A DNA stretch of 39,436 nucleotides, taken from IMG/VR virus record IMGVR_UViG_3300046522_000058, positions 1 to 39,436 of that record, one strand, 5' to 3'. The notes under the pieces were generated by a model. The model was given only the letters and a program-made list of their open reading frames with translations, had not been told where the DNA came from and did not search any database. The DNA is from a virus. Both the position numbers and the translations under genes were made by a program. Below, piece by piece: positions 1 to 39,436 of the stretch; within the stretch, counting starts at the first letter, position 1, and each line of letters opens with the position of its first letter.

Positions 1-83
1 TTCAACGTCCCCAAGATCGTTTTTAAACATCCCCCACCCCTGGGTTGCGATTGCAAATTGAATGCAACGCAAAGCAAACGCGA
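1..83. other. Left genome end, presumed cos-proximal DNA
   Basis: This is non-coding sequence between the HNH stop codon and the window edge. It holds short A/T tracts and several TGCAA/GCAAA motifs that resemble the TTTGCA-G-TGCAAA palindrome near the right end. Terminase-binding DNA would be expected here if the ends are cos ends. That is inference from gene placement; no overhang can be read from a single linear sequence. Confidence 0.4.
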
Positions 84-446
84 TCAGCCCCGGTCGTTCC
101 ATCCACCAGGTTGATGCCGTGCAGTCTCTCGGGAGTGGTGAGCCTTGGTCAGCGCCCGTAGGTTTGACCAGTCATGACCACGCGGACCTAGTGGCCCTAG
201 CCCATCTATGTGGTCAACCTCTGTGGCTGCTTCACGCAAGGGCATTGGTACTGCCTCACACTCAGCGCACTCACACAGCGGATGAGCACGTAGGTAGGCC
301 AGTCTCGTACGCTGCCACGCTGAGCCATACCCCTTACGAGCAGTGCTCTTACGCAGGGCCCTAGCCTTGGCGCTGCACTCATCACAACGGCCACCCCATG
401 TGAGTTCGGGGCAACCTGGTGTGGTACATACGCTGCGCGCTCTCAT
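84..446 (-). CDS. HNH endonuclease, terminase-associated type
   Basis: A 120-residue HNH nuclease. Cysteine pairs lie near the N-terminus (CTTPGC, CDEC) and mid-protein (CECAEC), followed by an EVDHIDG segment and an SNLRALTKAHHSR segment that supply the His-Asn-His metal finger. The YGSAWQ-RTRLAYLRAHPLC stretch is typical of HNH proteins encoded beside cos; HK97 gp74 is the known example and stimulates terminase cleavage. It is the last gene before the left end and reads outward. In the circular form it would run straight into the terminase small subunit at the right end. The ATG at 446 has a GAGGG Shine-Dalgarno (SD). A free-standing homing nuclease is the alternative, but the position argues for packaging. 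Confidence 0.85.
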   Translation of the reverse strand: MRARSVCTTPGCPELTWGGRCDECSAKARALRKSTARKGYGSAWQRTRLAYLRAHPLCECAECEAVPMPLREAATEVDHIDGLGPLGPRGHDWSNLRALTKAHHSRETARHQPGGWNDRG

Positions 447-454
447 GGACCCTC

Positions 455-474
455 ACATGCGAAAGTTCGTAGGT
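455..474. promoter_or_regulatory. Operator-like palindrome, copy 1
   Basis: Arms ACATGCGAA and TTCGTAGGT around an AG spacer match the genome-wide consensus ACCTACGAA-NN-TTCGTAGGT with two mismatches in one arm. The site lies between the small membrane gene and the HNH start. No clear -35/-10 pair overlaps it. Confidence 0.65.
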
Positions 475-484
475 GGGTACGCGC

Positions 485-721
485 CTAGAAACGCCCGCCT
501 GTCAGGAAGTGGGTAACGAGCCATGCCAGGAACGCGAGCAGGCCGAATCGGCGCAGCCTCACCCACCCGGACGGCCTACCTGTAGAACCTCGCTGAGTAG
601 CAAACCAGCGCCATACGTGCTCGCTGAGGGTGTCTCCTGACTGCTTGTTGGTAAGGGCCTTGCCCTCGATTACAGCGAATGTGGCCAGCCATGCCAACCA
701 CGCGATTGTGTATCCACTCAT
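485..721 (-). CDS. Small membrane protein, unknown function
   Basis: A 78-residue protein with two hydrophobic segments: one near the N-terminus (about residues 4-20, IAWLAWLATFAVIEG) and one near the C-terminus (about 58-74, FGLLAFLAWLVTHFL). A basic, tryptophan-containing stretch separates them. A hairpin with both ends on one side of the membrane is plausible. The ATG follows the 3' end of the upstream tRNA by two bases, and no strong SD is visible, so translation may depend on processing of the tRNA. I do not recognise the family. A holin role is possible, but it is far from the endolysin. Confidence 0.65.
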   Translation of the reverse strand: MSGYTIAWLAWLATFAVIEGKALTNKQSGDTLSEHVWRWFATQRGSTGRPSGWVRLRRFGLLAFLAWLVTHFLTGGRF

Positions 722-723
722 TG

Positions 724-798
724 TCCGCTGAGAGGGATTCGAACCCCCAACACCCAGGGTCTAAGCCTGGTGCCTCTGGCCAATTGGGCTACCAGCGG
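724..798 (-). tRNA. tRNA with UAG anticodon (Leu by code), short variable arm
   Basis: The cloverleaf is complete. Acceptor CCGCTGG pairs with TCAGCGG (one G-T). The anticodon arm is CCAGG-CTTAGAC-CCTGG and the T arm is GGGGG-TTCGAAT-CCCTC, with discriminator A. Loop positions 34-36 read TAG, which decodes CUA (Leu). The variable region is only five bases (GTGTT), whereas bacterial leucine tRNAs normally have a long variable arm. The first pair is C-G, as in E. coli tRNA-Pro. CCA is not encoded (ACAA follows). It is certainly tRNA-shaped; its amino-acid identity is doubtful. Confidence 0.85.
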
Positions 799-907
799 TT
801 AAGGGCTACTCGCCGCCCGCTTACCTGGTGACTAGCCAGGCAGTGAGGGCCGGTTTCACCCAGGGTGCATATCCTCGGCCGGTCAGGGCCTACTTTCTGC
901 ACCTACG

Positions 908-980
908 TGCCAAGCGATGGACTCGAACCACCAACCTCCGGAGCTTCACACCGGCGCTCTTCCACTTGAGCTAGCTAGGC
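908..980 (-). tRNA. tRNA-Phe (GAA)
   Basis: A 73-nt cloverleaf. Acceptor GCCTAGC pairs with GCTTGGC apart from one T-T mismatch. The D arm is GCTC...GAGC, the anticodon loop GTGAAGC gives anticodon GAA, and the T arm is GGTGG-TTCGAGT-CCATC. The outermost bases of the anticodon stem pair well, but the closing T31-T39 is a mismatch. CCA is not encoded. It is co-oriented with, and upstream of, the UAG tRNA, so the two are probably cotranscribed. Confidence 0.85.
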
Positions 981-1100
981 AGACCAGGCGCTCAACCCTG
1001 GGAGAGAGGCAGGGGAGCGCACTGGAGAATTCGGGGGTAGCCCTCAGACCGCCTAGCGTCATGGCTTCATGCGCGGGATGTTCTACCCCCTACGTACTAT

Positions 1101-1117
1101 CTGTCGAGTCGGTTAGC
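1101..1117 (-). repeat. 17-bp leader element, copy 1 (upstream of the tRNAs)
   Basis: It matches the minus-strand consensus GCTAACCSACTCGACAG. It lies about 120 bases upstream of tRNA-Phe and just downstream (in transcription) of the 91-bp repeat. The same order, 91-bp element then 17-mer, recurs before the exonuclease gene. Confidence 0.75.
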
Positions 1118-1127
1118 AAATCGTGAC

Positions 1128-1218
1128 CTGACGAACTGACGAACTGAGGTGAGGATCTGTATTCCCTTAGAGTTTTCTTAGGTGTTCTAGAAACAGTAGT
1201 AAGTTCGTCAGGTCGTCA
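1128..1218. repeat. 91-bp duplicated element, copy A
   Basis: It is nearly identical to 19312-19402 and of equal length. Tandem CTGACGAA units on the left face inverted TTCGTCAG units on the right. A 34-bp core (1162-1195), identical in both copies, is AT-rich for this genome and contains the TTCTAGAA palindrome. It could be an origin-like iteron cluster or a two-copy control region. It separates the integrase end from the tRNA unit. Confidence 0.8.
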
Positions 1219-1292
1219 TTTTTGCTGGTCAGAGGGGGTGCGGTTGATCTTGGGAATGACGAACGGCATCGCCCCTCATGCGCTGACATGCC

Positions 1293-1337
1293 AAAGGTCA
1301 CGAGCCGATACCTTGTCGATACCAACCCGTGACCTTT
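1293..1337. repeat. Inverted repeat just after integrase (terminator or second attP candidate)
   Basis: Perfect 10-bp arms AAAGGTCACG and CGTGACCTTT flank 25 bases containing two direct CGATACC copies. It starts 10 bases after the integrase stop codon. No T tract follows on the minus strand, so it is a weak intrinsic terminator candidate. The odd spacer length disfavours attP, because large serine recombinase sites are centred on a dinucleotide. Confidence 0.5.
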
Positions 1338-1346
1338 AGGAGTGAT

Positions 1347-2723
1347 CTAGCTCACAGCGTCCATGTCTCCCAGGAACTCCGCAAGCTCATGATCATCGCC
1401 CCCGATTGCCCAGGACACGTCTAGCCGTTCAGCACGCTGTTTGGGGTGGAGCACGACCCGTAGCCCTACGTCAGCGAGCAAGCGCCCACGTTCCCCCGGG
1501 GAAGCGTCCCAGGCTTCGCCCAGCGTCCTCCCAGTGGGAATGAGCACCTCTCGTACGTCCGGGTCATGAGCGGCCCTCAGAGAGGCGTACGCGGCTTCTA
1601 GCTCCTCGGCCATCTCGCCCAGCTTGCCCAGCATGAGCGGACCAGCGGAAGCCATCTGCGCTGCGATCCGTTCCGCTTGCTCCTGAGCCTCTGCCATCTG
1701 GTCTGACATGTCGTTCCCGCCCTCAAGCCTGACGATGTGCTCCGCCATGCTCCCCCAACGGCGCTGGAACTCGTCGGTCACCCGCTGATCGAGGGTCTCG
1801 GCGTAGATGGTGACGTGCCCAAACTTGCACTTGTAGAGGCGCACGCCCTTGTCACTGCCCCCACCGTTCAGCGGACCCTCACAGCGATAGCACCAGGCCA
1901 TACCGGCGCACATGTTGGCTGCGCTGCGCGGGGCACGATCCTGACCCGTGGCTAGTGCCAGCATGCGGTTACGTACTGCCTTGTGTTCGGCAGCGCTCAG
2001 GATGGGGTCAGCGAACTGCACGGGCGTGATTCCGTCCTCAGCGAGCACCAGGGCGCCTCTGTGGCTCCTCTGACCGCGAAGCGTGGGGGACTTGAGCAAC
2101 CGGCGCCACTGAGCCTCTCCAATGCCCACCATGCGCGCTGTAGCTGCAACCGTGCCGTCACCTATGAGCTTTAGAACGGCTGTTCGGATCGCCTCTGCCT
2201 GCTCCTCGTTCACAGCGAGATAGGCGGCACCCTCGCGCCTGACCACGTCGTAACCGTACGGGGCCCGTCCGCTGGACCATCGGCCCTGCGTTCGTCGGGT
2301 GGCGTGTCCGTCGCTGATACGTCCGGCGATCATCGAGCGTTCCCACTCAGCGAGCGCAGCAAGCACCACAGCGACCATGCGGCCCGTTGGCGAAGCCGTG
2401 TTGATGGTGTTGTCTGTCGTGGCCACACGGACGTTGTGAGCCTCGCCCCAGGCAATCAGGCGCAGGAACTCGCTAACACTCCTCGCATAGCGATCGAGCT
2501 TCCAGGCGACCACCACAGCGGGACGAGCGGCCATGAGCGCACGCATGCCCTTACGCTGTTCCAGGGGCTTGGAGCCGCTTACGTTGGTGTCTACGAACTC
2601 TTCAGCGTCGTCAGGGTCGTAGCCGTTGCTGACCAACCACGTACGTGCAACGCGCCGTTGGGTGTCGATACTCGCGCTGTCGTCGTTCTCTCGGCTGAGC
2701 CGAATGTAGATCGCTACCGTCAT
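1347..2723 (-). CDS. int: Large serine integrase
   Basis: A 458-residue site-specific recombinase that would insert the phage DNA into the host chromosome and, with a directionality factor, excise it. The N-terminal resolvase domain has YIRLS with the nucleophile Ser10 and the LDRYAR motif (76-81). The recombinase domain follows, then a zinc ribbon with Cys272, Cys278, Cys281, Cys299 and His303. A helical, coiled-coil-like arm lies at about 340-385. It is shorter than phiC31 Int (about 610) and closer to R4-type integrases. The ATG at 2723 lies inside one arm of the inverted repeat described as attP. SD is weak. A gp3-like partner is at 17571-18296. Confidence 0.95.
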   Translation of the reverse strand: MTVAIYIRLSRENDDSASIDTQRRVARTWLVSNGYDPDDAEEFVDTNVSGSKPLEQRKGMRALMAARPAVVVAWKLDRYARSVSEFLRLIAWGEAHNVRVATTDNTINTASPTGRMVAVVLAALAEWERSMIAGRISDGHATRRTQGRWSSGRAPYGYDVVRREGAAYLAVNEEQAEAIRTAVLKLIGDGTVAATARMVGIGEAQWRRLLKSPTLRGQRSHRGALVLAEDGITPVQFADPILSAAEHKAVRNRMLALATGQDRAPRSAANMCAGMAWCYRCEGPLNGGGSDKGVRLYKCKFGHVTIYAETLDQRVTDEFQRRWGSMAEHIVRLEGGNDMSDQMAEAQEQAERIAAQMASAGPLMLGKLGEMAEELEAAYASLRAAHDPDVREVLIPTGRTLGEAWDASPGERGRLLADVGLRVVLHPKQRAERLDVSWAIGGDDHELAEFLGDMDAVS

Positions 2724-2774
2724 GTACTCAAGGCTACCCGCGTTTGCCCGAACGTGAACACCCTTGAGTACATG
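2721..2774. other. attP: Candidate phage attachment site attP
   Basis: Perfect 13-bp arms CATGTACTCAAGG and CCTTGAGTACATG flank 28 bases. The axis falls exactly between two C residues (2747-2748), and next to them CGTTTG mirrors CGAACG with one mismatch. Outer arms, inner arms and a non-palindromic central dinucleotide are the architecture known for large serine integrase attP sites. It lies immediately upstream of int and contains its start codon. An integrase autoregulatory operator or a terminator for the upstream gene is the alternative. Confidence 0.55.
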
Positions 2775-2776
2775 GA

Positions 2777-3040
2777 TCAGTTGTAGTACGAGACCCCTCT
2801 ATCCCACGGGGATGGTTCGGGGCGGAACTCGTCCCATCCTTCGGGCGCAGGCACCAGGCCGTTGCCCCATGCAACTCGGCAGGTGTAGAGCCAGGCTTCA
2901 GCGGCGGAACGTCCATGCCACTCCAGCGGGATCAGGTTGCCGTTACCGTCCGGTAGGGTGCAGAACCCGTACCACTCGCGGTCGAGGATGCCCCAGCGCC
3001 GTTGGTCCGGGGTCTGTGTCACTACGTATCGTCGACTCAT
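2777..3040 (-). CDS. Hypothetical protein, 87 aa
   Basis: The ATG at 3040 overlaps the upstream stop codon (ATGA), which fixes the start and implies translational coupling. The protein is rich in Trp and Tyr, with segments such as RRWGILDREWYGF and AEAWLYTCRVAW, and ends in DRGVSYYN. No helix-turn-helix, membrane segment or known motif is visible. It is the last gene of a three-gene coupled unit ahead of the integrase and its attP candidate. Function unknown. Confidence 0.75.
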   Translation of the reverse strand: MSRRYVVTQTPDQRRWGILDREWYGFCTLPDGNGNLIPLEWHGRSAAEAWLYTCRVAWGNGLVPAPEGWDEFRPEPSPWDRGVSYYN

Positions 3041-3282
3041 GGTGACAGCGTAACTAGCAGGCCAGCGCGCTGGATAGACCATTCCTGATCCCGCGCAACC
3101 GCGTATGCGCCATCGGTCACCAGTGCCATGCGAACGGGCGCTAGCAGGCGTACCAGGCTGTCAGCGTCGATGTCCGGCCACACCTCTACCAGCGCAGCGT
3201 GTAGGCGCCTTGCAGCCTCATCTACGTCCACCACGCTGTCAGATCCTGCGCCGTGTCCCTCGAACGCCCATGTCAGTCTCAT
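3037..3282 (-). CDS. Hypothetical protein, 81 aa
   Basis: A small protein with a mixed acidic and hydrophobic central region (VDEAARRLHAALVEVWPDID), predicted mainly helical. The start is an ATGA overlap with the preceding gene, and its own stop overlaps the next start in the same way. I see no diagnostic motif. It belongs to the coupled three-gene unit upstream of integrase, a place where temperate phages often keep lysogeny-related genes, but nothing in the sequence shows such a role. Confidence 0.75.
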   Translation of the reverse strand: MRLTWAFEGHGAGSDSVVDVDEAARRLHAALVEVWPDIDADSLVRLLAPVRMALVTDGAYAVARDQEWSIQRAGLLVTLSP

Positions 3283-3683
3283 GTGTCCAGCCTGGCACGG
3301 AACCGCTCACGCTCGATCAGCTTGCCCGTGACCTCCCAGTAGCGACGAGCCACAGCGCGCCATGTGTTCCAGGGCTCCCCCGTCGGCTCGTACCGCCCGG
3401 ACGTCCGTACCCATGACCATTCGTCCCGGGCCATCACCAGGCCAGTCACACGGCCACGGGCCAGCACGACGAACCGTGGGGCTTCCTGGGGGCGCATCTG
3501 GCGAGAGATCGAGCAGGCATAGCCACGGACCAGCGCTGAAGCCTCATGCGCGTTGTAGGCGTAGTCAGACGCCAATACACCAGGAAAGCGGGGATGCTCC
3601 GCCCATGCCCAGGACCCTTCGCCGATGGGACCAGGGATGAAGAGAAACAGGTCAGCAGTAGGGGTAGGACCGATGCATACCAT
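3279..3683 (-). CDS. Hypothetical protein, 134 aa
   Basis: The reading frame is open to 3851, but upstream residues are encoded by the repeated TATATTTGG elements, so I start at the ATG at 3683 (MVCIGPTPTADLF). SD is poor (CAGG). The N-terminus is hydrophobic, and the C-terminal half is rich in Arg, Trp and Tyr (WNTWRAVARRYWE, LIERERFRARLDT). The start of the coding frame is AT-richer than its neighbours. No family is recognised. It is the first gene of the three-gene unit leading to integrase. Confidence 0.65.
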   Translation of the reverse strand: MVCIGPTPTADLFLFIPGPIGEGSWAWAEHPRFPGVLASDYAYNAHEASALVRGYACSISRQMRPQEAPRFVVLARGRVTGLVMARDEWSWVRTSGRYEPTGEPWNTWRAVARRYWEVTGKLIERERFRARLDT

Positions 3684-3791
3684 GATCAAAACCTGACAGA
3701 GTGGGGCAGGAGTGTCATGAAATCGTAAAGCTTGAAAAATCAATGACTCCGGTTGTGGAGGTCTTAAGTAGTACTTGTTACCCACCCGTGA

Positions 3792-3855
3792 CCAAATATA
3801 GGTGTAACGCCCATGCATGTACCCAGATCCAAATATAGATGTAGCGCCCATGCAT
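3792..3855 (-). repeat. Tandem TACATCTATATTTGG-type elements, pair 1
   Basis: On the minus strand two copies of an element of about 27 bases, ATGCATGGGCG-YTACAYCTATATTTGG, occur 37 bases apart (plus-strand 3792-3818 and 3829-3855). They are AT-rich and lie in the 230-base gap before the 134-residue gene. Two related copies lie in the opposite orientation at 4222-4311, so the four sites bracket the 66-residue gene. Likely binding sites of a regulator; no protein can be named. Confidence 0.65.
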
Positions 3856-3880
3856 TGTTCACAAGTTCACAAGCCAGGGT

Positions 3881-3908
3881 AAAGAAGAGGGCCCCCGTAG
3901 GGGCCCTG
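3881..3908 (-). terminator. Intrinsic terminator after the 66-aa gene
   Basis: On the minus strand the hairpin AGGGCCCC-TAC-GGGGGCCCT is followed by TCTTCTTT. It starts just after the stop codon at 3913, making that gene a single-gene transcription unit. Confidence 0.8.
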
Positions 3909-3912
3909 GTCT

Positions 3913-4113
3913 TTAGGCGGTCACCTTCAGCGAGATGGGGTCAACGTCCGGGAAGAGGGCGAGGAGTTCGGCCCGCTGGGCTTCCGTGTCCTCCCAGGTG
4001 CCGGGCCACTGGACCGTAGCCCTGGTGGTTCCGACCACTCCCCCGATGGCCACCAGACCGTTGGTGTTGCTGCTGCCTGCCTGGCGACCGTAGATCTCGA
4101 CGTTGATGATCAT
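3913..4113 (-). CDS. Hypothetical protein, 66 aa
   Basis: The start ATG has a good SD (GGAGAGGG, 7 bases away). The N-terminus alternates hydrophobic and polar residues (MIINVEIYGRQ), and the C-terminal half is acidic (WEDTEAQRAELLALFPDVD). No family is recognised. It has its own sigma70-like promoter (4150-4178), with one operator arm in the promoter spacer and a full palindrome upstream, and its own terminator. This is the layout of an early, repressor-controlled single-gene unit. Confidence 0.75.
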   Translation of the reverse strand: MIINVEIYGRQAGSSNTNGLVAIGGVVGTTRATVQWPGTWEDTEAQRAELLALFPDVDPISLKVTA

Positions 4114-4149
4114 TGCGTTTCCCTCTCCGTTGCTGTGCTTACGAGTGAA

Positions 4150-4178
4150 ACTCTACCACCTACGAAAGGCACTCGCAA
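4150..4178 (-). promoter_or_regulatory. Sigma70-like promoter with operator arm in its spacer
   Basis: On the minus strand there is a -35 TTGCGA (4173-4178), a 17-base spacer and a -10 TAGAGT (4150-4155). The spacer contains one operator arm (ACCTACGAA, 4158-4166). The following leader GGTAGAGTTTCACTCGTAAG is shared with the promoter at 4631. Confidence 0.6.
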
Positions 4179-4180
4179 CC

Positions 4181-4200
4181 ACCTACGAAAGTTCGTATGT
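4181..4200. promoter_or_regulatory. Operator-like palindrome, copy 2
   Basis: ACCTACGAA-AG-TTCGTATGT, one mismatch from the consensus, sits directly upstream of the -35 of the promoter at 4150-4178. With the single arm in the promoter spacer this makes one and a half sites at one promoter. Confidence 0.75.
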
Positions 4201-4221
4201 GGGCTGGACCACACCACCCTA

Positions 4222-4311
4222 CGTGACGTGCGTGGGCACTACATCTACATTTACCGAAAGCGACGAGGGGCTCCGCTGCGTGACATGCATGGTCAGTACA
4301 TCTATATTTGG
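4222..4311 (+). repeat. TACATCTATATTTGG-type elements, pair 2 (inverted relative to pair 1)
   Basis: Two copies of CGTGACRTGCRTGG followed by NCANTACATCTAYATTT begin at 4222 and 4279, 57 bases apart, reading on the plus strand. They are related to the pair at 3792-3855 but inverted. The second copy abuts the terminator of the 77-residue gene. Confidence 0.6.
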
Positions 4312-4313
4312 GC

Positions 4314-4350
4314 AAAAAAAGAAAGGCCCCAGTGCCGAAGCACCAGGGCC
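4314..4350 (-). terminator. Intrinsic terminator after the 77-aa gene
   Basis: On the minus strand GGCCCTGGTGC-TTCG-GCACTGGGGCC forms a stem with a TTCG loop and is followed by TTTCTTTTTTT. This is the most canonical terminator in the window and lies seven bases after the stop codon at 4357. Confidence 0.9.
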
Positions 4351-4356
4351 AGTCTC

Positions 4357-4590
4357 TCAGTCAGCTATCAGCGCACCATCCTGGTAGGTGTACTCAGCGG
4401 ACCACACCACATCATCCTCATCCCACACACGCAGCTCGTAACGGTCACCCTCGCTGAAGTGGTAGGCCAGCGCGTAGGAGCGATCGAGGGTCTCGGCGTA
4501 CTCCCCCATCATCTCCGGGTCGAAGTCGTCGCCCAGGTCGTCAGAGCCCATGTGGCGGGTGGCGTTGATGTCGCAGACCTGAAGGTTCAT
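4357..4590 (-). CDS. Hypothetical acidic protein, 77 aa
   Basis: I start at the ATG at 4590, preceded by GAGAGAGG. An in-frame upstream start at 4644 would run through the leader. The protein is strongly acidic (DDLGDDFDPEMM) and aromatic toward the end (RVWDEDDVVWSAEYTYQDG). A short, negatively charged protein made early could mimic DNA or bind a host protein, but that is speculation. It has its own promoter with an operator palindrome and a strong terminator. No family recognised. Confidence 0.75.
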   Translation of the reverse strand: MNLQVCDINATRHMGSDDLGDDFDPEMMGEYAETLDRSYALAYHFSEGDRYELRVWDEDDVVWSAEYTYQDGALIAD

Positions 4591-4630
4591 TGTGGTGCCT
4601 CTCTCGCGCTCCGCTGTGCTTACGAGTGGA

Positions 4631-4660
4631 ACTCTACCCACCATCCGCAGCAGCTTTCAA
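4631..4660 (-). promoter_or_regulatory. Sigma70-like promoter of the 77-aa gene
   Basis: On the minus strand TTGAAA (4655-4660), an 18-base spacer and TAGAGT (4631-4636). The transcript leader repeats the TAGAGTTYCACTCGTAAGC sequence seen at the 4150 promoter. Confidence 0.6.
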
Positions 4661-4663
4661 CTC

Positions 4664-4683
4664 ACCTACGAAAATTCGTACGT
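4664..4683. promoter_or_regulatory. Operator-like palindrome, copy 3
   Basis: ACCTACGAA-AA-TTCGTACGT lies three bases upstream of the -35 of the 4631-4660 promoter. A protein bound here would contact or block RNA polymerase. Confidence 0.75.
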
Positions 4684-4694
4684 GGTCTACGTCA

Positions 4695-4931
4695 CTACCG
4701 GTTGCGGCGCAGGCTCCTAAAGAACGACTGCTTGCGGGCAGGCTCGGGCATGATCTCAAGCTCAGCGCAGATCAGAGCGCGTATCTGCTCCGCCTCAGCG
4801 TGAGAGAGCCTCAGTGTCTTGGCTACGCCTCCCGCTGTCGTGTAGTCGACTTCCACGGCCACGAAGCGGGGACCAGGGACCAGGCGCGCGCATGTGAGGC
4901 GGGCCACGTTCTCGATGTGTCGCAGGCTCAT
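4695..4931 (-). CDS. Hypothetical protein, 78 aa
   Basis: The ATG at 4931 overlaps the stop of the upstream gene (TAATG), so the two are coupled. The sequence reads as a small alpha-beta protein with RFVAVEVDYTTAGG in the middle, a helical KTLRLSHAEAEQIRALICAE segment, and a basic tail (SFFRSLRRNR). No known motif. The next unit's promoter and operator (4631-4683) lie immediately downstream. Confidence 0.7.
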   Translation of the reverse strand: MSLRHIENVARLTCARLVPGPRFVAVEVDYTTAGGVAKTLRLSHAEAEQIRALICAELEIMPEPARKQSFFRSLRRNR

Positions 4932-5200
4932 TAGCAGTACCACCGGTGTGCGCAGGAACGGGGACGGTGCACGTCGGCATCCACACGGGGGCCGACACGG
5001 TCAGTATGGGGCTCAGGACGCTCTGAGAGACTCTCTGAGGGCTCCGCAGTGACAGTCTGAGTGACGGTAGGGGTGGGGCTCTGAGAGGGCAGCACAGGGC
5101 CATCAGGGGCCTGCGCATTTGGAGCCAGCGCACCGACGATGACGAATCCGCCGATGGTGCCAAGGACGATCTTGGTACGGAGCTTCATGGGCTTACGCAT
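4931..5200 (-). CDS. Small secreted or membrane-anchored protein, 89 aa
   Basis: The start is ATG 5200, with a second ATG four codons later. A basic N-terminus (RKPMKLRTK) precedes a hydrophobic stretch (IVLGTIGGFVIVGALAP) ending at AQA, which fits a signal peptide or a single membrane anchor. The rest is rich in Pro, Ser, Thr and Glu (SQSPTPTVTQTVTAEPSES), typical of a disordered extracytoplasmic stalk. A phage-encoded surface protein could act in superinfection exclusion; that is inference. No lipobox cysteine is seen at the expected place. Confidence 0.7.
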   Translation of the reverse strand: MRKPMKLRTKIVLGTIGGFVIVGALAPNAQAPDGPVLPSQSPTPTVTQTVTAEPSESLSERPEPHTDRVGPRVDADVHRPRSCAHRWYC

Positions 5201-5239
5201 GGTGGTGCTCGCTTCGCTTGTGATTGGTTGTTGGTCAAG

Positions 5240-5310
5240 TGCCCGGGGCGGGAATCGAACCCGCCCTACACCATCGGGCCAGCGTGCTAGATCCAGCAAA
5301 GGGCCCGAAC
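5240..5310 (-). tRNA. tRNA-like sequence, probably degenerate
   Basis: It has a perfect T arm (GCGGG-TTCGATT-CCCGC). The acceptor CCCGGGC can pair over seven positions with GTTCGGG (two G-T pairs), 71 bases in all. The D arm is three pairs, and the anticodon arm is irregular with an eight-base loop lacking the invariant U33, so no anticodon can be assigned. The 5' part overlaps the end of the 62-residue gene. Probably a tRNA remnant or mimic. Confidence 0.35.
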
Positions 5311-5475
5311 ATCCGTGCCTTGCTTGTAGGTGACGAACCCCCCATCGTCAAAGCTGATCGTCATGTCCCCGTTCACGGCGTACTCGATGTCATCAATGAA
5401 CTCGAACACCCCGTTGATGCTCAGGTGGTCACCCTCAGAGAGGTACTCAACCTTGGTGGTGATGATCTCGCGCAT
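5287..5475 (-). CDS. Hypothetical protein, 62 aa
   Basis: The ATG at 5475 has SD GGGAG. The frame is open upstream to 5529, but those codons cover the promoter. The protein is acidic and beta-strand-like (VEYLSEGDHLSING, DMTISFDDGGFVTY). No family is known to me. It starts its own unit from the promoter at 5515-5544, and its 3' end overlaps the tRNA-like sequence. Transcription could continue into the 89-residue and 78-residue genes, because no terminator is visible between them. Confidence 0.75.
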   Translation of the reverse strand: MREIITTKVEYLSEGDHLSINGVFEFIDDIEYAVNGDMTISFDDGGFVTYKQGTDVRALCWI

Positions 5476-5514
5476 GTCGTGTCTCCCTTGCCGTGTTCGT
5501 TGCTGACAAGGGAG

Positions 5515-5544
5515 ACAGTACCCACCCACCTACGAAAAACGCAA
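5515..5544 (-). promoter_or_regulatory. Sigma70-like promoter with operator arm in its spacer
   Basis: TTGCGT (5539-5544), an 18-base spacer and TACTGT (5515-5520) on the minus strand. A single operator arm ACCTACGAA (plus strand 5528-5536) fills the spacer. The -35 lies within the last codons of the dCMP deaminase gene. Confidence 0.55.
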
Positions 5545-5943
5545 CTCCCACTTTGCTGTGGGACAGACCACACGGCGTATGCGGCTTGCGCGTATGAGGG
5601 TCCAGCACGCTGGGCAAGGGGCCCGAGTTGTGTACAGCGTGGCGCCTACTCGCTCCGCAGCCTGCGTGTGTCGGATGGCGTTTCGCTCAGCGTGGTCCGC
5701 CGTGCAATTGCTGTAGTCCGTGTTCGCTGCGCACTCGTCGTAGGTGAGCTGTCCACGGGGGCAGGCACCCTCTGTGAGGCACCCAGGGACACCAGCGGGA
5801 GGCCCGTTGTATCCGGTCCCCCGTACCTCGTTCTGTGCGTTGACCAGGATGGCGCCCACAGCGCTACGGGTGCAGTCAGCGCGAGTGGCGACCCAGGATG
5901 CACCGTCAAGGAAATACGTATCCCAGTTCGGCCGCTTGTTCAT
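5530..5943 (-). CDS. dCMP deaminase
   Basis: A 137-residue zinc-dependent deoxycytidylate deaminase converting dCMP to dUMP, the substrate of thymidylate synthase. The catalytic motif HAERNA lies at 84-89 (zinc-binding His84, catalytic Glu86) and the second zinc motif APCPAC at 108-113. Further cysteines (55, 61, 71, 80) occur in the insert typical of phage dCMP deaminases, where a second zinc site is common. The ATG overlaps the thioredoxin stop (ATGA). It is the last gene of the thyX-thioredoxin-deaminase cassette, so it should be coexpressed with ThyX. Confidence 0.92.
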   Translation of the reverse strand: MNKRPNWDTYFLDGASWVATRADCTRSAVGAILVNAQNEVRGTGYNGPPAGVPGCLTEGACPRGQLTYDECAANTDYSNCTADHAERNAIRHTQAAERVGATLYTTRAPCPACWTLIRASRIRRVVCPTAKWELRFS

Positions 5944-6188
5944 GCGATCAACGCCCGTACCTGCTCCGCTGAGGCCCTGCCGACGTGCTCAGCTACCGGA
6001 GTGCCGGACACGTCGTAAACGCGCAGTGTGGGCACGCTGAGGATACCTACGGCGCGAGGGTCGCCAGAGGCTACGTCGACGTACTCAAAGGCTGCACCGG
6101 TTTCCTGTGCAACGCGCTCCACAACGGGCCTTGTCAGCTTGCAGGGCACACACCAGGATGCCCCGAACATGATCAGTGTGTCAGTCAT
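5940..6188 (-). CDS. Thioredoxin / glutaredoxin-like protein
   Basis: An 82-residue thioredoxin-fold protein with the active site WCVPC (Cys13 and Cys16) and the conserved cis-Pro segment VPTLRVY near residue 54. Its likely role is to reduce disulfides, with the phage ribonucleotide reductase at 7909 as the obvious client. The start ATG overlaps the preceding tiny membrane gene, and the stop overlaps dCMP deaminase, so it lies in a tightly coupled cassette. It is shorter than host thioredoxins (about 105), as is common for phage forms. Confidence 0.92.
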   Translation of the reverse strand: MTDTLIMFGASWCVPCKLTRPVVERVAQETGAAFEYVDVASGDPRAVGILSVPTLRVYDVSGTPVAEHVGRASAEQVRALIA

Positions 6189-6267
6189 TGTCTCCCCAGA
6201 AGATTGCCCATGCGATCGCAGCGAAGTAGGCCAGCATGATCAGCGTTCCCGCTACAGGCTGACTCAC
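6181..6267 (-). CDS. Tiny membrane protein, 28 aa (third of a coupled trio)
   Basis: GTG at 6267 overlaps the upstream stop (GTGA) and is preceded by AAGGGGGG. The product has one hydrophobic segment (GTLIMLAYFAAIAWAIFW) and an acidic C-terminus (GDND), fitting a single-pass membrane peptide. Its stop overlaps the thioredoxin start. Coupling on both sides and a strong SD support it despite its length. No function can be assigned. Confidence 0.55.
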   Translation of the reverse strand: MSQPVAGTLIMLAYFAAIAWAIFWGDND

Positions 6268-6350
6268 CGGCCCCCCTTGGTTCTGAGGACCACCACCAGG
6301 GCCCCGATGGTGTACACAACCACCGGGACCACTACCAGAAGTGCTCTCAC
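6264..6350 (-). CDS. Tiny membrane protein, 28 aa (second of a coupled trio)
   Basis: GTG at 6350 overlaps the upstream stop (GTGA) and follows a GAGGGGG SD. The product is almost entirely hydrophobic (LLVVVPVVVYTIGALVVVL) with a basic tail (RTKGGR), so it is a single-pass membrane peptide with the tail probably cytoplasmic. It is coupled at its end to the next tiny gene by another GTGA. Function unknown; a small regulator of a membrane enzyme or of lysis is possible. Confidence 0.55.
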   Translation of the reverse strand: MRALLVVVPVVVYTIGALVVVLRTKGGR

Positions 6351-6427
6351 TCGTCCCCCTCATCTGTGCGGCAGCGCTGACCACCACACGTCACACAGTC
6401 GTCATCGTCCTCAACCCATGCGATCAC
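6347..6427 (-). CDS. Tiny acidic cysteine protein, 26 aa (first of a coupled trio)
   Basis: GTG at 6427 overlaps the thyX stop (GTGA) and has GAGGAG eight bases upstream. The product is acidic with three cysteines in a CVTC...C pattern ([14 protein letters not shown]), suggestive of a metal-binding or redox knuckle. It lies between thyX and two tiny membrane genes, each joined by a GTGA overlap. Its length makes it tentative, but the repeated coupling with good SDs is unlikely to be chance. Confidence 0.5.
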
Positions 6428-7125
6428 GCGGAAGGCTCCTCTTCGATGTCCTGAACGGAGTTGGGGGCCACGCTCCGCAGGTTCGCCAGCACCAGGGCAG
6501 CGAACTCCTGTATCTCAGCGTCAGCGTGGGTGCTGTGTCGCTTACCCAGGACATCCCGCCATGCGCGCAGGTTGCCGGTTACCACCATGTCCACGGGGGC
6601 AGCGTTGGGGAGCACACAACGGGCAGCCTCGCGCGCCTGCTTACGCTTGAAGCCAACGGCCGTCAGGTGGGTTACGAGATCCTCGTAGACCCGTAGAGCA
6701 GCGTCGTACGCCTCCCTGACATCATCCTCAGCGAGCGAGCCAGGCTGAATGGCGGGCGGGATCACAGGGGCCGTGTCGGCGTAGTTGACGTACCGCTGAC
6801 TGACCACGCTGAAGGACAGGTGGCGATGCCTGGTCAACTCAGCGAGCAGAGCGCGGGATACGCCCCGGACCAAGAACGTCACGGACGAGTGTTCCAACAC
6901 GCTGTAGTGGCCCTGGGAAAGGATGTTGGCCATGTACCCAGCGTTGTTGGCAGTCTTGGGGTTCGGACGAGCGAAGCTCTTGTAACAGATGCGTCCGGCA
7001 GCCTCGCCCAGCGCGTCAAGGTCGCTGAGGTACGGCGTGTCATCAGGGCCGAACGGGTCGTAGTCGTATGCCAGTTCAACGACGTGCGGAATCATCATGG
7101 TGTGGGCGAGGGTCTCAACCTGCAT
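6424..7125 (-). CDS. thyX: FAD-dependent thymidylate synthase ThyX
   Basis: A 233-residue flavin-dependent enzyme that methylates dUMP to dTMP using methylene-tetrahydrofolate and NADPH. The signature RHR-(7)-S is complete: Arg99, His100, Arg101 and Ser109 ([14 protein letters not shown]). An N-terminal [17 protein letters not shown] segment matches the family. I start at the ATG at 7125 (GGAGAG, eight bases away) rather than the in-frame GTG at 7152, which abuts the operator palindrome and lacks an SD. Length fits the family. With dCMP deaminase and dNMP kinase it forms a dTTP route. Confidence 0.95.
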
Positions 7126-7144
7126 GCGTGCGTCTCTCCAAACG

Positions 7145-7176
7145 GGGGTCACCTACGAACTTTCGCAGGTGACCCC
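7145..7176. promoter_or_regulatory. Operator-like palindrome, copy 4, within a hairpin
   Basis: ACCTACGAA-CT-TTCGCAGGT (7151-7170) has one mismatch. GGGGTC and GACCCC flank it and extend the inverted repeat, so the transcript could fold into a 15-bp hairpin. It lies between the 58-residue gene and thyX. Only a weak T run follows, so termination would be partial at best. Confidence 0.7.
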
Positions 7177-7183
7177 AGGTAGA

Positions 7184-7360
7184 TCAGTAAATGTCGTTGC
7201 TCAGAAAGTGGACGAGTAGTAGCGCATCCTCGGGCGTGATCTCCTCCATGAGGAAACCCGCCTCTTTCAGCAGCTTCACGGCCAACCTGTAGGCGTCTGC
7301 CCGGTCGGCCAGTAGCTCAGTCGCTGTGTAGTCGTTGATCGAAGCGTCCAGCTTGGCCAC
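7184..7360 (-). CDS. Hypothetical protein, 58 aa
   Basis: GTG at 7360 lies two bases after the upstream gene's stop. The frame is clean and ends at TGA 7184. The product looks all-helical and amphipathic (YTATELLADRADAYRLAVKLL, then EEITPEDALLLVHFL). No motif. Such short helical proteins are common between phage metabolism genes. No function assigned. Confidence 0.6.
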   Translation of the reverse strand: MAKLDASINDYTATELLADRADAYRLAVKLLKEAGFLMEEITPEDALLLVHFLSNDIY

Positions 7361-7362
7361 CG

Positions 7363-7527
7363 TCAGACCGCCTTCCGGGCCAGGTCGAGGACCAGCTCAC
7401 GCGCGTCGAGGTAGCCGAGCGTCACGGTGCTGATGGTCTCGCCCTGGGGGTTGAGGGTCTCGAACTCCGTACCCTTGTCCGCCTTGCGGGTGATGACCGA
7501 GTAGCCGTTGACCAGGTTGTAAGTCAC
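7363..7527 (-). CDS. Hypothetical protein, 54 aa
   Basis: The GTG at 7527 has GGAG eight bases upstream; the longer frame to 7611 would include the 17-bp leader element and so is unlikely. The sequence is beta-rich at the start (NLVNGYSVITRKADKGTEFE) and helical at the end (DARELVLDLARKAV). It follows the HNH gene and the 17-bp element by about 50 bases. Unknown function. Confidence 0.65.
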   Translation of the reverse strand: MTYNLVNGYSVITRKADKGTEFETLNPQGETISTVTLGYLDARELVLDLARKAV

Positions 7528-7574
7528 TGTCGTGTCTCCATTCGTTGTGTGCGTTCCTTGCCTGTGCTGGTGCT

Positions 7575-7591
7575 CTGTCGAGTGGGTTAGC
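7575..7591 (-). repeat. 17-bp leader element, copy 2
   Basis: GCTAACCCACTCGACAG, the C variant at position 8. Its TAA is the stop codon of the HNH gene at 7587, and its end lies 48 bases before the GTG of the 54-residue gene. Confidence 0.75.
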
Positions 7592-7895
7592 AGCCCCAGG
7601 ACAGGGCCCATTCAGCGAGGGAGAGCGCGCCTTTGCCCAGGTTGCAGGGGGCACAGGCTGGCAACAGGTTGTGCGGCAGATCAGCACCCCCACGACTCAG
7701 CGGAACGACGTGGTCAAGGTGCTCCGCTGGTGCATCGCAGTAGGCACAGGTACCGGCGTACGCAGCGAAGATGGCCGCGCGGTTGTAACGGGGAGGTCTC
7801 TTGCGGGGGCGACGGAGCGCAGGAAGGGGGAGCCGCAGAGTACGACTCCCCCGATTCCTACTGATGGCGGCATACGCGCTGGACCAGTCATGCAT
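7587..7895 (-). CDS. HNH endonuclease, 102 aa
   Basis: A short free-standing HNH nuclease. The N-terminal half is basic (PALRRPRKRPPRYN). The HNH core has CAYC, then HLDHVVPLSRGG, then an Asn in PHNLLPACAPCNLGKG, giving the His-Asn-His ligands plus two CxxC zinc pairs. Its core is closely similar to the HNH protein at 15932-16360, so they are paralogues, probably mobile homing-type genes. It sits between ribonucleotide reductase and small genes. The ATG has GGAG eight bases upstream; the stop lies in the 17-bp repeat. Confidence 0.88.
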   Translation of the reverse strand: MHDWSSAYAAISRNRGSRTLRLPLPALRRPRKRPPRYNRAAIFAAYAGTCAYCDAPAEHLDHVVPLSRGGADLPHNLLPACAPCNLGKGALSLAEWALSWGC

Positions 7896-7908
7896 GCCGC
7901 AAACTCCG

Positions 7909-9939
7909 TTACTTCACAGGGCAGGCGCCGGACGCGCAAGCCTCGTCGTACGACGCATCCACGCTCTTCGCGGTAGCAGCCTCGTACTCGTCCTCAGTGA
8001 TCCGCTCGTAGGGGCTCTGGGGACGCGTCAGGTCCGGGAACACAGTGGTTCCCTTCAGCTCCGACAGGAACCCTTCGAGCGTGTCAGCCGCTTCCTGAAC
8101 GTCCAGCGAGCCAGCGGGAATGTTCACAGTGAAGCTGACAGCGTTGTTCGCGTAGTGGCGCTGGTAGAGAGCCTGAAACGCGAGCATGTCAGAGAAGCTG
8201 ATCTCATCCGCAGACTCGACAATGTCAGCGGGGTAACCCATGGACTCAACCTCTTCCACAAGCTTTTCCTTGGTGGGGAACTCGACCACCACCGTGTTCC
8301 CGCTCTTGTCGTACACGTCCGCCTCTACCTTGTGGCCCTGGTCGAGGAACTCAGCCACGTTCGCAGCCTGCCTCTCGTCCACCACGCTGAAGCGCACACG
8401 GCGGATGAAATGCCGGGCGTAGATGGGGTGGATACCCTCAGTGGCTCCGGGCATCTTGGCAATGGTTCCGGTCGGCGCAACCGTGGTGGTCTTGACGGGT
8501 ACCGGGATGCGCAGTTCATGCGCGTAGTCAGCGGCAGCAGCGTTGACGGTTGCCTGCATGGCGTCCAGCGCACGGGCCACACGGGGCGAGCGGGAAGCCT
8601 CGCTGTACCGAATGCCCTGCTTGGCAAGGAAGCCCTGAACGCCGAAGTGACCAACGCCGATTCGCCGGTTACGGGCGAGCTTCTCAGCCTGCTTGGGGTC
8701 GTTGACGTCGCCGTAAGTGGCACGGATCAGGAAGCGAGCCATAAGGCGGTGTGCCTCGTAGATTCCAGCCATGTTGGCGCGCTTGCCCCGGACAGTCGGC
8801 GCGAACGCGTCTAGGTTGACGTGCCCCAGGTTGCAGTTCTCCCAGGCTTCTAGGGCGATCTCACCACACGGGTTGGTGGCAATAACCTCGTTGGGCTCAC
8901 CCTCGTTCGACAGATCCTTGTTCCAGTAACCAGGCTCGCCGTTGTCCAGCATGCCGCGCGTGGACGCAAGGTGAACGGCCGTAGCGTGCTCGTCCTTGGC
9001 GCTGAGAGCAGCCGTAAACGCGTTGTCGATGACCACCGAAATGTTGGTCGTCCAGTGCTTGCCCGTGTCCGCCTTGCAGTTGATGAAATCGAAGATGAAC
9101 GGGTCATCCCACTCGACCATTGCCATGCGGGCAGAGCGCCGGTTACCGCCCGAGACAACACACTCAGCAATGGCGTGGTCTATCTCCATGGCTTCCAGCG
9201 GGTAGACGTAGTCAGCGCGCGAGGCTGCACCGTTCATCACAGAGTTGATGTCCAGCATCATGCGCGCGAACGGACGGGGGCCCGAGGCAGTACCGCCGAA
9301 GGTGCGGAGAGGCTGGCCAGCACCACGGACACGCGACACGTCGTAGACCCGCTCAGTGTGGGCAACGTCGCCCCGGTAGTAGGTATCGATCAGGTCGACC
9401 ATTGCAGCCGCCCAACCCTCGCGGGAGTCCTCAACCGGGAAGGCTCCGCCCCATTCGTGGGAGTAGTCGTCAGAGAGCACACCAGCGGCGCGCATGACGT
9501 CGTAATCCGGGTGGGTGGGGTCACACACCACATGGACGTTCAGAGGCTGCGAGGGGGCACCGTACGGCTTCAGGAAGCGTGACGAGTAGTTCGCCCCGAC
9601 TCCCCCACCCTCCATGAGTCGCATGAAGGTGAACTCAAAGTGATCCGACAGGGCCTTGCCCCATCCGCTGACATGGCAGTTGAAGAGGTACTGACGACCA
9701 GGGACGCCGGAAGCCCAGAGGTGACGACCAGCGGGAAGGATCTTGAAGTCATACATCAGCTCGATCAGCCGCTCACGCTCACCAGGCTCGATGCGCTGGG
9801 CAGGGACCAGGCCCGTGTTCCCGTCAACCACGCGGGTCACAGTGTCGAGCCACGTCTCACGCTGGCCGTTGGGCTTGACTCGCTGGTAGGTGCGCTCGTA
9901 AACGGTGGCGCCGGTCGGTCCAAACTTGGGGTCGTGCAA
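7909..9939 (-). CDS. nrdJ: Class II (adenosylcobalamin-dependent) ribonucleoside-triphosphate reductase
   Basis: A 676-residue monomeric reductase. Three cysteines match the Lactobacillus leichmannii RTPR set: Cys88 (FNCHV), Cys358 (NPCGE, the thiyl-radical cysteine) and Cys369 (NCNLGHVN). The last two are 11 residues apart, as in RTPR. The C-terminus carries a CX4C redox pair (Cys668, Cys673 in CASGACPVK), reduced by a thioredoxin; the phage encodes one at 5940. The enzyme needs vitamin B12, which actinobacteria commonly make. The start is TTG 9939 with GAGGAG seven bases upstream. It follows the sigma-like gene after a terminator. Confidence 0.95.
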   Translation of the reverse strand: MHDPKFGPTGATVYERTYQRVKPNGQRETWLDTVTRVVDGNTGLVPAQRIEPGERERLIELMYDFKILPAGRHLWASGVPGRQYLFNCHVSGWGKALSDHFEFTFMRLMEGGGVGANYSSRFLKPYGAPSQPLNVHVVCDPTHPDYDVMRAAGVLSDDYSHEWGGAFPVEDSREGWAAAMVDLIDTYYRGDVAHTERVYDVSRVRGAGQPLRTFGGTASGPRPFARMMLDINSVMNGAASRADYVYPLEAMEIDHAIAECVVSGGNRRSARMAMVEWDDPFIFDFINCKADTGKHWTTNISVVIDNAFTAALSAKDEHATAVHLASTRGMLDNGEPGYWNKDLSNEGEPNEVIATNPCGEIALEAWENCNLGHVNLDAFAPTVRGKRANMAGIYEAHRLMARFLIRATYGDVNDPKQAEKLARNRRIGVGHFGVQGFLAKQGIRYSEASRSPRVARALDAMQATVNAAAADYAHELRIPVPVKTTTVAPTGTIAKMPGATEGIHPIYARHFIRRVRFSVVDERQAANVAEFLDQGHKVEADVYDKSGNTVVVEFPTKEKLVEEVESMGYPADIVESADEISFSDMLAFQALYQRHYANNAVSFTVNIPAGSLDVQEAADTLEGFLSELKGTTVFPDLTRPQSPYERITEDEYEAATAKSVDASYDEACASGACPVK

Positions 9940-9952
9940 AACATGCTCCTCA

Positions 9953-9987
9953 TGGAAGAGGGGGCCAGAGTGTGAACCCTGACCCCC
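9953..9987 (-). terminator. Intrinsic terminator after the sigma-like gene
   Basis: On the minus strand a 12-bp stem (GGGGGTCAGGGT with ACTCTGGCCCCC, TCAC loop) is followed by TCTTCC. The T tract is weak, so read-through into the reductase gene is likely. Confidence 0.65.
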
Positions 9988-9999
9988 GATTGGTTGTGA

Positions 10000-11118
10000 C
10001 TACTTGCGACCAGCGGGCTTGCGCGCCTCAGCGGCAGCAGCCTCCCAGGCCAGCCGGTCAGCGTCGTCCGTGGCCACGATGTCGATGTACTTGCCCGCGA
10101 ACTCCGTACGGGCCTGCGACAGGTTCACCTTGCAGGTACCAGCGGTGAAGCCCAGGTGAGCGGCCAGTCCCTCACGGTCGCATCCGTCGCCCCACCCGAA
10201 GTCTTCAACGCCACCGATGCCGAACGAGTGGACCAGGACCACACGACGCGAGGGGCGCATACCGTCCAGCGCGCTGTGAACGCCATCGATCTTGGCTGCC
10301 TTGTCCTCACGGCGATCGTCGGACACGTCGCGCAGGTCATCAGTGAGCGCGGACTCAGTGGCAGTCGAGACGTAGCTACGGAGGATCGCAACGGCGTCCA
10401 GTACGTACCGGCGAACCGTTTCGTCACGCGGAACGGTGAGGGTGTCCTCGATCGCGTCAACGTCCTCAGCGGCCACCGGAAGGGCCGAGAGCACCTCGCG
10501 GGCGGTCGAGTACGTCTGAAGCACTGCGAGAGCTTCCAGGGCGGCACCACGGCCCACCTTGGGGCGGATCTCGTCGTTGCTCTCGTCGGTCACGGCCAGC
10601 GTGTGAATGATGCTGGTCTCGTCGTCGTCACCGCTGGTCTTGTCGATGGACACCGGACCCTGCCACGCGAGGCGAGCAGCAAAGGCCCGGTCCTTGCTCA
10701 GCCGCTTGCCCTTGGCCGGAACAGTCTGGGCGAGCTTCTCAGCCTCGAACACGTTGCCCTCAGCGAGAGTGACCATGGCCTTGAAGGTGGAGAACGCATC
10801 CCGGTCCACACCGGCGTTCCGCTCAGCGTTCGTCTTGGCCTTCAGCTCACCGGCCATGGCGCCGTACAGGTACTCACGGAAGGCGTCCACGCTGTCACCC
10901 TCCCAGCGCGGGAGGTACTCGAAGAGAGCAACAAGCGCGTCCTGCCGGAACTCCTCGGCGTAGTCGCTGTACCGGGCCGGGTTGGTGGCCAGTACACCCG
11001 CAGCCTTGGAAGCGAGGCGCCCAATCCGGCTGTCCATCTCGTCGAGCACAGCGCGGATGGCGTCAAGGTCGTTGTTCTGGGCGGCGTGGATCTGGTCCAG
11101 GGTCAGGTTCGCGCTCAT
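10000..11118 (-). CDS. Sigma-like RNA polymerase factor (predicted)
   Basis: A 372-residue protein with sigma-70-like organisation. The N-terminal third has EEFRQDALVALFEYLPRWEG and FREYLYGAMAGELKAK, resembling regions 2 and 3. The C-terminal part (RRVVLVHSFGIGGVEDFGWG, then REGLAAHLGFTAGTCKVNLS) resembles region 4, with a helix-turn-helix between GLAAHLG and the second helix. I start at ATG 11118 (GGGAG SD). The longer frame to 11397 would translate the promoter and leader. It may redirect host polymerase to phage promoters, perhaps late ones. An alternative is a non-sigma DNA-binding protein with a similar fold. Confidence 0.65.
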   Translation of the reverse strand: MSANLTLDQIHAAQNNDLDAIRAVLDEMDSRIGRLASKAAGVLATNPARYSDYAEEFRQDALVALFEYLPRWEGDSVDAFREYLYGAMAGELKAKTNAERNAGVDRDAFSTFKAMVTLAEGNVFEAEKLAQTVPAKGKRLSKDRAFAARLAWQGPVSIDKTSGDDDETSIIHTLAVTDESNDEIRPKVGRGAALEALAVLQTYSTAREVLSALPVAAEDVDAIEDTLTVPRDETVRRYVLDAVAILRSYVSTATESALTDDLRDVSDDRREDKAAKIDGVHSALDGMRPSRRVVLVHSFGIGGVEDFGWGDGCDREGLAAHLGFTAGTCKVNLSQARTEFAGKYIDIVATDDADRLAWEAAAAEARKPAGRK

Positions 11119-11152
11119 TTGTTGATCTCCCTCACGTAGTGGCTCAGTGCCT

Positions 11153-11169
11153 CTGTCGAGTCGGTTAGC
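11153..11169 (-). repeat. 17-bp leader element, copy 3
   Basis: GCTAACCGACTCGACAG lies in the 5' untranslated leader of the sigma-like gene, 35 bases before its ATG and downstream of a predicted -10. Here it is therefore transcribed, which argues against its being the promoter itself. Confidence 0.75.
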
Positions 11170-11195
11170 TGCTCGGCTCGGCGTTGCTGAGGTGA

Positions 11196-11225
11196 GTTCT
11201 ACGTGGTTTTTCGTAGGTGGTGCAA
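11196..11225 (-). promoter_or_regulatory. Sigma70-like promoter of the sigma-like gene, with operator arms
   Basis: TTGCAC (11220-11225), an 18-base spacer and TAGAAC (11196-11201) on the minus strand. An operator arm (TTCGTAGGT, 11210-11218) fills the spacer and another (11232-11240) lies upstream of the -35. Confidence 0.55.
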
Positions 11226-11403
11226 GCAGCTTTCGTAGGTGACAAGCTGTTAGATCAGCTACTAAGGGAGGTCGTTGTAAGGGATTCCAAGGCGTTACCC
11301 GGGTTCGTACCTTGGAAGTAGTGGGTTTGGCATCCGCAAACGGTTTCGTTAGCTGCGAATGTGGGTGTTTGCAGTGACTACATGTGAGCCGCAGCACAAC
11401 GAC
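11226..11403. other. Non-coding region between polymerase and sigma-like gene, with nested inverted repeats
   Basis: The stretch has no convincing gene. It contains TTCCAAGG and CCTTGGAA arms (11285-11317) around a TACCCGGGT palindrome, further GCAAAC and GTTTGC inverted arms (about 11335-11373), and an operator arm at 11232-11240. It could be an extended promoter region or a replication origin next to the polymerase gene. I cannot decide from sequence. Confidence 0.4.
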
Positions 11404-11436
11404 AAAAGGGCCACCCTCCGTGATGGAAGATGGCCC
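11404..11436 (-). terminator. Intrinsic terminator after DNA polymerase
   Basis: On the minus strand GGGCCATCTTCCATCACGG pairs back through GGAGGGTGGCCC, followed by TTTTG. It begins 13 bases after the polymerase stop codon. Confidence 0.8.
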
Positions 11437-11448
11437 AGATGTCTACTG

Positions 11449-13299
11449 TCAGTAGTCAGCGCCGTAGAGGCTGCCCCACGAACGCTGACCGATTTCCGCC
11501 GCTGCCTCGATCGGCACGCCGTACAGGTCGAACGTCATGCACTTCTCGATCTCTCGCGCGTAGTCGCTGGCCTCAGCCTGCGGGACAGATGCGAGGATTT
11601 CGTCATGAATCGGCAGGCGCATGGTGTCCAGTAGCCCCGCCTCCTCCATGTTGATGAGGCTCTGACCGAGACAGTCACGGGCAGCGGACTGGACCCCGTA
11701 GTTGACTACGGCGTAGGTGCGCTCACGGTCGAGAGGCAGACGACGACCAGTCACCGACACATGGACCATGCCAGTCTCGTACGCCTCACGCTGCCAGCGA
11801 TTCGACATGCGCTTGACTTCCGGGTAGACCCGGTCATACGCAGCGAGCGCGCGCCTGACGTCGTCCATGGGGGCACCGGTCTGCCGCTGAATCGTGGCTG
11901 CGCCACCCCCGTAGACCTTGCCAAAGGCGATGCCCTTGGAGATCTTGCGGTGCTTGGGGGTGAAGTTCTCGCCGAACACCATTCGCGCCGTGAAGCTGTG
12001 CAGATCCTCGCCGTTCGTGATGGCTTCCTTCATGCGCTTCACGTCACCCAGGGCAGCCAACACCCGCAGCTCTACGGCAGCAAAGTCAGTGGACACCATC
12101 ACTTCACCAGGCTCAGCGAGCAAGGCGCGACGGATCATCGCATCACCAGATGGCAGAGTCTGAAGGGCGGGGCGCGTGATGCTCATACGGCCCGTGCGTG
12201 CCTGCATACTGTTGACGAATGCGTGCACCCGTCCGTCAGAGTCCATCGTGTCAAGGAACGTCTGAGTGTAGGCACTGCGCCACTTGCCAGCGCGCTTGCT
12301 CTTCAGGATGGCTTCAGCGAGCGGGTTTGCCTTCCGCAGGCCGAGCGGCTCCCATGAGTTCTGGTCAAGGTCAGCGAGCGCGCACAGGACAGCCTTGTCA
12401 GCCTTGTAGGCGCCGGAAGCCGTGCGATCTACCAGGGTCTCCCCCATGGCCAACAGCGCCTCTGTTACCTGCTTGGTGGCGTTGATGTTCTCGACCCCGT
12501 AGCGCAGGGCCTGAGCCTCGTACCGTGTGGCATCCTCCGACAACCGCGCGTCAAGCGCCTGCGTGTAGTCGACGTCAAGAACCATCCCCTTGCGCTGCAT
12601 GATGGCGCAGATGCGGGCAATCTCATGTTCGTAGGCGACGAGCCGGGGTCGAACGTCCAGCTTCTCAAGCTCAGTGTCTAGGGCCACGTCGAGCCGAGAC
12701 GTGAGGATGACGTCAAGTCCCGCGTACAGGAGGTAAGTCGGGTGGTCCAGCGGGATGCCTGCCCACCCAGTTGCCTTGGTCAGCTTCAGCGAGCGGAAGA
12801 CTGCTGTCAGGTCCCCTTGCGTGTCCGGGCTTGCCGGGTCGAGGTAGTACGCGCTGAGAGGCTTGAGACCCGTTCCGCGCCCACCTTCCTGGGGTTGCCG
12901 GGGGTCGACCAGGCCAGCCTTTAGGCGAGTGTCGATGGTGCGCGGGGCGAGAGACTCGATGGACTCACCGGCGTGGCGGTCGAGTACGGCCCAGTCAAAC
13001 GGCGCGTTGTGGATCTGGAAGCGTCGCCCGATGCGAAGCGCCCACCGTGCTACCTCAGCGAAGAACCCGCCAAGCTCGTACAGGATCACCCACCCCGTAC
13101 GCGCGTCGCCAAACTGAACGGTGCGGAGTCGGTAACCGGGCGAGTAGATGTCAAGCCCAGTGGTCTCCGTGTCCAGCGCGATGGGGCCAGCCTCATTGGC
13201 TCGCTCGAACCATGCGCGGAACTCCATCAGGTCGTCATACGTCTCGGGAACCTTGACAGTGACCGGATCACCAGCGATGGCGTAGGGATAGACCTTCAT
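11449..13299 (-). CDS. Family A DNA polymerase with 3'-5' exonuclease domain
   Basis: A 616-residue replicative polymerase. The proofreading domain has DTETTGL (Exo I, about 43-49), HNAPFDW (Exo II) and YAGLDVILT (Exo III). The polymerase domain has NARTGRMSITRPALQTLPSG, motif A STDFAAVELRVLAAL, the O-helix RKISKGIAFGKVYG with the Phe that discriminates sugars, and motif C PIHDEI. It is shorter than Pol I because it lacks a 5' nuclease domain. The ATG at 13299 follows an AGGAGG SD. It sits directly after the primase-helicase, with an operator palindrome inside a terminator hairpin between them. Confidence 0.96.
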   Translation of the reverse strand: MKVYPYAIAGDPVTVKVPETYDDLMEFRAWFERANEAGPIALDTETTGLDIYSPGYRLRTVQFGDARTGWVILYELGGFFAEVARWALRIGRRFQIHNAPFDWAVLDRHAGESIESLAPRTIDTRLKAGLVDPRQPQEGGRGTGLKPLSAYYLDPASPDTQGDLTAVFRSLKLTKATGWAGIPLDHPTYLLYAGLDVILTSRLDVALDTELEKLDVRPRLVAYEHEIARICAIMQRKGMVLDVDYTQALDARLSEDATRYEAQALRYGVENINATKQVTEALLAMGETLVDRTASGAYKADKAVLCALADLDQNSWEPLGLRKANPLAEAILKSKRAGKWRSAYTQTFLDTMDSDGRVHAFVNSMQARTGRMSITRPALQTLPSGDAMIRRALLAEPGEVMVSTDFAAVELRVLAALGDVKRMKEAITNGEDLHSFTARMVFGENFTPKHRKISKGIAFGKVYGGGAATIQRQTGAPMDDVRRALAAYDRVYPEVKRMSNRWQREAYETGMVHVSVTGRRLPLDRERTYAVVNYGVQSAARDCLGQSLINMEEAGLLDTMRLPIHDEILASVPQAEASDYAREIEKCMTFDLYGVPIEAAAEIGQRSWGSLYGADY

Positions 13300-13328
13300 G
13301 CGGCGTAGCCTCCTGTGTGCAACGCAAA

Positions 13329-13360
13329 GGGGCCACCTACGAACTTTCGTAGATGACCCC
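13329..13360 (-). terminator. Terminator hairpin containing operator-like palindrome, copy 5
   Basis: GGGG and CCCC flank ACCTACGAA-CT-TTCGTAGAT (13335-13354), so the palindrome forms the stem of a 32-base hairpin. On the minus strand it is followed by TTTG. It separates the primase-helicase from polymerase. A protein bound to the DNA palindrome and the RNA hairpin would both reduce read-through. Confidence 0.65.
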
Positions 13361-13406
13361 TGCGTAGTTGTGTCAGCCCGTGCTTGGCGGGCTCTGTGTT
13401 GACTCC

Positions 13407-13423
13407 CTGTCGAGTCGGTTAGC
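13407..13423 (-). repeat. 17-bp leader element, copy 4
   Basis: GCTAACCGACTCGACAG starts at the base after the primase-helicase stop codon. It is followed by a small hairpin (AGCCCG/CGGGCT, about 13378-13396) and then by the palindrome-terminator, 108 bases ahead of the polymerase start. Confidence 0.75.
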
Positions 13424-15865
13424 TCAGTCCTTGCCGAAGATGCCGGGACCGGTAGTCACAGGCCCAGCGTCAGCGTGGCGGATACCGAAGAGGGTGATTC
13501 CCTTCTCAGTCTTGCTGCGGGAAATGCCCCGCTCCTCCATCGCGCTGTAGAACGTCTGACGCTTCCAACGCTCCTTCTGGGGGAGGTTCTCCGCCTCACA
13601 CCATTCGAGGTACGTCGTGAACGCTTCGTTGCCCAGGATTCGGGCGTCAGGGTCGGCGACGAGTACACCCGGGTAGAACCCAGCGAGAGAGTCCGAAGTC
13701 TCCTTGTACTCCTTGGTGGCCTGCGAGATGGACTCAGGGTCAGTAAGACCCTCGTTGAACCAGAGCTGTGCACCACGGACGGCCCAGGCAGCAATACCCT
13801 TGGCCTCAGTCATCAGCTTCTTGTCGAGGTCATGATCACGCTCATGGGGCGCAAAGAAGCGCTTGAACGGGATCATCTTGACTCGGCGCCACAGGCCATC
13901 ATCCTGCCCACGGAACTTGGGCTTGTGGTTGGTGGCGAGCATGAGCAGGAACGACGGGCGGAACTCGAAGAACTCTTGACGCAGGAAGCGAGCGGCAACC
14001 ATGTCCTTACCGGTCACACGCTTCAGGATCGCTTCCGACATGGGCTTACCTGACTCACCCTCAGACGCCATGACGAACCGTGCACCACGCAGGGCGGCAA
14101 TGTCGTTGGGGATGCCTCCGCCTTGCTTGTCCTCGAACGTGGCGAACGGCGTGGTCTTGGTGATGGTGCCGAATACCGATGACAGGGTGTCAGTGAGTAC
14201 GGACTTACCGTTAGCACCCTTACCCCACAGCACAGCGAAGCACTGCTCATCTGTGTAGCCGGTGACCCCGTACCCACACAGGCGCTGCATGTACGGGACA
14301 AGGTCCGGGTTCTCCGGGAAGATCTCCGTCATGAAGTTTTCCCAGCGGGGGCACTTGGCGTCAGCGTCGTACTCGATGGCGAGGGAGTACGTGAGCATGT
14401 CCTCTTTGCGGTGGGGGCGCAGGGTAGCCGTGCGCAGTTCCACCGTGCCGTTCGCGAAGCTGAGGAGATCCGGCCGGTTGTCAAACTCTTGCGGCGCAAC
14501 GTAGACGCTGGGCACGCTGCGAAGCTCGGTCATGAGAGCGTCGATACGAGACGTCATCGTGAAGCCCTTGGACTCCTGAAGCTTCCCAGCGAGCACCAGG
14601 GCAGCACCCATACGGTGGATCTCCTGACGTACCTTCACCTCAGAGCGCTCCCAGGTGCGACCGTTCCAGGTGTAGAAGCCAAGGCCGGGGGCGAACTTGA
14701 TACGGCCGTCAGTCCAAGCCACCAGCGCATGAGCGTTCATCGCGTCAGACTCGCCGTACCGCTCGATCAGCGAAGCGAGGATGCGCCCAGCTTCGGCACC
14801 CTGGTCACGCGAGACGATGTCAGCGCCGGTAGCTTCGGCCAGTTCCGCCGTAACAGCAGCCGTGCGGACCTCTTCGGGCTTGGCCACGGGGCGGGCAGAC
14901 TTCACAGCGCTGTGGAGCGAGCCAGCGAAGTTGCGCGGGTCAGCCGCTCGCCAGTCAGTCAGGTCCGACTTGTTGCCCAGGTTCGGCAGGGGCAGCGCGT
15001 AGACGTCGATACCGAACGGCTTCAGTCCGGCCGCAAGCTTCCGGTTGAAGTCCTGCCCTGCCTTGTCGTTGTCACCACACGCGATGACCTGCGTTCCAGC
15101 CACACCAGCGGCGATCTCGGCGAGCGTCTCGGGGGAAGCGACGAGCGAGGCACCCCGGACCATGACCACGTCGTAGCCCACGGAAACCGCTGTGAGGCCA
15201 TCTCCGGGCCCTTCAGTGACCAGGGTGACCCCGTACCCACCATCGCCCTTGAACACGCCGTAGGGAGCCCAGCGGAAGCCTTCCGGGTTGGTCAGCGAGA
15301 GCCAGCGCCCAGGGCAGTTACCCGTCAGGTCTCGACCCTGCAAGCCACGCGGGTTGCCGTTGAAGTCGAGCAGCGGAACCGTGAGCCGCGCGTAACGCTT
15401 GTAGGCAGTGCTGAGAGCGGACCACAGCGGGTTGACCGTGGTGTCATCCACACCCACACCCAAGTCATACGCCGTGTCAACCGCCATGCCGAACCGCTGA
15501 ACGAGGTAGTCACGGGCAACCTCAGACCACTCGTCGGAGTAGTCCATCAGACGATCCCGCGCGTCGTCCACGTACATGGTGAGCGCTGCAATGTGCTTCG
15601 GTCCGACGATCTCAGGGCGAGCAGCCGCAACCGTGGGGGCATCCCCCTCAACCTCGAACATGTCTCGCCACTCCAAACCGGCCGCCTTGACCACGTCTCC
15701 TGTCTTGCACCCTGCACGGCACGTCAGCCGCACCTTGCGATCGTCACCAATCCAGATACGGAGCGACGGGCGAGAGTCCCCATGCGAGGGACACACAGCG
15801 AGGAAACCCCCGTCCGCCTGCTCCGACACATCATCGAATCGGCCCAACAGCTCGTTGACCTGCAC
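13424..15865 (-). CDS. Primase-helicase (Toprim primase fused to SF3-type D5 helicase)
   Basis: An 813-residue fusion that would prime and unwind DNA at the phage fork. The N-terminal zinc finger has CPSHGDSRPSL and LTCRAGC. The Toprim domain has VTEGPGDG (catalytic Glu) and ACGDNDKAG (Asp-x-Asp). The C-terminal half has a D5-type region and an ATPase with Walker A GKGANGKS, then ARFVMASEGE, MLATNHKP and GLWRRVKMIPF, typical of phage superfamily 3 helicases. The order resembles P4 alpha-type proteins. The start is GTG 15865 with AAAGGAA upstream. Its polymerase partner follows directly. Confidence 0.93.
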   Translation of the reverse strand: MQVNELLGRFDDVSEQADGGFLAVCPSHGDSRPSLRIWIGDDRKVRLTCRAGCKTGDVVKAAGLEWRDMFEVEGDAPTVAAARPEIVGPKHIAALTMYVDDARDRLMDYSDEWSEVARDYLVQRFGMAVDTAYDLGVGVDDTTVNPLWSALSTAYKRYARLTVPLLDFNGNPRGLQGRDLTGNCPGRWLSLTNPEGFRWAPYGVFKGDGGYGVTLVTEGPGDGLTAVSVGYDVVMVRGASLVASPETLAEIAAGVAGTQVIACGDNDKAGQDFNRKLAAGLKPFGIDVYALPLPNLGNKSDLTDWRAADPRNFAGSLHSAVKSARPVAKPEEVRTAAVTAELAEATGADIVSRDQGAEAGRILASLIERYGESDAMNAHALVAWTDGRIKFAPGLGFYTWNGRTWERSEVKVRQEIHRMGAALVLAGKLQESKGFTMTSRIDALMTELRSVPSVYVAPQEFDNRPDLLSFANGTVELRTATLRPHRKEDMLTYSLAIEYDADAKCPRWENFMTEIFPENPDLVPYMQRLCGYGVTGYTDEQCFAVLWGKGANGKSVLTDTLSSVFGTITKTTPFATFEDKQGGGIPNDIAALRGARFVMASEGESGKPMSEAILKRVTGKDMVAARFLRQEFFEFRPSFLLMLATNHKPKFRGQDDGLWRRVKMIPFKRFFAPHERDHDLDKKLMTEAKGIAAWAVRGAQLWFNEGLTDPESISQATKEYKETSDSLAGFYPGVLVADPDARILGNEAFTTYLEWCEAENLPQKERWKRQTFYSAMEERGISRSKTEKGITLFGIRHADAGPVTTGPGIFGKD

Positions 15866-15898
15866 CGTAATTTCCTTTCGTTGGCTTCGATGCGGTCT

Positions 15899-15915
15899 CT
15901 GTCGAGTCGGTTAGC
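15899..15915 (-). repeat. 17-bp leader element, copy 5
   Basis: GCTAACCGACTCGACAG lies between the HNH stop codon (15932) and the primase-helicase start, 34 bases ahead of its GTG. Confidence 0.75.
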
Positions 15916-15931
15916 AGCACGCGTAAAGCGT

Positions 15932-16360
15932 CTAGAACGGGGGCTCTTCCGGCTGCCCGAACGTCTCGGACCACTCGGCCAGCGTCTTTGCTCCCTTGCT
16001 CAGGTTGCAGGGTGCGCACGCTGGGACGATGTTGGATTCCGTGTCGCTGCCTCCCTTGCTCAGCGGCTCGACATGGTCAAGGTGGGTGGCGTGCGCTCCG
16101 CAGTAGGCACACTTGTGGTTCCAGCGTTCGAGAATCGCGGTACGCGAGTACTCCTCATGGGCAACGCCGTAGGTCTCAGCACGTCGCTTGTGGGTGAGCG
16201 TGTGCCGCTTGTCCGGGGGCAACGACCGGTAGTAGTTCTTGACGTGCTGCTGTTGCTTCTTACGGCGACAGGTAGCGCATGCGCTGGACGGCTTCTTAGC
16301 TTTGCCAGCGAGGAACTGGGCAGCGGGCTTTCCCCGCCCGCATAGTCGGCACACCTGCAC
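15932..16360 (-). CDS. HNH endonuclease, 142 aa
   Basis: The N-terminal zinc knuckles (CRLCGRG, CATC) and a basic helix (RRKKQQQHVKNYYR) precede an HNH core. The core comprises CAYC, THLDHVEPLSKGG, Asn in ESNIVPACAPCNLSKG, and a closing LAEWSETFG. This core is nearly the same as that of the 7587-7895 gene, so one probably arose from the other or both came from one mobile family. The start is GTG 16360. Its Shine-Dalgarno GGAGGTG is the right arm of an operator palindrome altered by one base. It sits ahead of primase-helicase, a common site for homing nucleases. Confidence 0.9.
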   Translation of the reverse strand: MQVCRLCGRGKPAAQFLAGKAKKPSSACATCRRKKQQQHVKNYYRSLPPDKRHTLTHKRRAETYGVAHEEYSRTAILERWNHKCAYCGAHATHLDHVEPLSKGGSDTESNIVPACAPCNLSKGAKTLAEWSETFGQPEEPPF

Positions 16361-16365
16361 TGGGC

Positions 16366-16385
16366 ACCTCCGAAAGTTCGTATGT
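16366..16385. promoter_or_regulatory. Operator-like palindrome, copy 6, doubling as Shine-Dalgarno
   Basis: ACCTCCGAA-AG-TTCGTATGT. The change of A to C in the left arm (plus strand) creates GGAGG on the minus strand, at the right distance for the HNH GTG start. Protein binding and ribosome binding share the same bases. Confidence 0.65.
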
Positions 16386-16393
16386 GGTCAACC

Positions 16394-16433
16394 CAAAGAA
16401 GGGGCCAGCGCCGTAGCACTGACCCCAGCTTTG
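16394..16433 (-). terminator. Intrinsic terminator after the 94-aa gene
   Basis: On the minus strand the hairpin GGGGTCAGTGC-TACG-GCGCTGGCCCC is followed by TTCTTT. CCAAAG and CTTTGG extend the pairing outside it. Confidence 0.8.
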
Positions 16434-16435
16434 GT

Positions 16436-16720
16436 CTACTCGGTTGCTTGGTTGATGAAGTCCGGAGCAACCAGCCGGACGTGTTCGGCGCCGATCTTGA
16501 CAGGGTCCAATGTGCGACGACGCGTGAAGCCTGACTCAGTACCGGTCGGCTGTACCTGAAGGATCGGTATGAGCCGACCCGCTACCTTCTCCGTGGTGAC
16601 GTCGAGGACCACGGCGTCAGTCATGCGGACCCGGTTACCGTGGCGCACGGCGTACGTGACCAGGTCCCCCGCGTAAAGCTCCTCGCCTGCGTAGTCAGTG
16701 ACTACCCCACGCTTCCCCAT
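16436..16720 (-). CDS. Hypothetical protein, 94 aa
   Basis: The ATG at 16720 overlaps the upstream stop (TAATG). The protein looks beta-rich (EELYAGDLVTYAVRHGNRVR, AVVLDVTTEKVAGRLIPIL), in a pattern recalling small SH3-like barrels, with a C-terminal VRLVAPDF. That fold suggestion is weak. It ends a small operon and is followed by a good terminator. Function unknown. Confidence 0.75.
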   Translation of the reverse strand: MGKRGVVTDYAGEELYAGDLVTYAVRHGNRVRMTDAVVLDVTTEKVAGRLIPILQVQPTGTESGFTRRRTLDPVKIGAEHVRLVAPDFINQATE

Positions 16721-17034
16721 TACGGCTGCCCCTTCGTGCTGTCAGCGATGGCCAGCGTGCGAGTAGCAGCCTGAGCCAACTTCACCTGAGTGCCCAGGTC
16801 GAGCGACACATACGAACGGCCGTACAGGACCATGGCCAACGTTCCGGCCACCTGGTCAAGGCGCGGGACGATGCGCTCAATGTCCGTGACGGGCACCAGC
16901 GACACGTTCCCATCAGCCTTGCGGATCAGGTAGCGCAGGCGCGCACCAGTCGTCTTGTGCGGACCGGACAGCACCTCAGCGGGCATGGTCATGTCTCGGT
17001 ATCGGACCTTGCTGCCCGGCTTGTACTCTGCCAT
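16720..17034 (-). CDS. Hypothetical protein, 104 aa
   Basis: Two starts are possible. ATG 17034 has GAGGAG seven bases upstream. ATG 17079 would add 15 residues, including rare AGG-AGA codons that are really that SD, so I prefer 17034. The N-terminal half (YKPGSKVRYRDMTMPAEVL, YLIRKADGNVSLVPV) looks like an SH3-like barrel, and the C-terminal half is helical. It overlaps the next gene by one base. Both neighbours may be small DNA- or RNA-associated proteins, which is speculative. Confidence 0.7.
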   Translation of the reverse strand: MAEYKPGSKVRYRDMTMPAEVLSGPHKTTGARLRYLIRKADGNVSLVPVTDIERIVPRLDQVAGTLAMVLYGRSYVSLDLGTQVKLAQAATRTLAIADSTKGQP

Positions 17035-17111
17035 CTGCTCTCTCCTCGGGTCTCGTTCGGGGGTGAAGATGAATGCCATGTGGCTACGCCTCTCTCTCCT
17101 AACGCCCTAAA

Positions 17112-17146
17112 GCCCGACCCGCTGACACATGGCCAGTGGGACGGGC
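17112..17146 (-). terminator. Possible weak terminator
   Basis: On the minus strand GCCCGTCCC pairs with GGGTCGGGC apart from one T-T, followed by TTTAGG. It lies between the 69-residue and 104-residue genes and is probably leaky. Confidence 0.4.
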
Positions 17147-17153
17147 AAGGGAG

Positions 17154-17363
17154 TTACTCAGCGAGGTATGCGGCGATCAGCGTTGCACCACCCGGGAAAG
17201 TCGTGGGGACCGTTCGCGCTGACAGGTTCGAGCCGTTGGGCTTCACGCCTTCCAGGTGGACCACAGCGGAACGAGCAAGGGCAGCACCACCGGCGATCAC
17301 CAGGGCATGCACGAACTCACCTTCGGCAGGGGCGTCAGTGCGCTCTACGGAGTACAGGGCCAT
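17154..17363 (-). CDS. Hypothetical protein, 69 aa
   Basis: ATG 17363 has AAAGGAGAG upstream. The sequence is beta-strand-like and alanine-rich (EFVHALVIAGGAALARSAVV, TFPGGATLIAAYLAE), with no membrane segment long enough to be certain. No motif. It follows the 57-residue gene by 30 bases in the same operon. Function unknown. Confidence 0.7.
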   Translation of the reverse strand: MALYSVERTDAPAEGEFVHALVIAGGAALARSAVVHLEGVKPNGSNLSARTVPTTFPGGATLIAAYLAE

Positions 17364-17393
17364 GCGTTCTCTCTCCTTTGCTGGGCGTAAGCC

Positions 17394-17567
17394 CTAGCTG
17401 TATTCGGGGTCGCCGATCGGCTCATCATCGATCTGGAAGCGGACACGGCGCTCATGCAGGACAGCGGGTCGAGCATCGGGCGGGAAGTTCCACAGGGGGC
17501 CCCTGACTTCAGCGTCAGAGGCACCCCTCAGAACCTCAGCCCATGCGACAAGCGCGGGCTGCTCCAT
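17394..17567 (-). CDS. Hypothetical protein, 57 aa
   Basis: A short gene three bases after the stop of the gp3-like gene, with GAGGAG nine bases before the ATG, so it is probably coupled to it. The product begins MEQPALVAWAEVLRGASD and ends IGDPEYS; it is acidic and Trp-containing. No family is recognised. Its position next to the directionality factor suggests coexpression, not necessarily shared function. Confidence 0.65.
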   Translation of the reverse strand: MEQPALVAWAEVLRGASDAEVRGPLWNFPPDARPAVLHERRVRFQIDDEPIGDPEYS

Positions 17568-17570
17568 GGT

Positions 17571-18296
17571 TTAGCGCTCCTCGCCGATCGCGTCGTTGTA
17601 GGAACCCAGCACGGTCAGCACGGGCTTGCGGTAGCTGACGTCAATGCCAGCCTTGTTGGTGTACTGGACGTGCTCAAGTTCGAGCCGTACCAGGGCCTCA
17701 CCGTCGACCTGGTCAAGGGCGTCCTTGACCTCATGGATGACCTCAGCGAGAGACCAGGCCGTAGCGATCAGCTTTCCGGCGCCCAGCTCGTAGCCAGCAC
17801 CAGCGAGACGGAACGTGACGTTGATCGAGGGGGACGGACCACGGCGACGCTTGGCAAGGTCCTTGCGCTCAGCCATCGTTCGCGGGCATCCGCACGGCTG
17901 GCCCTTGTCCTCAGCGGGAGACAGGAAGTACTCACCGTCGCACTCATGGACCGGACCGCCCGGACCCCACAGGATCAGCTTGTCTTCGATGGCCTTGGAG
18001 CCGTTGACCACGATCTCAACCGAGGGGGTCTCGGTCATGACGTGCAAGTTCATCTGCTTGGTGGGGTCGTACTCCTCAGCCGTACCGCCGAGCAGCTCAG
18101 AGATGCCCTGCGCCACGCTCGGATCGTCGGTCAGGACACGCCAGTTGGCCAGGCTCACCGGCTCCATGCGTCGGGTGTCAGGGTTGCGGACCTGCATACC
18201 AGACCGGAACTGGAAGACCGGGCGCTCATACTCAACCTTCGCCTTGCGCGGCTTGGGCTTGGCGTCAGGGTCGGTGTCGAAGATGCGCAGGGCCAT
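17571..18296 (-). CDS. Recombination directionality factor-like protein (phiC31 gp3 family)
   Basis: A 241-residue protein whose opening (MALRIFDTDPDAKPKP) and overall size resemble the phiC31 gp3 family. In that family gp3 binds the serine integrase and switches it from integration to excision. Conserved-looking features are RPVFQFRSGMQVRN (26-39), a cysteine cluster with Cys119, Cys135 and Cys137 that may bind metal, and a basic patch (AKRRRGPSPS). The ATG at 18296 follows a leader of about 110 bases after the 17-bp element. It lies 15 kb from int, as in phiC31 where gp3 is an early replication-region gene. The family may also have a replication role. Confidence 0.7.
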   Translation of the reverse strand: MALRIFDTDPDAKPKPRKAKVEYERPVFQFRSGMQVRNPDTRRMEPVSLANWRVLTDDPSVAQGISELLGGTAEEYDPTKQMNLHVMTETPSVEIVVNGSKAIEDKLILWGPGGPVHECDGEYFLSPAEDKGQPCGCPRTMAERKDLAKRRRGPSPSINVTFRLAGAGYELGAGKLIATAWSLAEVIHEVKDALDQVDGEALVRLELEHVQYTNKAGIDVSYRKPVLTVLGSYNDAIGEER

Positions 18297-18409
18297 GGGT
18301 GGTACCTCATTCTGTGGGGCGCTGATCGCGCAGACTGTGAAGGTGGAACGGGGAGAGGCGGGGCCGCAACTTGGTTGCTCCTGCCGCTCTCTCCCCCTTC
18401 GTTGTTGCT

Positions 18410-18426
18410 CTGTCGAGTCGGTTAGC
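18410..18426 (-). repeat. 17-bp leader element, copy 6
   Basis: GCTAACCGACTCGACAG begins two bases after the exonuclease stop codon and lies 114 bases ahead of the gp3-like gene. The intervening leader is purine-rich then pyrimidine-rich, with no clear promoter. Confidence 0.75.
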
Positions 18427-18428
18427 GC

Positions 18429-19256
18429 CTACGCTCGCCGCTGAGTACCAGTGATCAGCGCGCCATCCGTCGACCAGATGGGATCACCAAGCACGGTCTT
18501 GCTCGTCTTGTTGACCCACTCGAACGTTCGGCGCAGCGTGGTGAAGTGATCGAACACTTCCTGATCGATGCGGACCGGCTTGAACGCTGCCTGATCCTCA
18601 GTGATGTGCAGGACCACAGCGCCGTCAAAGTCGGGCATCGGCTCTTCGTTGCCCTGCGGGTCGACGATCTTGTCTGCATGGGCGTACGCGGACATCTGTA
18701 GGGCCACGTCCGGGTAGGTGCTCTTCGAGGTCTTCCAGTCCGCCATGACCAGGGCGGTTTCCCCCTGCGGGTCAGGCTTGCCCTTGTCGTCGAGCTTCAG
18801 GCGCAGGATGCCGTCAAAGCTTCCGGCGTACTCATGGGTGTCAGACCAGGCGACGTCTTCAGCGCGCACAAGCTCAGGCTGTACGCCGTCGAGGAACGCA
18901 GCGAAGTTGCGCTGATACGGGACCATGTCCGGGTGAACGCGACCGACGTACTCACCCCGGATCATGCGCTCGAACAGGTCGTGTGCGTCGCTGCCCACCT
19001 TGCTGCGAGTCTTGGTGTAGCGGTTGGCTGCACCCTTCAGGTACTGCACAGCGCCGTCACGGTCTCGCGCTGCCATCTGCTCAATGAAGTCCAGCGAATC
19101 GACGGCCAGCTCTGCAACCATCTTCGCTTGCCAGAATGCAAGGAACGGCTTGGGCAGCATGCCAACGACTGACGTCACGCCCGGGTACTTGATCTCGGGC
19201 GCAGCCTCGTTGAAGTAGAAGCGCGAACCGGAGCGCTGGATAGTGCGGATTCCCAC
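18429..19256 (-). CDS. PD-(D/E)XK exonuclease, RecB/Cas4-like
   Basis: A 275-residue nuclease. The active-site set is readable in order: His92 (GSDAHDLFE), Asp148 (AGSFDGILRL), Asp173 and Lys175 (MADWKTSKS), and the QxxxY motif Gln187-Tyr191 (LQMSAYA). Such proteins process DNA ends in phage recombination and replication. No iron-sulfur cysteine cluster is present, so it is not a true Cas4. The start is GTG 19256, after a leader with a 7-bp hairpin. It shares an operon with the gp3-like gene. Confidence 0.88.
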   Translation of the reverse strand: MGIRTIQRSGSRFYFNEAAPEIKYPGVTSVVGMLPKPFLAFWQAKMVAELAVDSLDFIEQMAARDRDGAVQYLKGAANRYTKTRSKVGSDAHDLFERMIRGEYVGRVHPDMVPYQRNFAAFLDGVQPELVRAEDVAWSDTHEYAGSFDGILRLKLDDKGKPDPQGETALVMADWKTSKSTYPDVALQMSAYAHADKIVDPQGNEEPMPDFDGAVVLHITEDQAAFKPVRIDQEVFDHFTTLRRTFEWVNKTSKTVLGDPIWSTDGALITGTQRRA

Positions 19257-19292
19257 TGTGGGGCCCCTCTCGTCGGTGGTTACAGAGAGGGT

Positions 19293-19309
19293 CTGTCGAG
19301 TGGGTTAGC
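19293..19309 (-). repeat. 17-bp leader element, copy 7
   Basis: GCTAACCCACTCGACAG (C variant), 37 bases ahead of the exonuclease GTG. It is followed by CCCTCTC and GAGAGGG arms that can form a hairpin in the leader. The copy ahead of dNMP kinase has the same hairpin. Confidence 0.75.
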
Positions 19310-19311
19310 GG

Positions 19312-19402
19312 CTGACGAACTGACGAACAGTACTGAGGATCTTGTTTCCCTTAGAGTTTTCTTAGGTGTTCTAGAAACATAGGTAAGTTCGTCAGTTCGT
19401 CA
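19312..19402. repeat. 91-bp duplicated element, copy B
   Basis: The counterpart of 1128-1218, with an identical 34-bp core at 19346-19379. CTGACGAA units are tandem on the left and inverted on the right. On the minus strand CTGACG-(16)-TATGTT inside it could serve as a weak promoter for the exonuclease operon. It lies between the terminator of the 421-residue gene and the 17-bp element. Confidence 0.8.
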
Positions 19403-19442
19403 GGATTGAGGCTCATCCGCTGTATGGCCGTGTGCGGGCATG

Positions 19443-19488
19443 AAAAAGCCCCGCCCGACCAGGTCACCAGGGACCGGCCGAACGGGGC
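19443..19488 (-). terminator. Intrinsic terminator after the 421-aa gene
   Basis: On the minus strand a long GC stem (GCCCCGTTCGGCC with GGTCGGGCGGGGC, about 13 pairs) is followed by TTTTT. It closes the single-gene unit 19508-20773. Confidence 0.88.
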
Positions 19489-19507
19489 GGAGACGAGCGC
19501 TGAGCGC

Positions 19508-20773
19508 CTACAGGGTGGCAGTAATCATGGCCTTGACTGCTGCGTAGAGTTCCTCAAGCTCAGCGCGGATGGCGTCCTTGGTCTCCTCGCTCGCTGACTC
19601 GAAGTCTTCCGGCTTGGCCTTGGATACGTCCCGCTTCATCTTCTGGACGAACGAGCGCACGCGTACGTCAGGGGTTTCCTCGGGGGTCTCCTCGGGCGCC
19701 TCGATCTCCTCGGGGACAGGCTCACCAGCGGTCAGCGCAGCCTTGGCCCTGTACCTCTCGCGCTGCAACTCGCCGTGCCCCTTCAGCTGCGTCCCGTACA
19801 GGTCAGCGATGAACTTGGACACGGGCACATCTTCCGGCTTGGCCTCAAGAGCCTTGGCGTACCGCTTCTGCTCCTCGGGGTCCGTGTCGAGGCTGCGCAG
19901 GTACTTGGCGCGCACGTCAGAACGCTGGTGCTGCACGGCACGCTGAAGCTTGTTGAGCGCCTCTTCCGTGTCGTAGTCCCGCTCGAACCCCTCCCCTGCC
20001 TTGGCGTACAGCGCGCGTGCTGCCTCCTTCGCTGCGTGGCTTGCACCCAGGATGTCAGGGTTGCCCTCCTTGTTGGGGATGCGGTGCCACATGTCCAGCA
20101 TGATGGCAGCAACATCCTTGGCAAGGTCGCTGGTCTTCAGGTGCAGCTTGACACCCTCGGCCACCCGCTCAGCACCATCAGCGATGAGTTCTGAGACACC
20201 CGCGTAGATGCTGTAGTCCTTGGGGTCGACCGAGTCAACCTCAGCCTTGGGCTTGGCCTTGGGCTCAGGCTTCTCCTGTACCAGGGCAGCAGCGCGGAAC
20301 TCCTCACGCAGCCGCTTCTTGAGTCCGGCGAACGTCTCGTCACCGTGCTTGCCCCGGGTCGGCAGGCCGCTGATGAGTGTCTCGGTCTCCTTGTTCAGCG
20401 CTGCGAGACCCTCGGCGTTCTCGGCCTCAGCAAGCGACTTGGCGCGCTCGATGTTCGCCTCTACCTGCTCGATGGTCTGCTCAGGGTTGTTCTCGGTCAC
20501 GATCTCTCCCGTGGTTTCGGCCTCAGCCAACATGGCCTCAGCGGCTTTCTCGCAGGTCTTGCACAGCTTGCGCGTCGACTTGCGCGCAGCTTCCAGGGCC
20601 TCACGCAGCGACTCGAACGACTGTCCGTCAGCGAAGCGGTACCGAGTCAGTGAACCGCAAGCGTTCTGCGAGTAGTCCGAAACGTAACCGTCACGCTCGA
20701 CGCCCCCACCAGTAGTACGGATCTCCAGCCCAGCGATGTGGGTTGTGGTCCGGTTGTACTTGAGGGTGAACAT
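19508..20773 (-). CDS. Unknown 421-aa protein in its own transcription unit
   Basis: ATG 20773 has GGAGAGG seven bases upstream. The N-terminal about 70 residues look like a small domain (AGLEIRTTGGGVERDGYVS, ADGQSFESLREALEAARK) with a CKTC cysteine pair. Long charged, alanine-rich helices follow, then a linker PVPEEIEAPEETPEETPDVR and a helical tail. I recognise no family and no clear helix-turn-helix. It has the best -35 in the window, an operator arm beside it, and terminators on both sides. That isolation is what one expects of a lysogeny gene such as a repressor, but this is inference. A nucleoid- or replication-associated protein is equally possible. Confidence 0.75.
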   Translation of the reverse strand: MFTLKYNRTTTHIAGLEIRTTGGGVERDGYVSDYSQNACGSLTRYRFADGQSFESLREALEAARKSTRKLCKTCEKAAEAMLAEAETTGEIVTENNPEQTIEQVEANIERAKSLAEAENAEGLAALNKETETLISGLPTRGKHGDETFAGLKKRLREEFRAAALVQEKPEPKAKPKAEVDSVDPKDYSIYAGVSELIADGAERVAEGVKLHLKTSDLAKDVAAIMLDMWHRIPNKEGNPDILGASHAAKEAARALYAKAGEGFERDYDTEEALNKLQRAVQHQRSDVRAKYLRSLDTDPEEQKRYAKALEAKPEDVPVSKFIADLYGTQLKGHGELQRERYRAKAALTAGEPVPEEIEAPEETPEETPDVRVRSFVQKMKRDVSKAKPEDFESASEETKDAIRAELEELYAAVKAMITATL

Positions 20774-20813
20774 GTCGTTGCCTCTCCGTCGCTGCGTCGT
20801 CCTTACGTAGGAG

Positions 20814-20854
20814 AGCTTAGGTGACTAGGTCTCAGGTGTCAAACCACTTACGAA
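20814..20854 (-). promoter_or_regulatory. Strong sigma70-like promoter with operator arm
   Basis: Consensus TTGACA (20837-20842), a 17-base spacer and TAAGCT (20814-20819) on the minus strand. An operator arm (ACTTACGAA, plus strand 20846-20854) lies just upstream and overlaps the T tract of the preceding terminator. Confidence 0.65.
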
Positions 20855-20896
20855 AAAAGCCCCCGGCAACCGCCCAACAGGGCAGCCACCAGGGGC
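20853..20896 (-). terminator. Intrinsic terminator after dNMP kinase
   Basis: On the minus strand GCCCCTGG...CCGGGGGC forms the base of a hairpin with an inner GCCC/GGGC stem, followed by TTTTTT. It ends the lysis and dNMP kinase operon. Confidence 0.85.
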
Positions 20897-20901
20897 AAGT
20901 T

Positions 20902-21453
20902 CTACAGCGGGAGATCGGCGAGCCGGGTGTAGAGATCCTCGATTCCGGCCGTGTTGTAGACGACGTGATCAGCCTCAAAGGCGTTCAGCGCTGTCTCGCT
21001 GGAATGCAAGGCAGCGTCACCGTTCAGCCGCTCGGGCCGGACGATGCGGACCAGGGTGAAGCCACGGGCGCGCAGGGCCTCAGCCTCGTTGGGGTACCGG
21101 ACGTCAGCCACGACTACGGGTAGGTTCCACGCTTCGGCCGTGTCTAGCTTCCGGTCCATGGCGTTGACCCAGTAGTTGTCATCGTGCTCGCGGATGCTCT
21201 GGCCCGTGTGCTGCAACAGGCGCCGAACCTCCGGGTAGTTGTCCTTGGCGTACTCCCAACCGACGTCACGGATCAGCGCGTCAAGGCGGACATGTACGCC
21301 GTAACCAGTGGGTACCAGCGGGTTGATGCTGAGCGTCATCTCTTTGAGCGGGTCAGCGAATGCGAGCCGGGTGTAAGCGTGCTTCCGCACGAAGTACAGG
21401 GCAGCCGTGTCTTTCCCGCTGCGAGCCTTACCGATGATGCCGATGTTCCGCAC
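20902..21453 (-). CDS. Deoxynucleoside monophosphate kinase
   Basis: A 183-residue P-loop kinase that would phosphorylate dNMPs, probably dTMP among them, toward dNTPs. The Walker A GKARSGKD lies at residues 8-15, followed by RLAFADPLKEM, the usual phage dNMP kinase motif. WVNAMDRKL and VVADVRYPNEAEALRARG match the family middle and LID regions. The start is GTG 21453 with AGGAGAGGG upstream, behind the 17-bp element and a leader hairpin. It complements ThyX and dCMP deaminase although it sits after the lysis genes. Confidence 0.88.
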   Translation of the reverse strand: MRNIGIIGKARSGKDTAALYFVRKHAYTRLAFADPLKEMTLSINPLVPTGYGVHVRLDALIRDVGWEYAKDNYPEVRRLLQHTGQSIREHDDNYWVNAMDRKLDTAEAWNLPVVVADVRYPNEAEALRARGFTLVRIVRPERLNGDAALHSSETALNAFEADHVVYNTAGIEDLYTRLADLPL

Positions 21454-21490
21454 GACGTTCCCTCTCCTTGGGCTAGTCCTCAGAGAGGGT

Positions 21491-21507
21491 CTGTCGAGTC
21501 GGTTAGC
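21491..21507 (-). repeat. 17-bp leader element, copy 8
   Basis: GCTAACCGACTCGACAG starts at the last base of the stop codon of the 58-residue membrane gene and lies 38 bases ahead of the dNMP kinase start. CCCTCTC and GAGAGGG hairpin arms follow it, as before the exonuclease gene. Confidence 0.75.
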
Positions 21508-21683
21508 TAGGCGCCCAGGAACACCCGCAGCACCTTGACAACGTCATCTGTCGGGAAGTCAGGCACATAGCGCGAGACGAACGGCAGGGCGACAATCACA
21601 GCGGAAGCCACCTTGCGCCGATGTGCGACGAGCCAGTACCAGGCTTCGCGTAGCTTCGAGGATTCGGCAGAGTGGTTGCCCAC
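21507..21683 (-). CDS. Small membrane protein, holin candidate, 58 aa
   Basis: The GTG at 21683 has GGAGG eight bases upstream and follows the preceding gene by four bases; a longer frame to 21797 is blocked by that gene. The product has a basic stretch (AHRRK), one hydrophobic segment (VASAVIVALPFVSRYV, about 25-40) and a C-terminal FPTDDVVKVLRVFLGA. Its position after endolysin and another membrane protein suggests a holin or an antiholin. One transmembrane segment is consistent but not decisive. Confidence 0.65.
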   Translation of the reverse strand: MGNHSAESSKLREAWYWLVAHRRKVASAVIVALPFVSRYVPDFPTDDVVKVLRVFLGA

Positions 21684-21687
21684 AGGG

Positions 21688-21927
21688 TTAGCCTCCAATG
21701 GCCTTGGCGATAGTGATTCCGGCGCTGGTGATGGCGCCGATTGCTGCGACGGGAACCGTGTACTTCCAGCGCTCGACGCTGCGTATCCGGTCCTCATGGT
21801 CGTCTAGCTGCTTGCTGACTTCCGCGTTCGACTGTACGAGCGACCGGACGTCATCGCGCAGACCAACAATCTGGTCATAGATCTCGCGCGCTGAGATGGT
21901 CACTCCTAGTGGGTCGTTCTCTGACAT
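21688..21927 (-). CDS. Small coiled-coil membrane protein, holin candidate, 79 aa
   Basis: ATG 21927 has GGGGG upstream. The N-terminal 50 residues form a charged heptad-like helix (AREIYDQIVGLRDDVRSLVQ, AEVSKQLDDHEDRIRSVE). The C-terminus is one transmembrane segment (YTVPVAAIGAITSAGITIAK). This arrangement is common for actinophage proteins encoded next to endolysin and annotated as holins or as DUF2746-like. It lies between endolysin and the 58-residue membrane protein, and the pair may act together to open the membrane. Confidence 0.75.
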   Translation of the reverse strand: MSENDPLGVTISAREIYDQIVGLRDDVRSLVQSNAEVSKQLDDHEDRIRSVERWKYTVPVAAIGAITSAGITIAKAIGG

Positions 21928-21940
21928 TACGCAACCCCCG

Positions 21941-22846
21941 TTACGCGACCACGGTGAACCCGTGCTTGTTGCCCAGCTTGGTCAGCGAGACGAAACCGGG
22001 AATGCCGTCTGCGTCCGCTCCGCTATAGCCAAGCTTGCGCTGCCACTTGCGGTAAGCGGCAATCGTGGTGGTGCCGTAACTCCCGTCGCTGGCATACGCC
22101 TTGGCTAGGTAGCCCTCAGCACGTAGCGCAGCCTCAACTAGCTTGACACCAGCGGCGTAGGTCTTGTGTCCCTGCGGGGCGCCCGGGTCAGTCTTGGCCG
22201 CACGCACCAGCTCACTCAGATCAACCTTGGGCTTGGCCGCAGGCTTCGAGGGAGAGGGGGCAGGCTTGGACGCCGTAGGCGCAGCAGCGAACAGGGCCGT
22301 CTTGCTGATCGCGCCCGGGTCCCAGTGGTCGTTACCGGGAACGTTGCTGTGTCCGTAGTGGCCAGCCTTGTTGAGCCAGACATCACGCGAACGCTTCGCA
22401 GCGCTGTCCCCGTACTTGCTCGCCAGCGCACCCATGGGGAAGGTGTCCGGGATACCCCAACTGCGAATGGCAGCCATGAGCTTGCGGAAGTTGGGGCCAG
22501 GCTTCCAGTACCCAGTGAAGGGCGTACCGGCTCGGGCGAGAACCTCGATCTGAATGCAGACCCTGCCCGTTCGGTTCGTGCGCGTGGCACCGTCGTTCTT
22601 CAGGGCTCGTGCCGACTGACTCAGCGGACCGAACTGCCCGAGCCTGTCAGTCGTGGGGTCGTACAGGATGTGCGGCTCAGCGCCAATGGTGCGTAGGTAC
22701 TTGCCCACAGCGTCGAACGCAGCGTTACCGGCGCCCGATTCGGTCGTGTGCCAGACCACGCGAGGCGGGCGAGATGCGCTGTCCATGGCTCCGCCGATCG
22801 AGCCAGAGCCGAGACGCTCAGCGCCCGTAATCCATGCGGTACCCAA
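21941..22846 (-). CDS. Endolysin: N-acetylmuramoyl-L-alanine amidase with peptidoglycan-binding domain
   Basis: A 301-residue lysin. The amidase (PGRP-like) domain has VVWHTTESGAG with His33 and the distal zinc ligands in HYGHSNVPGNDHWDPG (His163/166 and His174 with Asp176 nearby). A Pro-Ala-Lys linker (about 188-215) leads to a C-terminal peptidoglycan-binding repeat (DGSYGTTTIAAYRKWQRKLG). I start at TTG 22846, eight bases after AAGGAG; the frame extends to 22900 but lacks an SD there. No signal peptide is seen, so release would need a holin, and two candidates follow. Confidence 0.93.
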   Translation of the reverse strand: MGTAWITGAERLGSGSIGGAMDSASRPPRVVWHTTESGAGNAAFDAVGKYLRTIGAEPHILYDPTTDRLGQFGPLSQSARALKNDGATRTNRTGRVCIQIEVLARAGTPFTGYWKPGPNFRKLMAAIRSWGIPDTFPMGALASKYGDSAAKRSRDVWLNKAGHYGHSNVPGNDHWDPGAISKTALFAAAPTASKPAPSPSKPAAKPKVDLSELVRAAKTDPGAPQGHKTYAAGVKLVEAALRAEGYLAKAYASDGSYGTTTIAAYRKWQRKLGYSGADADGIPGFVSLTKLGNKHGFTVVA

Positions 22847-22898
22847 GTGGGTTACTCCTTCGTGTGAGGGGCGGGGGCCTGCGCCGTGCAGGACCCCC

Positions 22899-22918
22899 AC
22901 CTACGAACTTTCGTACGT
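22899..22918. promoter_or_regulatory. Operator-like palindrome, copy 7
   Basis: ACCTACGAA-CT-TTCGTACGT starts right after the tailspike-like stop codon and lies about 55 bases before the endolysin start. No -35/-10 pair accompanies it, so it looks like a stoperator rather than a promoter operator. Confidence 0.75.
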
Positions 22919-22919
22919 G

Positions 22920-24521
22920 CTAGCTGACTCGGTTGAATCCGGGGGACGTGGTGCCACCGCCGAACGAAGTAGTAGCAGCCGTGGTGAACACCAGCGCAAC
23001 AGCCGTGGTCCAGCCGTTTCCGGTCAGGTCGTTGTTCGCCACCGTGTTACCACCTGCGCCCGTACCTGACACCGTGACACCGTTCGTGCCGGAACCCTTG
23101 ATGATTCGGTTGTTGGCTACCGTGCCATCTGACGCGTTGTCACTGAGGCGGACAGCAGCCGACGCAGCCCCGCTGATCCAGTTCCCGTTTACAAGGAAGT
23201 CGTTGTGGTCAGCGATGAAGATTCCGTGGTTGGTGGCCGTGGTGTCGATGGTGTTGCCATGGACGTTGGCGCCGGTACCACGGCTGACGTTGACGCCGTT
23301 GGACTGCGGGTTACGAATGGTGTTACTGCCGATGTTCGGGCCCGTGCAGTCGAACGCCACGATTCCCGTAGAGGCAGTAGAACTGATCGTGTTACCGGTG
23401 ACCGTGGGGCGGGAACACCACTCAACGTGGATGCCGTTGGACGTGTCAGAGGTAAGACCCAGGATCGAGTTACCCGTGATGGAAACCTGGTCCCACGTCC
23501 CGCCCGAGGCGCCGTATACGCGGATTCCGGAGTCATCACCAGCGCTGTCAATGGTGTTGCCGCTGATGACGATGTTCTTGCCGTTGGCCAGGAAGTCAGC
23601 CGGGTCAGGGCGGGAAAGCTGGATGCCCGATAGGCCCGAGTTGAACACCACGTTGTTCGCGATGACAGCGCGTCGCCAGCCGAAACCGTAAACGCCCTGG
23701 TGCGCGACGTCGTCAAACCGGTTGTTGACGACCTGGATTCCGTAGTAGTAGGTGCCGGAAACCAGCATGTGAGAGCCAACACCACGACCGAACGAACCAC
23801 AGCGGGAAGAGGCGCGCACTAGGCAGCCATCCACCAGGATGTTCTTAGACATCGTGTTGTCGAACGAGCCGATAGCAGCGCTGCCCGACTTAGCCATGTC
23901 AATCTGAATGGCTTCCGAGAACGAGCGCGAGGCGTCGCCGGAGTTGTCCACGTACCCGAGGAACTGGCAGTTCAACGCTCGCCCACCGTCAGTGGAGTTG
24001 AACTCAATCCCGTGGGCAGACGAGACGTTGGTAATGATCGCGTCTCGTACCGTGATGTCCGTGCAGTGGATGAAGCCCATACAGTTCGTCATGGCGGTGA
24101 CAGATCCGTCAGTGCCGTTGAACGCGTTACAGTCCCAGGTGCCACCCAGAACGGTGATGTGGGAATGGCCCCCGTACCCGCTGAACGTTTCGGTAGACAG
24201 GAAGTTGCGCAGCAGCCCCGTGTTACCGATGCTCTTGATCGTGGCGCCGTAGGCGTAGATCGTCGTGTAGTCGTAGACCACCAGGAAGTTGGAAACCGCG
24301 TAGGTCTTGCCCGGCGTGAACTGGACCAGGCCACCCCCGCTATCCTTAGCGAAGTCGAGGGCGGCCTGAATCGCCAGCGTGTCATCAGTAATCCCGTTGC
24401 CGACAGCGCCGAAGGTTTCGACGTTGACCGTGCTGGACGTATTCAGTCGCTCAAGCATGTACTGAAGACGACCGCCGGTAATGTCCATACCGGGGCGCCA
24501 CATGTCGACAGGGGTACTCAA
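22920..24521 (-). CDS. Right-handed beta-helix tailspike-like protein
   Basis: A 533-residue protein. After a short N-terminal helix comes NVETFGAVGNGITDDTLAIQ, the hallmark opening of phage pectate-lyase-like beta-helices. Many short repeats follow (NNVVFNSGLSGIQLS, GNTIDSAGDDSGIRVYG, GNTISSTASTGIVAFD), each one coil of the solenoid. The C-terminus is Ser/Gly/Thr-rich. Such proteins bind or cleave surface polysaccharide, here probably the actinobacterial wall or teichoic polymers; the catalytic residues cannot be identified. The start is TTG 24521 with AAGGAG directly after the upstream stop. It is the last structural gene before lysis. Confidence 0.85.
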   Translation of the reverse strand: MSTPVDMWRPGMDITGGRLQYMLERLNTSSTVNVETFGAVGNGITDDTLAIQAALDFAKDSGGGLVQFTPGKTYAVSNFLVVYDYTTIYAYGATIKSIGNTGLLRNFLSTETFSGYGGHSHITVLGGTWDCNAFNGTDGSVTAMTNCMGFIHCTDITVRDAIITNVSSAHGIEFNSTDGGRALNCQFLGYVDNSGDASRSFSEAIQIDMAKSGSAAIGSFDNTMSKNILVDGCLVRASSRCGSFGRGVGSHMLVSGTYYYGIQVVNNRFDDVAHQGVYGFGWRRAVIANNVVFNSGLSGIQLSRPDPADFLANGKNIVISGNTIDSAGDDSGIRVYGASGGTWDQVSITGNSILGLTSDTSNGIHVEWCSRPTVTGNTISSTASTGIVAFDCTGPNIGSNTIRNPQSNGVNVSRGTGANVHGNTIDTTATNHGIFIADHNDFLVNGNWISGAASAAVRLSDNASDGTVANNRIIKGSGTNGVTVSGTGAGGNTVANNDLTGNGWTTAVALVFTTAATTSFGGGTTSPGFNRVS

Positions 24522-24531
24522 TGCTTTCTCC

Positions 24532-27500
24532 TTAGAGAGACGTGATCGCAGGGGTAGCGATGTTGATTGCAGTCCCGTAGGTCTGCGCCTTCACAACGCC
24601 ATTGACCGAGCGATCAACCGTGAATATCTGAGAGTCGGTCACGCTGATGTCATCGAATTCGATGTTGACGGGCAGCGTGTTGGTGTTGGCAGGACCGAGG
24701 AACGAACGCACCGCAATACCACCAGCGTTGGGCAGCGACGTGTCAGTAACAGTCAGCTGCCATCCCTCGGGCTCAGCGGTACCCACCTTCCAGAACTTCG
24801 TGTAGAGCGTGTCACCCTCTACCCTCTGCCGAACCGTGTATTGCGCCCCAGCGGAGTGCGTGAGCTTAGTTCCGTAGGTGGCTAGTACGGTCTCGCTCGG
24901 CGTGCGCTTGCGTAGCGAAAGCTCAGCAGTCGCAGCAGATGAGGAGAAGAACACGCGAGTGAAGTAGTACTGCGTTACGTCGCTGTTTGTACGAATCGGG
25001 AAGTAGGTGTAGATCCCTTCCCCGGTCGGTACCACTGGCATAGTGAACGTGGTCAGGGTCTCCACGTCCTTCAGCGAAATGGTGTTGAGCGCCGTAATGC
25101 GGAATACGTTTTTCGTCGAGTGGATATGGCGGCCGATGCTGCCGTTGGTCACGTAGTCGGACACCGGGGCGTTGCCGTAGACCTGCCAAGGCTGGCCCGA
25201 GTCGGCGTTACCCCAACCGTTCGTGGTCGAGCGGGTGAACGTGTCACTGACAGCGAGATCAGAAACCGCGAAGCAGCGAGCACCCCACACGTAGAACGGC
25301 TGAGCCGGGGGCGTGCCGTCGAATCGCGGGCGAACTCGTCCACGGTCCGTGTTGGCCGCAGAGGTGAAGTCGTACTGAATCCACGTCCACACGTTCGCCG
25401 GTAGGACCGTTCCCGTAGCGGGTCCAGCCGTAGCCAGGAACGTACCCGCTGCGTTGTACTGGTGCACCGTGGCGCGTAGGTCAGCCATGCCCGTAGGCGA
25501 GTAGGCCCAGTAACCCACCCGGTACCGCGTAAGCGGCTTCAGGGTGCCCGGAGCAGACAGCGTAGAGGCAGCACCACCAACAGCGCCCGTACCATTCGGC
25601 GTGATGACCAGCGAGCCAGTCTCAGCCTTGGGATGCTTGACCGTGGTCGAGTACCCCACAGTGGCGTTGGTGTCGACACCCCATCCGCTGATCCCACCAT
25701 CCATGTACGGGTTATCCGGAATCGGCATGGAGCCAACCGACTTGACGCGCATAAGCTCGCCACTCGCCCGAATGTAGTACGGCAGGAACTGCGGGTCAGA
25801 CGTCCACATGGGTCCGGCCGTAGTGCGTATGGTCAGGTCCGTAGCGGTCGACGTTGCAGCCGTAGCCAGGATCGTGCCATCCGTGTCAGCCTGCCCGTAG
25901 AGCGGGTGATCGGTTACGGCCGTATCCCAGGGGTCAGCGGGAACACAGTTCAGCGTGAGTTCCCAGCGGTACAGATCGAGCGTCTCTTGCCACCCGAGGA
26001 CGATCAAGTCAACCTCGTCATGTGACACCCACTCAGGCAGATCCGTAATCCGGATCTTGTCCCCCTCGCGCAGCTTCAGCACCAGCGGGATCAGCCACTC
26101 GGCACCCGGCTTATGGAGCATGAGCGAAACCGTGGGGTATCGCGCTGCGTCGTAGGTGCCCAGGTGCAGTTTCCAGTACGCGACCGGGTCTGTCTGGTCA
26201 TCCTCAGCGAGGCTCAGCGTTGCGGCAGAGTCGTACTTGCCGATGCCGTCCGGCGCTGCGTTGACCGACAGGGGGCCCGTTTCGAGGACAGCACGCGCAG
26301 AGCTACCACCGTCCCGAGTCACCGTGATGTCATTGATTACGGCGCTGTCATCGTCGACAGGTTCCAAGTCCGGCCCTAGACCAGGCTCGTTGTAGCTCAG
26401 CGAGATCAGCGGCGTCTGTGAGTACAAGCTCGACCGGTCCCGGTATTGCAGACCGATTCGGCGCATGTCTTCAGTGAGTAGTCCCCCGTCCCCTTCGGCA
26501 GCAGCCTCGAACAGGTCGACTAGCGGAACCTGTCGCTGGTAACCAACCTTGGCGGGAGGCAGCGCACCAGGCGTACGAGTGATGGACAGCTTCTCTTCCT
26601 GCCCGAGTCGGCGCAGGCGAGCCACGACGTCTTCACCCCGGTACGCGTCGTCAGACCCTGTATACAGAGCCGAGTTCGCTTCGCGTAGGACAGCGAGATG
26701 CCCCACGCCCCACCCTTCGGTAAGCGCTGGCCAGTCCGCTGAAACCATGCTGACGCTGCCACAGGTTCCCGTGGGGTACGTCCGGCCTAGTCCGCCTGCG
26801 TCTCCGCCAACGTCCTGCCAGTTGATGCGCCAGTCAAACCCAGTGCCGCCCTCAACGTCGATGGCATAGAAGCGCAAGCGTGTCCAACCGTGGAACACGT
26901 CAGCGCCCACGCCGATGAACTGCTCAATTAGCTTGACGTTCGTGGACGAGAACCCCTGAACCGTGGCACGGCCAGAGCGCAGCAGGATTACCCACTTGCG
27001 GATGGTGCCGTTGGTGCTGAGGATCTTGACTAGTTCAACGTCCTCCCCCACGGGCACGATGTCATCAGCGTTGTAGACGAACTCGACCTGCCACTGACCA
27101 GGCGTGAAGTCGGGTACGGGGGCGGACAGCGAGCTAATGCCGGTCAGGCGAGGCAGGGGCGCAGAGCTGGGGAGCGTGTCCCAGGATGCCCACTCGACCG
27201 AGGAGACCGAGGCAGGCAGTACACCCGGGATCGGCGAGTACGCCTGTACAGCCTCTTCCTGCTCCTCCATGGGCCAGTACGCCACAGGGTTACCCGTGGG
27301 GATACGGCGCCGTAGCGTGGAGTCCAGAGACTTGGCGCCCTGCCCGAGGCGGCGCAGGATGCCGTTAGCAGTGATCGGCGAGTACCGGTCGGTGTCATCA
27401 GTCGACCAGCGCAGGGGCCAGGATGCGACTTCACCAACAAACCTGTCGTCACGGTCGCGTATCTCGCTAGCACCGCTGAGCGTCCACGTAAGGCCCTGTG

Positions 27501-28368
27501 AGTCGACGATGGTACTCGCACCAGGGGTAGCCGCTCGGAAGTCGGGAGAAGCCACCACAGTGCCGTTGATGCCGTTACGCACCTCGTACCGGTAGCCCCG
27601 ACCGTTCAGCGGGTAGCGGGGGCGAGCGATTCCGTTCCGTAGGTCCGTGGTCCCCAGGGTCAGCGAGGCACTGCCGCTGAAGATGGGGTCAGTACCAGCG
27701 GCCACCGTGACAGGCTCGCCTATCTGCGTCCAGCCATTCGGGGCGCTGAGCGACTCGGCCCAGTAGAACGTGACCGTGTTCCCGCCGTTGCCGTTGTCGA
27801 TGTCCAGCGTTGCGCGGATGGCAGCACGCTCGGGAAGCTCAGGCAGTGTGCGGCCGAAATACCGGCCAGTCTTGTACTCGTCACCATCGGTGGTGAATCG
27901 GAAGTAGACAGCACCGTCCCCAACCTGGAGTACCCAACTCTGCTGAAGAGTCGAGCGGTTCCACTTGCCAAGGACAAGTTGATTGTTCGAGCCGTACCAG
28001 TCGGGGGCAAGCTCCGCCCGAACGTCAAGGTCTCCCGTGATGTCCAGCGAGGCAGTGTCAGCGGTCGACACGTAGTTGCCCGTCCGGCCGTCAAGCTGTA
28101 GGTAGTGGTCCTCATCGCTGGGCACGCTTACCCGGATAGGGGTGTTCCGGCCAATGAGCCCGTACAACGGGGACATGGCGTTACGCATGCTGTACTTGCC
28201 GGAACGGTTGTCAAGCGTCAACGTCAGGGAAGAGGGGTCAGCGGCGGAGCCCAGGTCAGGAACACCACGCGTGATGTGCTTGACCTCCCGCACGTAAACG
28301 TCCGGACTGATGTCCGACCAAGTACCGCCTAGGTTCAGTTCAGTTCGGATGTCTAGCGGGAAAGCCAC
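24532..28368 (-). CDS. Large minor tail (tail-tip / baseplate) protein
   Basis: A 1278-residue protein that probably forms the tail tip. The first about 85 residues (ELNLGGTWSDISPDVYVREV) match the start of actinophage tail-tip proteins. A laminin-G/concanavalin-like module (about 85-250) follows, with a YLQLDGRTGNYVSTADTASL opening. The middle (VGYQRQVPLVDLFEAAAEGD, then VDLIVLGWQETLDLYRWELT) resembles tail-associated proteins. Near the C-terminus is a carbohydrate-binding-like module with ISGWGVDTNATVGYS, then a second lectin-like domain. It may combine roles split between Dit and Tal elsewhere, because no separate Dit gene is present. The start is GTG 28368. Confidence 0.85.
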   Translation of the reverse strand: MAFPLDIRTELNLGGTWSDISPDVYVREVKHITRGVPDLGSAADPSSLTLTLDNRSGKYSMRNAMSPLYGLIGRNTPIRVSVPSDEDHYLQLDGRTGNYVSTADTASLDITGDLDVRAELAPDWYGSNNQLVLGKWNRSTLQQSWVLQVGDGAVYFRFTTDGDEYKTGRYFGRTLPELPERAAIRATLDIDNGNGGNTVTFYWAESLSAPNGWTQIGEPVTVAAGTDPIFSGSASLTLGTTDLRNGIARPRYPLNGRGYRYEVRNGINGTVVASPDFRAATPGASTIVDSQGLTWTLSGASEIRDRDDRFVGEVASWPLRWSTDDTDRYSPITANGILRRLGQGAKSLDSTLRRRIPTGNPVAYWPMEEQEEAVQAYSPIPGVLPASVSSVEWASWDTLPSSAPLPRLTGISSLSAPVPDFTPGQWQVEFVYNADDIVPVGEDVELVKILSTNGTIRKWVILLRSGRATVQGFSSTNVKLIEQFIGVGADVFHGWTRLRFYAIDVEGGTGFDWRINWQDVGGDAGGLGRTYPTGTCGSVSMVSADWPALTEGWGVGHLAVLREANSALYTGSDDAYRGEDVVARLRRLGQEEKLSITRTPGALPPAKVGYQRQVPLVDLFEAAAEGDGGLLTEDMRRIGLQYRDRSSLYSQTPLISLSYNEPGLGPDLEPVDDDSAVINDITVTRDGGSSARAVLETGPLSVNAAPDGIGKYDSAATLSLAEDDQTDPVAYWKLHLGTYDAARYPTVSLMLHKPGAEWLIPLVLKLREGDKIRITDLPEWVSHDEVDLIVLGWQETLDLYRWELTLNCVPADPWDTAVTDHPLYGQADTDGTILATAATSTATDLTIRTTAGPMWTSDPQFLPYYIRASGELMRVKSVGSMPIPDNPYMDGGISGWGVDTNATVGYSTTVKHPKAETGSLVITPNGTGAVGGAASTLSAPGTLKPLTRYRVGYWAYSPTGMADLRATVHQYNAAGTFLATAGPATGTVLPANVWTWIQYDFTSAANTDRGRVRPRFDGTPPAQPFYVWGARCFAVSDLAVSDTFTRSTTNGWGNADSGQPWQVYGNAPVSDYVTNGSIGRHIHSTKNVFRITALNTISLKDVETLTTFTMPVVPTGEGIYTYFPIRTNSDVTQYYFTRVFFSSSAATAELSLRKRTPSETVLATYGTKLTHSAGAQYTVRQRVEGDTLYTKFWKVGTAEPEGWQLTVTDTSLPNAGGIAVRSFLGPANTNTLPVNIEFDDISVTDSQIFTVDRSVNGVVKAQTYGTAINIATPAITSL

Positions 28369-28384
28369 CGCTGACCCCCTTTCC

Positions 28385-30232
28385 TTATCGTGTGCCGAAG
28401 GCAGTCTGTACGCTGCCCCGGCCGTCGTTCTTGACGATGCGTCGGATCAAACGCTTCATGTCATCGTCAGCGCCGGTAACGTCGAACGTGACAGTCTGCG
28501 TGTTTCGCAGTGCAGCGCTGACTACGCCCTTGGGGCTGACGTCCATGGCCATACCCGGAAGATCCGAAGTAAGCCCGTTCAGCTGCTTCTTGAGTAGTGG
28601 CGTCTGCTTGTCGATACCGCGCATGAAACCGCCGATGACCATTCGGCCGTTAGGCGTCAGGATCTTCTTGTCAAGCGGCTCCGGACCCTTCCAACTGGTG
28701 AGCTTGGAGGTAAGGCCACCAAGGGTGGACTTGACCGAACCAAACATGTTCTTGATTCCGTTGATGAAACCGGAGATCAGAGACTTACCAGCGCCAAGGA
28801 GCAGACCGCCCAGGTTGCCAAGTGCCGACTTGATCTTGCCCGGGATGGACTTGATAAAGGCAATGGCATCCTGTCCCTTCTGCTTCAGCGCATCGAGCAG
28901 CTTCGAGCCAGCCTCCTTGGCGACCGACCACAGCTTGCCCGCAAGGGGCTTGATTGCGGACCAGATCTGACCAGGGAGTTTGGTGAAGATGCCTATCAGG
29001 AACTTGGCAGCGCCCGAAAGAGCCTGCTTGGCTAGGTCGAGAGCACCGCTGAAGTCACCGCGCAGCAGAGCCGCAATCGCCTGAATGGCCGGAACCACAA
29101 CGGTCGTGATGAAGCCAGCAAGCTGGTTCGCCAGGATCGTTGCAAGCTTGCCCACAAGGGTGATGATCGGCGTAAGGATCGGAACGAGAGCGTTGATGAT
29201 CGCGCCCAGTGCCCCGAACAGCGGGACCAGCGCCGTCAGGATCGGCGTAAGCGCAGGGAGCAGCGCCACGACGAGTTGCATGATCGGCGGGATAAGCGGC
29301 ATGACAGCCTGAACGAGCGCTAGGAACGCGTCGACCAGGGCACCAAGTACCGGGCCCAGTGCGGCAATTACCGGCATGAGGGCTGCGCCTAGCTGCGCGA
29401 TGATCGGGCCTAGTGCGCTGAGCAGCTTAGCCAGGATCGGACCAGCGAACTTGAGGATCTGCCCAAGTAGCTGACCAAGTACCGGAAGGATGCTGCCAAT
29501 TGCGCCAAACAGCGAATCAAGCAGCGGACCAGCCTGCCCAATTCCCGTAGCCAGTCCGCTGAAGAGACCGCCCACACCTTCGCCGAGCTTGCCCAGGCCA
29601 GAGGCCAGACCCTCGACCAGCGGCTGAGCGCTCTTCATGATGTCCTGAAGTCCGGGCATGACACCCTTGACCAGGTCACCAATGCCAGCCACCAGCGGCT
29701 GAATCATCGGCGCAGCCTGCTTGAACATGTCACCCAGGGCAGGGGCGATCTGGTCGAAGATGCCCTGTAGCTGCTTGGCCGCATCGGCGAGCGGCTTGAC
29801 CAGAGGCTGAGCGAGGCTCTGCATGGTCTTAGTGACGTGGTCCTTCAGGCCCGTAAACGCTGACTGCACTTGCTTGTTCTGTGCGGCAGCAGCTACGCCG
29901 ATACCGACCATGGCAAGAGGGACAGCAGCCAACGCACCCGCAGCGCCAACGGCACCACCGGCAATGCCTGCCATTCCCATCAGTGCAGGCTTGGTTCCCT
30001 TGCTTGCCGCTGACCCCAAGGAGGTGAACGCCGAGCCCAGGCCCGAACGAACAGAGGCACCAGCGCGAGCAGCACTAGCACCCAGCGAGCGGAACGCCGA
30101 GTCAACCCGACGGCCCACCCGCTCAGCCTCAATGCGGACGGTTTCCAGCCGACGAGCAGCAGCGCGAACGCCCCGCTGTAGCTGGTCAGTGTCGATGCCA
30201 AGAGCCACGGTCAGTGAAGCCAACGTGGCCAA
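28385..30232 (-). CDS. Tape measure protein
   Basis: A 615-residue, helix-rich protein that sets tail length and is probably extruded at infection. The N-terminus has a coiled coil (LQRGVRAAARRLETVRIEAE). The centre is a long series of hydrophobic repeats (GPILAKLLSALGPIIAQLGA, LVPILTPIITLVGKLATIL), and the C-terminus has PGKIKSALGNLGGLLLGAG-type motifs common to tape measures. At about 0.15 nm per residue it predicts a tail near 90 nm. The start is TTG 30232 with AAAGGGGG six bases upstream. Its leader overlaps an operator palindrome. Confidence 0.93.
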   Translation of the reverse strand: MATLASLTVALGIDTDQLQRGVRAAARRLETVRIEAERVGRRVDSAFRSLGASAARAGASVRSGLGSAFTSLGSAASKGTKPALMGMAGIAGGAVGAAGALAAVPLAMVGIGVAAAAQNKQVQSAFTGLKDHVTKTMQSLAQPLVKPLADAAKQLQGIFDQIAPALGDMFKQAAPMIQPLVAGIGDLVKGVMPGLQDIMKSAQPLVEGLASGLGKLGEGVGGLFSGLATGIGQAGPLLDSLFGAIGSILPVLGQLLGQILKFAGPILAKLLSALGPIIAQLGAALMPVIAALGPVLGALVDAFLALVQAVMPLIPPIMQLVVALLPALTPILTALVPLFGALGAIINALVPILTPIITLVGKLATILANQLAGFITTVVVPAIQAIAALLRGDFSGALDLAKQALSGAAKFLIGIFTKLPGQIWSAIKPLAGKLWSVAKEAGSKLLDALKQKGQDAIAFIKSIPGKIKSALGNLGGLLLGAGKSLISGFINGIKNMFGSVKSTLGGLTSKLTSWKGPEPLDKKILTPNGRMVIGGFMRGIDKQTPLLKKQLNGLTSDLPGMAMDVSPKGVVSAALRNTQTVTFDVTGADDDMKRLIRRIVKNDGRGSVQTAFGTR

Positions 30233-30258
30233 CCGGCACCCCCTTTCTGTCCGTAGTC

Positions 30259-30278
30259 ACCTACGAACTTTCGTACGT
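30259..30278. promoter_or_regulatory. Operator-like palindrome, copy 8
   Basis: ACCTACGAA-CT-TTCGTACGT encodes the last residues (TYESS) and stop codon of the tail chaperone and lies 27 bases before the tape measure start. The site is thus kept within coding sequence in the middle of the late operon. Confidence 0.75.
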
Positions 30279-30602
30279 CCGGACGCTCCCGCCCAGAGCC
30301 GTGTTCGCCTTCATGACGTCTTGCCAAATCTCCTGGGGCGTCTTCTTGCGCTTGAACCACGTAGGCAGGAAGTCAGACGGCCTAGCACGCTTCTTGGCGC
30401 CACCGGCGTTGTGCACCGTGGCAGCAATGATGCTTGCGCTGATTTCGGCTCGTAGCCGTACGTCAAGGGGGCCGGTCACCCGCTCGTACGCCATCCATTC
30501 GGTTAGTTCCCGGGAAGACGTACGGGCGAGCAACTCGGCCACAGGCATGCCCAGATGACCAGCGAGACGGAAGTAGAACTGTCGCTCTGGACGGGACGTC
30601 AG
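30261..30602 (-). CDS. Tail assembly chaperone, frameshifted extension (GT-type)
   Basis: This is the downstream part of the frameshift product, not an independent gene. Slippage by -1 at GGGAAAC (30602-30608) joins codons of the upstream chaperone to LTSRPERQFYFRLAGHLG and on to the stop at 30261, giving about 234 residues in all. The in-frame ATG at 30548 has no SD. RELTEWMAYERVTGPLDVR and RAEISASIIAATVHN match the T part of tail chaperones of this kind. Chaperones of this type bind tape measure during tail assembly; the tape measure gene follows. Confidence 0.88.
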   Translation of the reverse strand: MTSRPERQFYFRLAGHLGMPVAELLARTSSRELTEWMAYERVTGPLDVRLRAEISASIIAATVHNAGGAKKRARPSDFLPTWFKRKKTPQEIWQDVMKANTALGGSVRTYESS

Positions 30603-30964
30603 TTTCCCGTCAGTTCCTCAACATCCTCATCGTTCAGACCAGACAGCCGCGTAGCGACGTCGACCACGCGGGTAAGAGCCTGAGCCGACTTCAGACCGAG
30701 GCGGTTGACCTCAGCGTCAGAGCGGAACAGTCGCTTGCCGTTCTCGTCCACCAGGCAGTACGCAGCGAGGCGAGCCCGGTAGCGGTCTAGGGCCTTGTCC
30801 TTGTCCACGCCATTCATGTTGGCGTTCAGCATGGCGGCTTCAAACCGGTCCCGGTCGGTGCCGCTCATGCCCTGAACGAGAACCGTACCGCCCCACTCCG
30901 GGACAGAGACAGCCTCGCGCTGAAGGTCGTCAGCACCAAGAATGTCATCAGCGGAAAGGTACAT
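30599..30964 (-). CDS. Tail assembly chaperone, unshifted form (G-type)
   Basis: A 121-residue protein encoded between the tail tube and tape measure genes, the standard place for lambda G-like chaperones. Segments VPEWGGTVLVQGMSGTDRD and LDRYRARLAAYCLVDENGKR resemble that family. Its last codons ACG GGA AAC TGA contain the slippery heptamer GGGAAAC right before the stop, so most ribosomes stop here and a fraction shift -1 into the T extension. ATG 30964 follows CAGGAG at 11 bases, a rather long gap. Confidence 0.9.
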   Translation of the reverse strand: MYLSADDILGADDLQREAVSVPEWGGTVLVQGMSGTDRDRFEAAMLNANMNGVDKDKALDRYRARLAAYCLVDENGKRLFRSDAEVNRLGLKSAQALTRVVDVATRLSGLNDEDVEELTGN

Positions 30965-30970
30965 GTGTGG

Positions 30971-31393
30971 TTACGCTCCTGCGGTGATGGTCGGCTTACC
31001 CGACACCTTGAAAGTGAGTTCAGCGGACAGCTTGTCGTCCACCGGCGATTCCTGGGAGAACCCAGTCATGATGAGCTTGAGGTCCCACTGACCGATGCCG
31101 CCAGGGAAAACCATCTGGTAGTTGCGGGGCTTGGTGTCCTCGAAGTCTTCAACGAGGTCATCGTGAATGCGCGGGTCGTAGTTCAGCTCGATGGAAACCT
31201 CACCGGCGTCCTTCAGACCACCGATGAACTCTCGCCACCCGTCGACCGAGTCATGAGCCGTAACGTCGTACGTCTCCCGCTCGATCTCCGGACCGCTGAC
31301 ACTGGTCACAGAACCGATGGCTAGGAAACCTTCGGTCGGGGTGACACCATCGCCACGCTTCAGCGCAATGCCGAACGCGTCTAGTCCAGCCAC
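30971..31393 (-). CDS. Major tail tube protein
   Basis: A 140-residue protein with the tube-protein pattern: IGSVTSVSGPEIERETYDVT near residue 25, AHDSVDGWREFIGGLKDAGE, then NYDPRIHD and a C-terminal LSAELTFKVSGKPTITAGA. These are typical of lambda gpV/HK97-like tail tubes of siphophages, here without the extra Ig domain. The start is GTG 31393, with GGAG eight bases upstream. Order connector - terminator - tube - chaperones - tape measure supports the call. Confidence 0.9.
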   Translation of the reverse strand: MAGLDAFGIALKRGDGVTPTEGFLAIGSVTSVSGPEIERETYDVTAHDSVDGWREFIGGLKDAGEVSIELNYDPRIHDDLVEDFEDTKPRNYQMVFPGGIGQWDLKLIMTGFSQESPVDDKLSAELTFKVSGKPTITAGA

Positions 31394-31397
31394 GTAG

Positions 31398-31790
31398 TTA
31401 CTCCTTAGTCATGTGTACGCGGTACTGCGCGTTGATGTGCCGTATCTCCGGGTCGGGATCGGGCAGTACCTGATGTTGGGCGTGCTTGATAAACACGTCC
31501 TTGAACCCGGAAATAGCCAGCGGCACACGATCTAGGGCAGCGTCGACGAGCGCGAACAGGTCGTAGGCTTCGCCGTTGCCGGGCGCCTTGGACCAAACAT
31601 GTACGGTCACAAGGGCATTGAGTCCCTGCGCGTCGTGCTGGTCGTCCGGGTATTCGATGATCGAGCCGAGCGTGACGTAGGGGAACGGGGCCGCTTCGGG
31701 GGTGTAGTCGTACACGCGGGCAGTCAGCGAGGGTACGGCGTTCAGCTTGCCGAAAATGGCAGTCTGAAGGGGCCTCAGAGCCGTAGCCAT
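31398..31790 (-). CDS. Tail terminator (DUF3168-like)
   Basis: A 130-residue protein. LRPLQTAIFGKLNAVPSL, the strand PFPYVTLGSIIEYPDDQHD and TVHVWSKAPGNGEAYDLFAL match the DUF3168/gpU-like tail terminator family, which caps the tail tube and joins it to the head. The ATG follows the upstream stop by one base (TAAATGG). It lies between the HK97 gp10-like gene and the tail tube gene, the usual order. Confidence 0.87.
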   Translation of the reverse strand: MATALRPLQTAIFGKLNAVPSLTARVYDYTPEAAPFPYVTLGSIIEYPDDQHDAQGLNALVTVHVWSKAPGNGEAYDLFALVDAALDRVPLAISGFKDVFIKHAQHQVLPDPDPEIRHINAQYRVHMTKE

Positions 31791-32159
31791 TTACCACCGT
31801 CCCAGGTGTCGGGAGGCAGCGCGCTGCATGGCACGTTCGCCCGTGCGTCGGTGGATCTGAGCCGCAGGCCCAAGGAACGGCTGATCACTCATCTTGCTCG
31901 TTCCCTTCTCCACGTAGTAGGCGTACTCACGGGTTTTGCCGTTCTGGATCTGGACCCAGGCTTTGCCGGAACCCGTATTCACCTTTGACTCAATGGAGTT
32001 GCGCAGCGCACCCGAGCGAACAGGCGCAAGATCCTTGGCCGTTTTCTCGATGTCCTGCGCCCACTTTTCCAGCGCCTCGTTACGGGCGTCGTTGACTCTG
32101 CGAGGCAAGAGCCGTAGTCGCGCTAGCGCCTGCTTGAACCCCCGGACAGTGGCAGCCAT
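31791..32159 (-). CDS. HK97 gp10-like head-tail protein
   Basis: A 122-residue protein with an N-terminal helix (FKQALARLRLLPRRVNDARN) and APVRSGALRNSIESKV, the motif of the HK97 gp10-like family. EYAYYVEKGTSKMSDQPFLG adds the typical EKGT segment. It acts at the neck, where head and tail join. It overlaps the preceding gene by one base. Confidence 0.87.
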   Translation of the reverse strand: MAATVRGFKQALARLRLLPRRVNDARNEALEKWAQDIEKTAKDLAPVRSGALRNSIESKVNTGSGKAWVQIQNGKTREYAYYVEKGTSKMSDQPFLGPAAQIHRRTGERAMQRAASRHLGRW

Positions 32160-32491
32160 CAGACACCCGCCTGACGTAGCTTGCAGTCAGCGCGTAGGTA
32201 GGTGTTCGGCTCGCTGGGCTGGAAGGTGGCCAGCACCTCGAACACGTCGCTTGCGCGGTGCAGTTCATCGCCCCGGAGTACATCCGCTGTAGGGAGTAGG
32301 TAGACGACGTGGGATAGGTCGGCGCCATTCTGCGCAGCTACAACCCGCTCAGTGGCGGAAGGCTGGCTCACTCGGGCGCGAACACTGCCCAGCGCAGACA
32401 GGACCGACGTGTAACCGCCCATGCCATCAGCCGTGCGCACCGTGCGGTGAACGGTCAGACTGGCGTTCAGTAGTCGGGCAATGCGGCTCAT
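32159..32491 (-). CDS. Head-tail adaptor / head closure protein
   Basis: A 110-residue beta-rich protein (SLTVHRTVRTADGMGGYTSV, SVRARVSQPSATERVVAAQN, FEVLATFQPSEPNTYLRADC) resembling SPP1 gp16/HK97 gp7-type head closure proteins. It overlaps the upstream connector by four bases (ATGA) and the downstream gp10-like gene by one. Position in the connector cluster is the main support. Confidence 0.78.
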   Translation of the reverse strand: MSRIARLLNASLTVHRTVRTADGMGGYTSVLSALGSVRARVSQPSATERVVAAQNGADLSHVVYLLPTADVLRGDELHRASDVFEVLATFQPSEPNTYLRADCKLRQAGV

Positions 32492-33057
32492 AGGCTGCGC
32501 ACCACCACACCGGCGCCACTGCCGAAGCGAGCGGCCAGCCTGTTGCGCTGGAAGCCAGACAGAACCATCGTGCCGGTTTCCGTGTCGGCGTAGGTCACGG
32601 AGTAGTCACCTATGCGTTCAGCGCTGATGGCACGCGAGGCGGTCTCACCGGAGCGCAGGGCAACTAGCTCTTGTCCGGCCAGACGACAGACCAGGTCGAC
32701 AATGTCAGACGGCACAGCGGGTAGGCCGTGCGTGTACGTGACCTCAACCTCAGTACCCTCGTCGAAGCCACAGGATCGCGTGAGAGCGCCTGAAAGTAGC
32801 TTGTAGTCCGAGACTGCCACCCCATCCACGGAAACCGCAGAGACGGCCGTGACGGGCCCTCCCGGTAGGCGTAGGCGGGAGCCCCTACCTTCCAGGGTGA
32901 CAGTGGACGTGGTCTCGCTGATCGGGGAACCAGCGGCATCCCGGACGAGCGTGGAAGCCACGTCAAGGTAGATGGTCACTGCGTCAACCTCAGTGGGTGA
33001 GACAGTGACGCCCCGGGATTCTAGGTCAGCGATGGTGGCCAGCGGTGCGAGTGCCAT
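32488..33057 (-). CDS. Head-tail connector (gp6-like adaptor)
   Basis: A 189-residue protein. ATIADLESRGVTVSPTEVDA and VDLVCRLAGQELVALRSGET fit the helical connector proteins that bind under the portal. A beta segment (EGRGSRLRLPGGPVTAVSAV, DGVAVSDYKLLSG) lies between. I start at ATG 33057, which has GAGAGG eight bases upstream, rather than the GTG three codons earlier inside that region. It follows the 50-residue gene by 14 bases. Confidence 0.82.
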   Translation of the reverse strand: MALAPLATIADLESRGVTVSPTEVDAVTIYLDVASTLVRDAAGSPISETTSTVTLEGRGSRLRLPGGPVTAVSAVSVDGVAVSDYKLLSGALTRSCGFDEGTEVEVTYTHGLPAVPSDIVDLVCRLAGQELVALRSGETASRAISAERIGDYSVTYADTETGTMVLSGFQRNRLAARFGSGAGVVVRSL

Positions 33058-33071
33058 CGTGGCCACCTCTC

Positions 33072-33224
33072 TTACTTGGTAGCCGTGCGGCGCGTGGTGC
33101 GCTTCGGCTCGGGCTCAGGCTCAGGGGCGTGCGAGTAACCACGCTTGCCGTTACCAACAAGGCATTCCGCCATGTCGTCCGGCACCTCAGTGGGAACCCC
33201 GTTTGGACCAATGACGATCGCCAA
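33072..33224 (-). CDS. Small protein between capsid and connector genes, 50 aa
   Basis: A short gene starting with TTG at 33224, seven bases after GGAGG, and ending at TAA 33072. The product begins MAIVIGPNGVPTEVPDDMAE and ends with a repetitive EPEPEPKR stretch and a basic tail (TTRRTATK). Actinophages often carry such a short acidic then basic protein after the capsid gene; it may be a head accessory protein or a minor connector. It is too short for ordinary ORF thresholds. Confidence 0.7.
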   Translation of the reverse strand: MAIVIGPNGVPTEVPDDMAECLVGNGKRGYSHAPEPEPEPKRTTRRTATK

Positions 33225-33252
33225 GGGTCAACCTCCAATGTTCAGTTGGGCC

Positions 33253-33288
33253 AAGGGGCCGCCCAGCGCACATGCACCAGGCAGCCCC
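33253..33288 (-). terminator. Partial terminator after the capsid gene
   Basis: On the minus strand GGGGCTGCC pairs with GGGCGGCCCC (one G-T), followed only by TTGG. Such a hairpin would raise capsid mRNA over downstream genes by partial termination or by protecting the 3' end. Confidence 0.55.
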
Positions 33289-33301
33289 ACAGCAGCGACG
33301 A

Positions 33302-34120
33302 TTACACAGACGTCCAAGCAGCGACACCGGCCGCGCGAACGACCTTGGCGCCGTAGACGTGGAGACCACGCAGACGGTCAGCGAACTTGTCCGTGGCGCG
33401 CATCGCTTCGGTCTTCTCGACCTGCGAGACGTAGGCAACGGCCGGACGGTAGAACGCCAGAGCCTGAGCCTTGGCGACGTTCGGCAGGTTCTCGCTGGTG
33501 TAGATGTCGAAGCCGAGCAGGCGACCGAGGGAAGCCTCACGGAGACCAGCGGGCGAACCGCTCTTGTCAACCGCAGTGAGCTTGCTGGACGCGTCGAGTA
33601 GGACGGCCTCGAACTCAGCGTTGACGATCAGGACACGGTTACCACCCGGAACCTTGGCCTTGTTCAGGGCCTTGCGCAGGTCACGGATGACGTCGAACGC
33701 CGAGTCACCATCGGTCAGCGCAGTACCGGCCGGGGTGGACGAGCCAGCACCAGTGACGGCCGTCGACAGGATGAACTTGTCAGCGTCCTCAGCGAGACCC
33801 TCGCCAGCGGAACGGGTGAAGGCGTCCATGGAGCCCGCAGCCTGCGCCTTGTCGATGTCGTCCACGTAGAAGTCAAAAGACTTCTCCTGGTCGATGAGGA
33901 GATCCTGAGAGGCGGTCTCGACAGCGTCAGCCGAAGTCGTGCGGCTGGTCGCGTAGTTCTTGATCGCAACAGCAGTCGCGCTGTTGATCTTCACGACGTT
34001 ACCGGCCGAGGCGTTGCCCTCGTACTCACGGTTGGTCAGAGCAGCCGCAATGGCCTGCTCACGGAAGTCAGTGAGAAGCTGAGCGTTCCAGATCTCGGGG
34101 ATGAAAGAGGTAACGGCCAC
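33302..34120 (-). CDS. Major capsid protein
   Basis: A 272-residue protein with the look of an HK97-fold capsid subunit. FIPEIWNAQLLTDFREQAIA at the N-terminus is typical of a large actinophage capsid family. GNVVKINSATAVAIKNY, SFDFYVDDIDKAQAAG, FDVIRDLRKALNKAKVP and VLIVNAEFEAVLL follow in the expected order. No long N-terminal delta domain is present, consistent with the separate scaffold gene upstream. The start is GTG 34120, seven bases after GGAG. Flanked by scaffold and connector genes. Confidence 0.92.
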   Translation of the reverse strand: MAVTSFIPEIWNAQLLTDFREQAIAAALTNREYEGNASAGNVVKINSATAVAIKNYATSRTTSADAVETASQDLLIDQEKSFDFYVDDIDKAQAAGSMDAFTRSAGEGLAEDADKFILSTAVTGAGSSTPAGTALTDGDSAFDVIRDLRKALNKAKVPGGNRVLIVNAEFEAVLLDASSKLTAVDKSGSPAGLREASLGRLLGFDIYTSENLPNVAKAQALAFYRPAVAYVSQVEKTEAMRATDKFADRLRGLHVYGAKVVRAAGVAAWTSV

Positions 34121-34185
34121 TAGGGCACTCCATTTCTGTGATGAGTGAGCCAGCGCGGTTTACGCCAGCGGGTAGGTAACTGGTC

Positions 34186-34839
34186 TTACTTGCCAGTGAG
34201 AAGGTTCGTTAGCCGACCCTCGCGCTTCGCCTTTACGATCGCTTCGGGGGTCATGCCTTCAAGCTGCTCACGGGTCAGCTGAGTTGGGCCAGTCGCCTTG
34301 CGCGCTGCTCCACCGTCGCCGGAACCCTGGAAGCGTGGCCGTGCCGTTGCGGCTAGGTGTGGCTTCCTGGTGAGTAGATCTTCAATCGCGTCGTTGATCT
34401 CGTCCGTATCCACGTCGCCGTTCTCGTCAACCTCGAACTTGGTGAGGTCTAGATACAGCGCCACGTCGGAAGGATCGGCGAACTTGCCAGCGGCAGCCGC
34501 CTTGACTTCGGATCGAAGGATTCGCGCGTTGGCCTTTTCGGTGGCCTCTCGCGCAGCCTGCGAACGGATCTGGTCCGCCGTAGGCTCGTCTGTGTTCTCT
34601 CCCTTGGGGGCGCTTTCCAGCGCAGACAGGCGGGCTTCAAGGTCGCGACGCTTGTCACGCTCCTCGCGCCACTTGCCCTTCATGGAGTCCAGCGCCTTCT
34701 TACCAGCGTCGCCTAGCTGGTCGGCACCATCCGGGTTAGCGTCACCATCGCCAACTTCCGTACCCTCAGCGTCAGTCGCTGCGGAAGCGTCGTCAGTGAT
34801 CGGCTGCTCATCAGTGGTGGTGCTCTCGTTTTCAGGCAT
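34186..34839 (-). CDS. Scaffolding protein
   Basis: A 217-residue protein with an acidic, disordered N-terminus (TTTDEQPITDDASAATDAEG), a charged coiled coil (KWREERDKRRDLEARLSALE), and a basic C-terminal helix (REQLEGMTPEAIVKAKREGR) that would bind capsid protein. This is the standard scaffold organisation, and the gene lies directly before the capsid gene. I start at ATG 34839 (GGAG six bases upstream) rather than 34851, which has no SD. Confidence 0.9.
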   Translation of the reverse strand: MPENESTTTDEQPITDDASAATDAEGTEVGDGDANPDGADQLGDAGKKALDSMKGKWREERDKRRDLEARLSALESAPKGENTDEPTADQIRSQAAREATEKANARILRSEVKAAAAGKFADPSDVALYLDLTKFEVDENGDVDTDEINDAIEDLLTRKPHLAATARPRFQGSGDGGAARKATGPTQLTREQLEGMTPEAIVKAKREGRLTNLLTGK

Positions 34840-34866
34840 GCGGGACTCCATATCTGCGCGTTGCGC

Positions 34867-34886
34867 GCGTACGAAAGTTCGTAGGT
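34867..34886. promoter_or_regulatory. Operator-like palindrome, copy 9
   Basis: GCGTACGAA-AG-TTCGTAGGT lies between the MuF-like gene and scaffold, 28 bases ahead of the scaffold start. It is the rightmost copy found, deep in the structural operon, with no clear promoter around it. Confidence 0.7.
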
Positions 34887-34901
34887 GCTCCGGACGTTGC
34901 G

Positions 34902-35807
34902 TCAGCGGAGATAGCCGTTCTTGTACAGAAGCCGGATTGCGTGGTCTCTGTCATCGCCTGCTAGGCGGTAGATCTCTTCAGGCATGAGGCGGGGCGGACG
35001 CTTGATCTTGCGCGAGCCCGTACCTACGTGGGTTACCTGAACGGTCTTGCCGAACATCTCAACCTTGTCCATGCTCTTGCGAGCGTTGACCACGCTGGAA
35101 ATGTTGGCGCCATCATCAATGGCCTTGGCCCCCGCTTCCCCAAAGACCTTGCGTCGCTGGGCGGGAGTCATGCTGTCGAACAGGTCTTTGGCGTCAAGCG
35201 GTGTGGGGGTGTGCTTGCGGGTAACCGGCTCCATCGTGCAGTCACAGCGCGGATGGCGTAGGAAGCCATTGGATACGCCGTACTCACGGCCAGCGAGGAT
35301 GATGCAACGCGAGCAGGCGGGAAGCTCGACCACGCGAATGTAGGACGTGACGCCCTTGTTCGCGACCATTGCGGCTTGGTCCGCCTGCCTGCCTGTGTCT
35401 GCAACCACCGTCCGGACCACCATGTCAAGGAAGGCGCCAGCACGGGCCATTGCGGCACGCGGGCTGAATCCTTGGCGCTGGGCTCGGATGGCGGTAGGTG
35501 CAGCGCGAGCAAGCAGGCCCATAGCATCGCGCCCATCGGGCGTCTGCCGGGCGAACTGCTCGGGGTCGATCTCAGGGCCCTGCGCTTCGCGCCCGAGCAG
35601 CTCACGCATGAAGGTGTGCGTTCCTTCAGCGGCGTGCAACTGCCCTGCCTGCACCATGGCCGTGACCCGGGGGAGCAACCTGCCCCAATCCCGGGCCACA
35701 TCTTCAGGCCGGACCTTTGCCCACTCTGCGAGCACTGCCCGCGCTGTACCGTCTGCTAGTGCTTCACGCTCCCGCTGGTGTCTCTGCGCCCTGCGGCTGC
35801 TCGCCAT
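34902..35807 (-). CDS. MuF-like minor head protein
   Basis: A 301-residue protein in the slot between portal and scaffold. The N-terminal half is helical (HLREL-type helices with TARAVLAEWAKVRPEDVARD). The C-terminal part has the cysteine and histidine arrangement ELPACSRCIILAGREY and HPRCDCTMEPV, characteristic of actinophage MuF-like proteins. The start is ATG 35807 with GGAG nine bases upstream, overlapping the portal gene by 44 bases. A protease role has been proposed for some relatives, but no protease motif is evident here. Confidence 0.85.
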   Translation of the reverse strand: MASSRRAQRHQREREALADGTARAVLAEWAKVRPEDVARDWGRLLPRVTAMVQAGQLHAAEGTHTFMRELLGREAQGPEIDPEQFARQTPDGRDAMGLLARAAPTAIRAQRQGFSPRAAMARAGAFLDMVVRTVVADTGRQADQAAMVANKGVTSYIRVVELPACSRCIILAGREYGVSNGFLRHPRCDCTMEPVTRKHTPTPLDAKDLFDSMTPAQRRKVFGEAGAKAIDDGANISSVVNARKSMDKVEMFGKTVQVTHVGTGSRKIKRPPRLMPEEIYRLAGDDRDHAIRLLYKNGYLR

Positions 35808-37245
35808 TGGTGTTGTCTCCCTGTGCCGGGTCCTGTGTCATGAGCTGCGTGAAGGCGCCCATGGGATCGGCCATCAGTTCCTTCTCACGCATGTTGAGTA
35901 GGTCCACAACCTCAGTCGGCGTGAGCCCGTACCGCAGCGCGAGGAACTCGAACGGGAACCCAATCTGCTTGAGCTTCAGCAGCGAGTCAGTTAGCTGTGA
36001 CTGCGAGCGGGACTCAGCCTCTGCCCACATCACACGGCCACCGGCGATGGCCAGCGCCTTAGCGTCGTCACCCTGTGCGAGCGCGACCAGTCGGAACACC
36101 TCGCGGAGCGCCTGACCAAACCACAGCTGCTTTTCCTCGGTCCGCTTGACCAGGCCGGTTTCAGCGCCTAGCAGCGCATCCCCAGAGATGTTGGTCATCT
36201 TGCCAACTAGGTAATGCTGAGGCGTACGGGTCTGCGCTGCAATGTGGCTCACTGCGGTTTCGATGATGTCCGAGTATGCGCCCAGGTTGGCCGCTGACCA
36301 TTCCTCGGTTCGCACGTTGTCACCGGTGAAGAACTGCACCCGGTCTACGGCGAACTTCTCCATGTCCACGGGGCGTTCACCCACAATGGCGCCGGTCTCG
36401 TCTAGCACCGGAACAACGGGGCGTTCAGCGCCAAGGACAATGCGCGTCGGGAACGAGGCGTAATCACTGGTCGTGAAGAGCTGCGCCCACAGGAGGTTTA
36501 CGGCGTCCTGCATGGCAACCACGCCGGTAATGTCGCTGATCGGATCGCCCACCAGGGTAGGCCGGTTGGGAAGCTCGACCAGCGGTACAACGCCCAGCGG
36601 GTTGGGCTGCGGGTTGGGCTCGTCGCCCGTTTCCCGTAGGTCCCACTTCTTCAGCTCGTCGTCAACGTCCTGTACGCCGGTCGACTTCTGAGCTGCACCC
36701 ACACGGGCACGCTTGAACTTCCAGACCTCATCAGCGAGATAGAGCGTGGCGTAGTCGTCGGCGCCATCTTCCCAGCGCTTCAGACCTGCAAGACGCTTCC
36801 GGCGAGAGCCAGGCTCGTACGCCACAATGCACTGTGAGGCGTCCTCGAAGGTTACCTCTGGGGTCTCCGGGTCATCAGGGTTGCCCCAGACCAGCACGAA
36901 GGAACGTCCGCTGTTGATAGCACCCAGGAAGCCAAGCTGAGAGTCAGCGTCTAGGCCGTTCATCTGCCAGACACGCCAAGACTCACGGTCAGCCTCGGGC
37001 ATGCCAGCGGGCTGAATGCCATTGACTGTGAGCCGCTCTACGGGGGCGTCAGAGACCACCTGTACCCAGTTGTCAGCGAACCCCTGGTAGCGCTTCCCGT
37101 GGTACTTCTTGAACTCGTCAGAGGCGAACCGTAGCGGCTGCTTGCCCCGGTAGTACTGCTCGTTGCGGTCAATCTCGAATCGGCGGGATCGTAGCTCATC
37201 TTCGAGCAGTCCCACCAGGCGTAGGGCCTCAGCTTCAGTAGCCAT
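35764..37245 (-). CDS. Portal protein
   Basis: A 493-residue SPP1 gp6-like portal forming the dodecameric ring through which DNA enters. Typical segments are RNEQYYRGKQPLRFASDEF (about 25-43), KRYQGFADNWVQVVSDAPVE, VVPLVELPNRPTLVG, ISDITGVVAMQDAVNLLWAQ and SHIAAQTRTPQHYLVGKM. The C-terminal tail is Gln- and Asp-rich. The ATG at 37245 has GGAGGGGG five bases upstream. It follows the large terminase by 21 bases. Confidence 0.94.
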   Translation of the reverse strand: MATEAEALRLVGLLEDELRSRRFEIDRNEQYYRGKQPLRFASDEFKKYHGKRYQGFADNWVQVVSDAPVERLTVNGIQPAGMPEADRESWRVWQMNGLDADSQLGFLGAINSGRSFVLVWGNPDDPETPEVTFEDASQCIVAYEPGSRRKRLAGLKRWEDGADDYATLYLADEVWKFKRARVGAAQKSTGVQDVDDELKKWDLRETGDEPNPQPNPLGVVPLVELPNRPTLVGDPISDITGVVAMQDAVNLLWAQLFTTSDYASFPTRIVLGAERPVVPVLDETGAIVGERPVDMEKFAVDRVQFFTGDNVRTEEWSAANLGAYSDIIETAVSHIAAQTRTPQHYLVGKMTNISGDALLGAETGLVKRTEEKQLWFGQALREVFRLVALAQGDDAKALAIAGGRVMWAEAESRSQSQLTDSLLKLKQIGFPFEFLALRYGLTPTEVVDLLNMREKELMADPMGAFTQLMTQDPAQGDNTNGEQPQGAETPAGA

Positions 37246-37266
37246 GCTTGCCCCCTCCTGGTGGGC

Positions 37267-38865
37267 TCATGCTCCGTAGTAGTACGACTTGCGCTTAGGT
37301 GCAGCCATGCCAGCGGCTACGGCGTCCATCGCAGCTTCATGGGCCAGGATGGAAGTAACGGCAATATCGATCTTTTGGTCTTGCGCTGCCTTGGCCAGCA
37401 CGTAGCGGCCCTGGGGTCGAGCGGCTGCGCGGGCATTGCGAATGTGGCCGGACGTGATCGGGCATCCGTCGTGACTGAACGTGGTGTCAGCCTTACTGAT
37501 GTCCGTCTTCAGACGTTCCGCAGCAGCGTGCATCTGGACAACTCGGCGCGTGTACCAGCTAATGACGACTCGATCGCCGTACTTGTCAACCCAGGTATCT
37601 ACCTCTGACTCCCAGTAAGGCGGGTCAGCGTAGAGAAGCTTGACGTCATAGCGGGTCATGATCTCGTCGAGTGCCGCTGAGACTTCCAACCTGGGAACCT
37701 GTCCCCCGTAATCGGCGGGATTCCAAATGGTCGGCAGGCGGTTGGGCCCGAACGTCGGCGTGAACTGGAACCCGTCAAGGGTCTCAGCGCGAAAGCCGGT
37801 CCAGTCGTCAACGTCGGAACCATCGAACCCCAGGACAATGGGGGTCTTGGGCTCTACGCTGCGTGACCCGTTGGCGCGTGCCTCCCACAGATTGTGTTCA
37901 ACCCAGGCACCAGCACCAGCGACGATGCGGTTACCAAAGAAGCGTTCCGCCTGTGCAGGGTCCGTTTCGGCTAGCTCGCTGGCCTCAGCCTCGATCGCGT
38001 CTAGGTCGATGTGCGGACAGTCACAGTAAACGGCCTTGTGGATCTTCCGGCGTTCCTGCTTGTTCCTGTAGGACAGGTTCGGCGGAGCCTGCGGGAAGTA
38101 CCGGTAAACGTCCTCAGCGCTGCTCTCATGGGTGCGCTTGGCGGTCGACTCCTCGGAAGGGTCGTACGCGTTCGTCGTCTCCATGCTGCGCCCGGACATA
38201 CCGGCAAGACCACGGCGCATCGTCTCAGCAACCTTGATCATTTTGTTGGTCGCTGTGTACGTGCCGGTTTCGTCTTGAATGGCAAAGGTGATCGGGTTAC
38301 CAAGGCGCGATTGCGCGGAGCTTGTGACTACGTCTATTCGCCCCTCGTCGCCTACGCGTATGAACCCCTCACGCACGCTCATGATGGCGCCTAGTGACCC
38401 GTGCTTGACCATTGCCGTAAGCGGCCGGTAGACGTTCGCCACCTGGTCTTCAGAGGTCGCTAGAAGCTGAATCAGCGGAGTGGGCTGAGGGACTGCCATA
38501 GGCTCACCCGGGGCGTAGTCGTAAACGAATCCGCAGGGACAACCCCAGTCCTTGCACCGGTAGCGCTCGCCTGCGGCAGCAAAGCCGGAAAAGACCGTGG
38601 GGCCTGCGGCTTCCGCTAGGACGATGGACGCAGCGAACGGGCCTTTACCGCTCTTCTGGGACATGATGACCTGGGCACGCCGGTAGGTGAATGCCGTTGA
38701 CTTCTGGCCAACCGTGGCGTCTGCCCGGACCTGGTAGAAGTTGCTGGCCACCTTCAGTTGCCACGGGAGGAACTCGAAGAACTCACCTTGACGGAAGCCG
38801 TCCGGGATCACTGCGTGTGATTCGATCCACGCGAGAGTGACAACCAGGACCTTTCCGTCAGACAT
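37267..38865 (-). CDS. Terminase large subunit
   Basis: A 532-residue packaging motor. The ATPase domain has FLPWQLKVASNFYQVRADA and a Walker A-like SQKSGKGP (69-76). The region near QDETGTYTATNKM supplies acidic residues. The C-terminal nuclease has the RNase H-like start IVLGFDGSDVDDW and acidic residues at VKLLYADPPYWESEVD. Extra cysteines (CKDWGCPCGF, CDCPH) are often found in actinophage terminases. The start overlaps the small subunit stop by eight bases. Confidence 0.94.
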   Translation of the reverse strand: MSDGKVLVVTLAWIESHAVIPDGFRQGEFFEFLPWQLKVASNFYQVRADATVGQKSTAFTYRRAQVIMSQKSGKGPFAASIVLAEAAGPTVFSGFAAAGERYRCKDWGCPCGFVYDYAPGEPMAVPQPTPLIQLLATSEDQVANVYRPLTAMVKHGSLGAIMSVREGFIRVGDEGRIDVVTSSAQSRLGNPITFAIQDETGTYTATNKMIKVAETMRRGLAGMSGRSMETTNAYDPSEESTAKRTHESSAEDVYRYFPQAPPNLSYRNKQERRKIHKAVYCDCPHIDLDAIEAEASELAETDPAQAERFFGNRIVAGAGAWVEHNLWEARANGSRSVEPKTPIVLGFDGSDVDDWTGFRAETLDGFQFTPTFGPNRLPTIWNPADYGGQVPRLEVSAALDEIMTRYDVKLLYADPPYWESEVDTWVDKYGDRVVISWYTRRVVQMHAAAERLKTDISKADTTFSHDGCPITSGHIRNARAAARPQGRYVLAKAAQDQKIDIAVTSILAHEAAMDAVAAGMAAPKRKSYYYGA

Positions 38866-39325
38866 CCTGTACCGCCTTCAGTCGGGCAGTCAGGGAAGCT
38901 ACAGGGGAGACAGCGGATAGGGTCGTTGTCTCGTCGTCGTCCTGGTCGAGCTTGGCAATCGTCCACTTGTTACGCTGCATGCCGGACACGGAGAGGCCGA
39001 GCGACTCGGCGAACTGCTTGACCTGACCCCACACGATCGCTGAGCTACGCGGAGACTCGGCACGGACTAGGAGGCGGACATACGAGGCAACCTCGAATTC
39101 CTGGTGAAGCTGTTCCCACATGACTGCCTGCGGAGTCTCCCAGAGACGTTCCCACAGGGTCATTTCGCGGGGCGTGCACATGTCCAGCGGGAAGGCGGGA
39201 AGTGCACCATCACGGCCGTCAGCGGGAAGGGTCGTCCATCCCTGCGCGTCAGCCTTGGCCTTGTGGCTTCGGTCGGTCGACGTAGGGGCCGGACCGGATC
39301 GAGCGCGAGCGCCACCCTTGGCCAT
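38858..39325 (-). CDS. Terminase small subunit
   Basis: A 155-residue protein likely to recognise cos. I start at ATG 39325, seven bases after GGAGGTGA; the frame runs to 39385 but lacks an SD. A basic, disordered N-terminus (MAKGGARARSGPAPTSTDRS) is typical of actinophage small terminases. It is followed by PLDMCTPREMTLWERLWETP and a helical SLGLSVSGMQRNKW near the C-terminus. It is immediately followed by the large subunit. Confidence 0.85.
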   Translation of the reverse strand: MAKGGARARSGPAPTSTDRSHKAKADAQGWTTLPADGRDGALPAFPLDMCTPREMTLWERLWETPQAVMWEQLHQEFEVASYVRLLVRAESPRSSAIVWGQVKQFAESLGLSVSGMQRNKWTIAKLDQDDDETTTLSAVSPVASLTARLKAVQDV

Positions 39326-39436
39326 GATCACTTCACCTCCATTCACGATTTGCAGTGCAAACACCATGCGTGTGGTGCGAGTCACAATCGGGGTGTCTGA
39401 ACCGGGCGCACCTCTCGGAGCCCTCCCCCGCGTTCA
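39326..39436. other. Right genome end, presumed cos-proximal DNA
   Basis: The 110 bases upstream of the small terminase carry the palindrome TTTGCA-G-TGCAAA (about 39350-39362) and a GC-rich end. No clear promoter is visible. In the circular form this region joins the left end, placing HNH upstream of terminase across the junction. Confidence 0.4.

Follow-up and report, generated by a model that had tools for sequence, protein, structure and literature searches.

The established repressor of phage phiC31 is its c protein (683 aa, Lomovskayavirus C31; CAA07123), which has binding sites at many dispersed places and is reported to come in three isoforms (PMC4557955, citing Smith and Owen 1991 for the isoforms). 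The same article describes the repressor of mycobacteriophage L5 and its stoperators, many sites dispersed over the genome, an arrangement that resembles the one proposed here. In L5 a monomer binds an asymmetric site, whereas the sites in the window are palindromic; the likeness is in the way of working, and no protein homology is claimed.

The window, i.e. the whole stretch of 39,436 nt that was analysed, comes from a Streptomyces virus (IMG/VR record IMGVR_UViG_3300046522_000058). An earlier note, made from the letters by eye, had recognised no repressor in it and had put forward an isolated gene for a 421-aa protein as the best candidate for a lysogeny regulator. The window resembles phiC31 in the Pfam family, conserved core and gene slot of this protein, and also in its N-terminal H-C-CxxC modules, its predicted internal starts of translation and the palindromic operators that are dispersed over its gene boundaries. 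It differs in that its c protein has 421 aa and one N-terminal module, as opposed to two in phiC31, and in features of the operators that are given below.

Identity of the 421-aa protein

The gene (19508–20773, minus strand) starts with ATG and would encode a 46 kDa protein. In a profile search against Pfam, this protein matched PF25746 (Phage_Repressor_c, titled 'Streptomyces phage repressor protein c') with 255.5 bits (E 1.1e-75; curated cut-off 27 bits), the match spanning residues 93–419 of the protein and positions 2–352 of the 352 in the profile. Using tblastn, it matched phiBT1 c, the 'immunity repressor' of Rowa and others. The Rowa protein (487 aa) is the closest cultured relative in the core, at 50% identity, and in close relatives the core is intact and 68–85% identical. 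The earlier statement that no repressor could be recognised is therefore overturned by the profile search on the very same gene, and reflects the limit of reading by eye without tools. The absence of a helix-turn-helix repressor did hold for this protein, for which the CI-like, Xre and TetR families gave no meaningful Pfam score; TetR_C_13 was rejected (E 0.088, below cut-off). Since the whole-family alignment of c was too diverse for a locus search, narrower alignments were used instead.

We consider, with a probability of roughly 0.93, that the gene encodes the immunity repressor of the phage and belongs to the c family of phiC31. The role of lysogeny regulator proposed in the earlier note is supported by the homology to phiC31 c, the gene slot, the genome-wide palindromic operators and a relative in a prophage, from which we infer the function. 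Members of the c family were found in 6 of 296 Streptomyces genomes and in none of 14 control genomes. In Streptomyces sp. NRRL S-31, the c relative belongs to a chromosomal prophage on a 207-kb contig, with a serine integrase lying ~25 kb upstream of it, and the prophage contains the integrase, tRNAs, structural genes (portal), c and replication genes (primase, polymerase). This prophage carries ~14 operators of the window phage's type, spread over 58.5–95.0 kb of the contig, and within the 56 kb examined none lay outside the prophage.

The earlier note had also pointed to a CxxC pair and long helices in the protein, and had suggested structure prediction. Both features are present (the pair is C71 and C74), and an AlphaFold2 model of c, made with 24 sequences, has an all-helical core with a pLDDT mostly of 80–92 at residues 190–340. 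The prediction bore out the helices but gave no recognisable helix-turn-helix, and its pTM was 0.42. A profile search by sequence for relatives with solved structures returned only weak, unrelated matches. The helix at 246–260 and an Arg-rich helix at 333–349 differ between the operator classes described below; as a candidate specificity region these helices are a lead only, being confounded by phylogeny.

The c locus and its neighbours

The c gene lies downstream of the structural genes, between the genes for a dNMP kinase (20902–21453; PF21448), its upstream neighbour, and an exonuclease (18429–19256; phiC31 gp1/Cas4-like, with a DNA match to phiC31-group gp1/exonuclease), its downstream neighbour, and on the same minus strand as both. 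Apart from intervening small genes, phiC31, phiBT1, Shawty, Rowa and others have their genes in this order too (dNMP kinase–c–exonuclease), and the NRRL S-31 prophage has a homologue of the exonuclease at the equivalent position. By DNA, the region around c is best matched by phiSASD1, in which there is no c gene at the syntenic gap.

As the earlier note had it, the gene is real and stands alone between two terminators, both of them strong and on the minus strand. The upstream one (20896–20859; 17-bp stem followed by T6, z −6.6) ends the dNMP kinase unit, and its T-run occupies the place of the distal operator arm of the relatives; the downstream one is at 19488–19448 (z −3.2). The c promoter (20842–20814, minus strand) comprises a −35 TTGACA (20842–20837), a 17-nt spacer and a −10 TAAGCT (20819–20814), at a position conserved in three relatives (L031, L033 and L034). 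To call it the best consensus promoter was an overstatement by the measure of a generic sigma-70 scan, in which it scored below threshold and was not flagged; the evidence for this promoter is consequently its conservation in the relatives.

An operator arm, CACTTACGAA, is indeed present at 20845–20854, adjoining the −35 box. In L031 and L033 there is a complete palindrome at the c promoter, abutting TTTGACA; in the window, the full operator has been lost and the single arm is left. This reduction to one arm suggests a weaker or altered autoregulation. The window also differs from phiC31 in that a full operator is missing both from the c promoter and from the inside of the c gene.

The integrase and directionality factor named in the earlier note were both found, as a serine integrase (1347–2723, minus strand; PF00239, Resolvase domain) and a Gp3-like recombination directionality factor (17571–18296, minus strand; PF18897). 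Immediately upstream of the integrase start, an inverted repeat CATGTACTCAAGG...CCTTGAGTACATG (2724–2775), seen by eye, is a candidate attP. Separately, the window has a gene for a B12-dependent (class II) ribonucleotide reductase (7909–9939; PF02867, PF21995), an enzyme not named in the annotations of phiC31 or phiBT1.

Operators, half-operators and their probable reader

The operator consensus is a 22-bp palindrome, CACCTACGAA-NN-TTCGTAGGTG. The palindrome of the earlier note corresponds to this operator, of which the window has nine full copies with ≤2 mismatches, where none was expected (100 shuffles gave none), located at or beside gene boundaries. The site at 454–475 has two mismatches to the consensus. 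Those at 4180–4201 and 4663–4684 are just upstream of promoter-like sequences on the minus strand, TTGCGA-N17-TAGAGT and TTGAAA-N18-TAGAGT, respectively. Others are upstream of thyX (7150–7171), between the genes for primase and DNA polymerase I (13334–13355), directly after TTGAC and upstream of the gene at 15932–16360, HNH-like by position (16365–16386), and upstream of the endolysin gene (22898–22919). The last two are at a gene boundary (30258–30279) and at a gene boundary in the structural region (34866–34887). Some sites have kept their position: phiC31 and phiBT1 too have an operator following their primase gene and one preceding the endolysin gene.

A single de novo search procedure found operators in nearly every relative, and these vary on one fixed dyad frame. 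The window and its close relatives L031, L033 and L035, which have a closely similar c, share the operator CACCTACGAAN/NTTCGTAGGTG. The operator is CCTACTCAC/GTGAGTAGG in phiC31, phiBT1, Shawty, Vash, Lilbooboo and Samora; CCYACTCTY/RAGAGTRGG in Heather, Sebastisaurus and RemusLoopin; CCACCTCAC/GTGAGGTGG in Nesbitt; CACCTAGTAAC/GTTACTAGGTG in Shady; and an odd form of 17 bp in Euratis. The outer CCTAC at dyad positions −9 to −5 is common to the operators of the window and of phiC31, phiBT1 and Shawty. The inner box at −4 to −2 is GAA in the window and TCA in phiC31, and the window operator has an extra outer CA/TG. Rowa (CACCTMCGRAN/NTYCGKAGGTG) is like the window in its operator frame, CACCTMCGRANNTYCGKAGGTG, but has another N-terminal module, 16–17 operators and a complete operator upstream of c.

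Because the operator and repressor clades share their phylogeny, this covariation alone is no proof that the 421-aa protein reads the palindromes. They might instead be read as promoter elements by a different phage protein (e.g. the sigma-factor-like one), with c acting elsewhere; the sites do adjoin promoter-like hexamers, and a sigma-like gene is present in the window. We regard this as very improbable: the sites are outside the hexamers or in their spacer rather than forming them, sites of one dyad frame accompany the c family across phages, and the phiC31 repressor itself is reported (PMC4557955) to have multiple dispersed binding sites.

As a further difference from phiC31, the window contains four exact isolated half-operator arms, versus 0.05 expected. 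Two (11232–11241 and 11210–11219, minus strand) are upstream of the sigma-factor-like gene, the latter within the spacer of TTGCAC-N18-TAGAAC; a third (4157–4166) is likewise in a promoter-like spacer, and the fourth (5527–5536) is upstream of a small gene. Exact isolated arms were absent from the four phiC31-group genomes scanned (phiC31, phiBT1, Shawty and Lilbooboo), and there is one each in L031, L033, L034, Rowa and L067. The sigma-factor-like gene itself (10003–11106; phrog_15865, E 3e-110) probably starts near 11106 and not at the GTG of the longest open reading frame.

These sites also bear on whether the 421-aa protein might be a c relative that no longer represses, immunity being conferred by another gene. 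Such a loss would accord with the upstream operator of c having been cut to one arm, and several small early genes without an assigned function could supply the alternative. On the other hand, the phage has kept the nine operators near gene starts, together with four additional exact half-sites, which would be unexpected if their reader were dead; the core of c is intact at the level of conservation given above; and a scan of 20 other genes of the window gave no match to any repressor family. We therefore give a non-repressing c hardly any weight, and retain c as the probable immunity repressor.

Predicted isoforms, N-terminal modules and other repeats

Residues 1–91 of c (20501–20773, minus strand) form an exchangeable N-terminal module with a possible zinc site (His12, Cys39, Cys71, Cys74). 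Most members of the family, although otherwise little alike here, have the H...C...CxxC pattern once or twice, from which we infer that the module is zinc-knuckle-like and could bind zinc. In the window, the module shares 67% identity with the beginning of Shawty c and 50–58% with the beginning of unrelated proteins from Dryad-like phages; the phiC31 version heads a protein of Xkcd426. As an observation in its own right, Dryad gp100 and Xkcd426 gp74 (L079:1495-2226 and L080:771-1466), otherwise unrelated to c, begin with H-C-CxxC modules of c repressors.

At the border of module and core, the Shine–Dalgarno sequence GGGAGAG (20510–20504) precedes an internal GTG at codon 92 (20500–20498), from which a core isoform of 330 aa and 36 kDa is predicted (19508–20500, minus strand). 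An internal in-frame start with a Shine–Dalgarno sequence at this border was present in every one of the 30 extended members that were scored. The mean duplex energy was −8.0 kcal/mol, versus −4.3 for the control stretches, and the strongest candidate start per stretch was used for real sites and controls alike; the p-value of 4e-11 is only indicative as the sequences are related. In phiC31 c, two of the three strongest internal starts predict N-terminally shortened forms of 495 and 384 aa, in keeping with the reported three-isoform system. We thus predict two c proteins, one of 46 kDa with the N-terminal module and one of 36 kDa that is the core alone. With a lower but appreciable probability, the gene makes one protein only and codon 92 is unused, given that the start is GTG rather than ATG and that the c gene of the window lacks an internal operator, unlike phiC31. 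Yet the Shine–Dalgarno sequence has been kept at the border behind unrelated N-terminal modules, and the c of L034 (69% identical) begins at the codon-92 point, with no N-terminal extension; this argues for the two predicted products.

In the mechanism that we propose, the all-helical core (residues 92–421) would bind CACCTACGAA-NN-TTCGTAGGTG as a dimer, and the dimers would sit at dispersed sites beside early promoters and block transcription of lytic genes. The silenced genes would include the replication genes, thyX and endolysin, with the phage sigma factor being reached through half-sites, and this silencing would maintain lysogeny and immunity. The half-operator at the −35 box of c itself may tune repressor synthesis, probably more weakly than in the relatives with a full palindrome. 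What is new is in the details, namely a further operator specificity, the half-operators, and the clear regularity in the position of the internal start. More tentatively, the family may have re-coded its operator specificity many times on a fixed 22-bp dyad frame, whilst swapping zinc-knuckle-like modules before a core with its own internal start; the window phage would add half-operators embedded in promoters and at its own c promoter, so that full and half sites could be distinguished in different ways by the core form and the full-length form.

The analysis identifies the most likely holder of lytic-gene silence in this phage and gives a map of operators and isoforms that can be tested. 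With ~30 repressors paired with their own operators, the DNA-reading code of a family with no recognised helix-turn-helix becomes directly testable, as do the immunity groups of phiC31-type phages.

Two other repeats were observed in the window. An element of ~104 bp is present in two copies (1128–1231 and 19312–19415), about 84% identical and bounded by the inverted repeats CTGACGAACTGACGAAC...GTTCGTCAGTTCGTCAG; one copy follows the integrase gene and the other is between the c and exonuclease genes. The element has a very stable predicted fold (z −5.7). A search of other viral contigs for its 19-bp core gave no match, and its end repeat occurs once in L034. A miniature mobile element is one possibility, a further regulatory site another. 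Lastly, GCTAACC[G/C]ACTCGACAG occurs in eight minus-strand copies (at 1100, 7574, 11152, 13406, 15898, 18409, 19292 and 21490), mostly in the gap preceding a gene start, and also in the relative L034; it is another recurrent signal, for regulation or processing, and differs from the operators.
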